From: a virus
DNA: 64,000 bases
Virus record (IMG/VR): IMGVR_UViG_3300034063_001054
Span: 62,001-126,000 of that record
Reading direction: 5' to 3' (one strand)
In this document: one piece after another, positions 1 to 64,000 of the stretch
Layout: every line of letters begins with the position of its first letter
Position numbering within the stretch: the stretch's first letter is position 1
Made by a program: the position numbers and the translations under genes
Notes under the pieces: generated by a model
Databases searched by the model: none
Told to the model about the DNA's origin: nothing
What the model saw: only the letters and a program-made list of their open reading frames with translations

Positions 1-3000
1 GTGATACTGAAGTAATATAATACGAACCACTAAACATAGGTACGTTTCTTAAATTAAAGTACATTGTTGGTTGTATTAAAGCATTTCCCAACATATCAAT
101 ATTACAAGTATAACTTCTGTTCTTATATAAATTATATAAGGATACACTTTGTGTTGCACCACCTCTGTTTCCACCTTGATTTGCCATTTGGTTTAAAATC
201 TGAAGTGATTCTGATGTTGCTAAAGATGAATTTTGACCAACACTAAAGTTTTTAAATACACCCTGATTTTGAGGACCGATATCAACATTAAATCCAACTA
301 CTCTATTTGATTTATCCCAATCTTTTTTACCAACTTGATTTTCAACCAAGGGATTATCACTTGCTCTAGTCAAATCAAATGAATCACTTCTAAATCTGAA
401 GTCAACACTTTTAACATCAGGTTGTTCACTAGCTTTACCTGCGTAAGTACAAACCATTTTAGCTGTTGATTCTCTATAATCAACATTTAAAAATGTCCCA
501 AAAAGTGTATTTGCAAATTCTGCAGTACCTTCCAATCTTGGTTTTGGGTCTTTAATCGCATCTTGTACATTGTAAAAATTGATGTAGTTAGGTATTGTAA
601 GTACAACAAAATGATTTAATTGTAATATACCCGTAACGTAAGAATACAAACTAGCCGAAGCATTTATGTTTGTAATTTGGTCACTTATTGAAAATATATC
701 AATTAATACTTCTTCCCCAATGTTTTTATTTGCCCTATCCAATAATAAAACATCCTCAAATAATGTTTTAGTTTTGTAGTCATTACCAGAAATCCATTTA
801 TCATTTAGTGCTTTAAATGATTCCCATAATTCAACTTTAGGTTGTGGTTCACCAGTCAACTTCGATGGTTTCTGTTCTTCAACTGTCATATTAACATTGG
901 CCAAAGATTTTTGTAATTTTGGTATCAAATTGTTAACAATCTTATCTCTAAAGTTATCCACTTGAGACAAGTAGGATGACATAGCAGTTTGAAAGGCATT
1001 TTTACCTTTCTGTTGTGTGGTGTTTGGTGTTGGTGTATAAGTTTGTGGTTCAACAAATTCTTGTCTTACAATATATTGCGGGTCATTAGGATTATTAGAT
1101 AATGAATTATATGCAGTTTCAATAACTTGATTAGTTATTGCCGAATAATAAACATTTGTTGTTGCAGTCACATTAAAATTGTTTGCTGCTCTCAATGAAA
1201 GTGGAATACTTTCATACTTACTTTCAAATAGAGGTGTCCCACCAGAGTTCTTATAAATTGTTCTATATTTACCATCATAGTATTCTATGTTAATTGTAAA
1301 TAAGTTTTTGAGATAAGTTATACCTACAATCTGAGTTGGTTGTGTTGGTGGTGACTGAGGTGGTTCAATTTGATTTACTTGAAACTGATTTAGTTTCTGA
1401 GTTGCGTAAATTTTGATAATTTGAGCAAAAGATTTAACATTATCTTCCGTAAACGCAACATTAAAATCAACAAAGAAATCAGTGATATATGAACCACTAT
1501 TTTTATAACTTATATCTTGTATTGTTGAAAATCCCACATAGGTTCTCAAAGCCTTCCAAACATTAGGATAATTAACCTCTGAAAATAACAAAGTTGGGTT
1601 TCCATTTACAGGTACACTATTAGGTGTTATGATTTGATACTTTTCCCAAACGATGGGGTCAACAACTTCTTCATTTGAAAAAGTTAAAAATAACTTCCTA
1701 TCATAATTTGATGGATTACCAAATTTAAAGTAGATATCATAGAGAAGAAAATCTGAAAGATAAGAATTTATTTTTTCAAATTGACTTGTTTGAATAGTTG
1801 ATACAATTTCCTCACCTGTATTACCAGTTATGACAGGTATTTTCATCATATCCCTCATCAAAGCTTGGAAATTTTTGAATGCAGCTTTAGATGGTATTTC
1901 ATTTATACCTCCTGGTATATTTGTTGACCCATCACTTTCAATGTCATAAACTGAACGTGAAAATTTTAAAAACTCAGTTTCGAAACCATCCAAAACATCT
2001 TTAGGGAATATTGATAAAAGTTCCTCAATCTTTGATGGGGTTACTGGACTGAAACTAAAATTTTCTTGGTCATCACTTGATGGGTTTATATATTTTAAAT
2101 ACGAATCGTATGAAGGTTTAGTTAATTTATTGTTATCAAAATATCCATAATTTGGGGCAGTCCAAAAGGTTCTAACAGCACCATTATGAATTGCAGTATT
2201 ACCAGTAACTGGAATTACAACTGATGAAATTCCATTTGTTGATGTCTTTTTAAAACATTCCAATTTTGTTTGATTAAACAAACTACCACTTGATGGTATT
2301 TGATACCAAAATTTACCCGCTGGTGTTTTAACACTCACCGACCAAGGTATGATTTTAGTATTGAGATTTCTTGCTGAGTTTGTTTCATTTATAATTGCTT
2401 CAGCAACATATTCCATTGTTAAACCAGAACTTAACGCTTGTTGTATTAAAGTATCTGAATATCCAACGGATTGTGAATTGGTTATAAAAAAGTTTGAGTC
2501 AGTTACTGATTGTGGTAAATTAATAGTATATTGACCAATACCACCAGGTGTTCCATTTATTTGTGATAAGATTGTAGTACCAGCTAAAAAACTTGTCCCA
2601 CCTAAAATGTTACCGATTGTGAGTTGGTCTAAATTTACTGATGAAATTGTTAATATTGTACCACCAGTTACTCTTGCAATACCATTTATTTGTTGGTTAC
2701 TTTTAATTATTTCATAACCTTGATAAAAAACGTTAAAGTCATTTATTAATTTTGGATAAAATCCAACATTCATAATTACGGAAGTAGTTGTACCAGTCCC
2801 CACACCGATTGTATTGATGTCTTCTAATACTATGTCAACGTTTGCATTATTAATTGTCAAACTATATGTTTTAGTTGCTGCTGATGTAACTGGGTCATAA
2901 TTTACTAAGCTATTAAAGTTTTTCCAAGAGTTATCCAATATATCAAAGTTATTTGTACTTTCAACATATTTTTTATAACGATGCCAAACAGAACCTAATT

Positions 3001-6000
3001 TTAATAACCATGCGTATGGTACTTTGTGAACACCCGAATATTTTTTTAAACTTGCAAAAATATAACTCAATGTTTTTTCTTCACCAAAGTCCCAACTTTT
3101 ATATTTTTCTTTGGGTGTTGCTAATGGTAAACTATTCAAAAACAAGTAAGCGGGAACAGTAAAAGGGTAGGGGTCACCATTCCTAAACTTCTGTATTGCT
3201 TCTTGTATTGAGTTGGTAAAGTATGGTGTATTAAACATAGAAGATGTTTGATTAGCCAAACCTAAATTTCCATTATAATTTGAATAATCAACATTACCTT
3301 CAGTTATAAGTTGTAACTTATAATCAGTTGTTCTACTTTGTAAAAATGTCTTTAAATTATCTTCCGTTACTGATGGTTCACTAACATTTTGAAAAACAAA
3401 GTGTGTAATTGGTCTGATTTGGTTAAAGGTCGTATCTTGGTTAAAATTAGTTATAACTTTTTTATTTTTATTATAAAATATAACATCTTTCGTATCCATA
3501 GCTTGATTAACTGTGGATACACCAACACCATTAGCTAAATTATTTTTACACCAATTTAAATTTGTAAATGGAAAAGTGTCAGTAAAATCAACTTTATTAC
3601 CTGCGGTAGAATCATCAATAAAATTTTGTAGTTTGTCTTCGTCAACAATTGATAATTGAGGTTCAGTAGCTCTACTAATAAAATCAGAACTTTTAATAAA
3701 TTCGAAACTAGAATTAGAAATTTGATTACGTATATATTTTGTATTGAAAATTCCTCTGATATAATTTTGCCAACTTTCTCCTATACCACCATTAGATATT
3801 TGTCTAAGGATTAAAGGAAAAGTTTGAGCATTGAAACCCAAATTTTTAAGTTTCATAATTATGAATGGACTATTTACACCCAAACTATCCAAAAGATTAC
3901 CACTTTCAAACTCGGCTAAAACATTTGATATTTCGTCAGCAGTAGAGTTAGTATTGTTTGCTCGAGTAATTTTTGAAAAATTAACTAAATAAATTAATCT
4001 CTCGTAAATCTCATAAAAGAACTTAACTTCCTCTTTATTACTATAAACTTGATTGGTTATTGGAAACTCAATAGCATTAATAGATGCACGTTTAATATCT
4101 AATACCTCATTTGTTGTCGGTCCGATTTCTTTTCTTTCGGGGTCTCTCTCAGTCAAACCTTTAATGAATTCTTCAACAAATTCAATTTCAGGCCATTTAT
4201 CATATAAATAACCTTGAGTACGACTTATTAAAGATTGGTCACCAGGATATCTAATTTCATATTTTTCTTGTCCATTTTCACCATTAGTTGCGACAATAAA
4301 TTGTGGCCAAGGATAAATTGGTGTATTAGTGTCATCACCTGGATTTATATTATCTTGTGAAGCACCAGCAACTTGTGGGTCAAAAATTGCTTTCTTCCTA
4401 ACATCACTATTTCTTTCATTCCAAGCTTTAGTATGTACATCATCCATCAATCTCAAAAATGCCTCACCATTAGCAAAGAACACAGCTAACACATTTCTAA
4501 TGTTTGGTACAAAACCAATACCATTGTTTTTATTTTGTAATAAGTCGGCCAATGTCTCAGTCAAAGCATTTTCAATATCCTCTTTTATTCTTTTGAGGTC
4601 TGTGTTCATTTGTTGTACTATTGAAGTAAATGAACCATCACCTTCGAAAAAAAAGTATTTTTTTTCTTGTTTTATGTCCCCATTTTTTGTTTTAAATGAA
4701 CCCGCTTGAAACTCTAATTGTAATTCCAACTCAGCTTGAAATGTCTCCAATTCAGCTGGTGTGGGTTCTTTTTTCTTACGTTGTAGGAAGGTTTCAGCGA
4801 TATCAATATCTTTGATTTGTACAACTTTTCTGAAGGTATCTATACTTATACTAAAATTTATCGCACTCTTAACCTCAGGTTTTTTTCCTATTTTATATTT
4901 TCCATCCTCACCAACAGTTTGATTGGTTTTTAATTTTTTATTATTATCATTAATTTTCCCAATTAATTCACTTTCAGCAGTGTTTCTTTTATCAGGTGTA
5001 TCTATAACTTTAGTGAACGTATAAACCCTAGTTTTTTTATCAGTCAAAACTATAAAATTTTGTGTGTCCATATTTCTATTGAACCAAGATTGATTTCCTG
5101 CATAAAAATAAACATCACCATAGTATTCCGCTAAGTTAACTCTATAACTTTCACAATCACTCAATGGTTGTAAGTTTTCTTTTGCAAAAGTGTCCATTTT
5201 ATTTTTAATAAAAATGTCCAATCTATCTTTCATTTCCATCAACGTTAGTTCAGGAAAATCATCAGGTATGATACCTTTTGATTTATATTCACTATAAACT
5301 TCTTGAATCTTTTGATACCCTCTAGTAACTGTTCTATCTTGTACGTTTGCTGACTGATTGGGGACACCACTTCTTTCTTGTATTCTAAGATTTGTTTTAT
5401 ACATATAAGGTGTAGCTAATAGACCAGCCATTGTAATTTCAGTCATTACATTATATTTGTATGTATAAAATTGTAAGTCCACATCGAAGTTACCCGAACC
5501 AGTATTAAATGAAGCACCAAATTTATACAACATCAATGGTAACCTGATTGCTTTACCTAGATACCCCTTTAGTGTTAGATAGAATAAAGGATATGGTAGG
5601 TTGAAGAAAACAGCATATGGTGAACTATCACCTGATTCAAATAGAGCTTTACCTCTTATATCAATCATTTTTATTGATATAACTGGTTCAAATGCTGTGT
5701 TAATTGTGACACTAATTGACTTTTTACCTAATAATCCAGTGTCAGTAGCACCAGGTTTACCACCAGTATTAATTGTTTGTCTTACATAGTAGTCATCACT
5801 TTTATTCGGATTTTGAAATTGGTTTTTTATTGGTTGATTAATACCTTGACCTTTCAAAGAATCTTTCCCTGTTATTTCATCAGTCCATTTAGTATTAAGA
5901 TAATCTTCTCCACCAGGTTGTAGAAAATTAAGAGATGCTACAGATACTGTTTGAATTGCATCATTAGCTGCAACACCCACGGCTAATTTAGTTCTTGGAA

Positions 6001-6157
6001 CTACTTTACATTCCAAATTAGCATAATAAACCATATTCTCCATTCTGATGTGTCTGTCTTTTGCACGACCATCCTCATCAATAATTTTGTTTGGGTCAAC
6101 TACTATAATGTTGTTATAGTCAAAATCGACTAATATATTTTCGGGTCTATCTACCAT
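1..6157 (-). CDS. Giant baseplate/hub-like structural protein, C-terminus beyond left edge
   Basis: An open frame runs on the minus strand from ATG 6157 to the window edge, at least 2,052 codons, with its stop outside the window. I spot-checked the frame near 5500, 4330, 2000, 550 and the edge and found no stop. The protein begins MVDRPENILVDFDYNNIIVV. The last visible residues, including NVPMFSGSYYI, resemble the 'P.F.G.Y.I..V.H' end seen in baseplate-hub domains of the gpD/gp27 kind; this is pattern memory, not a search. The start overlaps the end of the gp53-like gene by 11 nt, so the two are co-translated and belong to the same baseplate operon. A role at the tail tip or baseplate is inferred from position and size. 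It could instead be a wedge protein. Confidence 0.6.
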   Translation of the reverse strand, partial: MVDRPENILVDFDYNNIIVVDPNKIIDEDGRAKDRHIRMENMVYYANLECKVVPRTKLAVGVAANDAIQTVSVASLNFLQPGGEDYLNTKWTDEITGKDSLKGQGINQPIKNQFQNPNKSDDYYVRQTINTGGKPGATDTGLLGKKSISVTINTAFEPVISIKMIDIRGKALFESGDSSPYAVFFNLPYPLFYLTLKGYLGKAIRLPLMLYKFGASFNTGSGNFDVDLQFYTYKYNVMTEITMAGLLATPYMYKTNLRIQERSGVPNQSANVQDRTVTRGYQKIQEVYSEYKSKGIIPDDFPELTLMEMKDRLDIFIKNKMDTFAKENLQPLSDCESYRVNLAEYYGDVYFYAGNQSWFNRNMDTQNFIVLTDKKTRVYTFTKVIDTPDKRNTAESELIGKINDNNKKLKTNQTVGEDGKYKIGKKPEVKSAINFSISIDTFRKVVQIKDIDIAETFLQRKKKEPTPAELETFQAELELQLEFQAGSFKTKNGDIKQEKKYFFFEGDGSFTSIVQQMNTDLKRIKEDIENALTETLADLLQNKNNGIGFVPNIRNVLAVFFANGEAFLRLMDDVHTKAWNERNSDVRKKAIFDPQVAGASQDNINPGDDTNTPIYPWPQFIVATNGENGQEKYEIRYPGDQSLISRTQGYLYDKWPEIEFVEEFIKGLTERDPERKEIGPTTNEVLDIKRASINAIEFPITNQVYSNKEEVKFFYEIYERLIYLVNFSKITRANNTNSTADEISNVLAEFESGNLLDSLGVNSPFIIMKLKNLGFNAQTFPLILRQISNGGIGESWQNYIRGIFNTKYIRNQISNSSFEFIKSSDFISRATEPQLSIVDEDKLQNFIDDSTAGNKVDFTDTFPFTNLNWCKNNLANGVGVSTVNQAMDTKDVIFYNKNKKVITNFNQDTTFNQIRPITHFVFQNVSEPSVTEDNLKTFLQSRTTDYKLQLITEGNVDYSNYNGNLGLANQTSSMFNTPYFTNSIQEAIQKFRNGDPYPFTVPAYLFLNSLPLATPKEKYKSWDFGEEKTLSYIFASLKKYSGVHKVPYAWLLKLGSVWHRYKKYVESTNNFDILDNSWKNFNSLVNYDPVTSAATKTYSLTINNANVDIVLEDINTIGVGTGTTTSVIMNVGFYPKLINDFNVFYQGYEIIKSNQQINGIARVTGGTILTISSVNLDQLTIGNILGGTSFLAGTTILSQINGTPGGIGQYTINLPQSVTDSNFFITNSQSVGYSDTLIQQALSSGLTMEYVAEAIINETNSARNLNTKIIPWSVSVKTPAGKFWYQIPSSGSLFNQTKLECFKKTSTNGISSVVIPVTGNTAIHNGAVRTFWTAPNYGYFDNNKLTKPSYDSYLKYINPSSDDQENFSFSPVTPSKIEELLSIFPKDVLDGFETEFLKFSRSVYDIESDGSTNIPGGINEIPSKAAFKNFQALMRDMMKIPVITGNTGEEIVSTIQTSQFEKINSYLSDFLLYDIYFKFGNPSNYDRKLFLTFSNEEVVDPIVWEKYQIITPNSVPVNGNPTLLFSEVNYPNVWKALRTYVGFSTIQDISYKNSGSYITDFFVDFNVAFTEDNVKSFAQIIKIYATQKLNQFQVNQIEPPQSPPTQPTQIVGITYLKNLFTINIEYYDGKYRTIYKNSGGTPLFESKYESIPLSLRAANNFNVTATTNVYYSAITNQVIETAYNSLSNNPNDPQYIVRQEFVEPQTYTPTPNTTQQKGKNAFQTAMSSYLSQVDNFRDKIVNNLIPKLQKSLANVNMTVEEQKPSKLTGEPQPKVELWESFKALNDKWISGNDYKTKTLFEDVLLLDRANKNIGEEVLIDIFSISDQITNINASASLYSYVTGILQLNHFVVLTIPNYINFYNVQDAIKDPKPRLEGTAEFANTLFGTFLNVDYRESTAKMVCTYAGKASEQPDVKSVDFRFRSDSFDLTRASDNPLVENQVGKKDWDKSNRVVGFNVDIGPQNQGVFKNFSVGQNSSLATSESLQILNQMANQGGNRGGATQSVSLYNLYKNRSYTCNIDMLGNALIQPTMYFNLRNVPMFSGSYYITSVS

Positions 6158-6470
6158 AATAGAAGAAATGATTGTTTAATTGGGATTTGTAATCTTGTAA
6201 AGAAGTTACTAACGGATATGGTATTGTCAATATAGAACCATCAGGTATGTTCCATTCTTGTCCACCATATTGTGGATTAGCCATCAAGATTAACCAACCG
6301 AAAGTTGGAGAACCATAATATTGTTGTGACACTTTATCCATTCTGGACATCCCAATTTTATAAATGTATCTTTTATCACTACTTTTGTTTGGTAGTTGAA
6401 TATATGGAACAATCGTTTGTTGTCCGTTTAAAAGAAAATCTGCGTATCTGTTATATGTTTGTCTTGCCAT
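6147..6470 (-). CDS. Baseplate wedge protein, gp53-like (LysM type)
   Basis: A 107-aa protein. The centre reads DKVSQQYYGSPTFGWLILMA followed by NPQ and IPDGSILTIP, the pattern of a short LysM-like fold in which a Tyr-Gly turn and a 'G..L.IP' strand are typical. T4 gp53 and its relatives are small baseplate wedge proteins with this fold. It starts 4 nt after the stop of the 1,679-aa baseplate gene and its stop overlaps the start of the giant hub-like gene, a tight operon of baseplate components. No promoter-like motif precedes it, as expected inside an operon. It probably joins wedge to hub rather than binding peptidoglycan enzymatically. Confidence 0.65.
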   Translation of the reverse strand: MARQTYNRYADFLLNGQQTIVPYIQLPNKSSDKRYIYKIGMSRMDKVSQQYYGSPTFGWLILMANPQYGGQEWNIPDGSILTIPYPLVTSLQDYKSQLNNHFFYYGR

Positions 6471-6473
6471 AAT

Positions 6474-9400
6474 TTAACTATTGAATGAAACTTTTCCATC
6501 AAATGTTTGAGTATCTTGATTAGTATTAGTGGTACTAAAAACATTTTTTATATTTGTTTCTTGTGTTGCATTAGTATTTTGGTTAGGTATCGTTGTATAA
6601 TTAAATTTTCTTGTTTTACCTTTAGGATAAAGTTTTTCGTCAGGACTACTTAAGAAATTTTTTAAATATTTATCTTTTCTTAGTTCTTTGAACATTTTTT
6701 CCTCTTCCGCTAATTCCTTATCATATTTATTAGCTAACTTATTTACTATCTGTGTAAATTGATTTTTTAAATTTAGTGGGTCTGAAATTTTAAGAAGTTC
6801 CCCTTTAATTATACTATTAATAAAACCATCCCTTTTATTTTTATCAGAGAATATTCTTGATATAACCATAAAGAAAAGAAGTTCAGAATTATCTTTAAAT
6901 AAAGAATCATTCAATGGAAAAATTTCATCTAAACCTTCTTCTGTTGTTATAATTGTATATTTTGCCTCAGTTTCCAATCCTGACAAATAATCATTATAGT
7001 CAATCAATGCTTCGTAAACTTTCTCATAATCATAAGATAATTCCTCAGTAGTGTTAGTTGGTTTTGGACTACTTTCCAAACTTGATGCTGTTACTTCTGA
7101 AGTACCTGTTAAGTTATAAACTCTCGGTTTATTACCATTCAAAAGTTTTCCATCAGTATTTTCACTTATTAAATTTATTTGTCGTATTAAGTAAACAAAA
7201 TCTTGTTCAAACTTTATAAACTCTTGTGTTATAGTTGTAATACCATTCTCAAATTCAGATTGAAGTGTTTTAAAATACTCTTTCATATTTTGTTTAACTC
7301 CTTTAATTGCTGGTGAATCTAATCCAAATTTTTTAGCATTTAATTCTTCAATAATTATGTTAGCATCATCATCAATATCATCAGTTACATTTTTAAATAA
7401 AGTGGCCAATGTTTCACCAACACTAGATGGTGCACCCCAGATTGGTGTATCTTGGTTTGCCCAAGTTGCTCCTTTCATTAAACCAGTCGTATATAATCTT
7501 TTTTGATTCACCAATTGTAGAATTCCATAATTATAATTTAGTGTAATCTTTTCTAATGTATTAAGTGTGTTATTGAAATAACCTACACTTTGGTCTATTA
7601 ATGTGTCCATTACTTTTCCGTATGAGATTTCACCATTTTGACCATTAGGTACTGGTATATTTGTAATAATTTCACCTATAGTTGAACCACCAGGATTTGT
7701 CTGTGGTGGTGTTGAATTTTGAGTTGTCGCAGCTTCTTCTCCTGCGGTTAAAGAAGTAATAATTTCTTGGTCTACAACTTTATAACTTTCATCAGTAGGT
7801 GTTGCTCTTTCATCATATATTTCTGTGTTAGCATAATAGTTGAATGATAAAGCATTCTGTAATTGTTCTACAGGACCTTTAAGACCCATACCACCAATAA
7901 TGTCAAATCCCATTTTTACTGAAACTATCATTGGTTGTAATCCAATACCTTCAGGATTCATATCAAATTGACCATCTTTTTCGTATGTAAAACTAACACT
8001 TTTAGGTATTATCTTTGTATTGTAAAAATCTCCTATTCTAAGTATTAGAACTGGTGGTGCACCAAATGCAGTATTTTGAGCATCATTGTATCTTGGTTTA
8101 CCATCAGGACCTATTGTTGGTATCGTTTCACCAGGTTTTGTACATTGATTCAAGAAAGTTAGACGAGCATTTAAGCCTTCAGGTGTCATAGAATGGAAAG
8201 CCGGATTGAAATACTTTATTTTTTCAACAATTGAAGTATATACCATAGGATTTTCTTCCTTCAATACTTCAAAATAATCACATTCACTAAATAAGTTTCT
8301 CAATATTTTTTTACCAATACCATCTTTAAGTTTTTTAACAATATCTACAGTTGGTTGAACTCTATCTACAGGTCTACTTGATACAACATCAACTTGTTGT
8401 GTTTTGACTTCTTTTTGTTCTTCAACATTCGGTTGTTCAATAGTTTCAATATCGGGTACATCAACAACAATTGATTTTATTATAACTCTTCTACAAGCCA
8501 TTGCATTTACAGAATATACTTGTGATTGAAAAGTGATAGCACCAGTTGTACTTTTAATATCCTCAGTACAATTTACTTCAAAACCTGGTGTACCATCTGC
8601 CGATTTGGGAACAACACTTTTAGCTTGTTCACCACTTGCAATTTCTTTAATTATTAGTTTTTTATCATCAATAAATTTTTGTAAATTAGCATCTCCGATT
8701 TTAAAAGATTTTAAGAAACTTTCAACTGAATCTATTCTTCTTTGTGACAATTTTTTATTGTAATCAACTGACGCAGTCGCTGAGGCAGCACCCTCCATTT
8801 CTATAGTAATAGTTCCTTTTTTATTATTCAATAAATCAAAGGCATCAGTAATAAAATTCTTTTGTCCACTTGAAACTTTTTCATAATTTGTTTTTACAAC
8901 AGAATCGAAAAACTCGTTGACATTTTTGGCTCTATTACAAAATTCAACATTTTGTTTACAATAAGTTCCACCTGAAGCAAAAGCTGATTCAGCATTCGTT
9001 TTATAAGTTTCTTTTTTTGAAATATAACCATCATAAGTACTATTATATGGAATATCACCAGATGATGGAATATCATTGTCAAAATAAAAACCTATACCTA
9101 AATAGGCATCAACAAAAGCTTGTTTAGCTGGGTCTGGTGTAGTTTTTTTGACACCCTGAGGTGGAGTAACATTTCCTCCATCTTGTCCTCCAAGTGGTAC
9201 ATTTTCTTTTGATATTTCTGTTATAACTTGACCAAGTTCTTCTTTGGTTAATCTTGGATTATTAATAACCTCTTGGTATGTATATAATTCAGACAATGGT
9301 ATTGTATTAAATTTTTTAGCTAATTCGTAAATGTCAAATTTTACACAACCTGCAAAAAATGAATCAACTATTGAATCAATTTTTTCTTTAGTTTGACCCT

Positions 9401-11513
9401 TAAGTTGTTTTTGAACAATTGTGTTCATAACAGAAGGATGGTCGACTATGATTTTCCAATTTACTGAACCACTTCTACTTGATTTTGAGTAAGTATATAT
9501 AGGTTCAGGTCTACCAATAAAAGTTGTTGCATCGAAGGATACATCAGCACTATCTTCAAATGTTAAATCATAGGGTGGGAACCACATAATTCTACCACCA
9601 TTAGGTCCTCTTTCACATGCAGGTAAATCATCATATGTAAACCCAGGTTTACTTGATGTTCTCCAAGCAAGATTTTCAATTGAGAACATATATTTTTTAG
9701 CAACAACTTGACCTTTTGCATTTGGTTGTAGATTTGTTGAACCAGGATTTTTGAGTGGTGCTATGTTTAAATTATAAGTGTTGTCCAATACAGAATAGTC
9801 AAATCTTCTACCTGATTTAGTAATACCATCTGATTTCTGTAAATCACCATAAGTGTAATAAGGTGTATCTTTTGCAAATACCCTACAATATTCAATACCC
9901 GCTTCAGCACCAGTAGTGTTATCTCTATATGATAAAACTCTTGAACCTTTTGTTAATTCTTTATATCCATCGTTGAAAACTTTACTAACTTGATTAATTG
10001 CATTTCCAACGTGTTTTAATCTCGAAATACCATTAACTAAATCCGCCGAATTAACAAGACGTTGAGTTGCATCTAAAATAGAACTTTCTTTGAATTGTAA
10101 ATTTGTTGATTCGTTACTTGTATATTGTGAACTTATTAAATTAAATTCCTCATCTTGTGAACCAGTACCACCACCAGGTGTTGCTTTAAAACCAGCATCA
10201 CTTTTATATTTAGGTGAAACCCACACAAATTGACCATCAATACCTCCACCATCAGATGATGATTTACCAGCCAAACCAAAATTTAATCGACCAATATTTC
10301 CTTCATATAAACTACCCAACTCACTAGGTCCATAAACCGGTGTTTGTACTTGTCTTCCGAATGGGTCAATAGGTATTTGTAAAGGTGGTGATGTAATAGT
10401 CGATGGTTCAGATGTTCTACTACCCACATAGTAACCACCATTCAAAGTACCATTTTGATTTATTGTACTTTCAGTTTGTGCAAATTGTGAAGTTCTTGTA
10501 TATTGTGCTCTATATCTATTATAATCAATATTAGCAAATAAAGCTGATTGTTGACCTGTACCAGTGTTATCAATGAAATTCTGTGATGGATTCGTTGTAA
10601 TATTTAAGGTGAGTGGTAAACCTCCACCTCCAGTTGTTAAATTAGGTACGTTAAGAGCTAATGATATTTGTGTGGATGAACCAGCATTAAAAAGTACAGG
10701 GTCAAAATAATCACCAGCAATAGGTGATACAGGAAAATATGCACCCCCCAAACTTTGTATAAATGGTGATTCATTAGTTGGTGTTGTTGGTACTGTAATA
10801 GTCCAATTTTTAGACCTCAAGGGTTCTTTACCCGCAATAATTAAAGAAATATCAAAAGGGTCACTTGTTGTATCAAGAGTCAAAGTGCCTTGTGTATTTC
10901 TTCTTGTATCAGCATCAACTCTGTCCTGAAAAAGTTTTTTTAAAGTTTGAGCCCCAAGCTTAGCTAAATATGAATCTTGTGATAATAATCCACTATCACC
11001 AGCGGGGTCAGGAGAAATTAGAATCTGATATGGACTATAGGAAGAGGGTACAAAAGTTGGGGGATTCCAATATGGTGTATATAACTTATTATTGTTTTGT
11101 ATGTTATCAATAATAACCATATCATTGAATCCTCCCACAGGACCATATCTGTTTTCGATATATGCTGCGTCAATAAAAAATTCATTAACTAAATCTAGTA
11201 CTGTGTCGTTTGGACTATATTCACCTTGATTAGAACTATTAATTATTGGTGGGTTATTGTATGTGATTGTATAATTATATCCACCTTCAGGTCCATACTC
11301 ATTCAACGGATAAAGTTGTCTTACAAATGGATTCTGTGAGATTAAATCATCAGGTGAATTAATAACATTGTAATCACTTAAACTTGTTTCATATGTTCTA
11401 GTACCAACAGGTGCTGTATAAACACCAGTCACTGCATAGGGGGGTAAATTCCTATTCAGTAAACTATTTCTAAAACTTGATGTTGATGCAAACGATAATG
11501 AACTTTCGGACAT
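6474..11513 (-). CDS. Large baseplate protein with internal OmpA-like domain
   Basis: A 1,679-aa structural protein. The N-terminal ~550 residues are rich in Asn, Thr, Ser and Gly with repeated Y-G-P-x-G-G turns. Around residues 898-1012 is an OmpA-C-like segment: an EGAAS strand, then YNKKLSQRRIDSVESFL, then IASGE and a closing ACRRVIIK, matching the usual 'EGxTS..YN..LS.RRA..V..yL...nRRV' layout. About residues 1130-1230 (FDMNPEGIGLQP, GFDIIGG) look like a baseplate strand-rich domain. The C-terminus has long charged helices. It is followed by the gp53-like gene after 4 nt and preceded by a TATTTAT element. OmpA-like domains bind peptidoglycan, so this protein may touch the cell wall during infection. 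The baseplate role is inferred from context. Confidence 0.6.
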   Translation of the reverse strand: MSESSLSFASTSSFRNSLLNRNLPPYAVTGVYTAPVGTRTYETSLSDYNVINSPDDLISQNPFVRQLYPLNEYGPEGGYNYTITYNNPPIINSSNQGEYSPNDTVLDLVNEFFIDAAYIENRYGPVGGFNDMVIIDNIQNNNKLYTPYWNPPTFVPSSYSPYQILISPDPAGDSGLLSQDSYLAKLGAQTLKKLFQDRVDADTRRNTQGTLTLDTTSDPFDISLIIAGKEPLRSKNWTITVPTTPTNESPFIQSLGGAYFPVSPIAGDYFDPVLFNAGSSTQISLALNVPNLTTGGGGLPLTLNITTNPSQNFIDNTGTGQQSALFANIDYNRYRAQYTRTSQFAQTESTINQNGTLNGGYYVGSRTSEPSTITSPPLQIPIDPFGRQVQTPVYGPSELGSLYEGNIGRLNFGLAGKSSSDGGGIDGQFVWVSPKYKSDAGFKATPGGGTGSQDEEFNLISSQYTSNESTNLQFKESSILDATQRLVNSADLVNGISRLKHVGNAINQVSKVFNDGYKELTKGSRVLSYRDNTTGAEAGIEYCRVFAKDTPYYTYGDLQKSDGITKSGRRFDYSVLDNTYNLNIAPLKNPGSTNLQPNAKGQVVAKKYMFSIENLAWRTSSKPGFTYDDLPACERGPNGGRIMWFPPYDLTFEDSADVSFDATTFIGRPEPIYTYSKSSRSGSVNWKIIVDHPSVMNTIVQKQLKGQTKEKIDSIVDSFFAGCVKFDIYELAKKFNTIPLSELYTYQEVINNPRLTKEELGQVITEISKENVPLGGQDGGNVTPPQGVKKTTPDPAKQAFVDAYLGIGFYFDNDIPSSGDIPYNSTYDGYISKKETYKTNAESAFASGGTYCKQNVEFCNRAKNVNEFFDSVVKTNYEKVSSGQKNFITDAFDLLNNKKGTITIEMEGAASATASVDYNKKLSQRRIDSVESFLKSFKIGDANLQKFIDDKKLIIKEIASGEQAKSVVPKSADGTPGFEVNCTEDIKSTTGAITFQSQVYSVNAMACRRVIIKSIVVDVPDIETIEQPNVEEQKEVKTQQVDVVSSRPVDRVQPTVDIVKKLKDGIGKKILRNLFSECDYFEVLKEENPMVYTSIVEKIKYFNPAFHSMTPEGLNARLTFLNQCTKPGETIPTIGPDGKPRYNDAQNTAFGAPPVLILRIGDFYNTKIIPKSVSFTYEKDGQFDMNPEGIGLQPMIVSVKMGFDIIGGMGLKGPVEQLQNALSFNYYANTEIYDERATPTDESYKVVDQEIITSLTAGEEAATTQNSTPPQTNPGGSTIGEIITNIPVPNGQNGEISYGKVMDTLIDQSVGYFNNTLNTLEKITLNYNYGILQLVNQKRLYTTGLMKGATWANQDTPIWGAPSSVGETLATLFKNVTDDIDDDANIIIEELNAKKFGLDSPAIKGVKQNMKEYFKTLQSEFENGITTITQEFIKFEQDFVYLIRQINLISENTDGKLLNGNKPRVYNLTGTSEVTASSLESSPKPTNTTEELSYDYEKVYEALIDYNDYLSGLETEAKYTIITTEEGLDEIFPLNDSLFKDNSELLFFMVISRIFSDKNKRDGFINSIIKGELLKISDPLNLKNQFTQIVNKLANKYDKELAEEEKMFKELRKDKYLKNFLSSPDEKLYPKGKTRKFNYTTIPNQNTNATQETNIKNVFSTTNTNQDTQTFDGKVSFNS

Positions 11514-11527
11514 AATCTTATTTTAAA

Positions 11528-11534
11528 ATAAATA
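11528..11534 (-). promoter_or_regulatory. TATTTAT element upstream of baseplate gene
   Basis: The minus strand reads TATTTAT 14 nt before the ATG at 11513. The same heptamer sits at most transcription-unit heads in this window and is absent inside tight operons. Confidence 0.5.
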
Positions 11535-11551
11535 GATGAATTTTTTTTTTA

Positions 11552-13363
11552 TCATCTACCAAAATTCATATTTTGTTGTGATGGAGTTTGTTTACCTGTT
11601 GGGTCTTTGGCCATTTGAGCAATCATTTGAATAAACTCAGGTTTTTTCATAAGTTCATTCAACACTCTTTCGACCTCAGTGGTATTTACACCAGGTGGGG
11701 CTGAAAAAGTTACATTTAAATTACCACTATAATTTAAGTTTTGAGTTGTTGGTGCTTGTACTTGTTTTTGTAATTTATCCAAATAACTCATTTCAGTTGT
11801 TTTCGGTGTTGTGGTAGTTGCTACTTGAGTTTTAGTTTTTTCATCCTCACCAGTCAAAATACTTCCAACTTTAGATTCTTTATACACAACACTAGCTTTT
11901 TCCATTTTTTCCTTAAACATATTGTAAAACTCGTTGGCCATATTACTGCCAGCCTCACCAGCTCCTTTGAAATCACCTTTGAATAAACTTTTAATCAAAT
12001 CATCTGACTGAGTTCCAATACCTTGTCTAATTCCCTTTTCTGAAAATGTTTCTGTTTTTTCTTTACCTTCTTTATCCTTAGTTGTTCTCTTTAATACTTC
12101 GATACCATTTTTATAAATTTCTATCTCAGCCCTACTTAATCTTTCACCACCTTTGGATGCTGCTAAACCATAACCCATAGTGTCAGCAATCATAGCCAAC
12201 AATATTTCTTGGTTTTCTTGGACAGTAAGTTGTTCTTTTGCCAACTCTTCCATCGTTTTAGGTTCTTGGTCTTTCATAAATTTGTCTAAAGCATCTTTGT
12301 CTTTAGCAAAAGTTTCCATAGCTTTATCTATTCCCATTTGAGTACCATCAACGGTTAAAGTCATTTCACCACCAGGACCTATTTCTGATAAATTAGCTAT
12401 GAAGTTTCTTTGTTCTTCAGTAAATGTTGCAGGAAATTTAATTTTACTCAATTTCATATCGAGTTCTTTTGAGCCAGTTGCCATTTTTGCTAATTCATCA
12501 TAACTCATTCCCATTTCTTTGGCAATCTCTCTTAGTTGTCTTTTTGCACCAGGCATAATTTCGAAACGACCATCTTTATTAAGCTGAACAAATTTTTCTG
12601 ACATTTTGGACATTTGATTCATCAATTCACCAGGGTCATTCTGTGCCATATCCATCAATCGAAGTGGGTCTAATAATTCAGATTGTGTAACACCTAATCT
12701 TTGTAATGCCGCCGACATTTCTATAGCTTTGTCAGGTTCGAATAAACTTTCGGATAATGTAAAAACTTCTTCCATATTTATTCTTAAAACTTTAGCCTGA
12801 GCTACCATTTTAGTTAACCCTTCTATACCACCTTTAAAATTAAATGTATTAAGTTTAGTTAAATTTTTTGCTACCTCATCTGAAACACCTTGAGCATTAA
12901 CTCCCATTTTTCTTGAGATGTCAACTACTTTCTGCATTTGGTCTTGTACACCCATATATGAAACACCAACATCTTTGAATTTTTTTGCCATATCATCAAC
13001 TTCCAAACCAGTAACCTTAGCTGTTGCTATTAATCCTTTATACGCTTGATTATTTAATATGACATTCCTACCCAAATCAGAGGATATTGATGTTTGAATA
13101 GCTGATATATCAGAAAATTTTCCACCCAATTCTTTAACATCACCAACAACATCTGTCATTGCTGCTTTTATGCTCAATATATTAGTTCTACCAACACCAA
13201 AAGATTTTGCGACACCAATTGCAGCACCCTCTACTTCATCAAAAACTTTTTTTAAACTAGCAGGTTTTACATTTGATAATACAGCGTCACCAAAGTTTTC
13301 TCCAATTTCCTGAAATTGTTTTTCTATACCACTTAAGAGTGATTTACCATCGTCTCCACCCAT
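11552..13363 (-). CDS. Tail tape-measure protein
   Basis: A 603-aa, mainly helical protein, rich in Lys, Met, Gly and Ala, lying between the tail assembly chaperone and the baseplate genes, where tape-measure genes sit in contractile-tailed phages. The N-terminal ~400 residues hold repeated amphipathic helices with phrases such as ISRKMGVNAQGVSDEVAKN, resembling the helical core of phage minor tail/tape-measure proteins. A Pro/Thr/Gln-rich linker near residue 530 precedes a short C-terminal domain ending PSQQNMNFGR. T4 gp29 is close in length. At about 0.15 nm per residue it would set a tail of roughly 90 nm (inference). A duplicated TATTTAT lies 14 nt upstream. Confidence 0.78.
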   Translation of the reverse strand: MGGDDGKSLLSGIEKQFQEIGENFGDAVLSNVKPASLKKVFDEVEGAAIGVAKSFGVGRTNILSIKAAMTDVVGDVKELGGKFSDISAIQTSISSDLGRNVILNNQAYKGLIATAKVTGLEVDDMAKKFKDVGVSYMGVQDQMQKVVDISRKMGVNAQGVSDEVAKNLTKLNTFNFKGGIEGLTKMVAQAKVLRINMEEVFTLSESLFEPDKAIEMSAALQRLGVTQSELLDPLRLMDMAQNDPGELMNQMSKMSEKFVQLNKDGRFEIMPGAKRQLREIAKEMGMSYDELAKMATGSKELDMKLSKIKFPATFTEEQRNFIANLSEIGPGGEMTLTVDGTQMGIDKAMETFAKDKDALDKFMKDQEPKTMEELAKEQLTVQENQEILLAMIADTMGYGLAASKGGERLSRAEIEIYKNGIEVLKRTTKDKEGKEKTETFSEKGIRQGIGTQSDDLIKSLFKGDFKGAGEAGSNMANEFYNMFKEKMEKASVVYKESKVGSILTGEDEKTKTQVATTTTPKTTEMSYLDKLQKQVQAPTTQNLNYSGNLNVTFSAPPGVNTTEVERVLNELMKKPEFIQMIAQMAKDPTGKQTPSQQNMNFGR

Positions 13364-13377
13364 ATTTAAATTGTTTT

Positions 13378-13388
13378 ATAAATAAATA
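13378..13388 (-). promoter_or_regulatory. Double TATTTAT element upstream of tape measure
   Basis: On the minus strand TATTTATTTAT contains two overlapping copies of the heptamer, 14 nt before the ATG at 13363. It directly abuts the hairpin at 13387-13423. Confidence 0.5.
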
Positions 13389-13423
13389 CCACACACCTTT
13401 TTTTATTTTTCAGATGTGTGGTA
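13387..13423 (-). terminator. Nine-bp hairpin between chaperone and tape-measure genes
   Basis: TACCACACA (13387-13395) and TGTGTGGTA (13415-13423) are perfect complements around a 19-nt loop. The stop codon of the frameshifted chaperone extension lies in the loop. The T-tract is broken by the TATTTAT repeats, so it may be an attenuator or mRNA end-protection stem rather than a strong terminator. Confidence 0.4.
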
Positions 13424-13563
13424 TTCTATAATTTTATTGACTAAATATTTTCTTGAGTATGTTGGTAAATTTAAAAAATCGGTATATGATGTATGAAGAA
13501 ATTTACCCAATAAAAAATACTCATCTAATAATACTTCTCTATACTTAGAAGAAAGGGCGAAAA
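13403..13563 (-). CDS. Probable frameshift extension of the tail assembly chaperone
   Basis: Just past the stop of the gp26-like gene (TAA at 13545-13547) a second frame is open for about 52 codons and looks coding: SSKYREVLLDEYFLLGKF, then HTSYTDFLNLPTYSRKYLV, ending HTSEK and TAA at 13403-13405. It has no ATG or GTG. It can be joined to the upstream gene by a +1 or -2 shift at the run of six T in GAATTTTTTCGCCC near 13563, giving a protein that continues GVEFFALSSKYRE. Tail assembly chaperones between tube and tape measure commonly make a long form by frameshifting (lambda G/GT by -1, Mu by -2). The segment 'LP.YSRKYLVNKI' resembles small proteins found at this place in T4-like phages. An independent TTG-started peptide is the main alternative. 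Confidence 0.55.
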
Positions 13564-14303
13564 AATTCAACACCAAAGGTGACCTCCAAATTCACCTGTT
13601 CACCTGATGGTGCTCTAACAACTCTTTTTAAATCCAAAGATGGTTCATTTTCTTTTATGAATTTTTTAATAAATTTTGAATCCATAATTGGAAGATTATT
13701 TACCATTTGTGAAATTTTTTCTCTATCTGTCTCACCATTAATTTCAACAATATGTTTCATTAATTTCCAAGTAACTCTTGGAGGTGTCATATTAGTAGGA
13801 TAACTTTCAACCATTTTATCTATTTCAATGATTTCACCATAAGTCAGTGGTTTAAGTTTTACATTCGCTTCACTACGTGGTAATTTTACATTGTAATGTC
13901 CGTTTTCATCAGGTGTTGAATTTGGTTTAACAATATTTAATTCATCCAAAACTATTGTAGCTTCGAATGGTTTGTTTGTTAATGGGTCAGTCAATGTGAG
14001 TGTGTATTCAGGACCGAAAGATGTATTTCTCAAATAAATTAGAATTGCTTCAACATCACCCTCTAAAAGTTCTTCGGGTCTGATATCTGTTTCGTAAAGT
14101 TTACTTCGTATTAAAGTAGTAACAACATTTACATTAGGATTAGAAATTCCCCCTAAAATTATGTTTTCATCATTAGCTGTAAGGTAACCAACTTTTACAG
14201 ATTTCTTTTTGTTCTTATAAAAAATACCACCCGATGGTAAAGGAACTACATCGTGTGGTAAATTAAAATTTTCAGTACCGGCTTTTAATATATTAGCATC
14301 CAT
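13545..14303 (-). CDS. Tail assembly chaperone / baseplate protein, T4 gp26-like
   Basis: A 252-aa protein. Its N-terminus has VVPLPSGGIFYKNKKKSVKV followed by GYLTANDENIIL, the 'LPSxGxxY...vrpmTa.dE..L' signature of the T4 gp26/gp51 baseplate family (Pfam T4_baseplate). The middle is the family's 'LKPLTYGEIIEIDKMVE' helix and the end reads VTFGVEFFRPFF. Position between the tail tube (14357-14845) and tape measure (11552-13363) is where siphovirus gpG and myovirus equivalents sit, so a tape-measure chaperone role is likely. The last codons contain a T6 run that may be a frameshift site. It starts 53 nt after the tube gene ends, with no perfect TATTTAT in that gap, so it probably shares the tube transcript. 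Confidence 0.72.
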   Translation of the reverse strand: MDANILKAGTENFNLPHDVVPLPSGGIFYKNKKKSVKVGYLTANDENIILGGISNPNVNVVTTLIRSKLYETDIRPEELLEGDVEAILIYLRNTSFGPEYTLTLTDPLTNKPFEATIVLDELNIVKPNSTPDENGHYNVKLPRSEANVKLKPLTYGEIIEIDKMVESYPTNMTPPRVTWKLMKHIVEINGETDREKISQMVNNLPIMDSKFIKKFIKENEPSLDLKRVVRAPSGEQVNLEVTFGVEFFRPFF

Positions 14304-14356
14304 TGTTTTTTTTATTATTAAAATAAACTAATAATAAAAAAATTAAATACTTTTTT

Positions 14357-14845
14357 TTAGTATACTAATATACATCTATCCATTCTAAGGTTTGCTTGGA
14401 TTGTTGCTATTTTGTCATCACTATATGATAGTCCTTGAAAATCAACGTTAGTTAAAAAACAACCCTCAAGTATCCATTTTTCAACAACTACACCAGTTGG
14501 GTCTAACATCTCCAAATCAACATTTTTCTTATATCCCGCAGCATACCCCATACGACCTGTTACAGATTCAGCATGAAGACGAACCCATTCCATAAGTGCT
14601 TGTGCTGCAGATGGACCGATAGGGTCTCTAAAAGTAACAGAAATTTCTTCCCAGTTAAATCTACCTGCAACATATGTTGAAGTGTTTAAAAATGGGATTT
14701 CAACCGAGTTTATCTTAACTTTTGGTCTAGATGTTGATTCCACGAACCATTCATTAATACCTAAAGAAGAAGGAAATCTCATAATAAACCTATTCTGTCT
14801 TTTAGGTTCATAAGGTATGGGCATTTTCATCAATAAATCAGCCAT
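14357..14845 (-). CDS. Tail tube protein, gp19-like
   Basis: A 162-aa protein, the same length as T4 gp19 (163 aa). It has the usual tube start with an 'N.F.mrfP' strand (KRQNRFIMRFPSSL), the conserved strand pair INSVEIPFLNTSTYVAGRFN and WEEISVTFRDP, then a helix (AAQALMEWVRLHAES) and a C-terminal strand ending LRMDRCILVY. These proteins form hexameric rings stacked inside the sheath and conduct DNA. The gene lies downstream of the sheath on the same strand, separated from it by a homing endonuclease and a HAD gene. A TATTTAT lies 40 nt upstream at 14886-14892. As an abundant protein it probably has its own strong promoter. Confidence 0.9.
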   Translation of the reverse strand: MADLLMKMPIPYEPKRQNRFIMRFPSSLGINEWFVESTSRPKVKINSVEIPFLNTSTYVAGRFNWEEISVTFRDPIGPSAAQALMEWVRLHAESVTGRMGYAAGYKKNVDLEMLDPTGVVVEKWILEGCFLTNVDFQGLSYSDDKIATIQANLRMDRCILVY

Positions 14846-14885
14846 CGTATTTCAGTTTAAATTTTTATTCTTTTTTATTTTAAAT

Positions 14886-14892
14886 ATAAATA
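14886..14892 (-). promoter_or_regulatory. TATTTAT element upstream of tail tube
   Basis: The heptamer lies on the minus strand in the AT-rich gap 14846-14977, 40 nt before the tube ATG. Confidence 0.45.
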
Positions 14893-14943
14893 TCTTATTA
14901 TTTTTTTTCTATTGACTTTATAAAATAAAAAAAGTATTATTAT

Positions 14944-14955
14944 ACTAGAACTAGT
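14944..14955 (-). terminator. Weak palindromic terminator after HAD gene
   Basis: ACTAG-AA-CTAGT is a perfect 5-bp-arm palindrome followed on the minus strand by a T-rich run, 22 nt past the HAD stop. The stem is short, so confidence is low. Confidence 0.3.
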
Positions 14956-14977
14956 TAAATATTATTAATATAATATT

Positions 14978-15859
14978 TTATATTAATTTATATAATATTC
15001 TTTTTATTCTAGTTTCTAGTTGTAATTCTTCTTCATCTGGTTTGTATTCCTTTTTAATACCTCCGTGTGTTGAAAATATTTTAACATCTTTTACCCCCTT
15101 ACTCATAGCCTTAATATTTCTCGGGTCATCATCAGAAAATCCTATCATAGGAACAAATTTATTTCTTATTTCGTTTTCTATTTTTTTAGATAATCTTAAG
15201 TTTAATTTTTCAGCTTGACCTTGAACATATTGTTTGAATCTATTCATTGTTGTAATTTTAGCTACTTCAGGATTTGTTGCTGACCCTTCCCCATAAGAAA
15301 CAGGATAATACCTATTCATTTTTAGGTACTTCATTATTTCAGTTTCTTTATCAGCTGGATTTTCACCAGAGTTAATTCTCATTTCTTTTAATGAATCATA
15401 TAGAGAATCAGAATCAATTCCACCTCTATTTGAATCTATAAGTTTTTTAACCCCCATCATTAGTGTTGATGGTCTATGTCCTCTTGCAGTAATAATTGCA
15501 AACAACGAACCATTATTAATTGCTTCTACAAAATCAGGCCATGCAGCATCATTAGCTAATTCAGCACTCATTACATCCTTTAAGAATTTACCATCCCCAG
15601 TAACTCTAAAATCTCTGAATGGGTCTGGTGCAAAATTTACGATAGTAAAACCCTCATATTCAAAAGGTTCTTTTCCTATCTGAGTTCTATATTCAGCAAA
15701 ATCCTCAGTTCCCATACCAACTTCTTCTCCATCATCATCTAATAAGTAGATTTTTGTTGGCATATACATTAAGTTATCATCCCAATCAAAAGCATAATAC
15801 TTCATTGGGATTTCTCTTTCTTCAAATTCTCTAAGTAATTTAATAATTGTATTTCTCAT
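14978..15859 (-). CDS. HAD-superfamily phosphatase with N-terminal leader
   Basis: A 293-aa protein. Motif I is YYAFDWDDNLM, with nucleophile D25 and acid/base D27; motif II is IITARG near residue 122; motif IV is IGFSDDDPRN near 241. This is a complete HAD hydrolase set, and the long insert between motifs I and II would hold a cap. The substrate is not evident; phage HAD enzymes include 5'-nucleotidases and polynucleotide 3'-phosphatases. The first 18 residues, MRNTIIKLLREFEEREIP, precede a second Met (M19) and resemble the capsid-targeting leader described for T4 internal proteins, with a possible cleavage motif L9-R10-E11. Start choice: ATG 15859, 4 nt after a TATTTAT; ATG 15805 is possible. 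It lies between tail tube and homing endonuclease genes. Confidence 0.82.
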   Translation of the reverse strand: MRNTIIKLLREFEEREIPMKYYAFDWDDNLMYMPTKIYLLDDDGEEVGMGTEDFAEYRTQIGKEPFEYEGFTIVNFAPDPFRDFRVTGDGKFLKDVMSAELANDAAWPDFVEAINNGSLFAIITARGHRPSTLMMGVKKLIDSNRGGIDSDSLYDSLKEMRINSGENPADKETEIMKYLKMNRYYPVSYGEGSATNPEVAKITTMNRFKQYVQGQAEKLNLRLSKKIENEIRNKFVPMIGFSDDDPRNIKAMSKGVKDVKIFSTHGGIKKEYKPDEEELQLETRIKRILYKLI

Positions 15860-15863
15860 ACTA

Positions 15864-15870
15864 ATAAATA
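15864..15870 (-). promoter_or_regulatory. TATTTAT element 4 nt before HAD start
   Basis: The heptamer ends only 4 nt before ATG 15859. If it is a -10 element the mRNA would be nearly leaderless, or translation starts at ATG 15805. Confidence 0.45.
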
Positions 15871-15883
15871 TGTCTTAATTAAA

Positions 15884-15914
15884 AAAAGGAAGATGGTTTA
15901 TTATCTTCCTTTTG
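15884..15914 (-). terminator. Intrinsic terminator after homing endonuclease gene
   Basis: AAAAGGAAGAT and ATCTTCCTTTT form a strong stem with an 8-9 nt loop just past the stop at 15921. Flanking A and T runs would let it act on either strand. Confidence 0.7.
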
Positions 15915-15920
15915 TTCAAT

Positions 15921-17444
15921 TTATCGTAATGATAGCTCAAATTTTAACGAACCACAATCCCAAATTCTATCATAACCTTTTAGTTTCATAATTTCCCACT
16001 CTGTCATATTTTTATCATAACCCTCCTTAACAAGTACATCCTTTCTAAACACAAATCTATGATGTCTATTTAGATATTTATCAGTTTTAATATACCAATA
16101 ATTTGGTGGTGTTTTTGATGTATATTGAAAACCATTTTTGTGATAAACTGTGTTGTTTGGATTAATACCCGACCATCTGATATCTGCAAAAGTTTCTATT
16201 TTATGTGGATTGATGTTATTGATAAAATATTTTAACAATTTAGAGAATCCTCCAACAATTGTAGTGAACTTTTTATTACTAAATCGGATTAATTCATATT
16301 CGTCAGAAATGATATCTTTATTACCTAACGATTTTCTTTTTTTTCCAAAAGTCATTACAGATACTAATTCATTTTCAAAAAAAAGACCATATCTAAATTT
16401 ATCAATAGTATAACCTTGTAAATGATTTTCATTCAAAAATTCCATAGATTGTTTTTTTGTGATTTCTTGAGCATTACATTTTCTACCATAAATTTTACTA
16501 TTTAAATTCAATTTACTCGATAACTTAGATAATACGATATCTGTTTTTAACATAATTTCATCTTCATAGAATTGAATCAAATTAATATTTTTATCATTCG
16601 AAAGAATCGTTTTGTCAATATGATATAATTTTGTCTTTTCTCCACTTATTTCAGAATGAAAATAATTACCATTTACCTCAATTCCAAGATTGAAATCGGG
16701 TAAAAAAATATCAATTTCTTTACCATTTAATATTTTTCTGTCGGCATCAATATGTTTTATATTATTCGTATTTAAAAAATCTTTAATTTTTTGTTCTAAG
16801 TTGGAATTTTTGGTAATTGGGTAACATTTTCTACAGATTGGTATTTTACCACTACCTAATAATGTACTACTAAAAATGTTTTCACATTTAGTACACTCGA
16901 AAGTATAAGATTGTGAGGTATTACCATTTTTATTTTGTTTATAATCATCTAATAACTTCAAATTTTGTTCATCTAATTTGGGGAGTAGTTTGTCTAAATG
17001 TTTTATTTTAATTGTGTTTTTTAATTTATCCACAAATTCTTGTAAATACATAGGACTCTTAACTCCATACTTCTCTATGAAAAGTTTATCTCTATTTTTT
17101 TTAAACTCATCTAATTTGAATAAAGAATCCTCACCATACTTTTCATATAACACTTGTTTCGACTTGTTAATTCTATTTTCTTTATTGACCTCTTTTTTAT
17201 TCCAAATTGTTCTACATTCATTGGAACAAAGTTTTCTTTCGTGTTTTTTTCTTTCTGTAAAACTATTACCACATTGGATACAAGTTCTGTTTTCCCTCAC
17301 GCTTTCATCTTTCTCCTTACCAAGTATCTTATTTTTTTTAGCATACTCAAAATAACAAGTTCTATCACAGAATTTTTTATCTCTATGTTTATAATCTGTA
17401 ACAAACATATTCGTACAATTCATACATTTTAATTCAATTTTCAT
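15921..17444 (-). CDS. Free-standing homing endonuclease, Vsr/PD-(D/E)XK-like, zinc-finger N-terminus
   Basis: A 507-aa protein from ATG 17444. The frame is open to TTG 17477, but the ATG fits better with the TATTTAT at 17485-17491. The N-terminus has two Cys4 knuckles (CMNC...CDRTC and CIQCGNSF...LCSNEC) and a third near residue 195 (CTKC...CRKC), the usual DNA-binding decorations. The nuclease core, around residues 240-300, reads EIDIFLPDFNLGIEVNGNYF with HSE, then LIQFYEDE, typical of Vsr-like homing endonucleases of phages. The C-terminal third (YGRKCNAQEI, GLFFENELVSVMTFGKKR, RWSGINP) matches the long domain that accompanies these nucleases. It is flanked by terminators at both ends and inserted between sheath and tube-side genes, the pattern of a selfish standalone unit. 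Confidence 0.8.
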   Translation of the reverse strand: MKIELKCMNCTNMFVTDYKHRDKKFCDRTCYFEYAKKNKILGKEKDESVRENRTCIQCGNSFTERKKHERKLCSNECRTIWNKKEVNKENRINKSKQVLYEKYGEDSLFKLDEFKKNRDKLFIEKYGVKSPMYLQEFVDKLKNTIKIKHLDKLLPKLDEQNLKLLDDYKQNKNGNTSQSYTFECTKCENIFSSTLLGSGKIPICRKCYPITKNSNLEQKIKDFLNTNNIKHIDADRKILNGKEIDIFLPDFNLGIEVNGNYFHSEISGEKTKLYHIDKTILSNDKNINLIQFYEDEIMLKTDIVLSKLSSKLNLNSKIYGRKCNAQEITKKQSMEFLNENHLQGYTIDKFRYGLFFENELVSVMTFGKKRKSLGNKDIISDEYELIRFSNKKFTTIVGGFSKLLKYFINNINPHKIETFADIRWSGINPNNTVYHKNGFQYTSKTPPNYWYIKTDKYLNRHHRFVFRKDVLVKEGYDKNMTEWEIMKLKGYDRIWDCGSLKFELSLR

Positions 17445-17484
17445 AGGTAAATTATTTTTTAATGTAACAAACACCAATCTACAT

Positions 17485-17491
17485 ATAAATA
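17485..17491 (-). promoter_or_regulatory. TATTTAT element upstream of homing endonuclease
   Basis: The heptamer lies on the minus strand 40 nt before ATG 17444, between the sheath terminator and the endonuclease gene. Confidence 0.4.
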
Positions 17492-17515
17492 TAGGATATT
17501 TAATTAAAAAACAAA

Positions 17516-17541
17516 AACCCTCCTTTAAATCAAGGAGGGTT
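17516..17541 (-). terminator. Strong intrinsic terminator after tail sheath
   Basis: AACCCTCCTT and AAGGAGGGTT pair perfectly over 10 bp with a 6-nt loop, followed on the minus strand by TTTTTGTTTTTT. It lies 24 nt past the sheath stop. Confidence 0.85.
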
Positions 17542-17565
17542 AATTTTTTGTGGTATTAAAATATA

Positions 17566-20500
17566 TTAAATATTCTCAAACGAAGCACCTGTTGGGGTGA
17601 TATAGAAAGTAATATCTATAAATTCTAACGAACGAGTTGGTTTAATATATATTTTACCTGTCAATTGGTTTCTATCCAAATCTGCAGGGTCTGAAGAAAC
17701 CGTTACACGGAAATCATACAAACCTCTATCTCTTCTGATAGCATCTAATATTGGATTGACAGCATCTAAGAAATCTTGTCTTACTTTTTCGTCATTTTGT
17801 TCGAACAACAATCTAACTGAAACTGCAGATATAAGTTTTCTTGCTTGTAATAACAATCTTCTTACGTTGATTCTATCAAGAGCAGATTCTCTAATTTGCA
17901 TAGTTTTGTTACCCCAAATAACTGTTCCTACATCAGAGAAAGTTGCGATTGGATTAATTCTACCTTTGTATAGAGTATCTCTTTCTTCTTGTGTAAGTTT
18001 TCTTCTCGCTTTGATTGCGTTAACAATACCTCTTGTATAACCTGCCGCAGCAAACCAAGGGAAAGCAATATTATCAGTTAAAGCTAAGTTTCTACAAACC
18101 TCAGCAGTTGGTGGTATATAGATTTGTGTATTGTTAACAGTATCTCTTGTTAATACCCAAGGATAGTAAGTTGCCGTGTAGTTAGAATCTATACCCGCAG
18201 TTTCTAAGTTATCAACAGCTTCTTGTGGATAAATAACATCAGTTTGTTCACCCGTTGTTGGTACTAACATATTGTAGTCAGGTGTTGTTGTGATGTAAAT
18301 TGAGTCAGCTCTATCAAATTCTATCATTTCTATTGCTGCTTCTACAAGGTTACTATTGTTTACATAATCAATACCTGTTGTTACGAATACATTTATATTA
18401 ACCGCTTCAGGATTTTGGAATGTTTGTTGACCTAACAAGTAAGCGTAATAGTCAGTATTAGCATAATCTTGAGTTGTATTCCCAACTGTTATTGTTTTGA
18501 ATGCACCCCATCCTGTTGCTGTTGGATATCTGAACGATGGACATGCACCTCTTAAATAACCACTTCTACCCAAAATAAAGTTATCGGCATTAGTTCTACG
18601 TTCTCTGTAGATGTCCCAACCATCGAAACCACCTGAGCACAAGAAACTAAATTTACGTGCAAATATTCTGTAGTAAGGATTTGTTTCATCACTAGGGTCA
18701 CTTGTGAATGTACCACTACCAACATAAAACTCAGCAGTACCACTTGTAGTAAACGAGTTAGCAATAGTAATACCTGAAGCGTCTTTATCCATATGGAAAC
18801 CTTTTGTTCTATAAGACCAATCAGCCCCAGTAGTTGCATCACAGATACTTGAACCTGGTAAACGTTTTCCTTTGTAAGTGAAGAAATCAACATCGTAACC
18901 AACTGTATCAGAAATACCTAAATATGTTCTTCTAACATTGTCACCAGCACTTCTTAAAGCATCATCAGCACCTGAAGCTAACCCGAAAGGTGGATTGTAT
19001 ACAACTTCACCAGGGAAATCATATTTAGTTTTGTAAATTGGGAATGGTGATTTTGCACCAGCATATTCTCTCATATTGTAACCAACGAAACCACAAGGTA
19101 AAGCATCGATTGGTGCATCTTCATTAATCTCTAACATTACAAATTTGGAGTTCAAAGCATATTCACCATCTTTAGTTCCAATTTTTTTAGCTATGAAATT
19201 ATTTTCATTAGGATTCATTGAACAATTTGTAAATTTCTCTAATACAACAGGATTTGAATCACTATCAAAGAAATCTCTAATTTGAACATCAAAAGTACCA
19301 TTATTGAATGACATATTTGCCATAGAAATTTTTACTTCTGTATTTGCAGCATCCCCATCAGCTATCGTTGTAAATCTGAATAGATTAAATACTTTGTTAC
19401 CTCTAAGTTCAGAAACAACCCATGGAGAAACTGGTGATTGGTATCTTTCTAAGTAGAAAGCTATTGAAGTTGCGTCTACCTCTTGTCTTGCATTTGGTAA
19501 TGCAATCAAGTCACAATTCAAACCTCTAATGTAACCTTTTCTATAACCATAGTTTAATAATGATTGGAACCTTTCTTCTACAAACAATGGTGTTGTTGCT
19601 CTTGGTTTTGCAAAGTTACTTGAACCGAATACTTTAGCAATATACTTAGGGTCTGAATTAGTAAATGATGTTTCGAAAGTAAAGTTATCACCATCTTTAT
19701 TAGTAACATTAAGTGCAAATGTTGAATATGGATTTTTAGTAACCGCTGAATATGTGCCAGTACAATCCATACTAACGTCAGTTAATCCACTGACCTCATA
19801 TACGGCACCATTATCTGTACCATAAGTTGCAATACCTCTTGAACGTAGTGTTGCTATTACCAAGTCATCATAATCTGTATATGCTGTACCACTATAAATG
19901 TATATGTTACCAGTTATACTACCACTATAACAATTAGTGATTGTACCTGTTTGAATTGTTCCTGTATTACCTGTTGTACAAACACCACATGGGTCTGTGA
20001 AAAGTAAATTAACAGTCCAAGCTGAAGTTGCTGTCAAATCGTCAGATACTATTGTATATGATTTAGTCAAAGAACTAAAATTATAACCAACTGTTGTTGC
20101 CGATTGTACCACACCACCACTTGTTATACCACTTAATGCTGGGTTAGTACAAGCACTGAAATTAATAGTCATTGCAGTTACGTCAGCTGTAGTTGCTGTG
20201 GATGGAAGACAAACATTAATTACATTTGTATTGTAATTGATTGCACCTGTAACTGTAGTGATAGTTGGAGAACTTACTGAGTAACTATAAAATGATGCAC
20301 AATTTGATAACGATGATGTTAGTGTTAAACTATTAACATAATCGTAAAAAGAATAACCCGAATATTGACCATTTCCAATATTATCAAAAGTTGCATAATA
20401 CCAAGTATCATTAACGGCTGCAGTATAGTCGGCCAAATCCGAACTAATGTTATCAACACCAAACACATTATTTTGAGAAGTGTACCCTGATAATAATGTA

Positions 20501-21159
20501 TCAATAGTTCCACCTGATACTGTACCAAAATAGTTTATTGATGTTGCTGATGTTGATGGGGTGTTTAAAATATTGAATAACTGATTTTTTATATCAGAAT
20601 CAATCGTTGAGGTTGACCCATTAAATAACTCATATGTACTATATAAGTCACCCGATAGAAGTGCCGGTATTGATGTTGTGTATGAAATAGAGTTAATACT
20701 ATTTGTACAACCAGTAAAATTGATTGTATAACTACTAACTTTAAATTCAACACATTGTGTAATACAACTTACAGTTGAAGCACTTGAACAATCAAACCCA
20801 ACAGTTGATTGGTCAACATTAGCAACCGTAGATATAGACCAAGAAGGTCCTGCATCATAACCTGATAACCCAAGAATTCTTGTTACGAATAATTGGTTAG
20901 ATTGTTGTAAGTATGCTTTGGCTACATAAGCGGCTTCATACTTTGGTATTTGAGTGTTTATAAATTTCTCAGGGGAAGTACCACCGAAATACGTTGTGAA
21001 TTCGTCAAAGTTTGTAATAAAAATAGGTTCGAAGGCTGGACCTTTCAAGGTTTCACCAACAATACCAAGAGTTGTTACGCCCACACTTTGTGACACAAAA
21101 CTTAAATCGACCTCAGAAGTATAGACACCAGGAGATACGAAAACTTTACTGTTTGACAT
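17566..21159 (-). CDS. Tail sheath protein, gp18-like, with large Ser/Thr-rich insertion
   Basis: A 1,197-aa protein. The N-terminus FVSPGVYTSEVDLSFVSQSV and GIVGETLKGPAFEPIFITN is the classic contractile-sheath start. The C-terminus has the conserved PWFAAAGYTRGIV, a 'WGNKTMQ' strand, RINVRRLLLQARKLI and the final RSLEFIDITFYITPTGASF. About residues 115-500 are an insertion of Ser/Thr/Cys-rich beta repeats not present in a minimal sheath, which makes the protein nearly twice the length of T4 gp18 (659 aa). The insertion probably forms surface domains on the tail exterior. The gene has its own double TATTTAT upstream and a strong terminator downstream, consistent with high expression as one transcript. 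The sheath contracts to drive the tube through the envelope. Confidence 0.93.
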   Translation of the reverse strand: MSNSKVFVSPGVYTSEVDLSFVSQSVGVTTLGIVGETLKGPAFEPIFITNFDEFTTYFGGTSPEKFINTQIPKYEAAYVAKAYLQQSNQLFVTRILGLSGYDAGPSWSISTVANVDQSTVGFDCSSASTVSCITQCVEFKVSSYTINFTGCTNSINSISYTTSIPALLSGDLYSTYELFNGSTSTIDSDIKNQLFNILNTPSTSATSINYFGTVSGGTIDTLLSGYTSQNNVFGVDNISSDLADYTAAVNDTWYYATFDNIGNGQYSGYSFYDYVNSLTLTSSLSNCASFYSYSVSSPTITTVTGAINYNTNVINVCLPSTATTADVTAMTINFSACTNPALSGITSGGVVQSATTVGYNFSSLTKSYTIVSDDLTATSAWTVNLLFTDPCGVCTTGNTGTIQTGTITNCYSGSITGNIYIYSGTAYTDYDDLVIATLRSRGIATYGTDNGAVYEVSGLTDVSMDCTGTYSAVTKNPYSTFALNVTNKDGDNFTFETSFTNSDPKYIAKVFGSSNFAKPRATTPLFVEERFQSLLNYGYRKGYIRGLNCDLIALPNARQEVDATSIAFYLERYQSPVSPWVVSELRGNKVFNLFRFTTIADGDAANTEVKISMANMSFNNGTFDVQIRDFFDSDSNPVVLEKFTNCSMNPNENNFIAKKIGTKDGEYALNSKFVMLEINEDAPIDALPCGFVGYNMREYAGAKSPFPIYKTKYDFPGEVVYNPPFGLASGADDALRSAGDNVRRTYLGISDTVGYDVDFFTYKGKRLPGSSICDATTGADWSYRTKGFHMDKDASGITIANSFTTSGTAEFYVGSGTFTSDPSDETNPYYRIFARKFSFLCSGGFDGWDIYRERRTNADNFILGRSGYLRGACPSFRYPTATGWGAFKTITVGNTTQDYANTDYYAYLLGQQTFQNPEAVNINVFVTTGIDYVNNSNLVEAAIEMIEFDRADSIYITTTPDYNMLVPTTGEQTDVIYPQEAVDNLETAGIDSNYTATYYPWVLTRDTVNNTQIYIPPTAEVCRNLALTDNIAFPWFAAAGYTRGIVNAIKARRKLTQEERDTLYKGRINPIATFSDVGTVIWGNKTMQIRESALDRINVRRLLLQARKLISAVSVRLLFEQNDEKVRQDFLDAVNPILDAIRRDRGLYDFRVTVSSDPADLDRNQLTGKIYIKPTRSLEFIDITFYITPTGASFENI

Positions 21160-21186
21160 TGATAAGGATGTTTAATAATTTATTTT

Positions 21187-21197
21187 ATAAATAAATA
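21187..21197 (-). promoter_or_regulatory. Double TATTTAT element upstream of tail sheath
   Basis: Two overlapping copies of the heptamer lie on the minus strand 27 nt before the sheath ATG, as in front of the tape-measure gene. Confidence 0.5.
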
Positions 21198-21248
21198 TTA
21201 GTATCAACCCTAAAAAACTTTACTTCATTATATGTATTGATAAATTGA

Positions 21249-21264
21249 GTAGAATAAATTCTAC
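21249..21264. promoter_or_regulatory. Palindromic operator candidate before RHH gene
   Basis: GTAGAAT-AA-ATTCTAC is a perfect inverted repeat with 7-bp arms, 12 nt before the ATG of the small ribbon-helix-helix protein. A further half-like TCTAC follows at the start codon. Such palindromes are typical sites for autorepression by Arc/CopG-type dimers. Binding is inferred. Confidence 0.5.
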
Positions 21265-21276
21265 CTTTTTTCTACT

Positions 21277-21441
21277 ATGTCTAAAACAGAGAAAAAAATA
21301 AAGAATTTGAAGATATCTATTGAGGTACACGATATATTAAAAACATATTGTGATAAGAATGGTATAAAAATGTATCGTTTTTTGGAAAGATTGATAGTTG
21401 AAAAGTGTAAAGAAAAAAAAGATATATATGGTGATTCTTAA
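21277..21441 (+). CDS. Small ribbon-helix-helix (Arc/CopG-like) regulator
   Basis: A 54-aa protein, MSKTEKKIKNLKISIEVHDI and onward, ending KEKKDIYGDS. A basic start is followed by one strand (LKISIEV), helix A (HDILKTYCDKNG) and helix B (MYRFLERLIVEKCKEK), the size and order of RHH repressors such as Arc and CopG/MetJ-type proteins. It is the only plus-strand gene in the first 23 kb. It lacks the TATTTAT element carried by its neighbours and lies directly downstream of a 16-bp palindrome, so it is probably expressed at a different time and autoregulated. Its 3' end overlaps the end of the converging gp15-like gene by 4 nt. It may be a regulator of the late tail operons on either side (inference). 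Confidence 0.65.
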   Translation: MSKTEKKIKNLKISIEVHDILKTYCDKNGIKMYRFLERLIVEKCKEKKDIYGDS

Positions 21442-22475
21442 AGTAAGAAGCCACTCAAAACCATAGAAGATACTTCAGAGACATTTAATCTAACTACTTC
21501 AATCCTTACAATATCATTAGTGTTAATTTGTACTTGTGAAACATTAGTTCCATAATAATCATTATTAATATAAACATCATAGGTATTGACATTAACAATA
21601 TCTAATATACTAAGATTAGTTGTGTAATTGAATGTTTGAGATAATGTATCGTTACCCACATTATAAATCAAATTGAAATTATTTGATTGTTCAATAGATT
21701 CCATTTTTTTTCTTCTTCTTGTTGTACGAGTATCAACTTCGGTAACTTGTAAAACTCTACTTACTGCAGGACTTACCTCAAACTCGTTTTCATCAATTAG
21801 AAAACCTAACATAGTAAAACTATAACTTTGGATATAATATTTTCTTTTGTTCAAATCTAAGACACTTTCATCCGAAATATCACCCATTACAATTGGAATA
21901 TAATGCCCTTTAATAACTTGATACGCTTGACGAGATGCAAATTTCTCCAAAATAATTTTATTAAATTGGTTTAGTTCACGCATTCTATTACAAATTATTT
22001 TTACATCAAAAGATATATCCACAGGAACTGGTTGTGGTATTTTGTAAACATCCATACCCATCCTTTGTCCATCCCACGTTGGAACTTGAGCATAAAAAAA
22101 TAACCTTCTATTTGGAATATTATATAGTGTTGATGGGTTGGTTCCAAATTTGACTTCAGGTTTTCTTACAACTGTTACAAAAGGGGGCTCAACATTTTTA
22201 TCGATATTTTGTATCTCCCAAGTTTCAACAAACTGAGTCCAATTTTGTGTTGTAACTAAAATATCAATTGTTGGTATTAATTTTCCATCTACAATAAGTT
22301 TCAATTCTTCTTTTACAAAATCTAAAAATCCACCATCCAAATCAGCATGTAAAATTGATTTAGGCAAATAAGTTCCATCCTTATTTATCTTTTCTAATAA
22401 TTCCTCTCTTCTCCCCAAACCTACCTTGGATTCGGTTAATGGTAAATATTTTTTTATTTTTTTAGGTAGTGGCAT
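21438..22475 (-). CDS. Tail terminator / sheath-stabiliser-like protein (gp15-like)
   Basis: A 345-aa protein. The central part (residues ~80-245: PEVKFGTNPSTLYNIPNRRL, VDISFDVKIICNRMRELNQF, then YYIQSYSFTMLGFLID) follows the order of T4 gp15: an irregular strand region, an 'isFdl.i.c....m....e.il..f' helix and a closing 'R.y...SfT..GfL.d'. T4 gp15 caps the tube and sheath and joins the head. The last ~95 residues are a separate Asn/Thr-rich beta domain. It directly precedes the sheath region and follows the 170-aa protein after 2 nt. Assignment rests on a weak pattern plus position; it may simply be an unknown neck or tail protein. Confidence 0.45.
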   Translation of the reverse strand: MPLPKKIKKYLPLTESKVGLGRREELLEKINKDGTYLPKSILHADLDGGFLDFVKEELKLIVDGKLIPTIDILVTTQNWTQFVETWEIQNIDKNVEPPFVTVVRKPEVKFGTNPSTLYNIPNRRLFFYAQVPTWDGQRMGMDVYKIPQPVPVDISFDVKIICNRMRELNQFNKIILEKFASRQAYQVIKGHYIPIVMGDISDESVLDLNKRKYYIQSYSFTMLGFLIDENEFEVSPAVSRVLQVTEVDTRTTRRRKKMESIEQSNNFNLIYNVGNDTLSQTFNYTTNLSILDIVNVNTYDVYINNDYYGTNVSQVQINTNDIVRIEVVRLNVSEVSSMVLSGFLL

Positions 22476-22477
22476 TT

Positions 22478-22990
22478 TTATAATCCTCTAAATTCATCAT
22501 CAACAACAGCTGATGCTATTATAGTACGATAGAATGGTTTATATCCAGCATATGTATGTTTATTATCTGATATTACCCTTCCATCATCTGTTACTGTATA
22601 GAATCTAATTCTATCTTCAGTTTCGTAGTAACCAATGTAATCACCAAAACTAACATCAACACCCAATTCATCTAATTGTCTTTGGTATACAGAAACTTTA
22701 AGATTACCTGGTTCAGTTTGATTAATTCTACTATTTCCATAGTTTTTGTTTTCAGGTTCTGAAATTTGAACTAATCCTTTAAATTCTACTGGTGGTAAAA
22801 ATTTAACCCCATCCTTTAAAGTTTCGCCATATACGTCATCTGTCTTGGTTTTCATCCTATCAATTCGGTATAACACCAATGTAAAATTCATATCACCATG
22901 TAACCATTCTGACCCCATATTAATATCAAGGTCATAGTCGTTTTGGTCGAAAAACTTACCGAGTCTAGTAATTGGTACTCTATTATTCAT
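22478..22990 (-). CDS. Neck-region virion protein, possibly gp14-like
   Basis: A 170-aa protein, MNNRVPITRLGKFFDQNDYD. It contains DVYGETLKDGVKF, PPVEFKGLVQI and a closing FGDYIGYYETEDRIRFYTVT. T4-like neck protein gp14 has a similar sequence of events: a 'YGE' region, then a strand-rich domain where a position on 'the phage coordinate' is followed by 'GD.iy....... f.i..V'. The match is weak. It is the first gene of the minus-strand tail operon, 2 nt before the gp15-like gene, with a TATTTAT 4 nt before its ATG. A connector or neck role is inferred from location. Confidence 0.4.
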   Translation of the reverse strand: MNNRVPITRLGKFFDQNDYDLDINMGSEWLHGDMNFTLVLYRIDRMKTKTDDVYGETLKDGVKFLPPVEFKGLVQISEPENKNYGNSRINQTEPGNLKVSVYQRQLDELGVDVSFGDYIGYYETEDRIRFYTVTDDGRVISDNKHTYAGYKPFYRTIIASAVVDDEFRGL

Positions 22991-22994
22991 ATTG

Positions 22995-23001
22995 ATAAAT
23001 A
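22995..23001 (-). promoter_or_regulatory. TATTTAT element 4 nt before neck gene start
   Basis: The heptamer is on the minus strand, separated from ATG 22990 by 4 nt, in the short divergent gap to the SNF2 helicase gene. Confidence 0.45.
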
Positions 23002-23037
23002 TAAACTTATTGACTATTTTTATGTTAAAATACGATT

Positions 23038-24804
23038 TTGAATATATCAGGTAACACCTCTAATCTTATTGAATTAAAAGCACTCGACATATTAGATAAT
23101 TATTCGGGAACAAATAACTATATTCAAAAATTAAAATACCTAAAGGAATCCAATAAAAAGTTTTACCCCACTCGTTCCCAAGCTGAATATATTATCAACT
23201 ATCATTCTGTTGAACCAAAGGTTGCAAAGAAGTGGGTTAATATGGAACCATATTTTGCAAACAAGATTGCTGATGAAAAAAATATGTTATCAGTACCAAC
23301 TGATATTTGGGTTGAAAAGTTATTGGTTGATAAAGATAAATCATACCATATTTGGGGTAAATTTAATACTGGTGACACTCTAACAGATATGTGGTTACCT
23401 AAGGCAGCATTATTAAAAACCCATAATACAATAGAAGTTAAAATTGATTATACAAAATATAGTCACAGACCACCACTTGAACACCAAAAAACCGCAATAG
23501 AAAAATTGGTGGGTAGTAAAAGATTTATTTTAGCTGACGATATGGGACTTGGTAAAACGACTAGTACTATAATCGCAGCATTAGAAACTGATATTAAAAA
23601 GATTTTAATTATCTGTCCTGCATCCCTTAAGATAAATTGGGAAAGGGAAATTAAAAACTACACAGATAGAAGTGTATATATTTGTGAAGGTAAAAACTTC
23701 TCAACTGAACACGACTTTGTTATTGTAAATTATGATATCATTAAAAATTTTTATGATTTAAAAAACAAAGAAAACTCCCCAATCACAAAAGGTAACTTTG
23801 ATTTGGTTATTATAGACGAAGCTCATTACATATCCAATCCCCAAGCTCAAAGAACAAAATTAATTAATAGTTTTGTTAAGGATGTTGAATATCTTTGGTT
23901 ATTAACTGGTACTCCGATGACATCAAGGCCAATCAACTATTATAATTTATTGAATCTAATTGAAAGTCCTGTTGCTCAAAATTGGATGGCTTATGTTATC
24001 CGTTATTGTCAAGGATATCAATTTAAGGCGGGTAATAGAAAGGTTTGGAATGTGAATGGGGCGTCAAACTTGGAAGAGTTAAGAGATAGGACATCAAGAC
24101 AAGTTTTAAGAAGATTAAAAGAGGATGTACTAGATTTACCTGAAAAGATTATTACCCCAATCTATCTTAGATTAAAATCTAAAATGTATGAAGAGTTAAT
24201 GGGTGAGTATTACGAATGGTATAATAAACATCCTGATGAATCGAGGTCTTTAACAGTTCAGTTTAATAAGTTGATGAAAGTTAGACAAGTAATTGCTGAA
24301 GAAAAAATATTGAATACAATTGAGGTTGTTGAAAATATTTTGGAACTTGGTAAAAAAGTTATCATATTCACAAACTTTACAGATACTCTACATAAGATTC
24401 ATTCTCACTTTGGAAAGAAAGCTGTTTATTTGGATGGAACTTGCTCAAAGGTTCAAAGACAATACGCTGTTGACCAATTCCAAGATAACGATAAGGTTAA
24501 AGTTTTTGTTGGGAACTTACAAGCTGCAGGAGTTGGTATTACATTAACTGCAGGTGAAGCTGTTGTATTTAATGACTTATCTTTTGTCCCCGCACATCAC
24601 CAACAAGCTGAGGATAGAGCCTATAGATATGGTCAAAAGAATTGTGTTTCAGTCTATTATCCATTATTTGATAATACGATTGAAGGTGTTATCTATGATA
24701 TGTTGATTAATAAAAAGAATGTTATTGATACTGTTATGGGTGATAATATTGATAGAGCGGAGTTCATTGAGCAAATTATGAACAAGATTAATTCTGTTCG
24801 TTAA
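23038..24804 (+). CDS. SNF2-family DNA helicase/translocase
   Basis: A 588-aa protein from TTG 23038; there is no in-frame ATG before residue 69 and a stop lies 4 codons upstream, so TTG is the most likely start. Walker A is DDMGLGKTTS (residues ~167-176), the Walker B box is IIDEAH (258-263), motif III is WLLTGTPM, and the second RecA lobe ends with QQAEDRAYRYGQ, the SNF2 motif VI. The closest well-known pattern is the SMARCAL1/HepA type, annealing or fork-remodelling translocases; T4 UvsW is the functional analogue in phages. It acts on DNA in replication-recombination. It is divergent from the neck genes and its stop is 5-23 nt before the superoxide dismutase fusion, so the two are probably co-transcribed. 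Confidence 0.9.
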   Translation: MNISGNTSNLIELKALDILDNYSGTNNYIQKLKYLKESNKKFYPTRSQAEYIINYHSVEPKVAKKWVNMEPYFANKIADEKNMLSVPTDIWVEKLLVDKDKSYHIWGKFNTGDTLTDMWLPKAALLKTHNTIEVKIDYTKYSHRPPLEHQKTAIEKLVGSKRFILADDMGLGKTTSTIIAALETDIKKILIICPASLKINWEREIKNYTDRSVYICEGKNFSTEHDFVIVNYDIIKNFYDLKNKENSPITKGNFDLVIIDEAHYISNPQAQRTKLINSFVKDVEYLWLLTGTPMTSRPINYYNLLNLIESPVAQNWMAYVIRYCQGYQFKAGNRKVWNVNGASNLEELRDRTSRQVLRRLKEDVLDLPEKIITPIYLRLKSKMYEELMGEYYEWYNKHPDESRSLTVQFNKLMKVRQVIAEEKILNTIEVVENILELGKKVIIFTNFTDTLHKIHSHFGKKAVYLDGTCSKVQRQYAVDQFQDNDKVKVFVGNLQAAGVGITLTAGEAVVFNDLSFVPAHHQQAEDRAYRYGQKNCVSVYYPLFDNTIEGVIYDMLINKKNVIDTVMGDNIDRAEFIEQIMNKINSVR

Positions 24805-24815
24805 TATTTATGAGA

Positions 24816-24822
24816 TATTTAT
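24816..24822 (+). promoter_or_regulatory. TATTTAT element 5 nt before SOD-fusion start
   Basis: Two copies of the heptamer occur here (24805-24811 and 24816-24822). The second ends 5 nt before ATG 24828, which supports that ATG over the upstream one at 24810. Confidence 0.45.
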
Positions 24823-24827
24823 ATCTT

Positions 24828-27446
24828 ATGGAAAGAGCAGCAAATTTACTTAAAGAAATAATATTAACTAAAGAAGATATATTATCTGAAGCAAAAAAAA
24901 TTGGTATTGATAAATTACCATTTGGATATCGTTCAATTAGTAGTTTCATCGATGGAAAAACGATGGATATACATTACAACAAACATTATAAAGGTTATGT
25001 TGATAAATTGAATAAAGCCTTATCTAAAAAGAACTATGGTGATGTTGAATTGGAGAACATTATTAAATCCATTTCGAAGTATAATAAAACAATAAGGAAT
25101 AATGCTGGTGGTGCTTTTAATCATGCTTTATTTTGGAAAATGTTGTCCCCAAAAAAACAAGAAATACCAACTGAGATAAAAAACAAAATTATTAAAGATT
25201 TCGGTTCAATTAATACATTCAAAAAAGAATTCACCGAAATAGCAAAGGATAGATTTGGTTCAGGTTGGTGTTGGTTAATATTGACAAAAAACAACAGACT
25301 TAAAATTATGTCAACACCCAACCAAGACAATCCACTAATGAACATAGTTGATGGGGGTGGATTTCCTATTCTTGGTCTTGATGTATGGGAACACGCATAT
25401 TATCTCAAATATCAAAACAAAAGAGATGAATATATTGAAAATTTTTGGGATGTTGTCAATTGGGAGTTTGTTAATAAATTATATACAGATAAAAAGAAAA
25501 CTAAGTTAACTGAATCAGTTAAAACTAAAAAATTAATCAAAGAAGAAGTTGAGGTATTAAACCCAAACGGAAGACTAAATCCTATTTTTGTTCAAACAAT
25601 ATTGAAGAAAGTTTATCCAAAATGTTCTCCTGAAATTATTAGGGATTACAATCCTGATACTCGTATTGAATCACCTTGTTATGGTAAAATCCAAACTGAG
25701 TTATGTAAAACAAACTATGGTGTTATTGGTGGAAAATATGCTGTAAGTCAAAGGGGTGGAACTGGTGAATGGTCGGTTGTTAATTGGTTTGATGCTAACA
25801 CTCGAATTAGTGATAAGATATTAGAGTTTTATGAAAAATATAATAGTAAAAACTATGATTTGGAAACTTGGTTTAATATTATGGGAAAAACTCTGTTTGG
25901 TGATGAGGGAAAGTTTACCAATAGTTTGGCAAATATAGTTTTAAATCCAAAAACAAAAAAAGGAACTTTGGATAGAGGTATTGAAAGGGAAAAAATTGCG
26001 ATTGAAATATTCAACACTAAAAACAAAAATTCACAAATAACACAATTTTGTGATGGTGATACAAGGGACAAGTATAAAGGACAAGATATGTTTGTAACCG
26101 AAGATGGTGTAAGTAAATACGTTCAGGTTAAACCAACTACGGATTTATATGAAACGAGGGACAAACAAGGTAATACTATCTATATCTTCAAAAGTAAAAA
26201 TGTATATAATACAAATAATATTCAAATTTTTGCATTTGTTGATGATAAAAATAACTATATATTTTTTGATTTTAATGAGGTTGATATTGAGGATGGTGGA
26301 ACACAATCAAAAGAAAGATATTCTTACGTTTTTAATTCAAAAAATAAAAAATTCCAATCCCAATTTTTAAAATTAAAAAAAATTAACATTACTGAAAATA
26401 TGAACTCAACAATAATAATAACTAAAGAACAAGCTCAAATAATGAATTTTTTAATATCCGAGGACATTAAGATTAATAATAATCAGTTAGATATTAATAG
26501 TATCATTAAAAGAGAATTACAAAAGTTAAGACCTATTCCCACTGAAATGAATGCGGCTAAAGAAGCAATTAATAATATTGTAACAGCTGAAATAAGTCGT
26601 GGTAAGTTAAATTTTAGTAGAACAATTGATTCTTTATTTAATTTAAACTTATCAACAGTTTCGGACAGAAATAAATATAGGTTCAATAACTACTATTATA
26701 GATTTTATAGAAGTAGAACGAGAGGTTTAGATTTTGAAGGTTTAATTTCCGGTTTAATTGATGGAGATATTTCTGAAGACATTAATTCTCCATATGATTT
26801 GATTACAAAAGATGGAAAAAAAATATCTATAAAAATAGTAAGAAATTTAAGTGAAAGTCCTGTATTGAAATCAGCAAAAGGAAATATACAAAGTTTTATC
26901 GAGAATTATAATGGTTCTGATGAAAACAAACAAATGTTGATTACACAAGCAAAAAATGAAAATCTTCTAAGTTTTTTAATAAGTTCGGGTAACAACGATT
27001 ATATAAATATTGCTGAGGATTTAGTTGATTTCATACTACCTGACATTGATGGATTATTAATCGGTGTTCCCAACGAGAATTTTAACATCGACTTATTTTA
27101 TTTTGACAGAGAGGGAATTAAATCGTTGGCTTTAGAACCTGGTAATTTAGGTGCACCAAAAACCAAAGGGTCACAACAGATTAGATTCAAAAAATCAGTT
27201 TTCCAAAAAACACCAAGTGAAGGAAATAGATTGGTTGGAAAAATATATTTCCCAATAATCTCAGAACAAGAATATATTGATTTTTTAGTTGGTAATGAAA
27301 AAACAAAAGAAACATTATCATTACTTAATCGTTTTGGGAGTAAGTACAACATAAGAAACTTAGGTGGTAATATACCACAAGATATTATCCATAGTTTGTC
27401 TGACAACGAAAACTTCAAACAAGACATACTTAATTTGTTGGATTGA
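24828..27446 (+). CDS. Fe/Mn superoxide dismutase fused to nuclease-like C-terminal region
   Basis: An 872-aa protein from ATG 24828 (an ATG at 24810 would add 6 residues). Residues ~25-220 are a complete Fe/Mn-SOD: MDIHYNKHYKGYVDKLN (ligand H49), NNAGGAFNHALFW (ligand H99, with the AGG typical of Mn-type enzymes), GSGWCWL, NQDNPLM and GLDVWEHAYYLKYQN (ligands D185, H189). A linker leads to ~640 further residues. Around 380-440 lie GIEREKIAIEIF, KGQDMFV (D420) and VQVKP (Q433, K435), a D...QxK arrangement like Mrr/PD-(D/E)XK nucleases. The remainder is unrecognised; a second possible core is DFEGLISGLIDG...YDLITKDGKKISIKIV. The leader MERAANLLKEIILTKED resembles a T4 capsid-targeting peptide. 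SOD converts superoxide to peroxide and oxygen. A SOD-nuclease fusion is unknown to me. Confidence 0.85.
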   Translation: MERAANLLKEIILTKEDILSEAKKIGIDKLPFGYRSISSFIDGKTMDIHYNKHYKGYVDKLNKALSKKNYGDVELENIIKSISKYNKTIRNNAGGAFNHALFWKMLSPKKQEIPTEIKNKIIKDFGSINTFKKEFTEIAKDRFGSGWCWLILTKNNRLKIMSTPNQDNPLMNIVDGGGFPILGLDVWEHAYYLKYQNKRDEYIENFWDVVNWEFVNKLYTDKKKTKLTESVKTKKLIKEEVEVLNPNGRLNPIFVQTILKKVYPKCSPEIIRDYNPDTRIESPCYGKIQTELCKTNYGVIGGKYAVSQRGGTGEWSVVNWFDANTRISDKILEFYEKYNSKNYDLETWFNIMGKTLFGDEGKFTNSLANIVLNPKTKKGTLDRGIEREKIAIEIFNTKNKNSQITQFCDGDTRDKYKGQDMFVTEDGVSKYVQVKPTTDLYETRDKQGNTIYIFKSKNVYNTNNIQIFAFVDDKNNYIFFDFNEVDIEDGGTQSKERYSYVFNSKNKKFQSQFLKLKKINITENMNSTIIITKEQAQIMNFLISEDIKINNNQLDINSIIKRELQKLRPIPTEMNAAKEAINNIVTAEISRGKLNFSRTIDSLFNLNLSTVSDRNKYRFNNYYYRFYRSRTRGLDFEGLISGLIDGDISEDINSPYDLITKDGKKISIKIVRNLSESPVLKSAKGNIQSFIENYNGSDENKQMLITQAKNENLLSFLISSGNNDYINIAEDLVDFILPDIDGLLIGVPNENFNIDLFYFDREGIKSLALEPGNLGAPKTKGSQQIRFKKSVFQKTPSEGNRLVGKIYFPIISEQEYIDFLVGNEKTKETLSLLNRFGSKYNIRNLGGNIPQDIIHSLSDNENFKQDILNLLD

Positions 27447-27453
27447 TATTTAT
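27447..27453 (+). promoter_or_regulatory. TATTTAT element upstream of neck gene
   Basis: The heptamer lies 15 nt before the ATG at 27469, directly after the stop of the SOD-fusion gene. Confidence 0.45.
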
Positions 27454-27468
27454 ATATAAAAACTAATT

Positions 27469-28590
27469 ATGTCTATAATTCCTGAACCAGATAGAACCCA
27501 ACTTTACACTAAATTGAGACATCTTTTAGGTGCACCACTAAGGGCTGTGGAATTGGAAGATGAAATGTTAGATTCTTTATTAGAACTATCTATTGAGGAT
27601 TATGCTCAATACGTACAAGATTGGTTAATTGAATCACAATGGACTTCACTATATAACTTAAACTTAGATACTGAATCTTTAACCAAAGCATTCATAACTA
27701 AAGATTTAAAGTTCGAGGAAAGATATACTTATGCTTATTCTAAAATTGTTGGTTTACAAGCAGGTGGAGATTCTGTAATGAAAAAGGACTATATACAACT
27801 TGTACCTGGTCAACAAATTTATGAGATACCAGCAGGTCGTGAATTAAATGAGCTATTATGGTTTACACCATCAGAACTTAATAACTTACTATTTGACCCT
27901 TGGACATTTGGTGCTTTGGGTGGTGTTGGTTTAGGTGGCCCCGCGGGTTATTCTCAAATGGGTTACTCAGGTTCATACTTTATGATGCCAGCATTCGATA
28001 TGTTATTAAGAATGCAAGAAATTAATATTCAAAGAAGAATTATTGCAGGTGACTTAACATACAGAGTAACGGCTTTACCTGAAGGTAAAAAAGCAATCCA
28101 TTTAATGCAAACACCAGGTGGTAAATTTGACTTCGGTAATGCAACTTTAATGAGAGGTAAAGTTTGGTATTGGTATTATGAAGTTGATGGTGCAGACAGA
28201 GATGATTGTTTAAAGAAAAATCCTGATATAATTAGATTACCATCTGATGTTCCACTAGAAAAGATTAGTTGGATTGATTTAAATAATCCTGCCCAAATAT
28301 GGGTTCGTAAATGGTTTTTTGCTTATGCTAAAGAGGCCTTGTCTAGAGTTAGAGGTAAGTTTAGTGGTGCACTCAAAACACCTGATGCCGAACTTACATT
28401 AGAATATCAAACTTTACAAACTGAAGCTAAGGACGAAAAAGACAAATTGAGAGAGGAATTAATTGGTGCTGAAGGTAAATTAACAAGATTAAAACCTGAA
28501 AAGGTTATGGAAAGAGAAGCATTAATAGCTGAAAACTTAAATAAAGTAAAAAAACTTACTGCTTTACCAAGACAAATTTATGTAATTTAA
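27469..28590 (+). CDS. Neck protein, gp13-like
   Basis: A 373-aa protein. The N-terminus, RTQLYTKLRHLLGAPLRAVE with LEDEMLDSLLELSIEDY, follows the opening of T4-like gp13 neck proteins ('...Lg.PvieieltdeQiddri.eAle'). The middle contains QLVPGQQIYEIPAGRELNEL and a Gly-rich loop, followed by a strand and helix domain with WIDLNNPAQIWVRKWFFAYA, close to 'd....w...ya.AlaKe.lG..RgKf' of that family (here AKEALSRVRGKFSG). The C-terminal ~60 residues are a charged coiled coil. gp13 and gp14 close the filled head and make the tail attachment site. It is transcribed away from the tail operon, followed after 8 nt by a small protein. Confidence 0.75.
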   Translation: MSIIPEPDRTQLYTKLRHLLGAPLRAVELEDEMLDSLLELSIEDYAQYVQDWLIESQWTSLYNLNLDTESLTKAFITKDLKFEERYTYAYSKIVGLQAGGDSVMKKDYIQLVPGQQIYEIPAGRELNELLWFTPSELNNLLFDPWTFGALGGVGLGGPAGYSQMGYSGSYFMMPAFDMLLRMQEINIQRRIIAGDLTYRVTALPEGKKAIHLMQTPGGKFDFGNATLMRGKVWYWYYEVDGADRDDCLKKNPDIIRLPSDVPLEKISWIDLNNPAQIWVRKWFFAYAKEALSRVRGKFSGALKTPDAELTLEYQTLQTEAKDEKDKLREELIGAEGKLTRLKPEKVMEREALIAENLNKVKKLTALPRQIYVI

Positions 28591-28598
28591 TTATAATT

Positions 28599-28958
28599 AT
28601 GACAACAATAAATTCAGAACTAGTCAGAAAACAATTCGGGGAAGTGTCAAAAACAATTCGTTATGGTCAATCAGTTTCGACCAAAATCAAAAAGGTAGTT
28701 AATACCCCAACCTATACAACAAATGGGGAATATCTTTTAGTTGTAAAAGATGTCGATAATTGTACAATTACTTTAGATGGTTATACAACAGAATCCATTA
28801 AAATAAAAGTTCTTACAAAAACAAATATTGTACCCAAATATTCTTTAATTGATGACCAATATGAGGAAATCGAAATTGATAATGGGGCTTGTGTAGAATT
28901 AGAATATGTTGAGGGTAATTGGTACATAATATCCTCCGATGGTATGAAGTTAGAATAA
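28599..28958 (+). CDS. Small beta-rich virion-type protein, unknown
   Basis: A 119-aa protein of unknown function. The N-terminal 35 residues are basic (RKQFGEVSKTIRYGQSVSTK). The rest alternates short strands (EYLLVVKDVDNCTITLDGY, then CVELEYVEGNWYIISSDG), a layout like small beta-barrel proteins that decorate virions; the GNWYIISSDG end is common in phage fibre-like domains. It starts 8 nt after the gp13-like gene and is followed by a terminator, so it closes that operon and is probably structural. No catalytic motif was seen. Confidence 0.6.
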   Translation: MTTINSELVRKQFGEVSKTIRYGQSVSTKIKKVVNTPTYTTNGEYLLVVKDVDNCTITLDGYTTESIKIKVLTKTNIVPKYSLIDDQYEEIEIDNGACVELEYVEGNWYIISSDGMKLE

Positions 28959-28963
28959 AAACT

Positions 28964-28993
28964 AAACCCCACCTTTAAGGATGGGGGTTTTTA
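28964..28993 (+). terminator. Intrinsic terminator after neck operon
   Basis: AAACCCC-ACC and GG-AT-GGGG(G)TTT form a GC-rich stem followed by TTTTTATT, directly after the stop at 28958. Confidence 0.8.
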
Positions 28994-29002
28994 TTATTAA
29001 CA

Positions 29003-29009
29003 TATTTAT
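29003..29009 (+). promoter_or_regulatory. TATTTAT element before 92-aa gene
   Basis: The heptamer lies 14 nt before ATG 29024, just downstream of a terminator, so the following gene is its own transcription unit. Confidence 0.5.
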
Positions 29010-29023
29010 CAAATAAAAAGATT

Positions 29024-29302
29024 ATGAAAAAAGTAGTAAAAATAACAGAAAAAGATTTATCAAAACTAACTAAGAAAGTTGTTACTGAACTTGAACGAGT
29101 TTATGGTCATTCAGAAATAGACAAATTGTACTCAAGACTTGGTGATGATGAAGATGTACAATTGGATGATTCATCGGGTGAGTTGTCAGGTAAAATAACA
29201 AAAAAGGTTGATATCGTTATAGATTTGCTTGAACAAGGTATCAGAAAAAAAGATTGGGTTAAAGTATCCCGAGCATTATCGTACTTAGAGACAAAGTTTT
29301 AA
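29024..29302 (+). CDS. Small acidic helical protein, unknown
   Basis: A 92-aa protein of unknown function, MKKVVKITEKDLSKLTKKVV followed by an acidic loop (LGDDEDVQLDDSSGELSG) and a C-terminal helix pair (VDIVIDLLEQGIRKKDWVKV). It has no recognised motif, no signal peptide and no cysteines. It is a monocistronic unit, bounded by a terminator on each side and a TATTTAT element in front, which suggests a deliberately expressed product. The basic, helical first 20 residues resemble scaffold or internal-protein leaders, but this is speculative. Confidence 0.6.
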   Translation: MKKVVKITEKDLSKLTKKVVTELERVYGHSEIDKLYSRLGDDEDVQLDDSSGELSGKITKKVDIVIDLLEQGIRKKDWVKVSRALSYLETKF

Positions 29303-29310
29303 TAAAAAAA

Positions 29311-29339
29311 ATCCCCACCTATTAAGAGTGGGGTTTTTT
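29311..29339 (+). terminator. Intrinsic terminator, possibly bidirectional
   Basis: CCCCAC and GTGGGG pair around a 9-nt loop with TTTTTT after it and AAAAAAA before it, so it could stop transcripts from both the 92-aa gene and the converging lipoprotein gene. Confidence 0.8.
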
Positions 29340-29340
29340 G

Positions 29341-29511
29341 TTACTTCATTACATAAGTGTTTTGTTGTGTTGGTGTCTTTTCACCCAAGTTTCTATTTCC
29401 ATACCAACTACCATTTCCTGTACATTTTTTTCTTTTTTTGTAAACTGGATTACCACAAGATGTTAACCCAATCGTTAAAATTACTAAAATTAAAAAGATA
29501 AGTTTTTTCAT
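29341..29511 (-). CDS. Small phage-encoded lipoprotein
   Basis: A 56-aa protein. It begins MKKLIFLILVILTIGLTSCG: two lysines, a 14-residue hydrophobic stretch and a lipobox LTSC with lipidated Cys19. The mature part is 38 residues, basic at first (VYKKRKKCTGNGSWYGN) and hydrophilic after. Bacteroidota lipoproteins typically show this form. Small phage lipoproteins are often superinfection-exclusion or receptor-blocking factors, and that is the likeliest role, but nothing in the sequence proves it. It lies between two terminator-bounded units, downstream of DNA polymerase, with a TATTTAT 11 nt before its ATG at 29511. Confidence 0.75.
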   Translation of the reverse strand: MKKLIFLILVILTIGLTSCGNPVYKKRKKCTGNGSWYGNRNLGEKTPTQQNTYVMK

Positions 29512-29522
29512 AAGTTTTTTTT

Positions 29523-29529
29523 ATAAATA
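29523..29529 (-). promoter_or_regulatory. TATTTAT element before lipoprotein gene
   Basis: The heptamer lies on the minus strand 11 nt before ATG 29511; it overlaps the spacer that follows the start of the converging unit, 3 nt below the DNA polymerase stop. Confidence 0.45.
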
Positions 29530-29531
29530 GT

Positions 29532-32249
29532 TTAATCAATATATTGTTCCCATCCTTCTTCAGCCAAATCGTAAATATAGTTGGGGTCAATTCCTCTTTT
29601 GTTCCAATACTCTATTTCTTTTGGTTCTAAATCTAACAAATCCTCTTTGATTCTATCTTGGTCTTTTTCTTCAAATGGTACTCCATTAATTAGTTCACAT
29701 TGTTGTTGTGTATAGAATTGTCTTTTCTCAGGGTTATCAATAATTAAAGTATCTCTAACTTCTTGTTTGAATACAACTAATAAAGGTTCAATACGATTAT
29801 TGAAAGTTGTTATTGCTCTTGCTACATTATAATCACCCAACATATCAGGATTATTCTCAATGTCATTTGGATTTAACATATAACAATTTAATACCACTTC
29901 ATCTTTCTTCTTTTGAACATCTCCGTGACTTGCTTTGACACCATTATTAACATAATAAATCACCTCACCAAGATTCACCTTTAGATTGTGTTTAATAGCC
30001 AGTTCCATATGCGCCATTCTAGACATGGCACCACCTGATTTGGTTGTTTGTTTTGACCTCTCAATATAATCCTTAATACTCAACTTAACTTTTGCTCTTT
30101 GTGCAATTTTAAGAAGGGGGATTTCTTTGTTATAGATTTTAGTTAAGTATTCATAATACCATTCAACAAACTTCTGTCCCTCACCTTCCAATAATAATCT
30201 AATTGCTTTATCCAAATATTCCTCAATGTATAATGGAAGTTTTTTGGATTTGATTGAGTTACCAGTCAATTTGATTTTACCATTATGTTCCATCGTTGCA
30301 TAATTCTTACGAGCAAGATTAATACAAGATTTCCAAGTTCCATCACAATCTAATGCCATTTCACCCTTCATAAAGGTGTCGTTGAACTCAGCAACATCAG
30401 CATCATAACCTTTATATTCTTTTCCTTTCTTAACTTTCCAATTAAGACCTTTACCAATATAAACTCTATCATCAACACCACCTTCAGGTAATGAGAAGTT
30501 CATACCATCCGTATCACATACCAACGCAGTATAACCCCTCTTCATAAAGAACTTTAACATTTGACGAAGATATTGTCTTCCTGTACAAGTAATCTGTTCA
30601 CCCATATACATATCACCCCAAGCAAACACTTGTGGAGCTGATAAAGCACCAAACATTGAGTTGATAAAAATCTTAATGGGTAATTGTTTTCTATCGTAGG
30701 ACAATGATTTTTTCTTATCCTTGTCATACCATTCAGCTGCTAAGTTCTTGTATTTGATACGAGCACTTCTAAAATAAGACAACATACCTTTCATAGCCCC
30801 CATAATATCACAATCAGGGAAAACATCGTGTACTAATTGAATAGATGGATAAAGAGATGAGTAGTCAAGTTTTAATACATCCTTCGAATAACCCACTCTT
30901 AACAATCTTGATAATCCACCAACAAAATCTTTCTTTTGTTCTTTTTGGGGGATGGCCAATTTATACTTATAAGACCAAGCCATCATAAGCATCTTCCACA
31001 AAGTGGCTGTCCCCATGGTGGAAACTCTTTCATATGTTGTTGGAATCATCGATGCCAACATAAATGTTCCTTGATTAAACTCATCATCCACCTTCAAGGT
31101 TTCTTCCAAGTCATCATCCAAGTATCGTTCAACAATATTATCACCAGTTGTTTTGATATAGATACCAGGATATTTTTTATCCAAGTCGTTGTATTCAGGT
31201 TTGTCGGCCTTTTTGTATTTACCATTCTTAACATTTAACCAATACTCTTCTTTCTTGGCGTACATTGAACCGATATCAGTATGTCCAATATAAACTCGGT
31301 CTTCAGCTTCAGCATTGATGTATTGGGTAATATATTTAAGACCAGCGGATTTGATGTTTGAGTTGATTGCTTGTGCTCTTCTAACGGAGTGTAGAATATC
31401 AATAACATTATATCCCCACATTCCAATCTGTGTATATTCCTCAACTTCATTAGCAAGTTTTAACATACCCTTGGTTTGTTTCATATTATATTCTGGATGT
31501 AAAGTTTTGCATATCTTTTTGATATCCAAATGTAGAGCTTTACATCTTTCCATAATCCAATACCAGTCGAAGTTGAATGAATTGTATCCACCAATGATTG
31601 ATGGTTTAACTTCATCTATTGTTCTAAAGAACTCAACAATACCAGCTCGTTCTTGGTCTTCATTGGCACATTCGATTACTTTTTGTAGTCCTTTATTTGT
31701 TTTGATTCCAATCATAAAGATTCGACCATCTTTAGGTTCTAAAGAGGTCGTTTCTAAGTCGAATCCTAATCTTGTAATGTCATTGTATTCTTCATAACCC
31801 TTAAACAATCTTTTTTCCTTTTGGATAAGGTATTGTTCTACTGGTGATGGTATAAGGAAGTATTCTTTAGTATTATCTCCATATGGGTCAATTCCTCCTT
31901 CTTTGAAGAATTGCATTAAACTTCTATATCCTTTTAAAGATTTAACCAAAAACTTTAGACCTTTTTCTAATCGTTCATTTCCACCAGTATCCAATTTCTC
32001 AATTAGGATTCCGTGTTTGGTCATTGCTTCTTTTTGAAGTCCTTTGGATGATTTGTAAAAGTTAAGTCCGTGGAGGTCACCAACCCAAGCAAATGGGGTG
32101 AATGTATCTTTTCTAATTTCTTTCCCTTTTCCAGGGATTTCTTTGATTTTGAAAATGTTTTCTGTTGCCCAATCATATTCTATGGCAACGATGTGCTCTT
32201 CGGGGTCGTTTCCGTTTAAGAAACTTTCGATTTCTTCAGGTGTAATCAT
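29532..32249 (-). CDS. Family-B DNA polymerase (T4 gp43-like)
   Basis: A 905-aa protein, close to T4 gp43 (898 aa). The 3'-5' exonuclease has ExoI GFDLETTSLEP (D164, E166) and ExoII YNSFNFDWYWI near residue 223; the polymerase has motif A VLKLDYSSLYPSIQ near 460, motif B KIFINSMFGALSAP near 523, and motif C VCDTDGMNF near 578. All catalytic acids are present, so a replicative, proofreading polymerase is expected. No intein is visible in it. The gene stands alone between the lipoprotein gene and the 250-aa structural gene. Its 5' leader contains a 6-bp hairpin at 32281-32297 that could regulate translation, as T4 gp43 does on its own mRNA. Confidence 0.95.
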   Translation of the reverse strand: MITPEEIESFLNGNDPEEHIVAIEYDWATENIFKIKEIPGKGKEIRKDTFTPFAWVGDLHGLNFYKSSKGLQKEAMTKHGILIEKLDTGGNERLEKGLKFLVKSLKGYRSLMQFFKEGGIDPYGDNTKEYFLIPSPVEQYLIQKEKRLFKGYEEYNDITRLGFDLETTSLEPKDGRIFMIGIKTNKGLQKVIECANEDQERAGIVEFFRTIDEVKPSIIGGYNSFNFDWYWIMERCKALHLDIKKICKTLHPEYNMKQTKGMLKLANEVEEYTQIGMWGYNVIDILHSVRRAQAINSNIKSAGLKYITQYINAEAEDRVYIGHTDIGSMYAKKEEYWLNVKNGKYKKADKPEYNDLDKKYPGIYIKTTGDNIVERYLDDDLEETLKVDDEFNQGTFMLASMIPTTYERVSTMGTATLWKMLMMAWSYKYKLAIPQKEQKKDFVGGLSRLLRVGYSKDVLKLDYSSLYPSIQLVHDVFPDCDIMGAMKGMLSYFRSARIKYKNLAAEWYDKDKKKSLSYDRKQLPIKIFINSMFGALSAPQVFAWGDMYMGEQITCTGRQYLRQMLKFFMKRGYTALVCDTDGMNFSLPEGGVDDRVYIGKGLNWKVKKGKEYKGYDADVAEFNDTFMKGEMALDCDGTWKSCINLARKNYATMEHNGKIKLTGNSIKSKKLPLYIEEYLDKAIRLLLEGEGQKFVEWYYEYLTKIYNKEIPLLKIAQRAKVKLSIKDYIERSKQTTKSGGAMSRMAHMELAIKHNLKVNLGEVIYYVNNGVKASHGDVQKKKDEVVLNCYMLNPNDIENNPDMLGDYNVARAITTFNNRIEPLLVVFKQEVRDTLIIDNPEKRQFYTQQQCELINGVPFEEKDQDRIKEDLLDLEPKEIEYWNKRGIDPNYIYDLAEEGWEQYID

Positions 32250-32280
32250 TATTATATTTTTATAAGTTCAGTATATTAGC

Positions 32281-32297
32281 TGTCATACTGGATGACA
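32281..32297 (-). promoter_or_regulatory. Leader hairpin of DNA polymerase mRNA
   Basis: TGTCAT-ACTGG-ATGACA is a perfect 6-bp inverted repeat with a 5-nt loop lying between the TATTTAT at 32312-32318 and the polymerase ATG at 32249. It sits 31 nt before the ATG. A translational operator bound by the polymerase would parallel T4 gene 43, but this is inference. Confidence 0.45.
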
Positions 32298-32311
32298 TTT
32301 ACCTTGTCCTT

Positions 32312-32318
32312 ATAAATA
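32312..32318 (-). promoter_or_regulatory. TATTTAT element upstream of DNA polymerase
   Basis: The heptamer lies 62 nt before the polymerase ATG, the longest spacing of the set, leaving room for the hairpin leader. Confidence 0.4.
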
Positions 32319-32344
32319 TAAAATGAAGAACTAATTAAGTCAAA

Positions 32345-33097
32345 TTACAAATCAGGAAAAATACTATTAGTGGTTATGTCGAAAGTGTAGGAAATAGGAT
32401 AAGTTACAGCTAAATTAGTGAATACTGATGTACCATCTAAATCCGTATAATCATCACCAGTTATAACTTGAGCATATCCTATTGTTGTACCTGAATTAAT
32501 TGTTATTGCTGATGTAATTGTAATACCTGTACCAGTTATTTGACCTAATGTATTTGTGAAAGTTAAATCTAATTGATTGTTTAATTGTTGTGATGAAGTT
32601 ATAACATAATCAACATTTACTGAACCTGATGTTACAATACTTGTTAAATTAAGATTAATTGTTAGTCCAGTTGCAGGGCCATTTATACAACAAGGAAACT
32701 CTGATACATAACAACTATCATATTCCAAATCATCAGCAATATAAGATTCTTGTACATTAATATATAACTTTTCTCTAATAGGTAAAATTAATACACCATC
32801 AGAACTTCTTAACATAAATTGACCCTCGAATCTTCCTACTCTATTTGTGTCTCTATTTTGAAATTGATAGTATAAATAATATTCAGGGTCAGCATTAGGG
32901 TCAACATTTGTTTTTTCAACAAATCCCGCAGGTCTCGATGTAATCTTTGGAACACCAGTCTCCACATCCATCATTGAAAAGAATAATGCCGATTCTTCGA
33001 TTAACGACATAAAATTATCATAATCCAATCTGCCATTCTTCACCACCTGAAGCTTAAGGAGGGGTAGGGTTGCGTTCTTTTTAATAAAGAATTCCAT
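32345..33097 (-). CDS. Virion structural protein, BppU-N-like domain plus beta C-terminus
   Basis: A 250-aa protein. Residues 1-135 read like the N-terminal beta domain of phage upper-baseplate proteins: SALFFSMMDVETGVPKI, then YYLYYQFQNRDTNRVGRFEG and DGVLILPIREKLYINVQES, matching 'mtD..g.....i....d..tG.y.g.f.i...dg..l.iPi...l.I.i'. Residues 135-250 are a Thr/Asn-rich beta domain starting with a Cys-Cys pair, of the Ig-like type also seen in the sheath insertion. The gene is oriented like the polymerase but has its own TATTTAT 13 nt upstream. It is probably a baseplate or fibre attachment protein. Confidence 0.5.
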   Translation of the reverse strand: MEFFIKKNATLPLLKLQVVKNGRLDYDNFMSLIEESALFFSMMDVETGVPKITSRPAGFVEKTNVDPNADPEYYLYYQFQNRDTNRVGRFEGQFMLRSSDGVLILPIREKLYINVQESYIADDLEYDSCYVSEFPCCINGPATGLTINLNLTSIVTSGSVNVDYVITSSQQLNNQLDLTFTNTLGQITGTGITITSAITINSGTTIGYAQVITGDDYTDLDGTSVFTNLAVTYPISYTFDITTNSIFPDL

Positions 33098-33110
33098 TTA
33101 GTTTTTATAT

Positions 33111-33137
33111 ATAAATACTCTTTTGTATGGTATTTAT
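33111..33137. promoter_or_regulatory. Divergent pair of TATTTAT elements
   Basis: One copy (33111-33117, minus strand) faces the 250-aa gene at 13 nt from its ATG. The other (33131-33137, plus strand) lies 6 nt before ATG 33144. The head-to-head pair in a 46-nt gap shows that the element is oriented with transcription. Confidence 0.6.
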
Positions 33138-33143
33138 ATTTGT

Positions 33144-33722
33144 ATGGAAAAATTGATAAGAAAAATATTATTTGAGGAATTTTACCCTAAAAAAATCTAT
33201 GTGAAAGAAATTTCCATAAATGAATTAAATCATCTCATTTTATTAAATGAAGGGTCAACAACACTAAAATGTAATGATGGTCTATTTAATTATGCTAAAA
33301 AAATAATAGAGAGTTATTACGATGAATTAAAAAGTTACAAATATAAAAGAAGTAGATTTACTGTTGAACAAACTGACCATTATTGTAGTAGATATAGAAG
33401 AAAGGACGAACCAGAAAACAAAAATAACCCTGATATATACAATCCTTTTACCACCGAAGGTGTCGATTTAGTTTTTAAATCAATACCCTCAATTTATGAT
33501 ACGATTGTTAATAATAATTGGGATAACAAGAAAGAACTTTGTTTTACTATCAAAACAGATTCTATAACCAAGAATGGGAAAATAGTACCATATACAGTCG
33601 CATTCGTTGTCCATAAGAATATCTTTGAAAGTAAAAGATATAGGATAACATTGAAAACTCAAATTAAAGGGGTTGAAATGCGTGATAAAAATTATGAGTA
33701 TTGCGGTAAATATACAATATAA
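33144..33722 (+). CDS. Unknown protein with capsid-targeting-like leader
   Basis: A 192-aa protein from ATG 33144; a TTG at 33123 would add 7 residues but lies before the TATTTAT element. The N-terminus MEKLIRKILFEEFYPKK resembles T4 capsid-targeting leaders, with a possible L-F-E cleavage motif (residues 9-11). The middle is basic and Tyr/Lys-rich (SYKYKRSRFTVEQTDHYCSR). The C-terminal ~70 residues form a strand-rich domain (ELCFTIKTDSITK, VPYTVAFVVHKNIFESKRY). I do not recognise the family. It might be a small injected internal protein, consistent with its leader and high basic content. Its 3' end runs into the terminator shared with the candidate non-coding RNA. Confidence 0.6.
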   Translation: MEKLIRKILFEEFYPKKIYVKEISINELNHLILLNEGSTTLKCNDGLFNYAKKIIESYYDELKSYKYKRSRFTVEQTDHYCSRYRRKDEPENKNNPDIYNPFTTEGVDLVFKSIPSIYDTIVNNNWDNKKELCFTIKTDSITKNGKIVPYTVAFVVHKNIFESKRYRITLKTQIKGVEMRDKNYEYCGKYTI

Positions 33723-33945
33723 AAAGGTGAGAATAATTCTCACCCTTTTCAAGTTTCCAATTTTCGTACTTTGGAGACACGCTGGTTTGGCTATATACCA
33801 GAGAGCCAATAGTCACCATCTTTCGATGTAATCAAGCTGTCTATCATTTTCGACTATCAGGAGTTGCCCACACACCCTAACTTTAAGGAAAGTCATCAAC
33901 CAAGACCATTATTCTAACCCTTTATTGTTTTACAAAGATACAATC
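33722..33945 (-). ncRNA. Candidate structured non-coding RNA, ~220 nt
   Basis: A gene-free segment of higher GC than its surroundings. Read on the minus strand it has, in order: hairpin ACUUU-CCUU-AAAGU (33880-33893); a stem AUAGUC/GACUAU (33852-33857 with 33809-33814) enclosing CAUC-GAAA-GAUG, a GNRA-capped hairpin (33817-33828); an H-type pseudoknot in which UUGGCU pairs with AGCCAA (33804-33809 with 33787-33792) and the loop CUGGU pairs with a downstream ACCAG (33797-33801 with 33782-33786); hairpin UCCAA/UUGGA (33756-33760 with 33771-33775); and an 8-bp terminator with T5. A TATTTAT lies just upstream at 33951-33957. No frame over ~40 codons is convincing on either strand. The class is not recognised; it may alternatively be the structured 3' UTR of the glycosyltransferase operon. 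Confidence 0.6.
33726..33744. terminator. Bidirectional terminator between convergent units
   Basis: GGTGAGAA-TAA-TTCTCACC is a perfect 8-bp hairpin flanked by AAAAA and by CTTTTC, so it can end both the plus-strand 192-aa gene and the minus-strand RNA. Confidence 0.8.
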
Positions 33946-33950
33946 TCTTT

Positions 33951-33957
33951 ATAAATA
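33951..33957 (-). promoter_or_regulatory. TATTTAT element before candidate RNA
   Basis: The heptamer lies on the minus strand between the glycosyltransferase stop (33982) and the structured RNA, with no start codon after it. This suggests a promoter role rather than a translation role for the motif. Confidence 0.5.
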
Positions 33958-33981
33958 TCCAAAACTTTTATTGATTTTTTT

Positions 33982-35655
33982 TTAATTTTCTTTTCTCAAT
34001 TTTGAATCGTAATGGTCGAACCTATTGTGCTCGGTGGGGGTTAACAACAATAAACCAGGTTTAATTTTCCCTTTTATTGTTTCTTGGTAACAATACGACA
34101 TGAGGGTCTGTTCGAATGGGTGAGCCCATTTTGTTTCCAAATAACATTTATAATTACCTTCTTTACTTAAAACGATTGGCCAATTTGATAGGTAGATTTC
34201 TCCACCTACATATGGTACACCTTTATGAGTACTGATGAATTCAAACTTTGTTTTAGGTGCATTTGGGTCTAATCCCATCTGTGGAAGTTTTGGATTGTTT
34301 GGCCAATGTTTTTGTCTAAAATCTTGGGGTACATTGTACCACGCCCACTGTGTTCCATTGTCACCATAAAACTCCGTATAATTTAGTTTAAGAAAATCGA
34401 ACTTTTCTTTTTGAATAATCTCTAAACTTTTTTGATATAAGTTGATTACATATCTATTAAATCCATTTTTACAAGTTTCATTCTTTGGATAGAAAAACAT
34501 ATCATCTTCCCAAAACCAGTAGAAATCTAAATCGGTATCATTAAAATGTTCGGCAACAAATATCCTACCCCCCATTATGCCAATATTATCTTTCTTTATA
34601 TGTTCAAATCCATATTGTTCACACAATTCTTTATATCTTGGTGTTGTTGATAAATCTGTTGAGTTATCCAACAAAAACTTTCTTGGTTTGGTTATAAAAT
34701 CCCTATCATATTCTAACATTGATTTTATTAAGGTCTCAAATTGTTTTGGTGAGTTGAATGTGATAACATATAAACCCACCTTAGATATATCATTACTTTG
34801 ATATTTGATTGGTTCAGGTGTTTCATTTAATACTTCCAATGTGTCGTTCTTCAAATCCTCAAAAAACTTACCCATCAATCCATTACCCTCTATCATTGAA
34901 TAGTTGATATGTTGGGGATATAGATAAGTCATTATTGTGAATATGGATTCTTCAGTGCCCATAAATCCTTTTGATAATGAATCATTAAGTAACATATAAT
35001 ACAATGAGTTCATATCATTGATTCTTTCTTTTTTTCCACCAAAGAAACCACCCCTTGCAACTCTGTTTGTTTTTGTTTTGGTGTAATTATTCATCGCATT
35101 TATTTCAAATCCGTGAATCTCTGTACTTGTTTCATAAGGGAAACAAACGAAATGGAATCTATCTACATATTTGGGTAATTTGTCTAATACTTTATCGTGG
35201 GTAAAATAACCAGGATGAATTGTGTTTGTAATACCAGCATCAATCCAAAACATATAATCTGAGTTAAACTTATCCAATATTCTTGCATCATTTAGTAAGA
35301 ACATTTTGGACATAACCAAAGGATTATACATTTCAAGTTTTGCTTGGGTTGAATCTTTTAACCAACCAACTTGATTGTACCAACTTGGGTCTTGCCTAAT
35401 CTTTTGTATCTTTGGATAGAACTCATTATTAATGAACCAATCTTTTGGTCTTATTATGAATTGTGTGTTATGTGAATCTCTTCTTTGTTCTACAAATCTT
35501 TGTAAGTCGGTATCACCAAATATTATTAAGTTTACATCTAATTTGAGTAAACTTTCAAACTTATCTAAATAGTGTTGGTATGTTCTTGACCAACCTTCAG
35601 TTAATTGGTCTCTACCTATATCCCATAATCCTGTTACTAATGTTAAATTATTCAC
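33982..35655 (-). CDS. Two-domain glycosyltransferase (HtrL/YibB-like plus GT2-like)
   Basis: A 557-aa protein. Residues ~1-270 resemble the HtrL_YibB family: YMFWIDAGITNTIHPG, then GGFFGGKKE and a 'MGTEESIFTIM' helix; these features recur in putative glycosyltransferases where WIDAG carries the metal-binding Asp. Residues ~285-557 are a second, GT2-like domain starting YVITFNSPKQFETLIKSML with the acidic box FWEDDMFFY. It overlaps the upstream gene by 8 nt and is the last gene of a ~20 kb minus-strand array of fibres and glycosyltransferases. It may add sugars to virion fibres or modify host surface glycans. Substrate and donor are unknown. Confidence 0.7.
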   Translation of the reverse strand: MNNLTLVTGLWDIGRDQLTEGWSRTYQHYLDKFESLLKLDVNLIIFGDTDLQRFVEQRRDSHNTQFIIRPKDWFINNEFYPKIQKIRQDPSWYNQVGWLKDSTQAKLEMYNPLVMSKMFLLNDARILDKFNSDYMFWIDAGITNTIHPGYFTHDKVLDKLPKYVDRFHFVCFPYETSTEIHGFEINAMNNYTKTKTNRVARGGFFGGKKERINDMNSLYYMLLNDSLSKGFMGTEESIFTIMTYLYPQHINYSMIEGNGLMGKFFEDLKNDTLEVLNETPEPIKYQSNDISKVGLYVITFNSPKQFETLIKSMLEYDRDFITKPRKFLLDNSTDLSTTPRYKELCEQYGFEHIKKDNIGIMGGRIFVAEHFNDTDLDFYWFWEDDMFFYPKNETCKNGFNRYVINLYQKSLEIIQKEKFDFLKLNYTEFYGDNGTQWAWYNVPQDFRQKHWPNNPKLPQMGLDPNAPKTKFEFISTHKGVPYVGGEIYLSNWPIVLSKEGNYKCYLETKWAHPFEQTLMSYCYQETIKGKIKPGLLLLTPTEHNRFDHYDSKLRKEN

Positions 35656-36526
35656 CTTTTATATCCTCCAAACTTTTATAAAAACTTTTGTTAATTGTTA
35701 AATAATTTGATGGACAATCAGGTGTTAAATTGTTTTCGTGCCACCAAACATCGAATGAAAATAAATTAAACCATTCTTTATTATTCATAAAGATTGTGGT
35801 CATAATTTGTTCCTCAGAATATAGTTTTTTTTCTTTTTCAGTAACCCACAAGAAAATCCTTTCAAACTCCTCAACAAATTTTTTCATAACTTTTTTTGTT
35901 CCACCAAATAAACCACCAATTATATGATACGAACTATCGTATTCTATATAATATTCATTGGGTAAAGTATTCGACCAAAAATTTGAGCCAGTATTAGATT
36001 TACCAATTACTAAAATCTTGTCCTTCGATTTTTCAATTAACCTATCTAAAAAGGTGTCATCAAAAAAGTAAGAATTAAAATATCTTTGATAAGTGTTATT
36101 GTTCACCAAATACTTGTCGGGAATAATACCACAATGACTTAGACCTGCATCTATCCAATAATAGTTGTCGTAACTTAACGTTTCATTGAAAAACCAAAAA
36201 AACTTATTGTACTGAATTTCAAAACATCTATCACCATTCTTTATCGTATCAATGTCTTTGTACTTCGAAAAAATATGATGATGTTTTGTATCCTTTAGTT
36301 TGAAAGGAATGAATTTTAATTTATCTTTTGATATTCCATTTTGATTATGAAAAAAATGTTCCAGATTTGACAAATCACTTGGATTTGTATAACAAATAAA
36401 ATCGGCACTTGTCATTCTCAATAGTGATAACAAGCTATATTTATAATGTTCTTCTCTACTAGGTCTACCACCAAACTCAGTACCAAATAAGTTATTGTAT
36501 ATACAAGTTAGGAATAATGTTTTCAT
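35648..36526 (-). CDS. HtrL/YibB-like putative glycosyltransferase
   Basis: A 292-aa protein with the same signature as the N-domain of its downstream neighbour: YYWIDAGLSHCGIIP, then IIGGLFGGTKKVMKKF and SEEQIMTTIFMNNKEW. The two are probably paralogues, this one lacking the second domain. Usual HtrL_YibB proteins are ~280 residues, so the length fits. It lies 1 nt after the GT25-like gene and overlaps the next by 8 nt, so the four transferases are translated as a unit. Confidence 0.65.
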   Translation of the reverse strand: MKTLFLTCIYNNLFGTEFGGRPSREEHYKYSLLSLLRMTSADFICYTNPSDLSNLEHFFHNQNGISKDKLKFIPFKLKDTKHHHIFSKYKDIDTIKNGDRCFEIQYNKFFWFFNETLSYDNYYWIDAGLSHCGIIPDKYLVNNNTYQRYFNSYFFDDTFLDRLIEKSKDKILVIGKSNTGSNFWSNTLPNEYYIEYDSSYHIIGGLFGGTKKVMKKFVEEFERIFLWVTEKEKKLYSEEQIMTTIFMNNKEWFNLFSFDVWWHENNLTPDCPSNYLTINKSFYKSLEDIKGE

Positions 36527-36527
36527 A

Positions 36528-37220
36528 TTATGAGTATTTCAGGTTTTCACAATAATTTATATCGTAATATTGTATATCTAATTTGTTCTTAGTATACAAG
36601 TTCCAGTTGTAAGTTATTAAATAATGATTGTTATCGGTGGTTTTATTGATATCAGAGAACCCCACTCTTTGAGTTACTAAAGGTAAAGATGGGGCGAAAC
36701 ACTTTAGTTCTTTAAAAATGTCTTCATAATAATATTGGTCAATAGCTTTTTGATTTTTTTCATTCCATATTATAGCCATCTGAGCAAACTTCCTATTAAT
36801 AATATAACAAACAGTATTATAGATTCCCCTATGGTGTTCTTCTTGTTTTGGTAATTCACTAAGATTTAGTAAATGGTTGGAGAAATTATTAACAGGACAA
36901 TTTATACTAGGTCCTAAATGAAAATAATCCCAATCTACTTCACTCAACTCAAATAGTGATTTTTCCAATTGTTCTTTTACATAAGGCATAAAATAACAAT
37001 CGTCCTCAAATATCATAATGTATTTCTCATCAGTAGCTAAGAAGTCCTCTAATATTTTTAAGTGAGAGTAAGCACAACCTAAATAACTACCATAATCAAT
37101 CGCCTTAAAAATATCATACTCCCAACCAATAAAATCCATTTCGTCTTTGAATAACTTTAATCTATCGGGTCTCCTTTCTAAGTTTATTACTATTTTTTTT
37201 ACCTTACGAATATCAAACAT
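36528..37220 (-). CDS. Glycosyltransferase family 25 (LPS-type)
   Basis: A 230-aa protein. Its start, KKIVINLERRPDRLKLFKDE, is the hallmark 'viNL..R.dR...' of GT25 enzymes; GCAYSHLKILEDF matches 'iGc..SH..i...i' and IMIFEDDCYF is the metal-binding 'EDD' motif. GT25 members add galactose or glucose to lipooligosaccharide or, in eukaryotes, to collagen hydroxylysine. In this place, between fibres and other transferases, a virion glycoprotein is as plausible an acceptor as host LPS. It lies 1 nt after the GT60-like gene. Confidence 0.85.
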   Translation of the reverse strand: MFDIRKVKKIVINLERRPDRLKLFKDEMDFIGWEYDIFKAIDYGSYLGCAYSHLKILEDFLATDEKYIMIFEDDCYFMPYVKEQLEKSLFELSEVDWDYFHLGPSINCPVNNFSNHLLNLSELPKQEEHHRGIYNTVCYIINRKFAQMAIIWNEKNQKAIDQYYYEDIFKELKCFAPSLPLVTQRVGFSDINKTTDNNHYLITYNWNLYTKNKLDIQYYDINYCENLKYS

Positions 37221-37221
37221 T

Positions 37222-38472
37222 TTACAAATTACCAGTTAATCTATCACACCACCCTTTTGATTTTGAATGTGGCCATACAACCCAATATGCTGGTTTTTGA
37301 ATCGTATTAAACTCTCTCCATATCTTACAATATCCATCAGGGTCTTGCATTACTCTGTTTATTTCATTAATGTCAGCATCTTGTCTAAACATCGTTTCAT
37401 CTTTTGAGTCGTGGAATGCTACAACCCAAAAATCATAATCTTTTTCAGGTACAGATGTAAATCCAACATCAATACAATGTTTGAACACGCTCGCAAAACT
37501 ATTTAAATAATCTTCCTCTGTCTCAAAATTATATGGATTTGGTGGATAGTATTTATCTGTTGTATATTTTTGTACTCCTCTTTTATTAAACTTAATACCT
37601 GCGTATTTCTCATAATCTTCTAAAGTTCTTTCAGTACCAAATCCGTATTTACCAAACTCTTCAGGGTTAAATATTTCACCATCCATACCAAACAATCTTC
37701 TATTTCTTGCGTGTGATTTTTCATTCTTCTTAAACCAAACCTTATCAACATCCCATTGTTTCGTTCTACCTTTTCTGGTATACTCGTGCCAAATAACAAC
37801 TCTATGTGGATGGAATAAATCATATCCGTGAGTGAATGCTCTAACACCAACACTAATTTCTTCTCCGTGGAAATAGTATTCAGGGTCATGTTGAACTTCA
37901 TTACTAAACTCACCTAATGTAAAACAGAAATGAGCTGAATAAAATCTTGCGGGAATTGGACTTGTTAGTTCTTGCCATCCTGGTATAACTTCAGGTAAAA
38001 AGAATACAGCACCTTCAGGTATAAATCTATCAAAGGTCATTCTCCAAGGTTCATTCACTCTACCTTCAGGGTCATTATCTGGGTCAAATGAAGATACATA
38101 ACCAGTTAACAATGGTTTACTGTAACCACTTAACTGTAAACTATTAATCATATCAATTAAGGTAACATCCCAATCTTGTTCAAATCTCATATGAGAATCA
38201 ATCTGTAATGTATATGTTTCACCTGAATATAATTGTTGCACACTATGTCTTGCCCAACATACACCCAATGATTCCTTATCTAACACATCAATGATTCTAA
38301 ATCTATCATCATTTCTGTATTCATCTAAATTGAAATTATCTTCTTCATTATATTGATTACAAATACCAACCCTCAAGTTCTCAGGATACTTGGCTTTGAA
38401 AATCATATCTTGTAAGGTGGGATTAAGTTGGGGGTCTCTAAAGGCCGCTATTTGTACGAATATAGTTGACAT
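37222..38472 (-). CDS. GT60-type polypeptide GlcNAc-transferase-like protein
   Basis: A 416-aa protein from ATG 38472; a TTG at 38487 is possible but less likely. The N-terminus STIFVQIAAFRDPQLNPTLQ and YPENLRVGICNQYN, the metal-binding LQIDSHMRFEQDWDVTLI, and the later YYFHGEEISVGVRAFTHGYD and HRVVIWHEYTR are the signature of the Pfam GlcNAc family (PF11397), CAZy GT60: enzymes that transfer GlcNAc to Ser/Thr or hydroxyproline of proteins. That chemistry fits the Pro/Thr-rich stalks of the fibre genes just upstream on the same strand. It is the first of four transferases in a row, 41 nt downstream of the S74 fibre gene, so all are likely expressed late. Confidence 0.82.
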   Translation of the reverse strand: MSTIFVQIAAFRDPQLNPTLQDMIFKAKYPENLRVGICNQYNEEDNFNLDEYRNDDRFRIIDVLDKESLGVCWARHSVQQLYSGETYTLQIDSHMRFEQDWDVTLIDMINSLQLSGYSKPLLTGYVSSFDPDNDPEGRVNEPWRMTFDRFIPEGAVFFLPEVIPGWQELTSPIPARFYSAHFCFTLGEFSNEVQHDPEYYFHGEEISVGVRAFTHGYDLFHPHRVVIWHEYTRKGRTKQWDVDKVWFKKNEKSHARNRRLFGMDGEIFNPEEFGKYGFGTERTLEDYEKYAGIKFNKRGVQKYTTDKYYPPNPYNFETEEDYLNSFASVFKHCIDVGFTSVPEKDYDFWVVAFHDSKDETMFRQDADINEINRVMQDPDGYCKIWREFNTIQKPAYWVVWPHSKSKGWCDRLTGNL

Positions 38473-38527
38473 TGAATTTTTATACAAAAAATATAAAAAT
38501 TGGATGGAAAGAATAGATTTAATTAAA

Positions 38528-41500
38528 TTATTTATTCTTTAAACTCTCAATCTCTTTTTTAAGGTTTTCAATTTCTTCCAATAAATGTTTAATAACAATT
38601 CCGTGATATGGTGTTACTTGGTCATAATTCATCGAAAATTGTGTATCTTTTGGACTTAAAAATCCATCCTCATCTATTGTTTCTTCTAAACCTTCTTTTG
38701 GTATTAAACTGATTAGGTGGTCAAATCCCGCCTTTGACACTTGTTGTGCCGAGTAACCAGCTTTTATATCTTTATCATCACCTTCTTTCCAAGTGTATTT
38801 AATTGGTATTAAATTATTCACCAATTTAACTCCTTCTTCTAAAGTTATTTCACCTTGTATGTCCTTCATTCTCTCATCTGAGAACGCATCTATTTCTTGA
38901 CCCCAAATACGATTGTTTGCATATAATGAAATGGATACTGACTGAGAACCACCTGGGTAAGTACCAGCACCACCCGTGGTCAAAAATCCATAAGCTGCGG
39001 CCGTAGTAACAGTTCTACCAGTGTTGATAGTTACATAACCATTCAATGATGTAGTTGCAATAGCAATACCTGAACCTATACTGGCACCAGCAAGTGGTGC
39101 TTGAGTTAATAGATTTAATTGTCCACCATTAGTGTTAATCCACATTGATTGCCCAGCAGACCTACTATGAATGTGAAAATTACCATCATCATAGATTTGG
39201 GAGGCATTATTACCAAATTGTAAGTAATTTGATACGCCATCACTTGATGATGTCCCTGCAAAATTATCCCCACCAACACTAAGAATTCCATTATCTGACA
39301 AGTTTAATGTTTGGAAGGTATATGCACTATTCAAAAACTCTAAACGACCATTATTGTTAACACGAATTGTTTTGTTTATATTTGTAGCTCCTGCTGCGGT
39401 ATTTGTAACTCTTATGAAGTCAGTATATCCAGTACCCCCAACTGTATTACTACCTGAAACATTAATAAACGCGGTTGTAGAACTACCACTTGTGATTACA
39501 CTACCTTTACTGCCAGTTATTGTATCACTACTTCCACTAAATGAAGATGAAGAAGTTGAACCAGTTACACTTAAATTACCATTAATCGTAGCACCAGTAA
39601 AGGTGTTAAATAAAACATTGAAAGTACCTCCAGTATTATTGGTGAAAGTAATTGTATTATTAGAATAAGTTGCACCAGTTACAAAAACTTCTGTTGGTAG
39701 ATTCTGATAAGTTGTTGCTGATATTGTATTTGCAGAAATATTTGTTGAATATAAACTACTTAAATCAGCAATACCATTTTGCCAATCCAAAAGTATATTT
39801 GACCCTGAGTCAGTTAAAGTTCTTGAGTTATAGTTTAACGAAATTACTGAAGATGAATCATATAAATCCTTAGATTCCCAATCTAAACTAGTTCCACCCA
39901 AACTATCATATGCTCTTCTTGAATCCCAGCCGACTGAGTTTGTATTTGTAGAATCGATTAAACCTTTACTCTCCCAATCGATAGAATTATTACCTAAAGT
40001 ATCTTTTGCTTTTCTATTTTCCCAATCTATTGATATGTTGTTTCCACTATCGTTAATAGTTCTATTTGACCAATCAACAGACACGACACCTGAAGTATCC
40101 ATCAATTGTCTATTTGAGTTTTTTATCGTGATTGTGTTCCCACTATCAACAATAAAGTTATTTCTAATAGTTGTACCTGTTAAACTTGATGTTGTTATTC
40201 CTGAATTTCCAATTAATAAATCATTAACATTAATTGGTGAACAACCATATAGATTTTCAACATACAAGTCAGTAATACAAGTTGCTGAAGTATTACCAGT
40301 AAATGTTGCGGTAGTTCCTAACACAGATTGTGCAACAATAATTACTGAAGGAGAATCTGGTCTTGTTGGTGAAGTTAATCCTGATAATGTTGTTAGTTGT
40401 ACATATTGACTTGGAGCTGAAAAATAAAATTCCAAATAGTCATTAGGATATAGTTCAAATATGTACGAAACAAATGGGAGTATATATGCGGAGTTAGAAA
40501 CTAATGTAGTTGTTGATGAACTTCTGTCCACATTATTTCCATTTATTTTTGCCCATATTGTAACATCGGTTGCAGTACCACCTTGTGTTTTTTCAATTTG
40601 ACCCGAATATCCTATACTATAAATTCCATATTGTGATACCCTAATTTTTGAACCACCTGATATATATATACCATTGGAAATCTCGGTTGTGTTATATGTC
40701 CAAACTGTTTCTATATTAGCACCACTAACTGGTTGGTTAGTTGTATCTGAAAAACTTCCATAAGCTCCAGCACCTGTTAAACCTGTTACAGATGTAAATC
40801 CAGTTATAGTAATAGTATTTCCACTATTATCATATAACTCTAAAGATTTTGCACCATTATCAAAAGTACCACCAGTTGTATAAACATCAGTAAAACCTGT
40901 AATGAATATACTACCACCTGAAGAACTTAAAGTTAATGTCTCAGTGTTCTTGTCAAAAGTACCACCAGTGATTGTAGCACCCCCACCACCTCCACCTCCA
41001 AAACCAGTGATATTTTGAGTGCCCCCAGTTATGTTTGTTAATGTCAATGTGTTCGTGATAGAATTATAAGAACCACCAGTTATAGCTAAATTAGTTCCGT
41101 GATATTTTTTCCATACAGCATTAGCTCGTGTTACACCACCAACCCCATCAATAGTATTTGCTGTCCAACTATTAATGAAAGTTATATTTTCAGGTGAGTT
41201 AGCCCTTATGGTCGTACCAAAGTCTGATATTATTGTTGTACCAGTAGAACCAGTTGCATTGTTCCAAAGGGTTTCGTAGTTATTAATTGAATATTGATAA
41301 ACTTGGTCAACTTCTTTTACATAAACCAACATACCTTGTTTTCTTCTACCCGAAGAAATATTGTCAGGTTGTAAAGTTAATGTATCATAGGAAAATGTTG
41401 TACCACTACCTTTTGAAAATGTGATTGGAATACTATTTCCACTAAACTCAATTGGTCCGAATGTGGATGGCGGGATTGTGTAATATAGTTGGTCTAAAGA

Positions 41501-41626
41501 ATATACTTCCATATAACCACCAGTGGACAAAGTTGAGTAACTAGTCCCAAATGTTTTTGTTCTTTCTAAACTTTGTTGTCCCAATAATTGATTAGGACTT
41601 ATTGGATTTTTATATGGAAAACTCAT
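38528..41626 (-). CDS. Long tail fibre with S74 self-cleaving chaperone
   Basis: A 1,032-aa fibre. The N-terminus (MSFPYKNPISPNQLLGQQSL) is short and likely binds the baseplate. The body is Thr/Gly/Asn-rich beta repeats; residues ~505-615 carry about seven ~16-residue units of the 'DWESKGLIDS' type, probably a triple beta-helix. The C-terminus FSDERMKDIQGEITLEEGVK, then YSAQQVSKAGFD, is the intramolecular chaperone of the peptidase S74 family, with the catalytic Ser-Asp...Lys segment SDERMK; it trimerises the fibre then cleaves itself off. A coiled coil (LLEEIENLKKEIESLKNK) ends the protein. Its start overlaps the stop of the upstream stalk gene. It is the likely receptor-binding long fibre. 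Confidence 0.88.
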   Translation of the reverse strand: MSFPYKNPISPNQLLGQQSLERTKTFGTSYSTLSTGGYMEVYSLDQLYYTIPPSTFGPIEFSGNSIPITFSKGSGTTFSYDTLTLQPDNISSGRRKQGMLVYVKEVDQVYQYSINNYETLWNNATGSTGTTIISDFGTTIRANSPENITFINSWTANTIDGVGGVTRANAVWKKYHGTNLAITGGSYNSITNTLTLTNITGGTQNITGFGGGGGGGATITGGTFDKNTETLTLSSSGGSIFITGFTDVYTTGGTFDNGAKSLELYDNSGNTITITGFTSVTGLTGAGAYGSFSDTTNQPVSGANIETVWTYNTTEISNGIYISGGSKIRVSQYGIYSIGYSGQIEKTQGGTATDVTIWAKINGNNVDRSSSTTTLVSNSAYILPFVSYIFELYPNDYLEFYFSAPSQYVQLTTLSGLTSPTRPDSPSVIIVAQSVLGTTATFTGNTSATCITDLYVENLYGCSPINVNDLLIGNSGITTSSLTGTTIRNNFIVDSGNTITIKNSNRQLMDTSGVVSVDWSNRTINDSGNNISIDWENRKAKDTLGNNSIDWESKGLIDSTNTNSVGWDSRRAYDSLGGTSLDWESKDLYDSSSVISLNYNSRTLTDSGSNILLDWQNGIADLSSLYSTNISANTISATTYQNLPTEVFVTGATYSNNTITFTNNTGGTFNVLFNTFTGATINGNLSVTGSTSSSSFSGSSDTITGSKGSVITSGSSTTAFINVSGSNTVGGTGYTDFIRVTNTAAGATNINKTIRVNNNGRLEFLNSAYTFQTLNLSDNGILSVGGDNFAGTSSSDGVSNYLQFGNNASQIYDDGNFHIHSRSAGQSMWINTNGGQLNLLTQAPLAGASIGSGIAIATTSLNGYVTINTGRTVTTAAAYGFLTTGGAGTYPGGSQSVSISLYANNRIWGQEIDAFSDERMKDIQGEITLEEGVKLVNNLIPIKYTWKEGDDKDIKAGYSAQQVSKAGFDHLISLIPKEGLEETIDEDGFLSPKDTQFSMNYDQVTPYHGIVIKHLLEEIENLKKEIESLKNK
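39770..40110 (-). repeat. Tandem ~48-nt repeats in fibre gene
   Basis: About seven imperfect tandem copies encode 16-residue units ending in D-W-E-x-R/K-x-L-x-D-S (for example SIDWENRKAKDTLGNN). Copy number could vary by slippage, changing fibre length. Confidence 0.7.
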
Positions 41627-42879
41627 TAGCCTACACTACCTCCTTTAAAATATATATCTGTCGTTTGATTATCTATTAAGAAATCACCAGCTGGATATGT
41701 TGTATATACCCTATAAGTTACTGATGGTATTGTTGAACCAGTATATGTAAATGTATTTGTTCTAATTGTTGATTCTGTTAACACATTACTAAATACATTC
41801 GGATTACCTAAACTTAAATCAATATCTAATTGAGATTGATTATTTGTTAAAACAATTGGTATAATCCAAGTGTACCAAGCTTGGTCTAATATTGTATTTT
41901 GAAGTATTTCTGTCGTTTCAAAATTGTATGCTATTTTTGTATTACCGAAACTATCTACACCACCAGTTGTTTGTGGTACATTGGATGTTATAATCGTTGG
42001 TAATTCACCATTTGTCCAACCACTATAATTAACATACAAGTTCATCTCAGTATTAAATGTCGTTGCACTTGAACTTGGTTGACTTGTATTACTGAAACCA
42101 AAGAATTGTGGAGCTCCATTACCAAACATATAGTTACCAATACTTGTTGCGGCACTTATTGGTTCAATAAACAAATAAGCAAATGTTGAAGGTAATGGAG
42201 ATGATGTTGGTGTAACAGATGGTGTAATACTTGGTGTTACACTTATTGTTGGAGTTATTGTTGGTGTTATAGTTGGTGTTACACTTATTGTAGGTGTTAT
42301 ACTCGGAGTTACTGAAATTGTTGGTGTTACACTTATTGTTGGTGTTATACTTGGTGTTACACTTGGGGTTAATGAAATCGTTGGTGTTGGTGTAGGTGTG
42401 ATTGCAACACAACTATTGTTTACACAAACATCACCAATAAAAATATCACATTCAGTCAAAGCAATTGGATTACTACCACAATAATATAATGTTGTACCTG
42501 AGTTGATTGGTAATACACTTGTAATTGTTCCATCACATTGTGTATAATAAAAAGTTCCACCAGTTGTTCCAGTATTCGTTATTTGAATACATCTACATAA
42601 ATCAGTTGGTGTCGAACTTGGTGTAGGTGTAATTGTTGGAGTAGGTGTCGGTGTTACAGGACAACTATATGGTAAAAATGTTTCACATCCGTTACTATCA
42701 ATAACTTTAATAATTATACTATCCGCAACATCTAAAGGTGATGGAATATCAAAAGTTGTTGTTGCCGATAATGATGTTGAGCCAGTTAGTGTATAACAAT
42801 AGATTAATGTTACATCACAAACTATGACTTGATATGGGGGTGTCCCAGTTGTTGCTGATATACTTATTTGATGTGGCAT
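41626..42879 (-). CDS. Fibre/adhesin with mucin-like Pro/Thr stalk
   Basis: A 417-aa protein. Residues ~1-155 hold two short beta domains (PYQVIVCDVTLIYCYTLTGS and TNTGTTGGTFYYTQCDGTIT) separated by a first [18 protein letters not shown] linker. Residues ~158-230 are a long Pro/Thr/Ser stalk with units such as [20 protein letters not shown]. The C-terminal ~185 residues are a beta domain (FAYLFIEPISAATSIGNYMF). The form, a short base, stalk and head, suggests a thin fibre. A TATTTAT lies 5 nt before its ATG. Stop and start overlap the S74 fibre gene by 1 nt, so the two may form one fibre complex. Confidence 0.6.
   Translation of the reverse strand: MPHQISISATTGTPPYQVIVCDVTLIYCYTLTGSTSLSATTTFDIPSPLDVADSIIIKVIDSNGCETFLPYSCPVTPTPTPTITPTPSSTPTDLCRCIQITNTGTTGGTFYYTQCDGTITSVLPINSGTTLYYCGSNPIALTECDIFIGDVCVNNSCVAITPTPTPTISLTPSVTPSITPTISVTPTISVTPSITPTISVTPTITPTITPTISVTPSITPSVTPTSSPLPSTFAYLFIEPISAATSIGNYMFGNGAPQFFGFSNTSQPSSSATTFNTEMNLYVNYSGWTNGELPTIITSNVPQTTGGVDSFGNTKIAYNFETTEILQNTILDQAWYTWIIPIVLTNNQSQLDIDLSLGNPNVFSNVLTESTIRTNTFTYTGSTIPSVTYRVYTTYPAGDFLIDNQTTDIYFKGGSVG
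42185..42405 (-). repeat. Pro/Thr stalk repeat, GGTGTTA-type
   Basis: The plus strand is a run of degenerate GGTGTTA/GGAGTTA/GGTGTTAT units coding for (I/V)-T/S-P-T/S repeats on the minus strand. Similar runs occur at 48920-48985, 51385-51790 and 53070-53110. Confidence 0.8.
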
Positions 42880-42884
42880 ATAGG

Positions 42885-42891
42885 ATAAATA
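42885..42891 (-). promoter_or_regulatory. TATTTAT element 5 nt before stalk gene
   Basis: The heptamer lies on the minus strand, 5 nt before ATG 42879, in a 12-nt gap between adjacent genes, so it either starts a new transcript inside the array or helps translation. Confidence 0.4.
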
Positions 42892-43812
42892 TTACCAACA
42901 AGTTATTATAACTAAACCATCCCCTCCATTTCCACCTCTTCCTCCAGTAGTTCCAGCACCACCACCTCCACCACCTGAACCATACGCACCATTTCCTCCA
43001 ATACCTCCAGCGGTAGTATTATTAGCGTATCCTCCAGCACCACCTGTGAAAAACAAATTATATGGCATATTGATTAATTGCTCATTATATGATGAGAATC
43101 CGCTATCAGCTTCAGATGGGTTGGTTGGATTACCTCCGTTTATTGTTGAGACAAATCCTGAACCTGTTACATTCGCACCAACACGAGAAGTTGTTGATAC
43201 ACCAGCTCCACCTGCACCACCTGAAACGATATTAGTCAAAGATACTGCAGTACCTGATTGATTTTGGTTACCTCCACTTCCCCCTAATTGTCCAGCTATC
43301 AAAGATACCAAAAAATTATAACTAAGAAATCCTGCGGTCTGAAGAAATACTGTACCAGCACTACCTGCGGTAGCATTAGAACTACCGACAGCTCCACCAT
43401 TACCTGCCCCTGCTGCGGCAGCTCCACTTGCTAAAATTATATTTGATGTTGTTGTATTTGGTTGTACACTAACATACGATAAAGTACCTACAGTACCATT
43501 ACCTCCAGCTCCTGCCGTAGGTAACCCACCAGTACCCCCCATACCAACTAAAATATAAAGTGTATCAGGAATAGTTGAAAGTGTACCAAAAGCTCGACTT
43601 ATTGCCGAAGCACCACCACCAGCACCACCTGACCTAGCACTACCAGCAATACTTGTAGCACCCGCACCACCTCCTCCACCTCCACCGATGACAATCATTT
43701 GCATAAACTTACAACCATTCGGTTTTTGCCAAGTTTGCCAAACAGCCGAACCTATCCCATAGAATGATTGAACATTCTTATCATTATTAGGTAAATTAAA
43801 ATTATCTATCAT
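42892..43812 (-). CDS. Glycine-rich adhesin, copy 3 (S16 gp38-like form)
   Basis: A 306-aa protein, one of three consecutive paralogues. The N-terminus IGSAVWQTWQKPNGCKFMQM is shared with the next two; the rest is packed with poly-Gly stretches (VIGGGGGGGAGATSIAGSA) and ends GGRGGNGGDGLVIITCW. Poly-Gly segments of this density form a polyglycine-II sandwich in the receptor-binding adhesin gp38 of phage S16, and a distal adhesin role is the best reading. The loops between Gly runs (for example TSRVGANVTGSGFVST) would be the variable, receptor-contacting parts. It follows its sister gene by 4 nt. Confidence 0.7.
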   Translation of the reverse strand: MIDNFNLPNNDKNVQSFYGIGSAVWQTWQKPNGCKFMQMIVIGGGGGGGAGATSIAGSARSGGAGGGASAISRAFGTLSTIPDTLYILVGMGGTGGLPTAGAGGNGTVGTLSYVSVQPNTTTSNIILASGAAAAGAGNGGAVGSSNATAGSAGTVFLQTAGFLSYNFLVSLIAGQLGGSGGNQNQSGTAVSLTNIVSGGAGGAGVSTTSRVGANVTGSGFVSTINGGNPTNPSEADSGFSSYNEQLINMPYNLFFTGGAGGYANNTTAGGIGGNGAYGSGGGGGGAGTTGGRGGNGGDGLVIITCW

Positions 43813-43816
43813 ATTA

Positions 43817-44707
43817 TTACCAACAAGTTATTATTACTAAACCATCGCCACCTCTACCCCCTCTTCCACCAGTGAGTCCACCCCCTCCACCACCTCCGCC
43901 ACAACCCCATCCACCATCTCCACCATTACCACCAGTACCACTTGCATTCGAACCACCACCAGCACCACCTGTAAAAAATAAAGGTGAAGAACTTGATAGT
44001 ATCGATGAGGGATTAAATTGATTAAATCCCGCACCACCATTAAATCCACCAACAGCTCCACCACTTATCGTGGGGATAAACCCTGCTCCAGTTATATTAC
44101 CACCAACGGCTTGAACATTAGCTGTAGTTAAACCCCCACCACCTGCACCACCAGTTGTTGGTCTTGATATTGTAATATTTGTTCCTGCTCCAAAAGAACC
44201 CCCAACAGAACCATTAACACCACCGATAGAATTAAAAATACCCATACCCATCAATACACTATTAGCTACGGTATTAGGATTATTACCAGTACCTGCAGCA
44301 GCATTTGAATTCCCACCGGTATTATTACTCGAGCTACTAATAATTAGATGATTTTGGACAAATGTTGTAACATTATTTATTCCAACATAAGTAACAGTTC
44401 CCGCAGTACCATTCGATGACGCAGCCCCACCAGCACCACCTGGACCTATTAAAATATGTAATCTTTCAGGGACAAAAAAAGCGGGAATTAATAGTGTTGT
44501 TAGGGCACTACTACCACCTCCACCACCACCATTTCTATTAGTTCCGGCAATACCTGTCAATCCACCAGCACCACCAGCACCACCTCCTAATACAAAGAAG
44601 TGTATGAATTTACAACCTTTAGGTTTAATCCAAGTTTCCCAAGGGCCTGTTCTATAAAATACTTGAGTATTATAAGTTGTATCGGCTAAATGAAATAAAT
44701 CTAACAT
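43817..44707 (-). CDS. Glycine-rich adhesin, copy 2
   Basis: A 296-aa paralogue of the flanking genes. It starts MLDLFHLADTTYNTQVFYRT and keeps the W-E-T-W-I-K-P-K-G-C-K-F core, with poly-Gly runs such as VLGGGAGGAGGLTGIAGT and the shared end GGRGGDGLVIITCW. Its N-terminal 15 residues differ from the other two copies, indicating older divergence. It lies 1 nt after copy 1 and 4 nt before copy 3. Confidence 0.7.
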   Translation of the reverse strand: MLDLFHLADTTYNTQVFYRTGPWETWIKPKGCKFIHFFVLGGGAGGAGGLTGIAGTNRNGGGGGGSSALTTLLIPAFFVPERLHILIGPGGAGGAASSNGTAGTVTYVGINNVTTFVQNHLIISSSSNNTGGNSNAAAGTGNNPNTVANSVLMGMGIFNSIGGVNGSVGGSFGAGTNITISRPTTGGAGGGGLTTANVQAVGGNITGAGFIPTISGGAVGGFNGGAGFNQFNPSSILSSSSPLFFTGGAGGGSNASGTGGNGGDGGWGCGGGGGGGGLTGGRGGRGGDGLVIITCW

Positions 44708-44708
44708 A

Positions 44709-45608
44709 TTACCAAGATATAATTATTACTAAACCATCACCACCTCTTCCACCTGAACCACCAGTAGTCCCAGCACCTCCACCACCACCTCCACAACCGA
44801 AAGCTCCATTACCACCATCACCCCCTATACCAGCACCATTTGCTCCCCCACCCGAACCACCAGTAAAAATAAAGGCGTTTCTTAAAACATTTGATTTATT
44901 TGGAAAAGAACCTGTAAATCCATCAGTTCCTCTATTTGTGCCACCCGCTGCTCCACCTGATAATGTAGGAAAAACACCACCTGTATTCACATTACCACCA
45001 GTTCCATTTGCGTTTGCGGCACTTGACCCACCTCCACCAGACCCACCACATAATGGAGAAGTTGGTGCTAAAGCCGTACCATTACCTCCTGCATTAGACC
45101 CACCACTTGTACCATTTTGACCTGCACCAAATAAATTGACACCTGAATAACCCAAGATTTGATTTGCCGCTGTAGGTGCACCACCAGTACCTCCAAGAGT
45201 ACCTGCAGCAGCACCTCCACCAGGTGTGGTGGAATTACTATATAGTAAAACATTCACACTTGTAGTATCAGGTAAAACTGATACATATGAAATACTACCA
45301 GCACTTCCGTTACTATTTGGTGTTCCACCAGCCCCACCATAACCAACATTGATGTATACAATATCAGGTAGTGTATTAGCCATAAACATACCTTTGTTCA
45401 TACCCGAAGACCCACCTCCACCACCACCAGTTCTTCCGACACCAGTACCTGATTGACCTCCACCACCTCCAGCCCCACCACCGATGACGAGCATATATAC
45501 AAACTTACAACCCCTTGGTTTTTGCCAAGTTTGCCAAGTACTCGAACCAATAGCGTAAAATATAGCAACACTATTGTCTAAATTGGGGAGGTTATTATAA
45601 TCAATCAT
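44709..45608 (-). CDS. Glycine-rich adhesin, copy 1
   Basis: A 299-aa paralogue starting MIDYNNLPNLDNSVAIFYAI, nearly matching the start of copy 3, with core TWQKPRGCKFVYMLVIGGG and end GGDGLVIIISW. Three tandem copies with a conserved base and end and variable middle suggest alternative receptor-binding tips, exchanged by recombination. The DNA on the plus strand is very C-rich in CCACCACC-type units, unlike the rest of the window, because Gly codons dominate. Confidence 0.7.
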   Translation of the reverse strand: MIDYNNLPNLDNSVAIFYAIGSSTWQTWQKPRGCKFVYMLVIGGGAGGGGGQSGTGVGRTGGGGGGSSGMNKGMFMANTLPDIVYINVGYGGAGGTPNSNGSAGSISYVSVLPDTTSVNVLLYSNSTTPGGGAAAGTLGGTGGAPTAANQILGYSGVNLFGAGQNGTSGGSNAGGNGTALAPTSPLCGGSGGGGSSAANANGTGGNVNTGGVFPTLSGGAAGGTNRGTDGFTGSFPNKSNVLRNAFIFTGGSGGGANGAGIGGDGGNGAFGCGGGGGGAGTTGGSGGRGGDGLVIIISW

Positions 45609-45618
45609 AAATTATTAT

Positions 45619-45792
45619 TTAAGCCCAAGGTGGAATTACATTTGTTTCAACTATAAAGTATCCATAAGGTGAAACTAAATCCAAAGGGTCACCAACCAAA
45701 CTAAAGAAAGCGGTATTACCAAACTCATCATTTCTTTGATAAAATTGACCTTCATAACCATAGTTAAACTCACATAGTGCGTATATGTACAT
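45619..45792 (-). CDS. Small fibre-associated protein, unknown
   Basis: A 57-aa protein, MYIYALCEFNYGYEGQFYQR, ending YFIVETNVIPPWA, rich in Tyr and Phe. It fills the gap between the Gly-rich adhesins and the 139-aa protein, 11 nt from each, so it is a real member of the array. The sequence is one compact strand-rich unit with no signal peptide. It may be a fibre tip or fibre-assembly peptide; no family is recognised. Confidence 0.6.
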   Translation of the reverse strand: MYIYALCEFNYGYEGQFYQRNDEFGNTAFFSLVGDPLDLVSPYGYFIVETNVIPPWA

Positions 45793-45803
45793 AATTAATT
45801 TTT

Positions 45804-46223
45804 TTAGTAATCACCACCGATTATGGTTGCATCCCAACCTGCAGCATTAGGTGCCGTACCCAAAGTTACATAAATTACATAATTTGCGGGTAAGGCAAAA
45901 TTCAAAGGTAATTCATAAGTCGATTGTGCTGCAACCTCAGATGCTGCTGTTGTTGGTAATGTTATTTCATCCCATAGATTATTGTTTGTTGCAGTACCGG
46001 TTGTTCCACCATTGTTAATCCATACCCTACCTACTGTTGCGGCAAGATTTTGACCCAAAGTTCTAAATCTTATTCTCTGAACATAACTTCCGTTAGTTCC
46101 ACCCGTAAATACAGGATAAATTGTGCCTGATGTTAAATCTTTTGTGGTATTAGCTGATGTCATTGCATCAGCCCATTGTATTTTTGGTGTTAGTGTAAAA
46201 ATTGGTGATGTATTTGCTGGCAT
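45804..46223 (-). CDS. Small beta-sandwich virion protein
   Basis: A 139-aa protein, ANTSPIFTLTPKIQWADAMT, with VQRIRFRTLGQNLAATVGRV and a closing YVIYVTLGTAPNAAGWDATI, a jelly-roll-like pattern of short strands frequently found in phage fibre or head-decoration proteins. It has no Cys and no stalk. It lies 12 nt downstream of the 674-aa fibre. Probable role is a fibre knob or an attachment protein. Confidence 0.55.
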   Translation of the reverse strand: MPANTSPIFTLTPKIQWADAMTSANTTKDLTSGTIYPVFTGGTNGSYVQRIRFRTLGQNLAATVGRVWINNGGTTGTATNNNLWDEITLPTTAASEVAAQSTYELPLNFALPANYVIYVTLGTAPNAAGWDATIIGGDY

Positions 46224-46235
46224 ATTTTTATATTT

Positions 46236-48260
46236 TTATATTAATTGATAACTATTTGATATTGCGTAAGTTTTTCCATAATCAAATGTTGATGTTGTTG
46301 AACCTGTAAAACTGATATCGAAATTTGGATAAGTACCTGTTACAGATATATTTGTACCACCACTTAATGTCACAGTTTGGTCTGGTAATGAATTGGTAAT
46401 GGTAAAGTTTGGATAAGTCCCACCTGTTGTAATACCAGTTCCACCACTTAATGTTATAGTTTGGTCAGGTGCTGTATTAATAATTGTTACATTACCTGAT
46501 GTTGTATTTGCAGACAGACCTACACCAGTTGTTAAAGAATTAACGACATTAGTATAACCAGTAAAAAATCCTGATACATTGAATGTACCTCCTGTGTTAT
46601 TTGTGAATGTTGTTGTACCATTTGAATAAGTTCCACCTGTAACAAAAACATCCGTTGGTAAATTCTGATAAGTGGTTGCAGAGATTGTACTTGCGGTTAA
46701 TCCGTTGTAAATGATAACATCATCATCAATAATTGTAGTACCACTGATATTAACATCTGCCGTAAAAGTTACACTATTCCCACCAAAAGTTATATCAGTA
46801 CCATCATCAATAATTTGACTATCAATTAATTCGTTAACACCATTCCATTTAGCTAAATAATTCGTAACACCAGTACCTGTTAAAGTACCTTGAGTAAGTC
46901 CACTTACATTAAATGTTCCACCAGTATTATTTCTAAATAAAATATCTCCGTTTGAATATGTTCCCCCAGTTACAAATACATCAGTCAAACCTGATAAGTT
47001 TGCACCACTACCATAGTAGGTTGTTGCGGTTACACCACCATTAATTGTCTGACCAACTGAAAAAATATTATCAACATTTGTGTAAGCATTGTTTGAATAT
47101 TGTGTTGAAGTTAAGTGAAAATATTCTCCAGCACTACCTCCTTGAATTGCATTTAAATCGTTATGTGCGGTAACTTGTGTTGATTGAAATACACTAACGA
47201 AAGCACTCTCAACTGAACCAGTTGTTGCACTAACTTGTACAATTATTCTTCCTGTTAAGAAGGCATGAGATGTAACTAATTCGGGTAAACTTGGTTCTAC
47301 TGATAATTGAGCTTCTGCAACACTATCATATTCATCATTACCCCAAACTTCATATAAGTGGTCATTCACTTCTTGCCCCCTGAAATACCAATTCACCAAA
47401 TACTTACCAGCTGTAGCCAAAACCTTATCTGTACCATCGTCATAATATTCGTTATTCAGAGTATTAGCAGTTGTTGTATAAACCCAAGTTCCACCACTAT
47501 GAAAACTTTGAAAAAATATATCATCTTGAGAATTAAGTTGGGGTAATGCTTGACGATAGACCCCATTCCATGCAACACCTGCAGATAATGTAACGACACC
47601 AGTCGAACCACTCAAGCCCAATGAAAATCCTGATTCTCTTGCAAATCTATCAGTTGATAAAATTCTATCATTTATCTTATTTGGTAATCCTGCTCCATAG
47701 TTATCAAATTCTAAAACATGCACAAAATTACCACTTCTGTAGGTTATCATAAATAACACAACATCACTATCGGTGATTACAGAATCATTATCATAAACAT
47801 AATATCTTGGACTACCTCCATTATATTCAATAACCACATAACTTGTGTCTTCATCAAATAAACTTGGTATTCCACCACTTCCAGTTGTCCCACTTGGAAC
47901 TATATAAACTTTTAATGGTTCAATGAAATTTGAATTATTGTATAATGCAACGGTAACTTGAGGTAAAGTTAGAGTTCCATTATTATTATCAGTCCATCCT
48001 GTTGCATTTGTTATCAAACCTGCATTATATGGGGCAGAACCTGAAATAACAATTGTACCACCAGTACTATTATTTAGTGTTAAATTTCCATTTGAAAATG
48101 TACCTCCAGTTATTGAAGTACCTGAACCACCAACAATTCCAGTTAAGTTACTACCATCACCATATAAAGTTCCACCACTTATTGTCGTTGCCGAAAATAA
48201 GGTAATACCAGTTATTGAACCAAAAATTTTTTCTCCTCTTACATTAGGTGTTGCACTCAT
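46236..48260 (-). CDS. Tail fibre with modular 40-residue repeats
   Basis: A 674-aa protein starting MSATPNVRGEKIFGSITGIT. It contains several copies of a Thr/Gly/Asn unit of the form FVTGGTYSNGTTTFTNNTGG, preceded in one case by TISATTYQNLP; the same module is in the 1,032-aa and 376-aa fibres. The middle (~residues 85-370) is a distinct beta domain with YVVIEYNGGSPRYYVYDNDS and an ENYGAG-like region. The C-terminus DYGKTYAISNSYQLI is not an S74 chaperone. A TATTTAT lies 5 nt before its ATG. It probably is a side or short fibre. Confidence 0.68.
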   Translation of the reverse strand: MSATPNVRGEKIFGSITGITLFSATTISGGTLYGDGSNLTGIVGGSGTSITGGTFSNGNLTLNNSTGGTIVISGSAPYNAGLITNATGWTDNNNGTLTLPQVTVALYNNSNFIEPLKVYIVPSGTTGSGGIPSLFDEDTSYVVIEYNGGSPRYYVYDNDSVITDSDVVLFMITYRSGNFVHVLEFDNYGAGLPNKINDRILSTDRFARESGFSLGLSGSTGVVTLSAGVAWNGVYRQALPQLNSQDDIFFQSFHSGGTWVYTTTANTLNNEYYDDGTDKVLATAGKYLVNWYFRGQEVNDHLYEVWGNDEYDSVAEAQLSVEPSLPELVTSHAFLTGRIIVQVSATTGSVESAFVSVFQSTQVTAHNDLNAIQGGSAGEYFHLTSTQYSNNAYTNVDNIFSVGQTINGGVTATTYYGSGANLSGLTDVFVTGGTYSNGDILFRNNTGGTFNVSGLTQGTLTGTGVTNYLAKWNGVNELIDSQIIDDGTDITFGGNSVTFTADVNISGTTIIDDDVIIYNGLTASTISATTYQNLPTDVFVTGGTYSNGTTTFTNNTGGTFNVSGFFTGYTNVVNSLTTGVGLSANTTSGNVTIINTAPDQTITLSGGTGITTGGTYPNFTITNSLPDQTVTLSGGTNISVTGTYPNFDISFTGSTTSTFDYGKTYAISNSYQLI

Positions 48261-48265
48261 ACTTT

Positions 48266-48272
48266 ATAAATA
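48266..48272 (-). promoter_or_regulatory. TATTTAT element 5 nt before fibre gene
   Basis: The heptamer lies on the minus strand in the 15-nt gap between the 260-aa and 674-aa genes. Confidence 0.4.
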
Positions 48273-48275
48273 TTG

Positions 48276-49058
48276 TTAATTCAAAACTTTACCCGCCCAT
48301 AGTACAGCATTTGTAACTAATCTTCTTAAATTAGCACGAGTTGCAATATATGATGGGAAATAAAGGTTAATACCAACTAATCTTGCTGTTCCAACTGTAT
48401 TAATACCAATTATTGGATATCCTGATGTTGTATATGTAGCAATTGTATTTGCACCACTTTGTAAAGTTGTTACCAAATTATTTTGTACTGTACTATTAGT
48501 TGTTAAACCAGTCCCCACACCTGTTGTTATTGGATGTACTATTGTTACTGTCATATTACCAGTTGAGTCACTACTTTGATTCACAGTACCAACATAAGGT
48601 GTTAAGGTAAAATCAAAACCTATTGGCCTAAGATTCCAAATAAATGTTCCAACAACTAAATTACCACCACTATCAACATAGTTCCTCAAAGAAGTGTTCA
48701 AGGTAACGGCACCAGTTTGTGAAGAGTTGGTGTAGTACAACACAACATCCCAACTACTTGAACTTAAACCAGTACCACTATAGGTTGTTGAAATTGTTAC
48801 AGCTGAAATTGTTGGTGTTGGATAACCAAGGGAAACAATTTCATTTGAAACTTGTCCTGACACTGTTGATACTTGAGCATCACCTAAAATCAATAACCTT
48901 AATGCTGATGTTGCACCACTAGTTGGTGTTGGTGTAGGTGTAATAGTTAATGTTGGTGTTATAGTTGGAGTAATCGAAGGTGTTGGTGGTACATCAACAC
49001 CTAACACGACTGGTACTCCACCCAAATCAACAATTTTACCTTCGTGTGTAATAATCAT
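48276..49058 (-). CDS. Stalked protein with ThuA/GATase1-like head
   Basis: A 260-aa protein. After a 25-residue base comes a short Pro/Thr stalk (PPTPSITPTITPTLTITPTP), then from residue ~53 a domain that reads like the flavodoxin-like ThuA/class-I amidotransferase fold: ALRLLILGDAQVSTVSG, SWDVVLYYTNS, LRNYVDSGGNLVVGTFIW, HPITTGVGTGL and GTARLVGINLYFPSY. Members of this fold often bind or process sugars. No catalytic Cys is in the nucleophile position, so binding only is likely. As a fibre head it could recognise surface glycan. It is a stalk gene in the array, 1 nt after the next gene. Confidence 0.5.
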   Translation of the reverse strand: MIITHEGKIVDLGGVPVVLGVDVPPTPSITPTITPTLTITPTPTPTSGATSALRLLILGDAQVSTVSGQVSNEIVSLGYPTPTISAVTISTTYSGTGLSSSSWDVVLYYTNSSQTGAVTLNTSLRNYVDSGGNLVVGTFIWNLRPIGFDFTLTPYVGTVNQSSDSTGNMTVTIVHPITTGVGTGLTTNSTVQNNLVTTLQSGANTIATYTTSGYPIIGINTVGTARLVGINLYFPSYIATRANLRRLVTNAVLWAGKVLN

Positions 49059-49059
49059 A

Positions 49060-49896
49060 TTAATAGTTTAATGCTTCTTTTATTCTTATCACAAAGTTTT
49101 GAACCACAGTTTGACATTCTCCTGATGTAACTAATACCCCATTATTTTTACTTAATAAAGTTTGTATTGATAATATGTTTGATGTCGTTGCACCTGATGT
49201 ATATAGAAATCCACCACAACCACCCAAATTAACTGGTTGTGCCGCATAATTAATTGCATTACCAAATACGGAACCCCAATTACTATGTCCCAATAAAATG
49301 TATAAATTACAATGTGAAGGGTCTGTGGTGTTATATGTTTCCCTAAAAAATGCGTATGTTGTGAATCCACTTAAAATTGTTCCGTTATAAATTAATCCTG
49401 ATGCTAATGTACCACCACCATCAGCACCTGAATTTCCACCGATTTGCCACCCAATAGGTTTTCCTGAATTACTTCTAGTACCTATAATAGTTAAAGGGAG
49501 ATAGGTTGGGTCTTGAGTTGTGGTATATTGTGTGTAACCTAATGAAATATAGTAAAAATCAGTGTCAATTATTGTTGTTGCTGAATTTGTATAAGTAATT
49601 GCAGATGGATAAGCAGCAAGTGAATAAGCAGCACTTCCTGTATAAGAAAGTCCGGTTGATAACCAAGGTGTTGTAATATTTCCTTGGTCAAACATATCAC
49701 CACCTCCATCTAATATGTAAAATCCAGTACCATCCAATCTATATGTATAAAAACTTGGATTTCTAAAATCCGACATATAATTACGAAGATAAGTGGCAAT
49801 TGTATTTAATTGCAAATAGGGTTGGGTAATTACACTTTGAAAATTAAGAAACCTATTATTAAAACTTGTAACATTATTTCCATATTTTACAATCAT
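49060..49896 (-). CDS. Virion adhesin of unknown fold
   Basis: A 278-aa protein, MIVKYGNNVTSFNNRFLNFQ. It has a helix near residue 30-45 (LNTIATYLRNYMSDF) then Tyr/Thr/Gly-rich strands (GTGFYILDGGGDMFDQGN, YISLGYTQYTTTQDPTYLPL) and a C-terminal helix CQTVVQNFVIRIKEALNY. It lies in the fibre array with 1-nt spacing on both sides, so it is a virion protein by context. No family recognised. Confidence 0.5.
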   Translation of the reverse strand: MIVKYGNNVTSFNNRFLNFQSVITQPYLQLNTIATYLRNYMSDFRNPSFYTYRLDGTGFYILDGGGDMFDQGNITTPWLSTGLSYTGSAAYSLAAYPSAITYTNSATTIIDTDFYYISLGYTQYTTTQDPTYLPLTIIGTRSNSGKPIGWQIGGNSGADGGGTLASGLIYNGTILSGFTTYAFFRETYNTTDPSHCNLYILLGHSNWGSVFGNAINYAAQPVNLGGCGGFLYTSGATTSNILSIQTLLSKNNGVLVTSGECQTVVQNFVIRIKEALNY

Positions 49897-51026
49897 TATC
49901 CTCTAATAAATCTAATAAAGAGATTATCAGCAACTGCTTCAAAAAAATAATTGTTATTGTAATGTTTTTGTCCTTGAAATGTTCCCGTTATAATTGACCC
50001 AATGTAATTTCCATTTATATCCCAATTATTTGTGTCATCTAATAAATTGGCAATAGTTCCACCTGAAGTTATATATGCTGGTATAATATCGGCACTTGCT
50101 GAAATAGTACCACCTGAATTAACTTGAACCATTCTATCTGTTGAACCAGCCAATCCTGATGAAGAAATAGTACCATTCAAAGCGGATGTTCCCGTTACAA
50201 TTAAATTCCCAGTAATACTTGTATTACCATTTACTGTCCAACCTGTGACACTATTAATACTTGCGGTTAGAGTTGAACCACTATTCCTTGATATTGTGAA
50301 TGTATTATTAGAATATGTAAATCCAGTAACAAATGTATCAAAAGAAGAAATACCTGAAACATTGAATGTTCCCCCAGTATTATTTGTAAAAACAATACTT
50401 CCACCACTAAATGTACCGCCAGTTACAAAAACATCTCGTGGTAAATTTTGATATGTTGTTGCAGATATTGTTGAAGCCGAAATTCCTGCTGTTGAAACAA
50501 TATTGAATGTTATTGAAGATAATGCACCAGATAATGATATTGATGATAAAGTTGCTGTTATGTTGGGTTGATTCTCATTTTGGGAAATGATTAACGATGT
50601 TCCACTAAATGTTGCACCAGTCACATATGTATCAGTCAATCCACTTAAACCACTTCCATCCCCAAAAAAAGTTCCTCCACTTATTGTATTTGCTGTTAGT
50701 CCATCCAAAAAAATAGTCGCACCTGACACAGTACCACCAGTAAATGTTCCACTACCACCACCTGAATTAAAAATAGACCAATCAGATAATGTATTTGTCC
50801 AAGGTGGTAAGTTTAATTTATAATAGGTCGTACCTCCACCTATACCCACAACCATACCAGCTCTTCTTCTCAAAGTTGGTATGTTATTTAAATCACTTAA
50901 TAAATCAACATTTCTTAATCCATCAATACCATATAAGGGGTCTATCACCGGATATGTATCCGTTGTATCACTCGGAGAAATAAAACCAAAAACCTCAACA
51001 CCCCCTGATAAACTAAATGAACCCAT
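49896..51026 (-). CDS. Fibre protein with the shared 40-residue module
   Basis: A 376-aa protein, MGSFSLSGGVEVFGFISPSD. Residues ~40-95 repeat the base seen in the other fibres (RRRAGMVVGIGGGTTYYKLN, compared with GRRKQGMLVYVKEVDQVYQY in the 1,032-aa fibre). Residues ~180-225 contain ISASTISATTYQNLPRDVF and FTNNTGGTFNVSG, the module shared with two other fibres. The C-terminus has GTFQGQKHYNNNYFFEAV. It overlaps the next gene by 1 nt. It may share a baseplate attachment site with the long fibre. Confidence 0.62.
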   Translation of the reverse strand: MGSFSLSGGVEVFGFISPSDTTDTYPVIDPLYGIDGLRNVDLLSDLNNIPTLRRRAGMVVGIGGGTTYYKLNLPPWTNTLSDWSIFNSGGGSGTFTGGTVSGATIFLDGLTANTISGGTFFGDGSGLSGLTDTYVTGATFSGTSLIISQNENQPNITATLSSISLSGALSSITFNIVSTAGISASTISATTYQNLPRDVFVTGGTFSGGSIVFTNNTGGTFNVSGISSFDTFVTGFTYSNNTFTISRNSGSTLTASINSVTGWTVNGNTSITGNLIVTGTSALNGTISSSGLAGSTDRMVQVNSGGTISASADIIPAYITSGGTIANLLDDTNNWDINGNYIGSIITGTFQGQKHYNNNYFFEAVADNLFIRFIRG

Positions 51027-51039
51027 TATTATTTAATTT

Positions 51040-52005
51040 TTAAGGACATAACCACACACTCACACTTGCAACAAATGGGAAGAATGTCCTATATACATTG
51101 TATGTTATGCTAAACCCATTAGCGTCTACTATAATTATCGTACCTATGTTATTAAATGGTATTAAACTACCTAAACATCCCGCACTACTATCTCTAAACT
51201 CACTTGGTTGTGTTAAACCAGTTGGTATTAAAATATATCCATAATCACCACTTGAACCACTTGGCAGTACAACAGCACTATTAACAGGATTACTTGTATA
51301 ACCACTAGTTAATCCACTCGTTTCACCTGAAGTAATTGACGAACCACTGAACTTACCATAATATATTTTTGGTGATTCAGGTCCTAAAGGACTCACTGAA
51401 GGTGTTGGTGTCACAGTTGATGTTGGTGTAATCGTAGGTGTCACCGTTGGTGTTGTAGTAGGTGTAGTCGTTGGTGTCACCGTATTCGTTGGTGTATTAG
51501 TCGGTGTTATAGTAGGTGTAACTGTTGGTGTTGCCGTTGTTGGTGGTGTTTTAGTAGGTGTAGGTGTCGCAGTTGGTGTCTTACTTGGAGTTACACAAGG
51601 ATTTCTACTTGGTGTAACTGTTGGTGTAACAGATATCGTTGGTGTCGGTGTAAGTGTTTGTGTCGTTGTTGGTGTCGGAGTTGGTACTTTACAAGGGTCA
51701 TAACTCGGTGTTGGTGTGACAGTAGATGTCGGAGTTGGAGTTTGAGTCCTTGTAGGTGTAATAGTAGGTGTTGGGGTTGGTGTTGGCCTTGGTACATTCA
51801 AAATACTCAAACAATCACCACTCAATGATAAAATACTATAAGTCCCATAAATCTCTTGTGGAGGTGTCAATGTATTTGATGAAAATGTGTAAGGTAGAGT
51901 TTGAACCCCCAAGTTAAACACATTAGTAGTCCCTTGTGGTGTAAACACAATACTTGTTTGTTCCCCACTATAATTTATACTACTAATTGTTATTGATTGA
52001 CTCAT
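51040..52005 (-). CDS. Mucin-like Pro/Thr stalk protein
   Basis: A 321-aa protein. Residues ~1-70 are a small beta domain ([20 protein letters not shown]). Residues ~72-215 are a continuous Pro/Thr stalk of nearly 140 residues (for example [20 protein letters not shown]), broken by short Cys-Pro segments ([18 protein letters not shown]). The C-terminal ~105 residues are a beta domain starting [15 protein letters not shown], which resembles the end of the 417-aa stalk protein. The stalk is the longest in the window and would be a dense O-glycosylation target. It lies in the array with 13-17 nt spacing. Confidence 0.62.
51385..51790 (-). repeat. Long Pro/Thr stalk repeat
   Basis: About 400 nt of degenerate GGTGTNGTNGTNGGTGT units on the plus strand coding for T-P-T repeats on the minus strand. 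The near-identical DNA at the other stalks makes these places likely recombination points. Confidence 0.8.
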
Positions 52006-52022
52006 ACTATAATTACATATTT

Positions 52023-54173
52023 TTAATTTATTGTGAATGTGAAATCATCAGGTTCACAAACTATTGTTGAACAATCAGGACAATCAGGATTAAACATTTG
52101 AAACTGAGTTTTTAACAAATTGAAGTTATGTTTCACTTCTGGTGCTGATAATGGAGTAACATACATTCTCAATTGAGATATTGCCCCCTCAAATGTACCA
52201 GCAAAGTTTTGTTCAATTAATATATTTGTATTTAACCCACTCAATGTTGTTCCACTTAAATCATTAATTGGAAAACATTCAGGGTCTTGTTGATAAGGAC
52301 CATCAGGATTACTTAATGATGTAAATGTTAAGTTCTCCCTCAATCCTTGTGTACCACCACCCCAAGATATATTAAATGGAACACCAACTTGTTTTTCTTT
52401 ATCAGTGTTCAAAGCTCTAGGTATAATCTCCTCAAAGTCCTCTATTGTATAAAATATCTTACCATTAACATAAATCTTCAACCTACCTTTTCTATATTTA
52501 CCCTCTTGTAACCACTTCTCATTCAAGTTAATCAACTCAACTTGTAAAGCAGTTTCATTTCTTGTGTATGGTGGAGCAATCAACGATACAGAATTATTTA
52601 CCAATCCCTCCAAAAATAACTTTTTAGTTATGTCACCCAATCCACCTCTCCAATATAAATCACACTCATCCAAGAAATTATATCTTTCCCAAACAACATC
52701 AACCTGAAACCAATGTTCCAAATCCAACCAAGCAGGATTTACTTGTAAACAAGTTGGATATATCGGTGGTGTACATATTTCTGTTATTGTATAACCAGTT
52801 GTATATGTAATACCAGTTGTACAAGTACCCGTAGTTTCACATCCACCTGTAAATCTTAAAAATCTAATCCCAATACCAGGATTCTTAGGGTCACCACATA
52901 ATTTTATGGCCAAAGCATTCGACATTGTATCCAACAATGGATTCTTCTCGCAAGTGTCCTCAATAGATGTAAACCCTGATGTCGTACAATCATTACAAGA
53001 CGAACAATCATTACAATTTGTACAAGTAGGTGTACAAGTTGTTTGTGGTGGGAAAGGATTACAAGATGGTGTTGGACTTGGTGTTGGTGTAGGTGTCGGA
53101 GTTACTGGTATAGTAACATCACAAGTATGTGTTTGACATTCCCATCCACAAGTTTGACAAGCCAACTCATTACATCCACAACCACAACTAATCTTTGTTT
53201 CAGGGTGACCACCACACTTATCACATCCGTAATTGACATGAGGGTCGTGTACACCATTTACTGAACGAGGGGGATAAACATATATACATCTACTATTTGT
53301 AATGTTGTAATTACAACAAGCACAAGTTTGAAGTTTAGTTAAACCTGATGTTACTCTTGTATAACCTGAATCACAAATAGGACTTCCATCTGCGTGGTGA
53401 TAGAATTTGTTTTCGGCTCTTGTTCCTATGTAAAAGAATATATTTTTATTGTTTGGATATATTTCATTTAGGGTTGTTTCACCAGTTGTACCTGAAAACT
53501 CATTTGTTAATCTTGGTTTCAAAAGTAATTCAACAGCCCATCCCTTGTTCATTCGTTCAGGGAAAATATTGTAGTCGTAACCAAATAACTTATAAAAACC
53601 TTGATAAAACCCACCATATAATTCGTGGTATCTTCCGACATATGGACTTTCCTTACTTACAACTTCATACAAAATATTTTTATCGAAACCTGAAAATCTC
53701 AAGTTGGTAGATGTAAATCCTGTAACTTGGTGTAACTTCAATCTTCTATCAAAATACAATCTGTTGAATTCTAAATTACTTGGCAATAGACCATCTGTGA
53801 AAACAATAGTTTGTGCTGACATACCAGTAACCAAACCATTGTCAATTCCTGTCAAACCAATGTCACAAGATGAACCTGACAATTGACAACTTAAAACTTC
53901 ATTTTTTGGGTTATAGTAGTTTTCAGAAATAAAAACATTATTGAAATTATAATTTTTGTACGTCAAAATTAAATTTTGAGTGGATGCCGTACTATTAATA
54001 TCAAAATAAAAAGGTAATCTGTTACCATATGTTTGAGCAATCAAATATGGTGAAAAAACAACCTCTTGGTTAAAATTTACTTCATCAGAAGTAAGAGACA
54101 TATCTTGTGTCTCCAATGATAGCTTCAAAAACCAATTTGATGGGTTAAACTGATTTATGTTTTGATATGACAT
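52023..54173 (-). CDS. Cysteine-rich virion protein with LamG-like C-terminus
   Basis: A 716-aa protein heading the array. Residues ~1-265 are strand-rich ([40 protein letters not shown]). Residues ~270-480 hold about 27 Cys in CxxC and CxC pairs ([52 protein letters not shown]) split by a short [13 protein letters not shown] stalk. The last ~230 residues resemble a concanavalin/LamG fold ([40 protein letters not shown]). The Cys pattern could bind zinc in the reducing host cell or form disulphides outside; which is unknown. A TATTTAT lies 11 nt upstream. Fibre base or attachment protein is the likely role. Confidence 0.6.
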
Positions 54174-54184
54174 TCTTTTTTAGA

Positions 54185-54211
54185 ATAAATACTTTGATAC
54201 GAAGTATTTAT
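54185..54211. promoter_or_regulatory. Divergent TATTTAT pair
   Basis: Minus-strand copy at 54185-54191, 11 nt before ATG 54173; plus-strand copy at 54205-54211, 15 nt before ATG 54227. The two copies lie in a 53-nt divergent gap, arranged as at 33111-33137. Confidence 0.6.
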
Positions 54212-54226
54212 TAAGAAAAATTACTA

Positions 54227-55027
54227 ATGAACAAATTCAGAAAAGAATATTTCAATGACCATTATCACTTCATTATCGAAGGTGATGGGGAAAACTTTTC
54301 GTTGACCTATACAACCTACAATTTATTAACTGAAGACAAAAAACCAACTAAGAAAAAATTTAAAAAAGAAAACTTAAAAAATGTTGTCAGTAAAGTTGAA
54401 AAAATAACCAAATCAAGAAAAAAATATTCCAAAAAAGAAATAGATGAGTTGATTGACACTGATGGTACTTTTTTAAGTTCTAAGATTCCTTTTTTGAATC
54501 AGTATCTTACACCTAAAAAAACTATGGACCAAACAGTGGTTGCTGCAAGAATATCAAACGACCCAGTTACAAGAGGATATCGTGTTTATTATGGTGAAAG
54601 TGAAAATAAAGATGGTGAAGTTATTGACGAAGAAAATATGTCCGATGCTTTTGGATATGAAGAAACTAAAAATAAGGATTTCAAAGAAACACTTAAAACT
54701 TTTAAGAAGATGGGTGTGGAAGACCCTGAAGAAAGAATTCAAAGAACAAAACAACTAGGTAAAATTCCAAATGTAAAAAAAAGAAAAGGAAAATTAAAAC
54801 AAAGATTGACCGAAAAAGAAATTGAAGAAGAAAAGAAAAACAAAATGGTTAAAATGGTCGAAGATATTATAACTAATAAGTTGGGGGGTAGTGATGGTGA
54901 AGTTATTGAGAAAGTTGATAGTTTATCTAAAATTTTAATTAAGAACTTAGAAAGTATCAAAAAATTAGCAAAAAAAGAAGGTATAAGTTTGAATAAACTA
55001 ATTAATGTTTTGAAAAAAAGTGAATAA
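54227..55027 (+). CDS. Lysine-rich coiled-coil protein, unknown
   Basis: A 266-aa protein, very rich in Lys and Glu. N-terminal ~35 residues form a strand unit (HYHFIIEGDGENFSLTYTTY). The middle has DQTVVAARISNDPVTRGYRV and acidic loops; residues ~185-265 are a long helix (EKEIEEEKKNKMVKMVEDII, ending LAKKEGISLNKLINVLKKSE). It begins a plus-strand operon of five small proteins and overlaps the next start. Such Lys/Glu-rich helical proteins near head genes are often scaffold or internal core components, but no family was recognised. Confidence 0.55.
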   Translation: MNKFRKEYFNDHYHFIIEGDGENFSLTYTTYNLLTEDKKPTKKKFKKENLKNVVSKVEKITKSRKKYSKKEIDELIDTDGTFLSSKIPFLNQYLTPKKTMDQTVVAARISNDPVTRGYRVYYGESENKDGEVIDEENMSDAFGYEETKNKDFKETLKTFKKMGVEDPEERIQRTKQLGKIPNVKKRKGKLKQRLTEKEIEEEKKNKMVKMVEDIITNKLGGSDGEVIEKVDSLSKILIKNLESIKKLAKKEGISLNKLINVLKKSE

Positions 55028-55490
55028 AGATTTATACGGCAAAAAAATAGAATTACCTGAAGACGTTATTGTTTATCTTAAACAATGTAATGATAATGCT
55101 ATTGGTGCCGATGAAAGTACAGAAGGATTTAGAAGAAATAGAGAACTCAGAGATACCGGATTTGTAACATATCAACAACTCAAAAGAATGAAGAACTTCT
55201 TTGATAATTTTAACGGACATCAGAATGATTTACCTTTTATTTTAAATGGTGGTCACTATGTTAAAGGTTGGGTAAATAATATGTTGAAATCGATGAGAGA
55301 TGATATTTCATTAGGAAAAGAAATAAAATCAGTTGTTTTACCAAATCAATACATACAACCACATCAAAAAAATAATCTCACAACAACTAATAGACCAAGT
55401 AAAAGTCATTCAAATACCTTGGAAAAATATAATTTACAAGTAACTGAAGACCTTAAAAGGATAAATGATTTAATAAAAAAATTAATTTAA
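55020..55490 (+). CDS. Unknown protein of the small-protein operon
   Basis: A 156-aa protein from GTG 55020, overlapping the upstream stop by 8 nt, a translational-coupling arrangement that supports the GTG start. It reads MNKDLYGKKIELPEDVIVYL, with GADESTEGFRRNRELRDTGF, then VTYQQLKRMKNFFDNFNGHQ and GGHYVKGWVNNMLKSMRDDI. It is helical with a conserved-looking middle. It looks like phage proteins found beside head genes, but I cannot name the family. The tail is basic and ends in a helix (LKRINDLIKKLI). Confidence 0.55.
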   Translation: MNKDLYGKKIELPEDVIVYLKQCNDNAIGADESTEGFRRNRELRDTGFVTYQQLKRMKNFFDNFNGHQNDLPFILNGGHYVKGWVNNMLKSMRDDISLGKEIKSVVLPNQYIQPHQKNNLTTTNRPSKSHSNTLEKYNLQVTEDLKRINDLIKKLI

Positions 55491-55491
55491 T

Positions 55492-55785
55492 ATGGCTCAA
55501 GTAGAACCTTTAAGTTTTGCACAACCTGATAATGAGTTGTCAAGAATCGCTGAAGCTGAAAGAAAAAAACTTTTTCCCAAAAATGATTATGCAACGAATA
55601 ATCAATATTCTTCAGTTAATCCAAATGCTTTATCTGATGGTGACGAAAAAGGTAGAGGTACTGGTAATTTCTTAGATGTTTATAATCAAAACATTGGAAC
55701 TCGTACTGACATTGTTGAAAGAAAAAATGAAATCAAAGTGAACGAGTATCAAGTAAACAAACCTTATACAACTCCACCAGCGTAA
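55492..55785 (+). CDS. Small virion-type protein, unknown
   Basis: A 97-aa hydrophilic protein, MAQVEPLSFAQPDNELSRIA, with an Asn/Ser/Gly-rich middle and a Tyr-Gln-Val-Asn-Lys-Pro end. It is likely disordered. It starts 1 nt after the previous stop and its stop overlaps the next ATG (TAATG), so it is part of a coupled operon. No motif allows a function call. Confidence 0.5.
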   Translation: MAQVEPLSFAQPDNELSRIAEAERKKLFPKNDYATNNQYSSVNPNALSDGDEKGRGTGNFLDVYNQNIGTRTDIVERKNEIKVNEYQVNKPYTTPPA

Positions 55786-56168
55786 TGAAACTTTACAACA
55801 TAACCAAAAATCTTATTTTAGAAGTAGCTTCTATCGAATCCGTAATTAACTCAATTAGAAATAAAAATAGAGTTATTATTTATTATGATGGAGAAGAACC
55901 AGGTGGACGTGGTTTAAGAGAAATCGAACCCGTATGTTTTGGTTATTCAAAAAAAGGTAATCCAGTTCTTAGAGCTTGGGATTTGGAGGGAGCTTCCCAT
56001 AGAGGATTCAAAGGAGAAAAACCACTACCAAGTTGGCGACTTTTTAGATTGGATAGGATTATGTCATTAACACCAACAGGAAATAATTTTGAAACTCCTA
56101 GACCCAACTATAATCCAAGTGGAGACAAATCTATGAATAGAGTTATAATAAATGCCAAATTTGATTAA
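55785..56168 (+). CDS. WYL-domain protein with leader peptide
   Basis: A 127-aa protein. Residues ~20-100 match a WYL domain: NKNRVIIYYDGEEPGGRGLR, the 'r.IeP' strand (EIEPVCFGYSKKGNPVLRAW) and WRLFRLDRIMSLTPTG, where the last Arg-Leu-Asp-Arg-Ile is typical of the family. WYL domains bind nucleic acids or nucleotide ligands and control defence and repair regulators; here the domain stands alone without a DNA-binding HTH. The leader MKLYNITKNLILEVASIE carries an I-L-E, compatible with T4-type capsid targeting and cleavage. It overlaps the stop of the upstream gene. It may be an injected modulator of host regulation (inference). Confidence 0.75.
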   Translation: MKLYNITKNLILEVASIESVINSIRNKNRVIIYYDGEEPGGRGLREIEPVCFGYSKKGNPVLRAWDLEGASHRGFKGEKPLPSWRLFRLDRIMSLTPTGNNFETPRPNYNPSGDKSMNRVIINAKFD

Positions 56169-56177
56169 AAATATTAT

Positions 56178-56783
56178 ATGAACGAAAATGATTTAATGAA
56201 CAAATTAGCTATATCTAAAAAGATTATGGAACGTCATAATCAGACCCCTAGAAATACAAATGGTGGGGGTAATATGAATTTTGATACTAATGTAAGAGAA
56301 TTTGACGTACCACAAGCTAAATTCAACATACCTCAGGAATTTATGGGTGTTAATGAATCTAAACAACAAATACCACAACACACAAATACAAAGGATAGAA
56401 TTCTATCATCTAAATTACCTGATGAAATTAAAAGATTAATGATTGAACATCCAATCAATCAACCAAACAATATGGGTGGTGGGGGTTCAGTTTTAAGTAA
56501 TGAATTGGTTGAAAAAGCAGCAAGATTAATGAACAATGACATTGCTAATAATGTTAATCCATACCAACCAAAAAAAGTTGTACAAGAAACGAAATCACAG
56601 AATGTAACATCCAACTTGGATAAAAATGTTCTAAAAGATTTAATTAGAGAAACTATCGAAGAAGTGTTAGGTGAAAATGGTCTGTTAGTTGAAAGTACAA
56701 ATAAAACAAATGATATGTTCCAATTTAAAGTTGGAAGTCACATTTTCGAAGGAAAAGTAACACGTATTAAAAAAGTTAAATAA
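56178..56783 (+). CDS. Unknown hydrophilic protein, head-core-like
   Basis: A 201-aa protein, MNENDLMNKLAISKKIMERH. Its first half is Asn/Gln-rich and probably disordered. Residues ~150-200 hold a helix LKDLIRETIEEVLGENGLLV and then a strand pair ending FKVGSHIFEGKVTRIKKVK. The 'F.v....i.eGkv.rikk' end recurs in proteins beside head genes of T4-like marine phages, as I recall, but a family name is uncertain. It is the last gene of the operon and is followed by a strong terminator. Confidence 0.5.
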   Translation: MNENDLMNKLAISKKIMERHNQTPRNTNGGGNMNFDTNVREFDVPQAKFNIPQEFMGVNESKQQIPQHTNTKDRILSSKLPDEIKRLMIEHPINQPNNMGGGGSVLSNELVEKAARLMNNDIANNVNPYQPKKVVQETKSQNVTSNLDKNVLKDLIRETIEEVLGENGLLVESTNKTNDMFQFKVGSHIFEGKVTRIKKVK

Positions 56784-56807
56784 TTTATTTTTTTCATAAT
56801 TCTTATT

Positions 56808-56853
56808 CCCCACATCCCCTGAAGAAATTCAAGTTGTGGGGTTTCGTTTTTTT
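56808..56853 (+). terminator. Terminator after small-protein operon
   Basis: CCCCACA and TGTGGGG form the outer stem, with an inner TGAA-GAAA-TTCA hairpin, followed by TTTCGTTTTTTT. Confidence 0.8.
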
Positions 56854-56887
56854 AGAGGGTAATACTTTCCTTTTGACATAACGTTTA

Positions 56888-56894
56888 TATTTAT
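56888..56894 (+). promoter_or_regulatory. TATTTAT element before second homing endonuclease
   Basis: The heptamer lies 21 nt before ATG 56916 and downstream of a terminator, so it should start the plus-strand operon that runs to the window end. Confidence 0.45.
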
Positions 56895-56915
56895 ATAATA
56901 TAAAATATATTGATT

Positions 56916-57674
56916 ATGGACATTGAAACTGAAAAATTTATAATAGAGGAATATAAAAAAGGGTTGGGTTCTGTAATGATTTCACGTAAAGTGGGGTTAT
57001 CTAAACCTACGATATTAGCTGTAATAAAAAAACACAAACTAACGAGGTATAAAGATAGATGTAAATGTTTAAAAATAAAAGAAGTTGGTGACAAATTTAC
57101 ATTATCATGGACGTGTAAGATGTGTAAAAACGAATTCCAAAAAACCTCGAAAAATAAATCCGTATTGTGTCGTAATTATTACAACTCAATAAAAAAAAGT
57201 AGTAATTGTAAATCTTGTAGTTTATTATTACAGAGAGGTAAAGGAAATCCTTTTTATGGGAAAAAACATAGTAAACAAACACTCGATTTAATTTCCAAAA
57301 AAATATCTGAAAATCCACCAAAACAAAGTTGTGTGTCTAAATTGGAAAAAAAATTGTTGAGTGAAATTAAAAATAGGGGAATAGATGCTAAAGGAACTGT
57401 GTCTATTGATAGATTTATATGTGATATTTTTATTGAAAAATACAATTTAATTATTGAATTTTATGGTGATTATTGGCATTGTAATCCCAAAAAATATAAA
57501 TCTGATTATTTTCACCCGCACAAAAAAAAGACAGCAAAAGAAATATGGGACGAGGATAAACTAAGAATTGATTATTTGAAAAAAATGGGTTATAATTTAG
57601 AAGTTATCTGGGAACGTGAATTCTCAGATGATAAAAAATTAAACAAAATTATTAAAAAATATGTCAAAAATTAG
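56916..57674 (+). CDS. Free-standing homing endonuclease with HTH, NUMOD3 and Vsr-like nuclease
   Basis: A 252-aa protein from ATG 56916; a TTG at 56910 would add two residues. Residues ~5-45 are a helix-turn-helix (YKKGLGSVMISRKVGLSKPT). Two Cys pairs follow (CKMC; CKSC). GNPFYGKKHSKQTLDLISKK is a NUMOD3 motif, a common DNA-binding piece of homing nucleases. The nuclease core is FICDIFIEKYNLIIEFYGDY followed by WHCNP and IWDEDKLRIDYLKKMGYNLE, the Vsr-like PD-(D/E)XK pattern. It sits between a terminator and the GT4 gene and its 3' end overlaps that gene by 14 nt. It is the second of three endonucleases here. Confidence 0.82.
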   Translation: MDIETEKFIIEEYKKGLGSVMISRKVGLSKPTILAVIKKHKLTRYKDRCKCLKIKEVGDKFTLSWTCKMCKNEFQKTSKNKSVLCRNYYNSIKKSSNCKSCSLLLQRGKGNPFYGKKHSKQTLDLISKKISENPPKQSCVSKLEKKLLSEIKNRGIDAKGTVSIDRFICDIFIEKYNLIIEFYGDYWHCNPKKYKSDYFHPHKKKTAKEIWDEDKLRIDYLKKMGYNLEVIWEREFSDDKKLNKIIKKYVKN

Positions 57675-58875
57675 AGTTCTAGTAACCCCCTCAGACACGA
57701 CCGGAGTTGGAAAATTCAGAAGTGTAGACCCCCATGTAATGTTACAAAATATGTATCCAGATGACTTCCACGTGGATATTGATTATCAACCTAGAATTAA
57801 TGATGTAAATTATTGGAAACAATATCAAATTGTTCATATACATAGGAATATTGGTAATAGTTACGAACATACACCAAGTATTATTAATTTTTTGAAATCA
57901 ATAGGTATTGTTGTTATTGTAGATTTGGATGATTATTGGTTACCAGGAAAGGAGCACCCAATTCATACATTGATTGTACAAGACAAAATCCATGAGAAAA
58001 TTATGGCAAATTTAAAAGTTGCAAGTTATGTTACTACAACTACAAATATCTTTGCTGATGAAATCAAAAAATTAAATAGAAATGTTGTCATTTTCCCAAA
58101 TGCAATCGACCCAACTGAAAGTCAATTTAAACAACCTACTGAGAAATCAGATAGAATAAGAATTGGTTGGTTAGGTGGTTCATCTCACTTACATGACTTG
58201 AAATTGTTAGAGGGATTTGTCTCAAAGAATATATCTTTGAAGGATAAGGTACAATATGTGTTGTGTGGTTTTGATACAAGAGGTACAATTACTGAAATAA
58301 ACCAACAAACAGGTGAAAAGAAACAAAGACCAATCAACCCTGACGAAACAGTTTGGGCGAGATATGAAGAAATTTTCACGAATAAATATGGTACAATTGA
58401 TGATAACTACAAACAATTTTTACTTCAGTTTAAAGAAGAAGAATACCCAAATATAAGTGATTTACCATATAGACGAGTTTGGACTAAACCAATCAATACT
58501 TATGCAACTAACTATTCAAAGTTTGATATATCAATGGCACCAATCAAAAACCATATATTCAATAGAGTAAAATCTCAACTGAAAGTTATTGAGGCTGGTT
58601 TTTATAAAAAAGCATTAATTGCATCTGAAGTAGGACCTTATACAATTGACCTCAAACACGCTTTAAGTTTTGGTAATTTTACTGATGGAAATGCTTTGTT
58701 AGTTAAGGAAGAAAGAAATCATAGTGATTGGGCAAAAAATATTAAATTTCTTGTAAATAATCCGAATTTAATCGTAGATTTGGGTGAGAGATTATATGAG
58801 TCAGTCAAAGACAAATATGATTTAAGAAATGTTACAAGAGATAGAGCTCAATGGTACAAATCACTAATTAAATAA
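57661..58875 (+). CDS. GT4-type glycosyltransferase
   Basis: A 404-aa protein. The start IRVLVTPSDTTGVGKFRSVD and IVHIHRNIGNSYEHTPSIIN, then VIVDLDDYWLPGKEHP, fit the first Rossmann lobe of a GT-B fold enzyme; the second lobe begins RIRIGWLGGSSHLHDLKLLE and ends KFDISMAPIKNHIFNRVKSQ, KVIEAGFYKKALIASEVGPY, the usual donor-binding E-x7-E-like region of GT4/group 1 transferases. It probably uses a nucleotide sugar to modify virion or host glycans. It starts within the endonuclease gene's last codons and is followed by the exonuclease after 6 nt. Confidence 0.82.
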   Translation: MSKIRVLVTPSDTTGVGKFRSVDPHVMLQNMYPDDFHVDIDYQPRINDVNYWKQYQIVHIHRNIGNSYEHTPSIINFLKSIGIVVIVDLDDYWLPGKEHPIHTLIVQDKIHEKIMANLKVASYVTTTTNIFADEIKKLNRNVVIFPNAIDPTESQFKQPTEKSDRIRIGWLGGSSHLHDLKLLEGFVSKNISLKDKVQYVLCGFDTRGTITEINQQTGEKKQRPINPDETVWARYEEIFTNKYGTIDDNYKQFLLQFKEEEYPNISDLPYRRVWTKPINTYATNYSKFDISMAPIKNHIFNRVKSQLKVIEAGFYKKALIASEVGPYTIDLKHALSFGNFTDGNALLVKEERNHSDWAKNIKFLVNNPNLIVDLGERLYESVKDKYDLRNVTRDRAQWYKSLIK

Positions 58876-58881
58876 AAATAT

Positions 58882-59595
58882 ATGTTAATCAAACAACCAA
58901 TTACTAAGATTTTATTTATGGACATTGAAACAGTTGGGGGTTGTCCCAACTATGATGTGTGTTCTAATTTAAACCCATCTGTGGCTGACCAATTTGACAA
59001 ATATTTTGATTGGTTCTTGAAAAGGTTTCCTGAAGATAACGAAATTAAAGAAGACCAAAAAAATATTGTATTTTCAAGTAGAGCTGGTTTAGTTCCTGAA
59101 TTTGCAAAAATTATTTGTGTTAGTTTTGCATTTGTTTTAGATGATGGGTCTGTTAGAAAACAAACATTTTCAAATGATAATGAACATCAATTGTTGAAAG
59201 ATGTTCAAGGTTTATTAAACAAATGTGCAAAGTTAGATTTTTGGTTGTGTGGACATAATTTGAAAAACTTTGATATCCCAATGTTGGCAAAACGTATGAT
59301 TATTAATGGATTGATGCCTCCGGCACTTCTTCCATCATATGATACAAAACCTTGGGAAATCAAAGCAATTGATACCAAAGAAATTTGGCAATATGGGGCA
59401 TATTCTTCAATTGGGTCACTCGATTTATTATGTTCTACTATGGATATACCAACTCCAAAGGATGGTGAGGTAAAAGGTGATAAAGTTCACTCAGAATATT
59501 GGGAAAAACAAAACATCAAGGGTATTAGTGAATATTGTGAAAAAGATGTTGATGTCTTAATTCAAATAATTAAAAAGTTAAAAGAACTCAGATAA
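58882..59595 (+). CDS. DnaQ/PolB-exo2-like 3'-5' exonuclease
   Basis: A 237-aa protein. Exo I is ILFMDIETVGG (D14, E16), exo II is CGHNLKNFDIPMLAKRM (N and D present), and exo III is EYCEKDVDVLIQII with the second Asp. The order and spacing match the PolB-like exonuclease (PF10108) family. It probably trims or proofreads DNA in replication or recombination. Its stop overlaps the dUTPase N-half start (TAATG), so nucleotide-pool and DNA-processing genes are coupled here. Confidence 0.88.
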   Translation: MLIKQPITKILFMDIETVGGCPNYDVCSNLNPSVADQFDKYFDWFLKRFPEDNEIKEDQKNIVFSSRAGLVPEFAKIICVSFAFVLDDGSVRKQTFSNDNEHQLLKDVQGLLNKCAKLDFWLCGHNLKNFDIPMLAKRMIINGLMPPALLPSYDTKPWEIKAIDTKEIWQYGAYSSIGSLDLLCSTMDIPTPKDGEVKGDKVHSEYWEKQNIKGISEYCEKDVDVLIQIIKKLKELR

Positions 59596-60272
59596 TGCAA
59601 GGAAATATGAAAGATTTGTTTAAACAAGTCGATGATTTACAAAATTATTTAAAAGGAAAGGAAGATGAAATAGATTACAATATTATCTATGAAACTTATG
59701 GAGTTGACATTAAACAACTAGAACAAGAAATGTTGAATTATGTCCCCAAACAAATACTTGGTTACACTAAACTTAATCCCGATGCTATTGACCCTAGTTA
59801 CAATTATATAAGTGACTCAGGCTTTGACTTGTACTCAACAGAAGAAATTGTTGTAAACCCATTAGGTAGAGCTTTAATACCAACAGGATTGGCCTTTGAC
59901 ATCAAAGATGGTTATGAAATACAAGTAAGGTCAAAAAGTGGTTTAGCAATAAATCAGGGTTTATTTGTATTAAATTCACCAGGAACTGTGGATTGTTTTT
60001 CTGAAGATATGAAAATTTTAACTATAAATGGTGAAAAACATATTAAGGATTTAAAAATAAATGATATAGTATTTTCATTCAATGAAAAAAGTTTAGAAAT
60101 TGAAAAAGATATTGTTCTTAAAATTTTTGACACTAATGTACAAGATATATTGAAAATTGAGACTGAAGAAGGTGTACTTGAGGTAACCCCCAATTCAGAA
60201 ATTTATACAAATAAAGGGATTGTTTTGGCCAAAGATTTACAAGAAAATGATGAGATAATTGTATTTTTTTAA
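59595..60272 (+). CDS. dut: dUTPase N-half fused to split-intein N-part (IntN)
   Basis: A 225-aa protein. Residues 1-133 are the N-extein: a ~60-residue extension, then dUTPase motif I DSGFDLYSTEE, the LIPTGLAF strand, motif II VRSKSGLA, and the first part of motif III, GTVD. The Asp of GTVD is the family's catalytic residue. Cys134 then begins an intein: block A CFSEDMKILTINGEKHIKD, and block B-like LEVTPNSEIYTNKG, ending IIVFF with TAA at 60270-60272. IntN is 92 residues. The block B His of TxxH is replaced by Ser (TPNS), which is unusual. No endonuclease domain is in it. The rest of the protein is encoded at 61180-61482. Without trans-splicing this half lacks motifs IV and V and must be inactive. 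Confidence 0.9.
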   Translation: MQGNMKDLFKQVDDLQNYLKGKEDEIDYNIIYETYGVDIKQLEQEMLNYVPKQILGYTKLNPDAIDPSYNYISDSGFDLYSTEEIVVNPLGRALIPTGLAFDIKDGYEIQVRSKSGLAINQGLFVLNSPGTVDCFSEDMKILTINGEKHIKDLKINDIVFSFNEKSLEIEKDIVLKIFDTNVQDILKIETEEGVLEVTPNSEIYTNKGIVLAKDLQENDEIIVFF

Positions 60273-60281
60273 CCAAGATAC

Positions 60282-60288
60282 TATTTAT
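60282..60288 (+). promoter_or_regulatory. TATTTAT element inside the fractured dUTPase locus
   Basis: The heptamer lies 17 nt before the ATG of the endonuclease gene and 10 nt past the IntN stop. It suggests that the homing nuclease is transcribed by its own signal. Confidence 0.45.
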
Positions 60289-60305
60289 CAATAAAGATAA
60301 TAAGT

Positions 60306-61199
60306 ATGTCAGTAAAATGTAAAATTTGTGGGATTGAAAAACAATATTCAATTGTTGAACATTTAAAATTTGAACATAAATTAACCTCAAAAGAATACAA
60401 AGAGTTATATCCAGGTAATTTAGTTAAATCAAAAGAATATGCAACAATATTTTCAGAGAAACAAAAAACTAAATGGAGTGATACTGAATATAAACAAAAA
60501 ATGACAAAATCTAGACAAGTATCCCATAATAAATCTGAATTCAAAAATAAAATGTCTAATATTATAAAAAAGAGACATAAAGAAACACCCGAAATCTATT
60601 CAGGTTTTACCAATTGGCATAAAAGTGAAAAATTTAAAGAGTGGGTCAAATCTGAAGATAGAATAAAAAAAATATCAAAAACATCAAAAGAAAGATGGGA
60701 AAATGAGGAGTATAGACAAAAAACAATCAAATCAATCGTAAAAGTGTTGGGTGATGGTAGATGTGAAAAAGGAAAAGAGTTTAGGGAAAATATGTCAAAA
60801 ATTATTTCTGAATTATATAGTACAGGTAAATTAAGTAATACAAGTAACAAATATAAAACAGGAAAATATGAATCAAAGGAAAATGAAACCTTTTTATATT
60901 CATCCTCATATGAATTGGAAACTATGATTTTTTTTGACTCAGTTAATTTTATAAAAAGATGGACGAACAAACATGGTATTCGAATAAGATATTTTTATAA
61001 TGGACTACACAGAAACTATGTTCCTGATTTTTACATTGAATTAGCCAATGGTAAAATCTTTTTAATTGAACTAAAGGGGTGGGAAACTGAGGAAGTATTA
61101 GTAAAACAACAATTTGCATTAAAAGAATACCCAAACTATAAATTGTTTTACTCAGTTGAAGAACTAAAAAATTTTATATATGAAAACAACGAAGATTAA
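60306..61199 (+). CDS. Homing endonuclease, PD-(D/E)XK, between split-intein halves
   Basis: A 297-aa protein. It starts with a zinc-finger-like VKCKICGIEKQYSIVEHLKF followed by EHKLTSKEYKELYPG, a common phage homing nuclease header. Residues ~50-165 hold several basic repeat helices of the KWSDTEYKQKMTKSRQ and RWENEEYRQKTIKSI kind, NUMOD-like DNA-recognition units. The catalytic core is NYVPDFYIE (D241), IFLIELKGWE (E255, K257), a full PD-(D/E)XK set. It lies exactly between the two halves of the dUTPase split intein, in its own frame; its last 20 nt overlap the start of the C-half gene, allowing coupling. It would cut intein-less dut alleles and spread the element. This is the 'fractured gene' form described for phage metagenomes by Dassa and colleagues. 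Confidence 0.88.
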   Translation: MSVKCKICGIEKQYSIVEHLKFEHKLTSKEYKELYPGNLVKSKEYATIFSEKQKTKWSDTEYKQKMTKSRQVSHNKSEFKNKMSNIIKKRHKETPEIYSGFTNWHKSEKFKEWVKSEDRIKKISKTSKERWENEEYRQKTIKSIVKVLGDGRCEKGKEFRENMSKIISELYSTGKLSNTSNKYKTGKYESKENETFLYSSSYELETMIFFDSVNFIKRWTNKHGIRIRYFYNGLHRNYVPDFYIELANGKIFLIELKGWETEEVLVKQQFALKEYPNYKLFYSVEELKNFIYENNED

Positions 61200-61482
61200 A
61201 AAAATAACATCAGAAAAAAAACAAACTTATGATATAACAGTAAGTAATAATCATAACTTCTTTTGTAATAGTCATTTGATACATAATTGCGGTTATTTGG
61301 GTGAAGTAAAAGTTATAATTTTTAATACGAATTCAGACCAAGTAACAATAAAAAAAGGAATGAAAATTGCACAAGCAGTTTTATGTCCAGTAATAAACGG
61401 AAAATATGTTGATTTGGAACTAAAGAAAGATTTAGGTCAAAAAGACAGAGGTGATAACGGATTTGGCTCAACAGGAATATGA
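61180..61482 (+). CDS. dut: Split-intein C-part (IntC) fused to dUTPase C-half
   Basis: A 100-aa protein from ATG 61180. Residues 1-36 are IntC: block F KQTYDITVSNNHNFFCNSH and block G HLIHN, with penultimate His35 and terminal Asn36. Cys37 is the +1 residue. Residues 37-100 complete the dUTPase: CGYLGEVKVIIF (rest of motif III), KKGMKIAQAVLCPV (motif IV) and RGDNGFGSTGI (motif V, the Arg-Gly...Gly-Phe-Gly-Ser-Thr-Gly that closes on dUTP). After splicing, 133 + 64 gives a 197-aa dUTPase with the join GTVD-CGYLGE. dUTPases normally have a Ser, Asp or similar after the Asp. It overlaps the endonuclease gene by 20 nt and the next gene by 4 nt (ATGA). Confidence 0.9.
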   Translation: MKTTKIKKITSEKKQTYDITVSNNHNFFCNSHLIHNCGYLGEVKVIIFNTNSDQVTIKKGMKIAQAVLCPVINGKYVDLELKKDLGQKDRGDNGFGSTGI

Positions 61483-63380
61483 TTACTATAATATATTGTA
61501 CAAGAACTTCAAATGAAGAACATAAAAAACATTTAATTAAAACTTCTGGTTTACATAACAAGTTGGAAGTTATTGAAATCGTTAATAATGGTGAATCTCT
61601 AACCTCGGCATATAATAGAGGTTTATCACAAGCCTCAAATAGTATAGTTGTTTTCTGTCATGATGATTTGACTATTGAAACTAATCAATGGGGTAACAAA
61701 CTACTCAAAATTTTTGATAGAAATTTAGATTATGGAGTAGTTGGTGTTGCGGGTACAAAGTTTTTGTCCACATCGGGTAGATGGTGGGAAGATATGAAAA
61801 AAATGTATGGAAAAGTAGCACATACACATAATGGTAAAACTTGGTTATCATCATATTCACAAGATTTGGGGAGTAATTTAGAGGAAGTTGTTGTTGTTGA
61901 TGGATTGTTTTTTGCTATTGACAAAAATAGAATAAAAAAAACATTCAATGAAGAGTTTCAAGGATTTCATTTTTATGATGTATCTTTTTGTTTTGATAAC
62001 TACTTGTCGGGTGTTAAAATAGGTGTAACAACAGAGATTAGAATTAATCATAAGTCGATTGGGATGACTAATTCTAAATGGGAGGAAAACAGAATTAAAT
62101 TCACATCAAAATATGAAGATAATTTACCTGTATTCTTAAATAGAAAAATACACCCCAACGAGAAATTAAAAATATTAATTTCAACCACTAATTTTAATGG
62201 GGAATCAAATAAAGAAAAATTCATTTTCGAATTTGTGAAGTCACTTAAAAACAAAGGTCATCATTTGTACATATGTTCAAATTTGGGAAATAGAATAACA
62301 AGTTTAGCTAAAAGAGAAGGAATAAATTTAAGTTCCATAAATGAACCTTTCGGTTATAAATTAGGTGATGGTAAATGGCAAATTAACACACCAAATGGTC
62401 TTCAACCAACACAAATAAATCAGTTGTATAAAATAAAAGAAATTGATTTTGATGTAATTCAACTTTTCGATGATGAATTAACTGATTTTATTCAAAAGTG
62501 TTACCCAACAACACCAATTGAAAATTTTGAGTCGATTGGTAATGATAGTTTTTTATTTGACTTGAACTGGTTTCGTAATTTGAATAACATAGATAACATA
62601 ATTGAAAAATATAAAAACAATATAACCCAACAAGTTTCTGAACAATTTAAACAAGAGAACTATCAAAAGAGTTTGAAATTTTTAACAGAAAAATACGTTA
62701 AAAATTTAGGTCCTCTAGTTAGTATCATTATCCCTTGTTTTAACGATGGTCAATATTTACCTGAGGCAATAAAATCGGCTAAAGATTTAACATACTCAAA
62801 TAAAGAAATTATCGTTATTAATGATGGGTCGAGTGATACAAAAACTTTGGAAATATTAAATAATTTAGATAGTGATATTAAAGTTTTACATCACGAAAGA
62901 AATAAAGGACTTTCTGCAGCAAGAAATACAGCTATTAAATCCTCACAAGGATATTATATATTACCACACGATGTTGATGATACATTTGATAAAAACTATT
63001 TGTTATTTGCAATTTATGAAGCTGAGAAGAATGAGAATTTGAGTCCAATATATTGTGATACAAATCATATTGGTTTTATACAAGGTATGGAAAAAAGACC
63101 TGAATGGTCATTGAGTAGATTAAAAAGAGGGCCTTTTATTGTAAGTTGTTCTTTGTTCAGAAAAAAAGCTTGGGACGATGTGTTAGGTTATGATGAATCT
63201 ATGAAAGGGTGGGAGGATTATGATTTTTGGTGGAGAATAGGAAATAATGGGTATAAGGGAGTTAGAATACCTCTACCATTATTTAACTATAGACACATTA
63301 GACCAAGTATGATTCAAAACATCAAAAATGACGAAAGAAAATTATACGATTATATTATGAATAAACCTCTATCAAAATGA
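61479..63380 (+). CDS. Multidomain glycosyltransferase (two GT2-like domains)
   Basis: A 633-aa protein. Residues ~1-215 resemble a GT2-like transferase (MITIIYCTRTSNEEHKKHLI; SIVVFCHDDLTIETNQWG with HDD box; FHFYDVSFCFDNYLSGVKIG). A middle region (~225-400; LKILISTTNFNGESNKEKFI) looks like a degraded GT4-type lobe. Residues ~405-633 are a canonical GT2: GPLVSIIIPCFNDGQYLPEA, INDGSSDTKTLEIL, GLSAARNTAIKSS, LPHDVDDTFDKNY (DxD) and the closing MKGWEDYDFWWRIG. It overlaps the dUTPase C-half gene by 4 nt and the next gene by 4 nt. It probably builds a multi-sugar glycan. Confidence 0.85.
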   Translation: MITIIYCTRTSNEEHKKHLIKTSGLHNKLEVIEIVNNGESLTSAYNRGLSQASNSIVVFCHDDLTIETNQWGNKLLKIFDRNLDYGVVGVAGTKFLSTSGRWWEDMKKMYGKVAHTHNGKTWLSSYSQDLGSNLEEVVVVDGLFFAIDKNRIKKTFNEEFQGFHFYDVSFCFDNYLSGVKIGVTTEIRINHKSIGMTNSKWEENRIKFTSKYEDNLPVFLNRKIHPNEKLKILISTTNFNGESNKEKFIFEFVKSLKNKGHHLYICSNLGNRITSLAKREGINLSSINEPFGYKLGDGKWQINTPNGLQPTQINQLYKIKEIDFDVIQLFDDELTDFIQKCYPTTPIENFESIGNDSFLFDLNWFRNLNNIDNIIEKYKNNITQQVSEQFKQENYQKSLKFLTEKYVKNLGPLVSIIIPCFNDGQYLPEAIKSAKDLTYSNKEIIVINDGSSDTKTLEILNNLDSDIKVLHHERNKGLSAARNTAIKSSQGYYILPHDVDDTFDKNYLLFAIYEAEKNENLSPIYCDTNHIGFIQGMEKRPEWSLSRLKRGPFIVSCSLFRKKAWDDVLGYDESMKGWEDYDFWWRIGNNGYKGVRIPLPLFNYRHIRPSMIQNIKNDERKLYDYIMNKPLSK

Positions 63381-64000
63381 TGAAAACTTGTTGTATTTTA
63401 TATCACTCAAATATATTTTCAATCTACAAAAAAGAGTGGATTCAAAAGTGTTTAGATACAATTTTAAACCAAACTTATACTAATTTTGATATTTTTGAAT
63501 TGAATTATGGTGACGATAGTTCAAATTTGAAAGAAATATTTACTATCAATAAAAAACATTTTTTTTTCAAAGTTAAGATGAACAATCATGCCGAAGCAAT
63601 GAATTTTCTTCTTGACTTAGTGTTCAAAGAAGAAAACTATGATATTTGTTTTAATATAAATTTAGATGATTTTTATACTCTAAATAGATTTCAACAACAA
63701 ATTGACATTTTAAATGGAGATATTGATATAGTTTCCTCAGAATATGTTTTTACAAAAGAAACAAATGGGATTTATAGTTTTAGTGCCCCAGTTGGTTTAG
63801 GAAATCACGATTTAGAAACTTTATTTAATATGGATATCACACCATTAGCTCACCCTTGTGTTGCATATACCAAAAAGTTTTGGTTAGAATTCGGTCCTTA
63901 TATACCTCAAGAAATACCAAGAGAAGATAAAAATCTTTGGATTAGAAGTTACAGAAATGGTGCTAAATTACATATTATAAAAGAACCTTTGCTATTTTAT
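63377..64000 (+). CDS. GT2-like glycosyltransferase, cut by right edge
   Basis: ATG 63377, overlapping the upstream stop (ATGA), then open through the edge for 208 codons without a stop. It begins MMKTCCILYHSNIFSIYKKE, continues WIQKCLDTILNQTYTNFDIF (GT2 'sl.sil.Qty.n.e' pattern), FNINLDDFYTLNRFQQQI (DD box) and CVAYTKKFWLEFGPYIPQ with PREDKNLWIRSYRNGAKL. This is a GT-A transferase without its C-terminus in view. It is the third transferase of this operon. Confidence 0.8.
   Translation, partial: MMKTCCILYHSNIFSIYKKEWIQKCLDTILNQTYTNFDIFELNYGDDSSNLKEIFTINKKHFFFKVKMNNHAEAMNFLLDLVFKEENYDICFNINLDDFYTLNRFQQQIDILNGDIDIVSSEYVFTKETNGIYSFSAPVGLGNHDLETLFNMDITPLAHPCVAYTKKFWLEFGPYIPQEIPREDKNLWIRSYRNGAKLHIIKEPLLFY

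Follow-up and report, generated by a model that had tools for sequence, protein, structure and literature searches.

A probable mobile fractured-gene element in the dUTPase gene of a large uncultured phage, with a TnsA-like nuclease and a split intein lacking the block-B histidine

Fractured genes with split inteins were reportedly described from metagenomic phages by Dassa et al. in 2009, the two gene halves being separate open reading frames (ORFs) with IntN and IntC, and an endonuclease ORF occupying the gap; the nuclease of that set is said to belong to a Vsr-like family. Another fractured gene, AceL NrdHF, lies on a contig that might be of phage origin and has a putative homing endonuclease between its halves (PMC7891396). 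In this case the host gene codes for a ribonucleotide reductase, the intein is of class 3 and the nuclease of the GIY-YIG type, so the type of endonuclease does not appear to define fractured genes. For I-TevI, encoded in the td intron of T4, the ribosome-binding site is masked by an RNA structure when the transcript is long, and a late promoter is positioned such that the RNA arising from it does not contain the complete structure (PMC2988022).

The locus described here comes from the IMG/VR record IMGVR_UViG_3300034063_001054 (194 kb), of which positions 62,001–126,000 were analysed; this stretch of 64,000 nt is referred to as the window. The source genome is that of a large uncultured phage, and the broken gene, dut, codes for dUTPase, which prevents the incorporation of uracil into DNA. 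The locus is a fractured gene in a new host gene and with new features, very probably a mobile element whose dUTPase would be trans-spliced, whose spread would be driven by a nuclease, and whose nuclease would be timed by an RNA hairpin. ORF translation of the window recovered, down to the coordinates, the two separate dUTPase genes of the original prediction, with three ORFs in order on the plus strand. The first (59595–60272, 225 aa) comprises dUTPase residues 1–133 (59595–59993), with an N-terminal extension, motifs I and II and the start of motif III up to the catalytic Asp of GTVD, followed by a 92-aa IntN (59994–60272 including the stop codon; CFSEDMKILT...VFF), which begins with Cys1 and carries Ser where block B usually has His (VTPNSEIY). 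The second (60306–61199, 297 aa) is a homing-endonuclease-like gene (HEG). The third (61180–61482, 100 aa) has its start codon within the 3′ end of the HEG, with a 20-nt overlap, and comprises a 36-aa IntC (YDITVSNNHNFFCNSHLIHN; 61180–61287) and the 64-aa C-extein (61288–61482 including the stop codon); as predicted, IntC ends in His-Asn (IHN) and the next residue is the +1 Cys of CGYLGE, which opens the remainder of motif III and is followed by motifs IV and V. Joined, the exteins are 197 aa and the intein 128 aa long. Like the fractured genes of Dassa et al., the window gene is broken at one site, with IntN and IntC ORFs and an endonuclease ORF between them; unlike them, it has dUTPase as host, a TnsA-like nuclease with a zinc finger, no block-B His, and derivatives from which the HEG has been deleted. 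AceL NrdHF, like dut a nucleotide-metabolism gene, differs in its intein class, nuclease type and host enzyme (PMC7891396).

Both dUTPase halves match the trimeric dUTPase family PF00692 (profile positions 4–63, E 1.9e-6, and 71–129, E 3.1e-12) and also TIGR00576, each under the whole-protein cut-off. All five dUTPase motifs, expected to be complete on joining the halves, were located in the joined exteins: we take motif I to be SDSGFDLYS, motif II RSKSG, motif III GTVD/CGYLGE, split by the break, motif IV GMKIAQ, and motif V RGDNGFGSTG. A model of the N-half aligns with human dUTPase over residues 53–118 (VIA-align, Z 6.3, rmsd 1.9, 66 aligned residues). No second dUTPase was found in the 194-kb record, the two halves being its sole dUTPase matches. 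The intact motifs and the lack of a substitute speak against a dead or decaying locus, in which dut would be a pseudogene and the phage would do without its own dUTPase, and so does selection: in each of 12 pairs every part has a lower pN than pS, usually by a wide margin (the values come nearest, 0.35 to 0.42, for DutC in L010 versus the damaged L011), and pN is also the lower in the lineage without the HEG. This explanation, for which one may cite a block B deviating from the usual splicing motif and the broken C-halves of contigs L011 (internal deletion) and L019 (early stop), is very unlikely; the two damaged C-halves are either assembly faults or non-functional copies.

Proteins identical (100%) for all three ORFs occur in nine further contigs, each from a different IMG data set (L001–L009). 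The element family is present in 53 IMG/VR contigs, in each case in dut and, in those that include the N-half, always directly after the catalytic Asp, which upholds the predicted break inside motif III; divergent relatives retain the order of the parts. A join of unrelated contigs, the outcome named in the original prediction as fatal to it, is contradicted by this recurrence together with the shared layout, and even though the record is metagenomic and was judged from contigs alone, the chance of such an artefact is negligible. Complementary IntN and IntC ORFs interrupt the same site, with an endonuclease ORF between the halves except in six contigs that lost it, and related phages have unbroken homologues at that site, as the prediction had called for. 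L240–L242 proved to be unbroken dUTPases, and L199–L201, outside the 53 contigs, carry unrelated inteins in what by eye are DNA polymerase I-like proteins. In L032, L040, L041, L058, L066, and L133, weak IntN matches precede an unbroken dut; these were rejected as chance, since in the four inspected (L032, L040, L058, and L066) they lie inside a glycosyltransferase-like ORF. That ORF resembles, by eye, the glycosyltransferase-like ORF at 57661–58875 of the window. No dUTPase intein was found among 50,697 phage records, and none is described in the literature covered on inteins and dUTPase, a coverage outside which the founding fractured-gene study lies, so the novelty of the host gene stands provisionally. 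Scanning GTDB genomes once for the C-half profile produced 151 pattern matches, none of them a relative.

The split-intein reading agrees with the IntN and IntC motifs, with matches to inteins of known structure, and with the conservation of the splice-junction residues. The proposed database check gave a divided result: TIGR01443 (intein_Cterm) was matched at 19.1 bits, above its cut-off of 15.6, while TIGR01445 (intein_Nterm; 17.7 bits, cut-off 24.5) and the Pfam models PT-HINT (E 8e-5) and Intein_splicing (E 5.7e-5) stayed below theirs. Among PDB sequences the joined intein matches NrdJ-1 (E 9e-9), presumably a member of the 2009 fractured-gene set, Spl DnaX (1e-8), and gp41-1 (2e-4); NrdJ-1 is the best single-sequence match. 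At E ≤ 0.01, a 13-member family profile matches 44 distinct PDB sequences (best 3e-16); we read them as inteins or Hint-type domains, some of them labelled by host protein alone. The N-half model, a weak one (pLDDT 68.5), resembles the IntN of Npu DnaE (Foldseek E 1.7e-3, TMt 0.55–0.56); Foldseek returned no match for it at E ≤ 0.001, and one intein appears among the 50 matches listed by VIA-align. Inteins are the best matches by sequence comparison and, tentatively, by predicted fold. Asp at –1 and Cys1 are present in 19 of 19 aligned N-halves, and the terminal intein Asn in 18 of 18 aligned C-halves; the +1 residue is Cys in 25 of 26 rows and Ser in L139. These junction residues are those of class 1 inteins, which begin with Cys or Ser, end in Asn (or Gln) and are followed by Cys, Ser or Thr. 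The penultimate His is missing from L139, and the block-F His from L180. The net charge ranges from –3 to –14 for IntN and from +1 to +6 for IntC (22 rows, no control set).

The TxxH His of block B (N3), a class 1 feature, is absent: Ser or Thr occupies the position, aligned to TPDH of NrdJ-1, in 23 of 23 IntN rows (21 distinct sequences, L119 being a cut-off copy of L120), and 10 of the 21 are devoid of any His. The label class 1-like is therefore used, as the junction residues fit and the block-B His is missing, and splicing should not be assumed from motifs. Inteins of the Tko CDC21-1 type, to which the window intein can be compared, are archaeal. They are natural inteins without the block-B His, a residue described as the most conserved of inteins, and have Leu at –1 (PMC6333167); the window intein differs in being split, phage-borne, and preceded by Asp. 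It is conceivable, if rather doubtful, that the catalytic Asp at –1 or another conserved intein residue substitutes for the His in the first splicing step. If so, the chemistry of the intein would suit the very active site that it breaks, and its having been found solely in dut and solely at that residue would be accounted for.

The gap is filled, as predicted, by a PD-(D/E)XK nuclease gene with its own TATTTAT element. The nuclease is TnsA-like, with a C2H2 zinc finger (C5, C8, H19, and H24) and a core made of E203, P240-D241, and E255-x-K257, the active-site residues being invariant in 17 of 17 sequences, as befits a homing endonuclease. The nuclease profile found no meaningful match among PDB sequences, and two distant family members, each used for a single-protein scan, matched only themselves. 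Relatives of the nuclease occur in five records of the phage collection. In Bacillus phage SP-15 a relative sits within the major capsid gene, whose annotation joins two pieces. This arrangement could suggest an RNA-level element (a group I or group II intron, or translational bypassing) instead of a split intein. Rfam gave no match at gathering score in the SP-15 capsid region. In the dut locus such an element is scarcely credible: no Rfam match was obtained up to E 1 in window positions 55001–64000, and each half-ORF contains an intein fragment that is conserved at the protein level and has a stop or start codon of its own.

A hairpin is predicted at 60272–60313, spanning the HEG start codon (z –4.2 in the window), and within its 5′ arm lies the promoter-like TATTTAT (60282–60288), whose first base is 24 nt upstream of the HEG start. 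Of 46 hand-picked gene starts in the window, 16 have the motif within 60 nt, against a mean of 2.3 and a maximum of 7 in 500 shuffling runs. The hairpin was predicted in 14 of 15 leaders folded, the exception being L137; L011 and L122 were excluded from folding (in L122 the distance to the HEG start is 8 nt, including the IntN stop codon). There is little covariation (in 1 of 10 pairs; score reached by 38 of 500 shuffles), the leader varying too little for covariation to prove the hairpin; structure pairs were counted in the 12 close leaders. The hairpin and the promoter may function together, as in I-TevI, with the difference that there the host is a group I intron, the nuclease is GIY-YIG, and control was shown experimentally (PMC2988022), whereas control by the window leader is predicted.

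None of 68 unbroken loci has Cys at +1, which means that the splicing Cys arrives with the element. The syntenic L014 (broken) and L078 (unbroken) are distinguished by a 1294-bp insertion, with flanking DNA 83–90% identical on both sides. In L012/L027 DutN is 57% identical in amino acids (pS 0.73) versus 86% for the HEG (pS 0.39), and in L026/L095 the respective pS values are 0.72 and 0.29; among 12 picked pairs, the cassette is not clearly more alike in three (L021/L027, L001/L012, and L001/L021) and its excess likeness is only partial in another three. Cassette data reject the clade L021+L027 (p 1e-78) and extein data the clade L012+L019+L027 (p 6e-6). On an extein tree of 58 rows, broken and unbroken states are intermingled, with 8 changes between them; they are also clustered (none of 500 shuffles gives so low a count), and the cassette has therefore not moved fast enough to erase descent. 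The tree was built without L011 (damaged C-half), L092, L103, L107, L112, L119, and L235 (cut by contig ends), L110 (a near-copy of L108, cut at the start), and L025 (a copy of L021), and with L019 despite its early stop. The conflicting trees, the intermingled states, and the L014/L078 insertion indicate that the cassette (IntN–nuclease–IntC) moves laterally and, as expected of a homing endonuclease, independently of its host gene.

In one lineage of six contigs (L108–L110 and L119–L121) about 812 bp of the nuclease are gone and an out-of-frame tail is left, and IntN of L108 and L120 shows 15 synonymous versus 3 non-synonymous differences; judging from these sequences, the split intein has been under purifying selection after nuclease loss. 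This counts against a gene merely in pieces, i.e., a dUTPase split by a nuclease insertion, with halves that cooperate without splicing and vestigial intein parts. A phage ribonucleotide reductase split by an HEG (Friedrich 2007, as mentioned in PMC10448857) sets a precedent for that explanation, and the family-wide loss of the block-B His suits it; on the other hand, the break sits inside active-site motif III, and Cys1, the YD(I/L)T...N(H/S)NFFCN block, the terminal Asn, and the +1 Cys/Ser have been kept over deep divergence, which makes it improbable.

For the trans-spliced element we infer protein splicing and DNA cleavage along the following lines. The half-proteins would be made separately, and the acidic IntN would pair with the basic IntC to form the Hint fold; trans-splicing would free the 128-residue intein and yield a 197-residue dUTPase with Asp133 joined to Cys134. 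The nuclease would cleave the conserved motif-III sequence in the intein-free dut of a co-infecting phage, and during repair the 1.3-kb cassette would be copied in full, +1 Cys codon included, into the break. On the long dut transcript the hairpin would hide the nuclease start, while a transcript started at TATTTAT, probably a late promoter, would lack the 5′ arm, so that the nuclease would be made only from that promoter, like I-TevI in T4. Once targets are exhausted the nuclease would decay and be lost, the split intein being retained because dUTPase needs a splicing intein.

A cultured phage offers a comparable locus. In Salmonella phage S16 (HQ331142, gp114/gp114.1/gp115) the N-half of UvsW carries an IntN 35% identical to that of the window (2e-9), the middle ORF weakly matches TnsA-like and NUMOD3 models, each time falling slightly short of the Pfam cut-off, and the C-half opens, like that of the window, with an IntC, here ending in AHN/C; in our reading it is a split-intein fractured gene. 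The record labels the UvsW parts merely helicase and hypothetical protein. It differs from the window in its host gene and in having the block-B His (VTGNHKF), and BLASTP detected no kinship between the middle ORF and the window nuclease (E 1.2).

The dut locus extends fractured genes to dUTPase and places the break beside a catalytic residue. Related phages provide a natural series, unusually complete for one element: the site is unbroken in some, and where it is occupied the nuclease is intact, frameshifted, or deleted, in the last case with selection still acting on the split intein. This makes the split-intein homing cycle directly testable. A whole split-intein family without the block-B His would allow one to examine how the first acyl shift can proceed in its absence, and may furnish new ligation tools. 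The TnsA-like nuclease together with the I-TevI-like leader suggests that phage intein elements share the timing trick of intron elements.

The record that contains the window (194,498 bp, IMG/VR) encodes a contractile-tail sheath and a family B DNA polymerase, and its dut gene is fractured. Three ORFs of the same strand (+) occupy positions 59595-61482: the first codes for the dUTPase N-half followed by IntN, the N-terminal part of a split intein (225 aa), the middle one for a nuclease (297 aa), and the third for the C-terminal intein part, IntC, followed by the dUTPase C-half (100 aa). The Pfam dUTPase profile (129 positions) is divided between the first (4-63) and the third ORF (71-129), and a search of the whole record gave no dUTPase match beyond these two halves. 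Curated intein models score modestly, mostly under their cut-offs; Intein_splicing has a single match in the whole record, ending at IntC. The PDB sequences matched by the intein are those of NrdJ-1, Spl DnaX, and gp41-1, and a 13-member profile of the family gives strong matches, the best to Spl DnaX (E 3e-16). With the model of the N-half (pLDDT 68.5), Foldseek found inteins, including isolated Npu DnaE IntN chains, and dUTPases, none at E <= 0.001; the VIA-align matches listed are mostly dUTPases (Z up to 6.3, rmsd 1.9, 66 aligned), with 5bkh as the sole intein among them (Z 5.8, rmsd 1.4, 52 aligned). The original prediction of a dUTPase fractured by a split intein, with a nuclease gene in the break, is borne out by the three ORFs, the divided dUTPase match and the intein matches, and the locus is richer than was described there.

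The same locus with identical proteins is present in nine other contigs, each of a different data set, which speaks against an assembly join. Profile scans of the viral collection revealed a family of 53 contigs, not counting the record that contains the window (51 via the C-half profile and two more via the N-half profile), the host gene being dut in all 53; three of the 54 C-half-profile loci were polymerase inteins and were left out. The family was sorted into 26 row groups, of which L025, L092, L112, and L119 are cut-off copies of others; the remaining 22 become 23 with L180. The insertion point is constant in every N-half present: it follows the Asp of G-[T/I/V]-[V/I]-D. This Asp and the intein Cys1 are invariant in 19/19 aligned N-halves, which agrees with the proposed break directly after the catalytic Asp, and the intein-terminal Asn is invariant in 18/18 aligned C-halves. 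At +1, 25 of 26 rows have Cys and the other, L139, has Ser; L180 has Cys as well. In the close relatives L011 and L019, the dUTPase C-half is damaged (internal deletion; early stop). No relative of the fractured dut was found in a GTDB genome scan, nor any intein-bearing dUTPase among 50,697 phage records.

Unbroken dut genes, which had been suggested as something to look for in related phages, were found at 68 loci, some of them two loci from one contig. Their residue at the +1 site is Asn (45), Ser (12), Gln (8), Glu (2), or Phe (1), and Cys at none of the 68; the putative splicing nucleophile therefore arrives with the element, at a dUTPase position tolerant of many residues. The cleanest pair is broken L014 and unbroken, syntenic L078, whose flanking stretches of up to 3 kb share 87% identity on one side and 83% on the other. 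Within dut, L014 is set apart by an insertion that immediately follows the GAT codon, and by TGT in place of AAT; the insertion is, by coordinates, 1294 bp long in both L014 and the window.

The block-B His, aligned to TPDH of NrdJ-1, is replaced by Ser or Thr in 23/23 rows, 21 of them distinct. No column of a 13-row IntN alignment has His in at least three rows; of the 21 distinct IntN sequences, 10 lack His altogether. In this the intein differs from ordinary class 1 inteins, in which no residue is better conserved. Position -1 is in every case occupied by the catalytic Asp, and Asp at -1 tends to favour premature N-terminal cleavage in ordinary inteins. The loss of the His might restrain such cleavage, or might itself be made good by the Asp.

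A PD-(D/E)XK enzyme had been proposed for the break, and E203, P240, D241, E255, and K257 are indeed invariant among 17 aligned nucleases, as are the zinc-finger residues C5, C8, H19, and H24. The best fold match of the nuclease model (pLDDT 82.5) is Tn7 TnsA (Foldseek E 4.5e-4; VIA-align Z 9.0, rmsd 3.7, 127 aligned), followed by VRR_NUC (Z 8.0) and archaeal resolvases, all spanning only about residues 159-297 of 297. A distant relative (25.5% identity) lies within the major capsid gene of Bacillus phage SP-15, annotated as a two-piece join (L246, 1935-4452), a region with no Rfam match at gathering score; another occurs in Bacillus phage Moonbeam. Weaker second nuclease-like matches (29-34% identity) close to the fractured dut in L095 (3105-3365), L128 (7052-7300), and L136 (9559-9873) are possibly free-standing relatives.

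Among isolates, the closest locus found is in Salmonella phage S16 (L248, HQ331142, 1814-4540), whose uvsW is a fractured-gene candidate with IntN, a gap ORF, and IntC. The TnsA-like and NUMOD3 Pfam matches of the gap ORF are weak, just under cut-off, and the record labels the UvsW parts helicase and hypothetical protein only. Similar matches occur in other Salmonella and Proteus phages. By its structure the dut locus belongs to this kind of fractured gene, in a host gene that seems new: no dUTPase intein is described in the portion surveyed of the literature on fractured genes, split inteins, and inteins with dUTPase.

The nuclease gene has, as predicted, its own TATTTAT element, 24 nt ahead of its start; the exact motif recurs in 12/16 nuclease leaders and in L180. 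In the window, TATTTAT lies within 60 nt upstream of 16/46 hand-picked gene starts (shuffled upstream stretches, 500 runs: mean 2.3, maximum 7), at a spacing of 18-25 nt in 9 of the 16. It is strongly enriched near gene starts and looks like a promoter motif of this phage itself, in the nuclease leader probably a late promoter. An RNA hairpin between the IntN stop and the nuclease start, over the ribosome-binding region and/or start codon, is predicted in 14/15 leaders (z = -2.5 to -5.3; the exception is L137), including the divergent L128, L136, and L139 with their other sequences; TATTTAT mostly falls in its 5' arm. Covariation is slight among 12 close leaders. A like leader device is described for I-TevI, I-TevII, I-TevIII, SegB, and MobE in PMC2988022.

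A putative second homing endonuclease, unlike the first, lies at 56910-57674 (+), with NUMOD3 above and an MTES_1575 REase-like domain below cut-off; TATTTAT stands 22 nt upstream, and a weakly glycosyltransferase-like ORF follows directly. Elsewhere in the window, a 518-aa ORF with a TTG start (15921-17477, -), flanked by the tail sheath gene and a 293-aa ORF, matches DUF7487 and, weakly, Mom. An 878-aa phage protein (24810-27446, +) has N-terminal Fe/Mn superoxide dismutase domains and some 600 further residues with no Pfam match at E <= 0.001.

The cassette (IntN, nuclease gene, and IntC) and the dUTPase exteins, DutN and DutC, were compared in 12 hand-chosen pairs by synonymous-site difference (pS). 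The cassette is clearly closer than both exteins in six: L012/L027 (DutN 0.73, DutC 0.70 versus IntN 0.43, nuclease gene 0.39), L026/L095 (0.72, 0.60 versus 0.31, 0.29), L001/L010 (0.67, 0.72 versus 0.49, 0.52), L001/L011, L012/L019, and L019/L027. The excess is partial in three (L010/L011, L020/L097, L021/L020) and not clear in three (L021/L027, L001/L012, L001/L021). Cassette data reject the clade L021+L027 (p 1e-78) and extein data the clade L012+L019+L027 (p 6e-6), the latter being uninformative on L001+L010 (p 0.46). The groups were picked with the pairwise identities known, which makes these p-values optimistic, but the conflict between the trees is large even so and marks the cassette as mobile. 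The extein tree (58 rows, 19 broken and 39 unbroken) requires eight changes of state, at least four forced by starred branches, and does not separate gains of the cassette from losses. With shuffled labels the mean is 16.3 changes, so inheritance of the state plays a part too.

Six contigs (L108-L110, L119-L121) have lost the nuclease: about 65 bp separate the IntN stop codon from the IntC start codon, and some 812 bp present in L111 are missing. What is left of the gene, its last three dozen or so codons, spans the gap and the end of IntN in a frame other than that of IntN, and may have been kept because it includes the stretch that immediately precedes the IntC start codon. The L111 nuclease has two frameshifts, the first its own, the second shared with the independent contig L112. 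Between the nuclease-less L108 and L120, synonymous differences number 15 in IntN and 2 in IntC, against 3 and 0 non-synonymous ones. These counts show that the split intein is still under selection without its nuclease, and such continued selection is hard to explain other than by splicing of the dUTPase.
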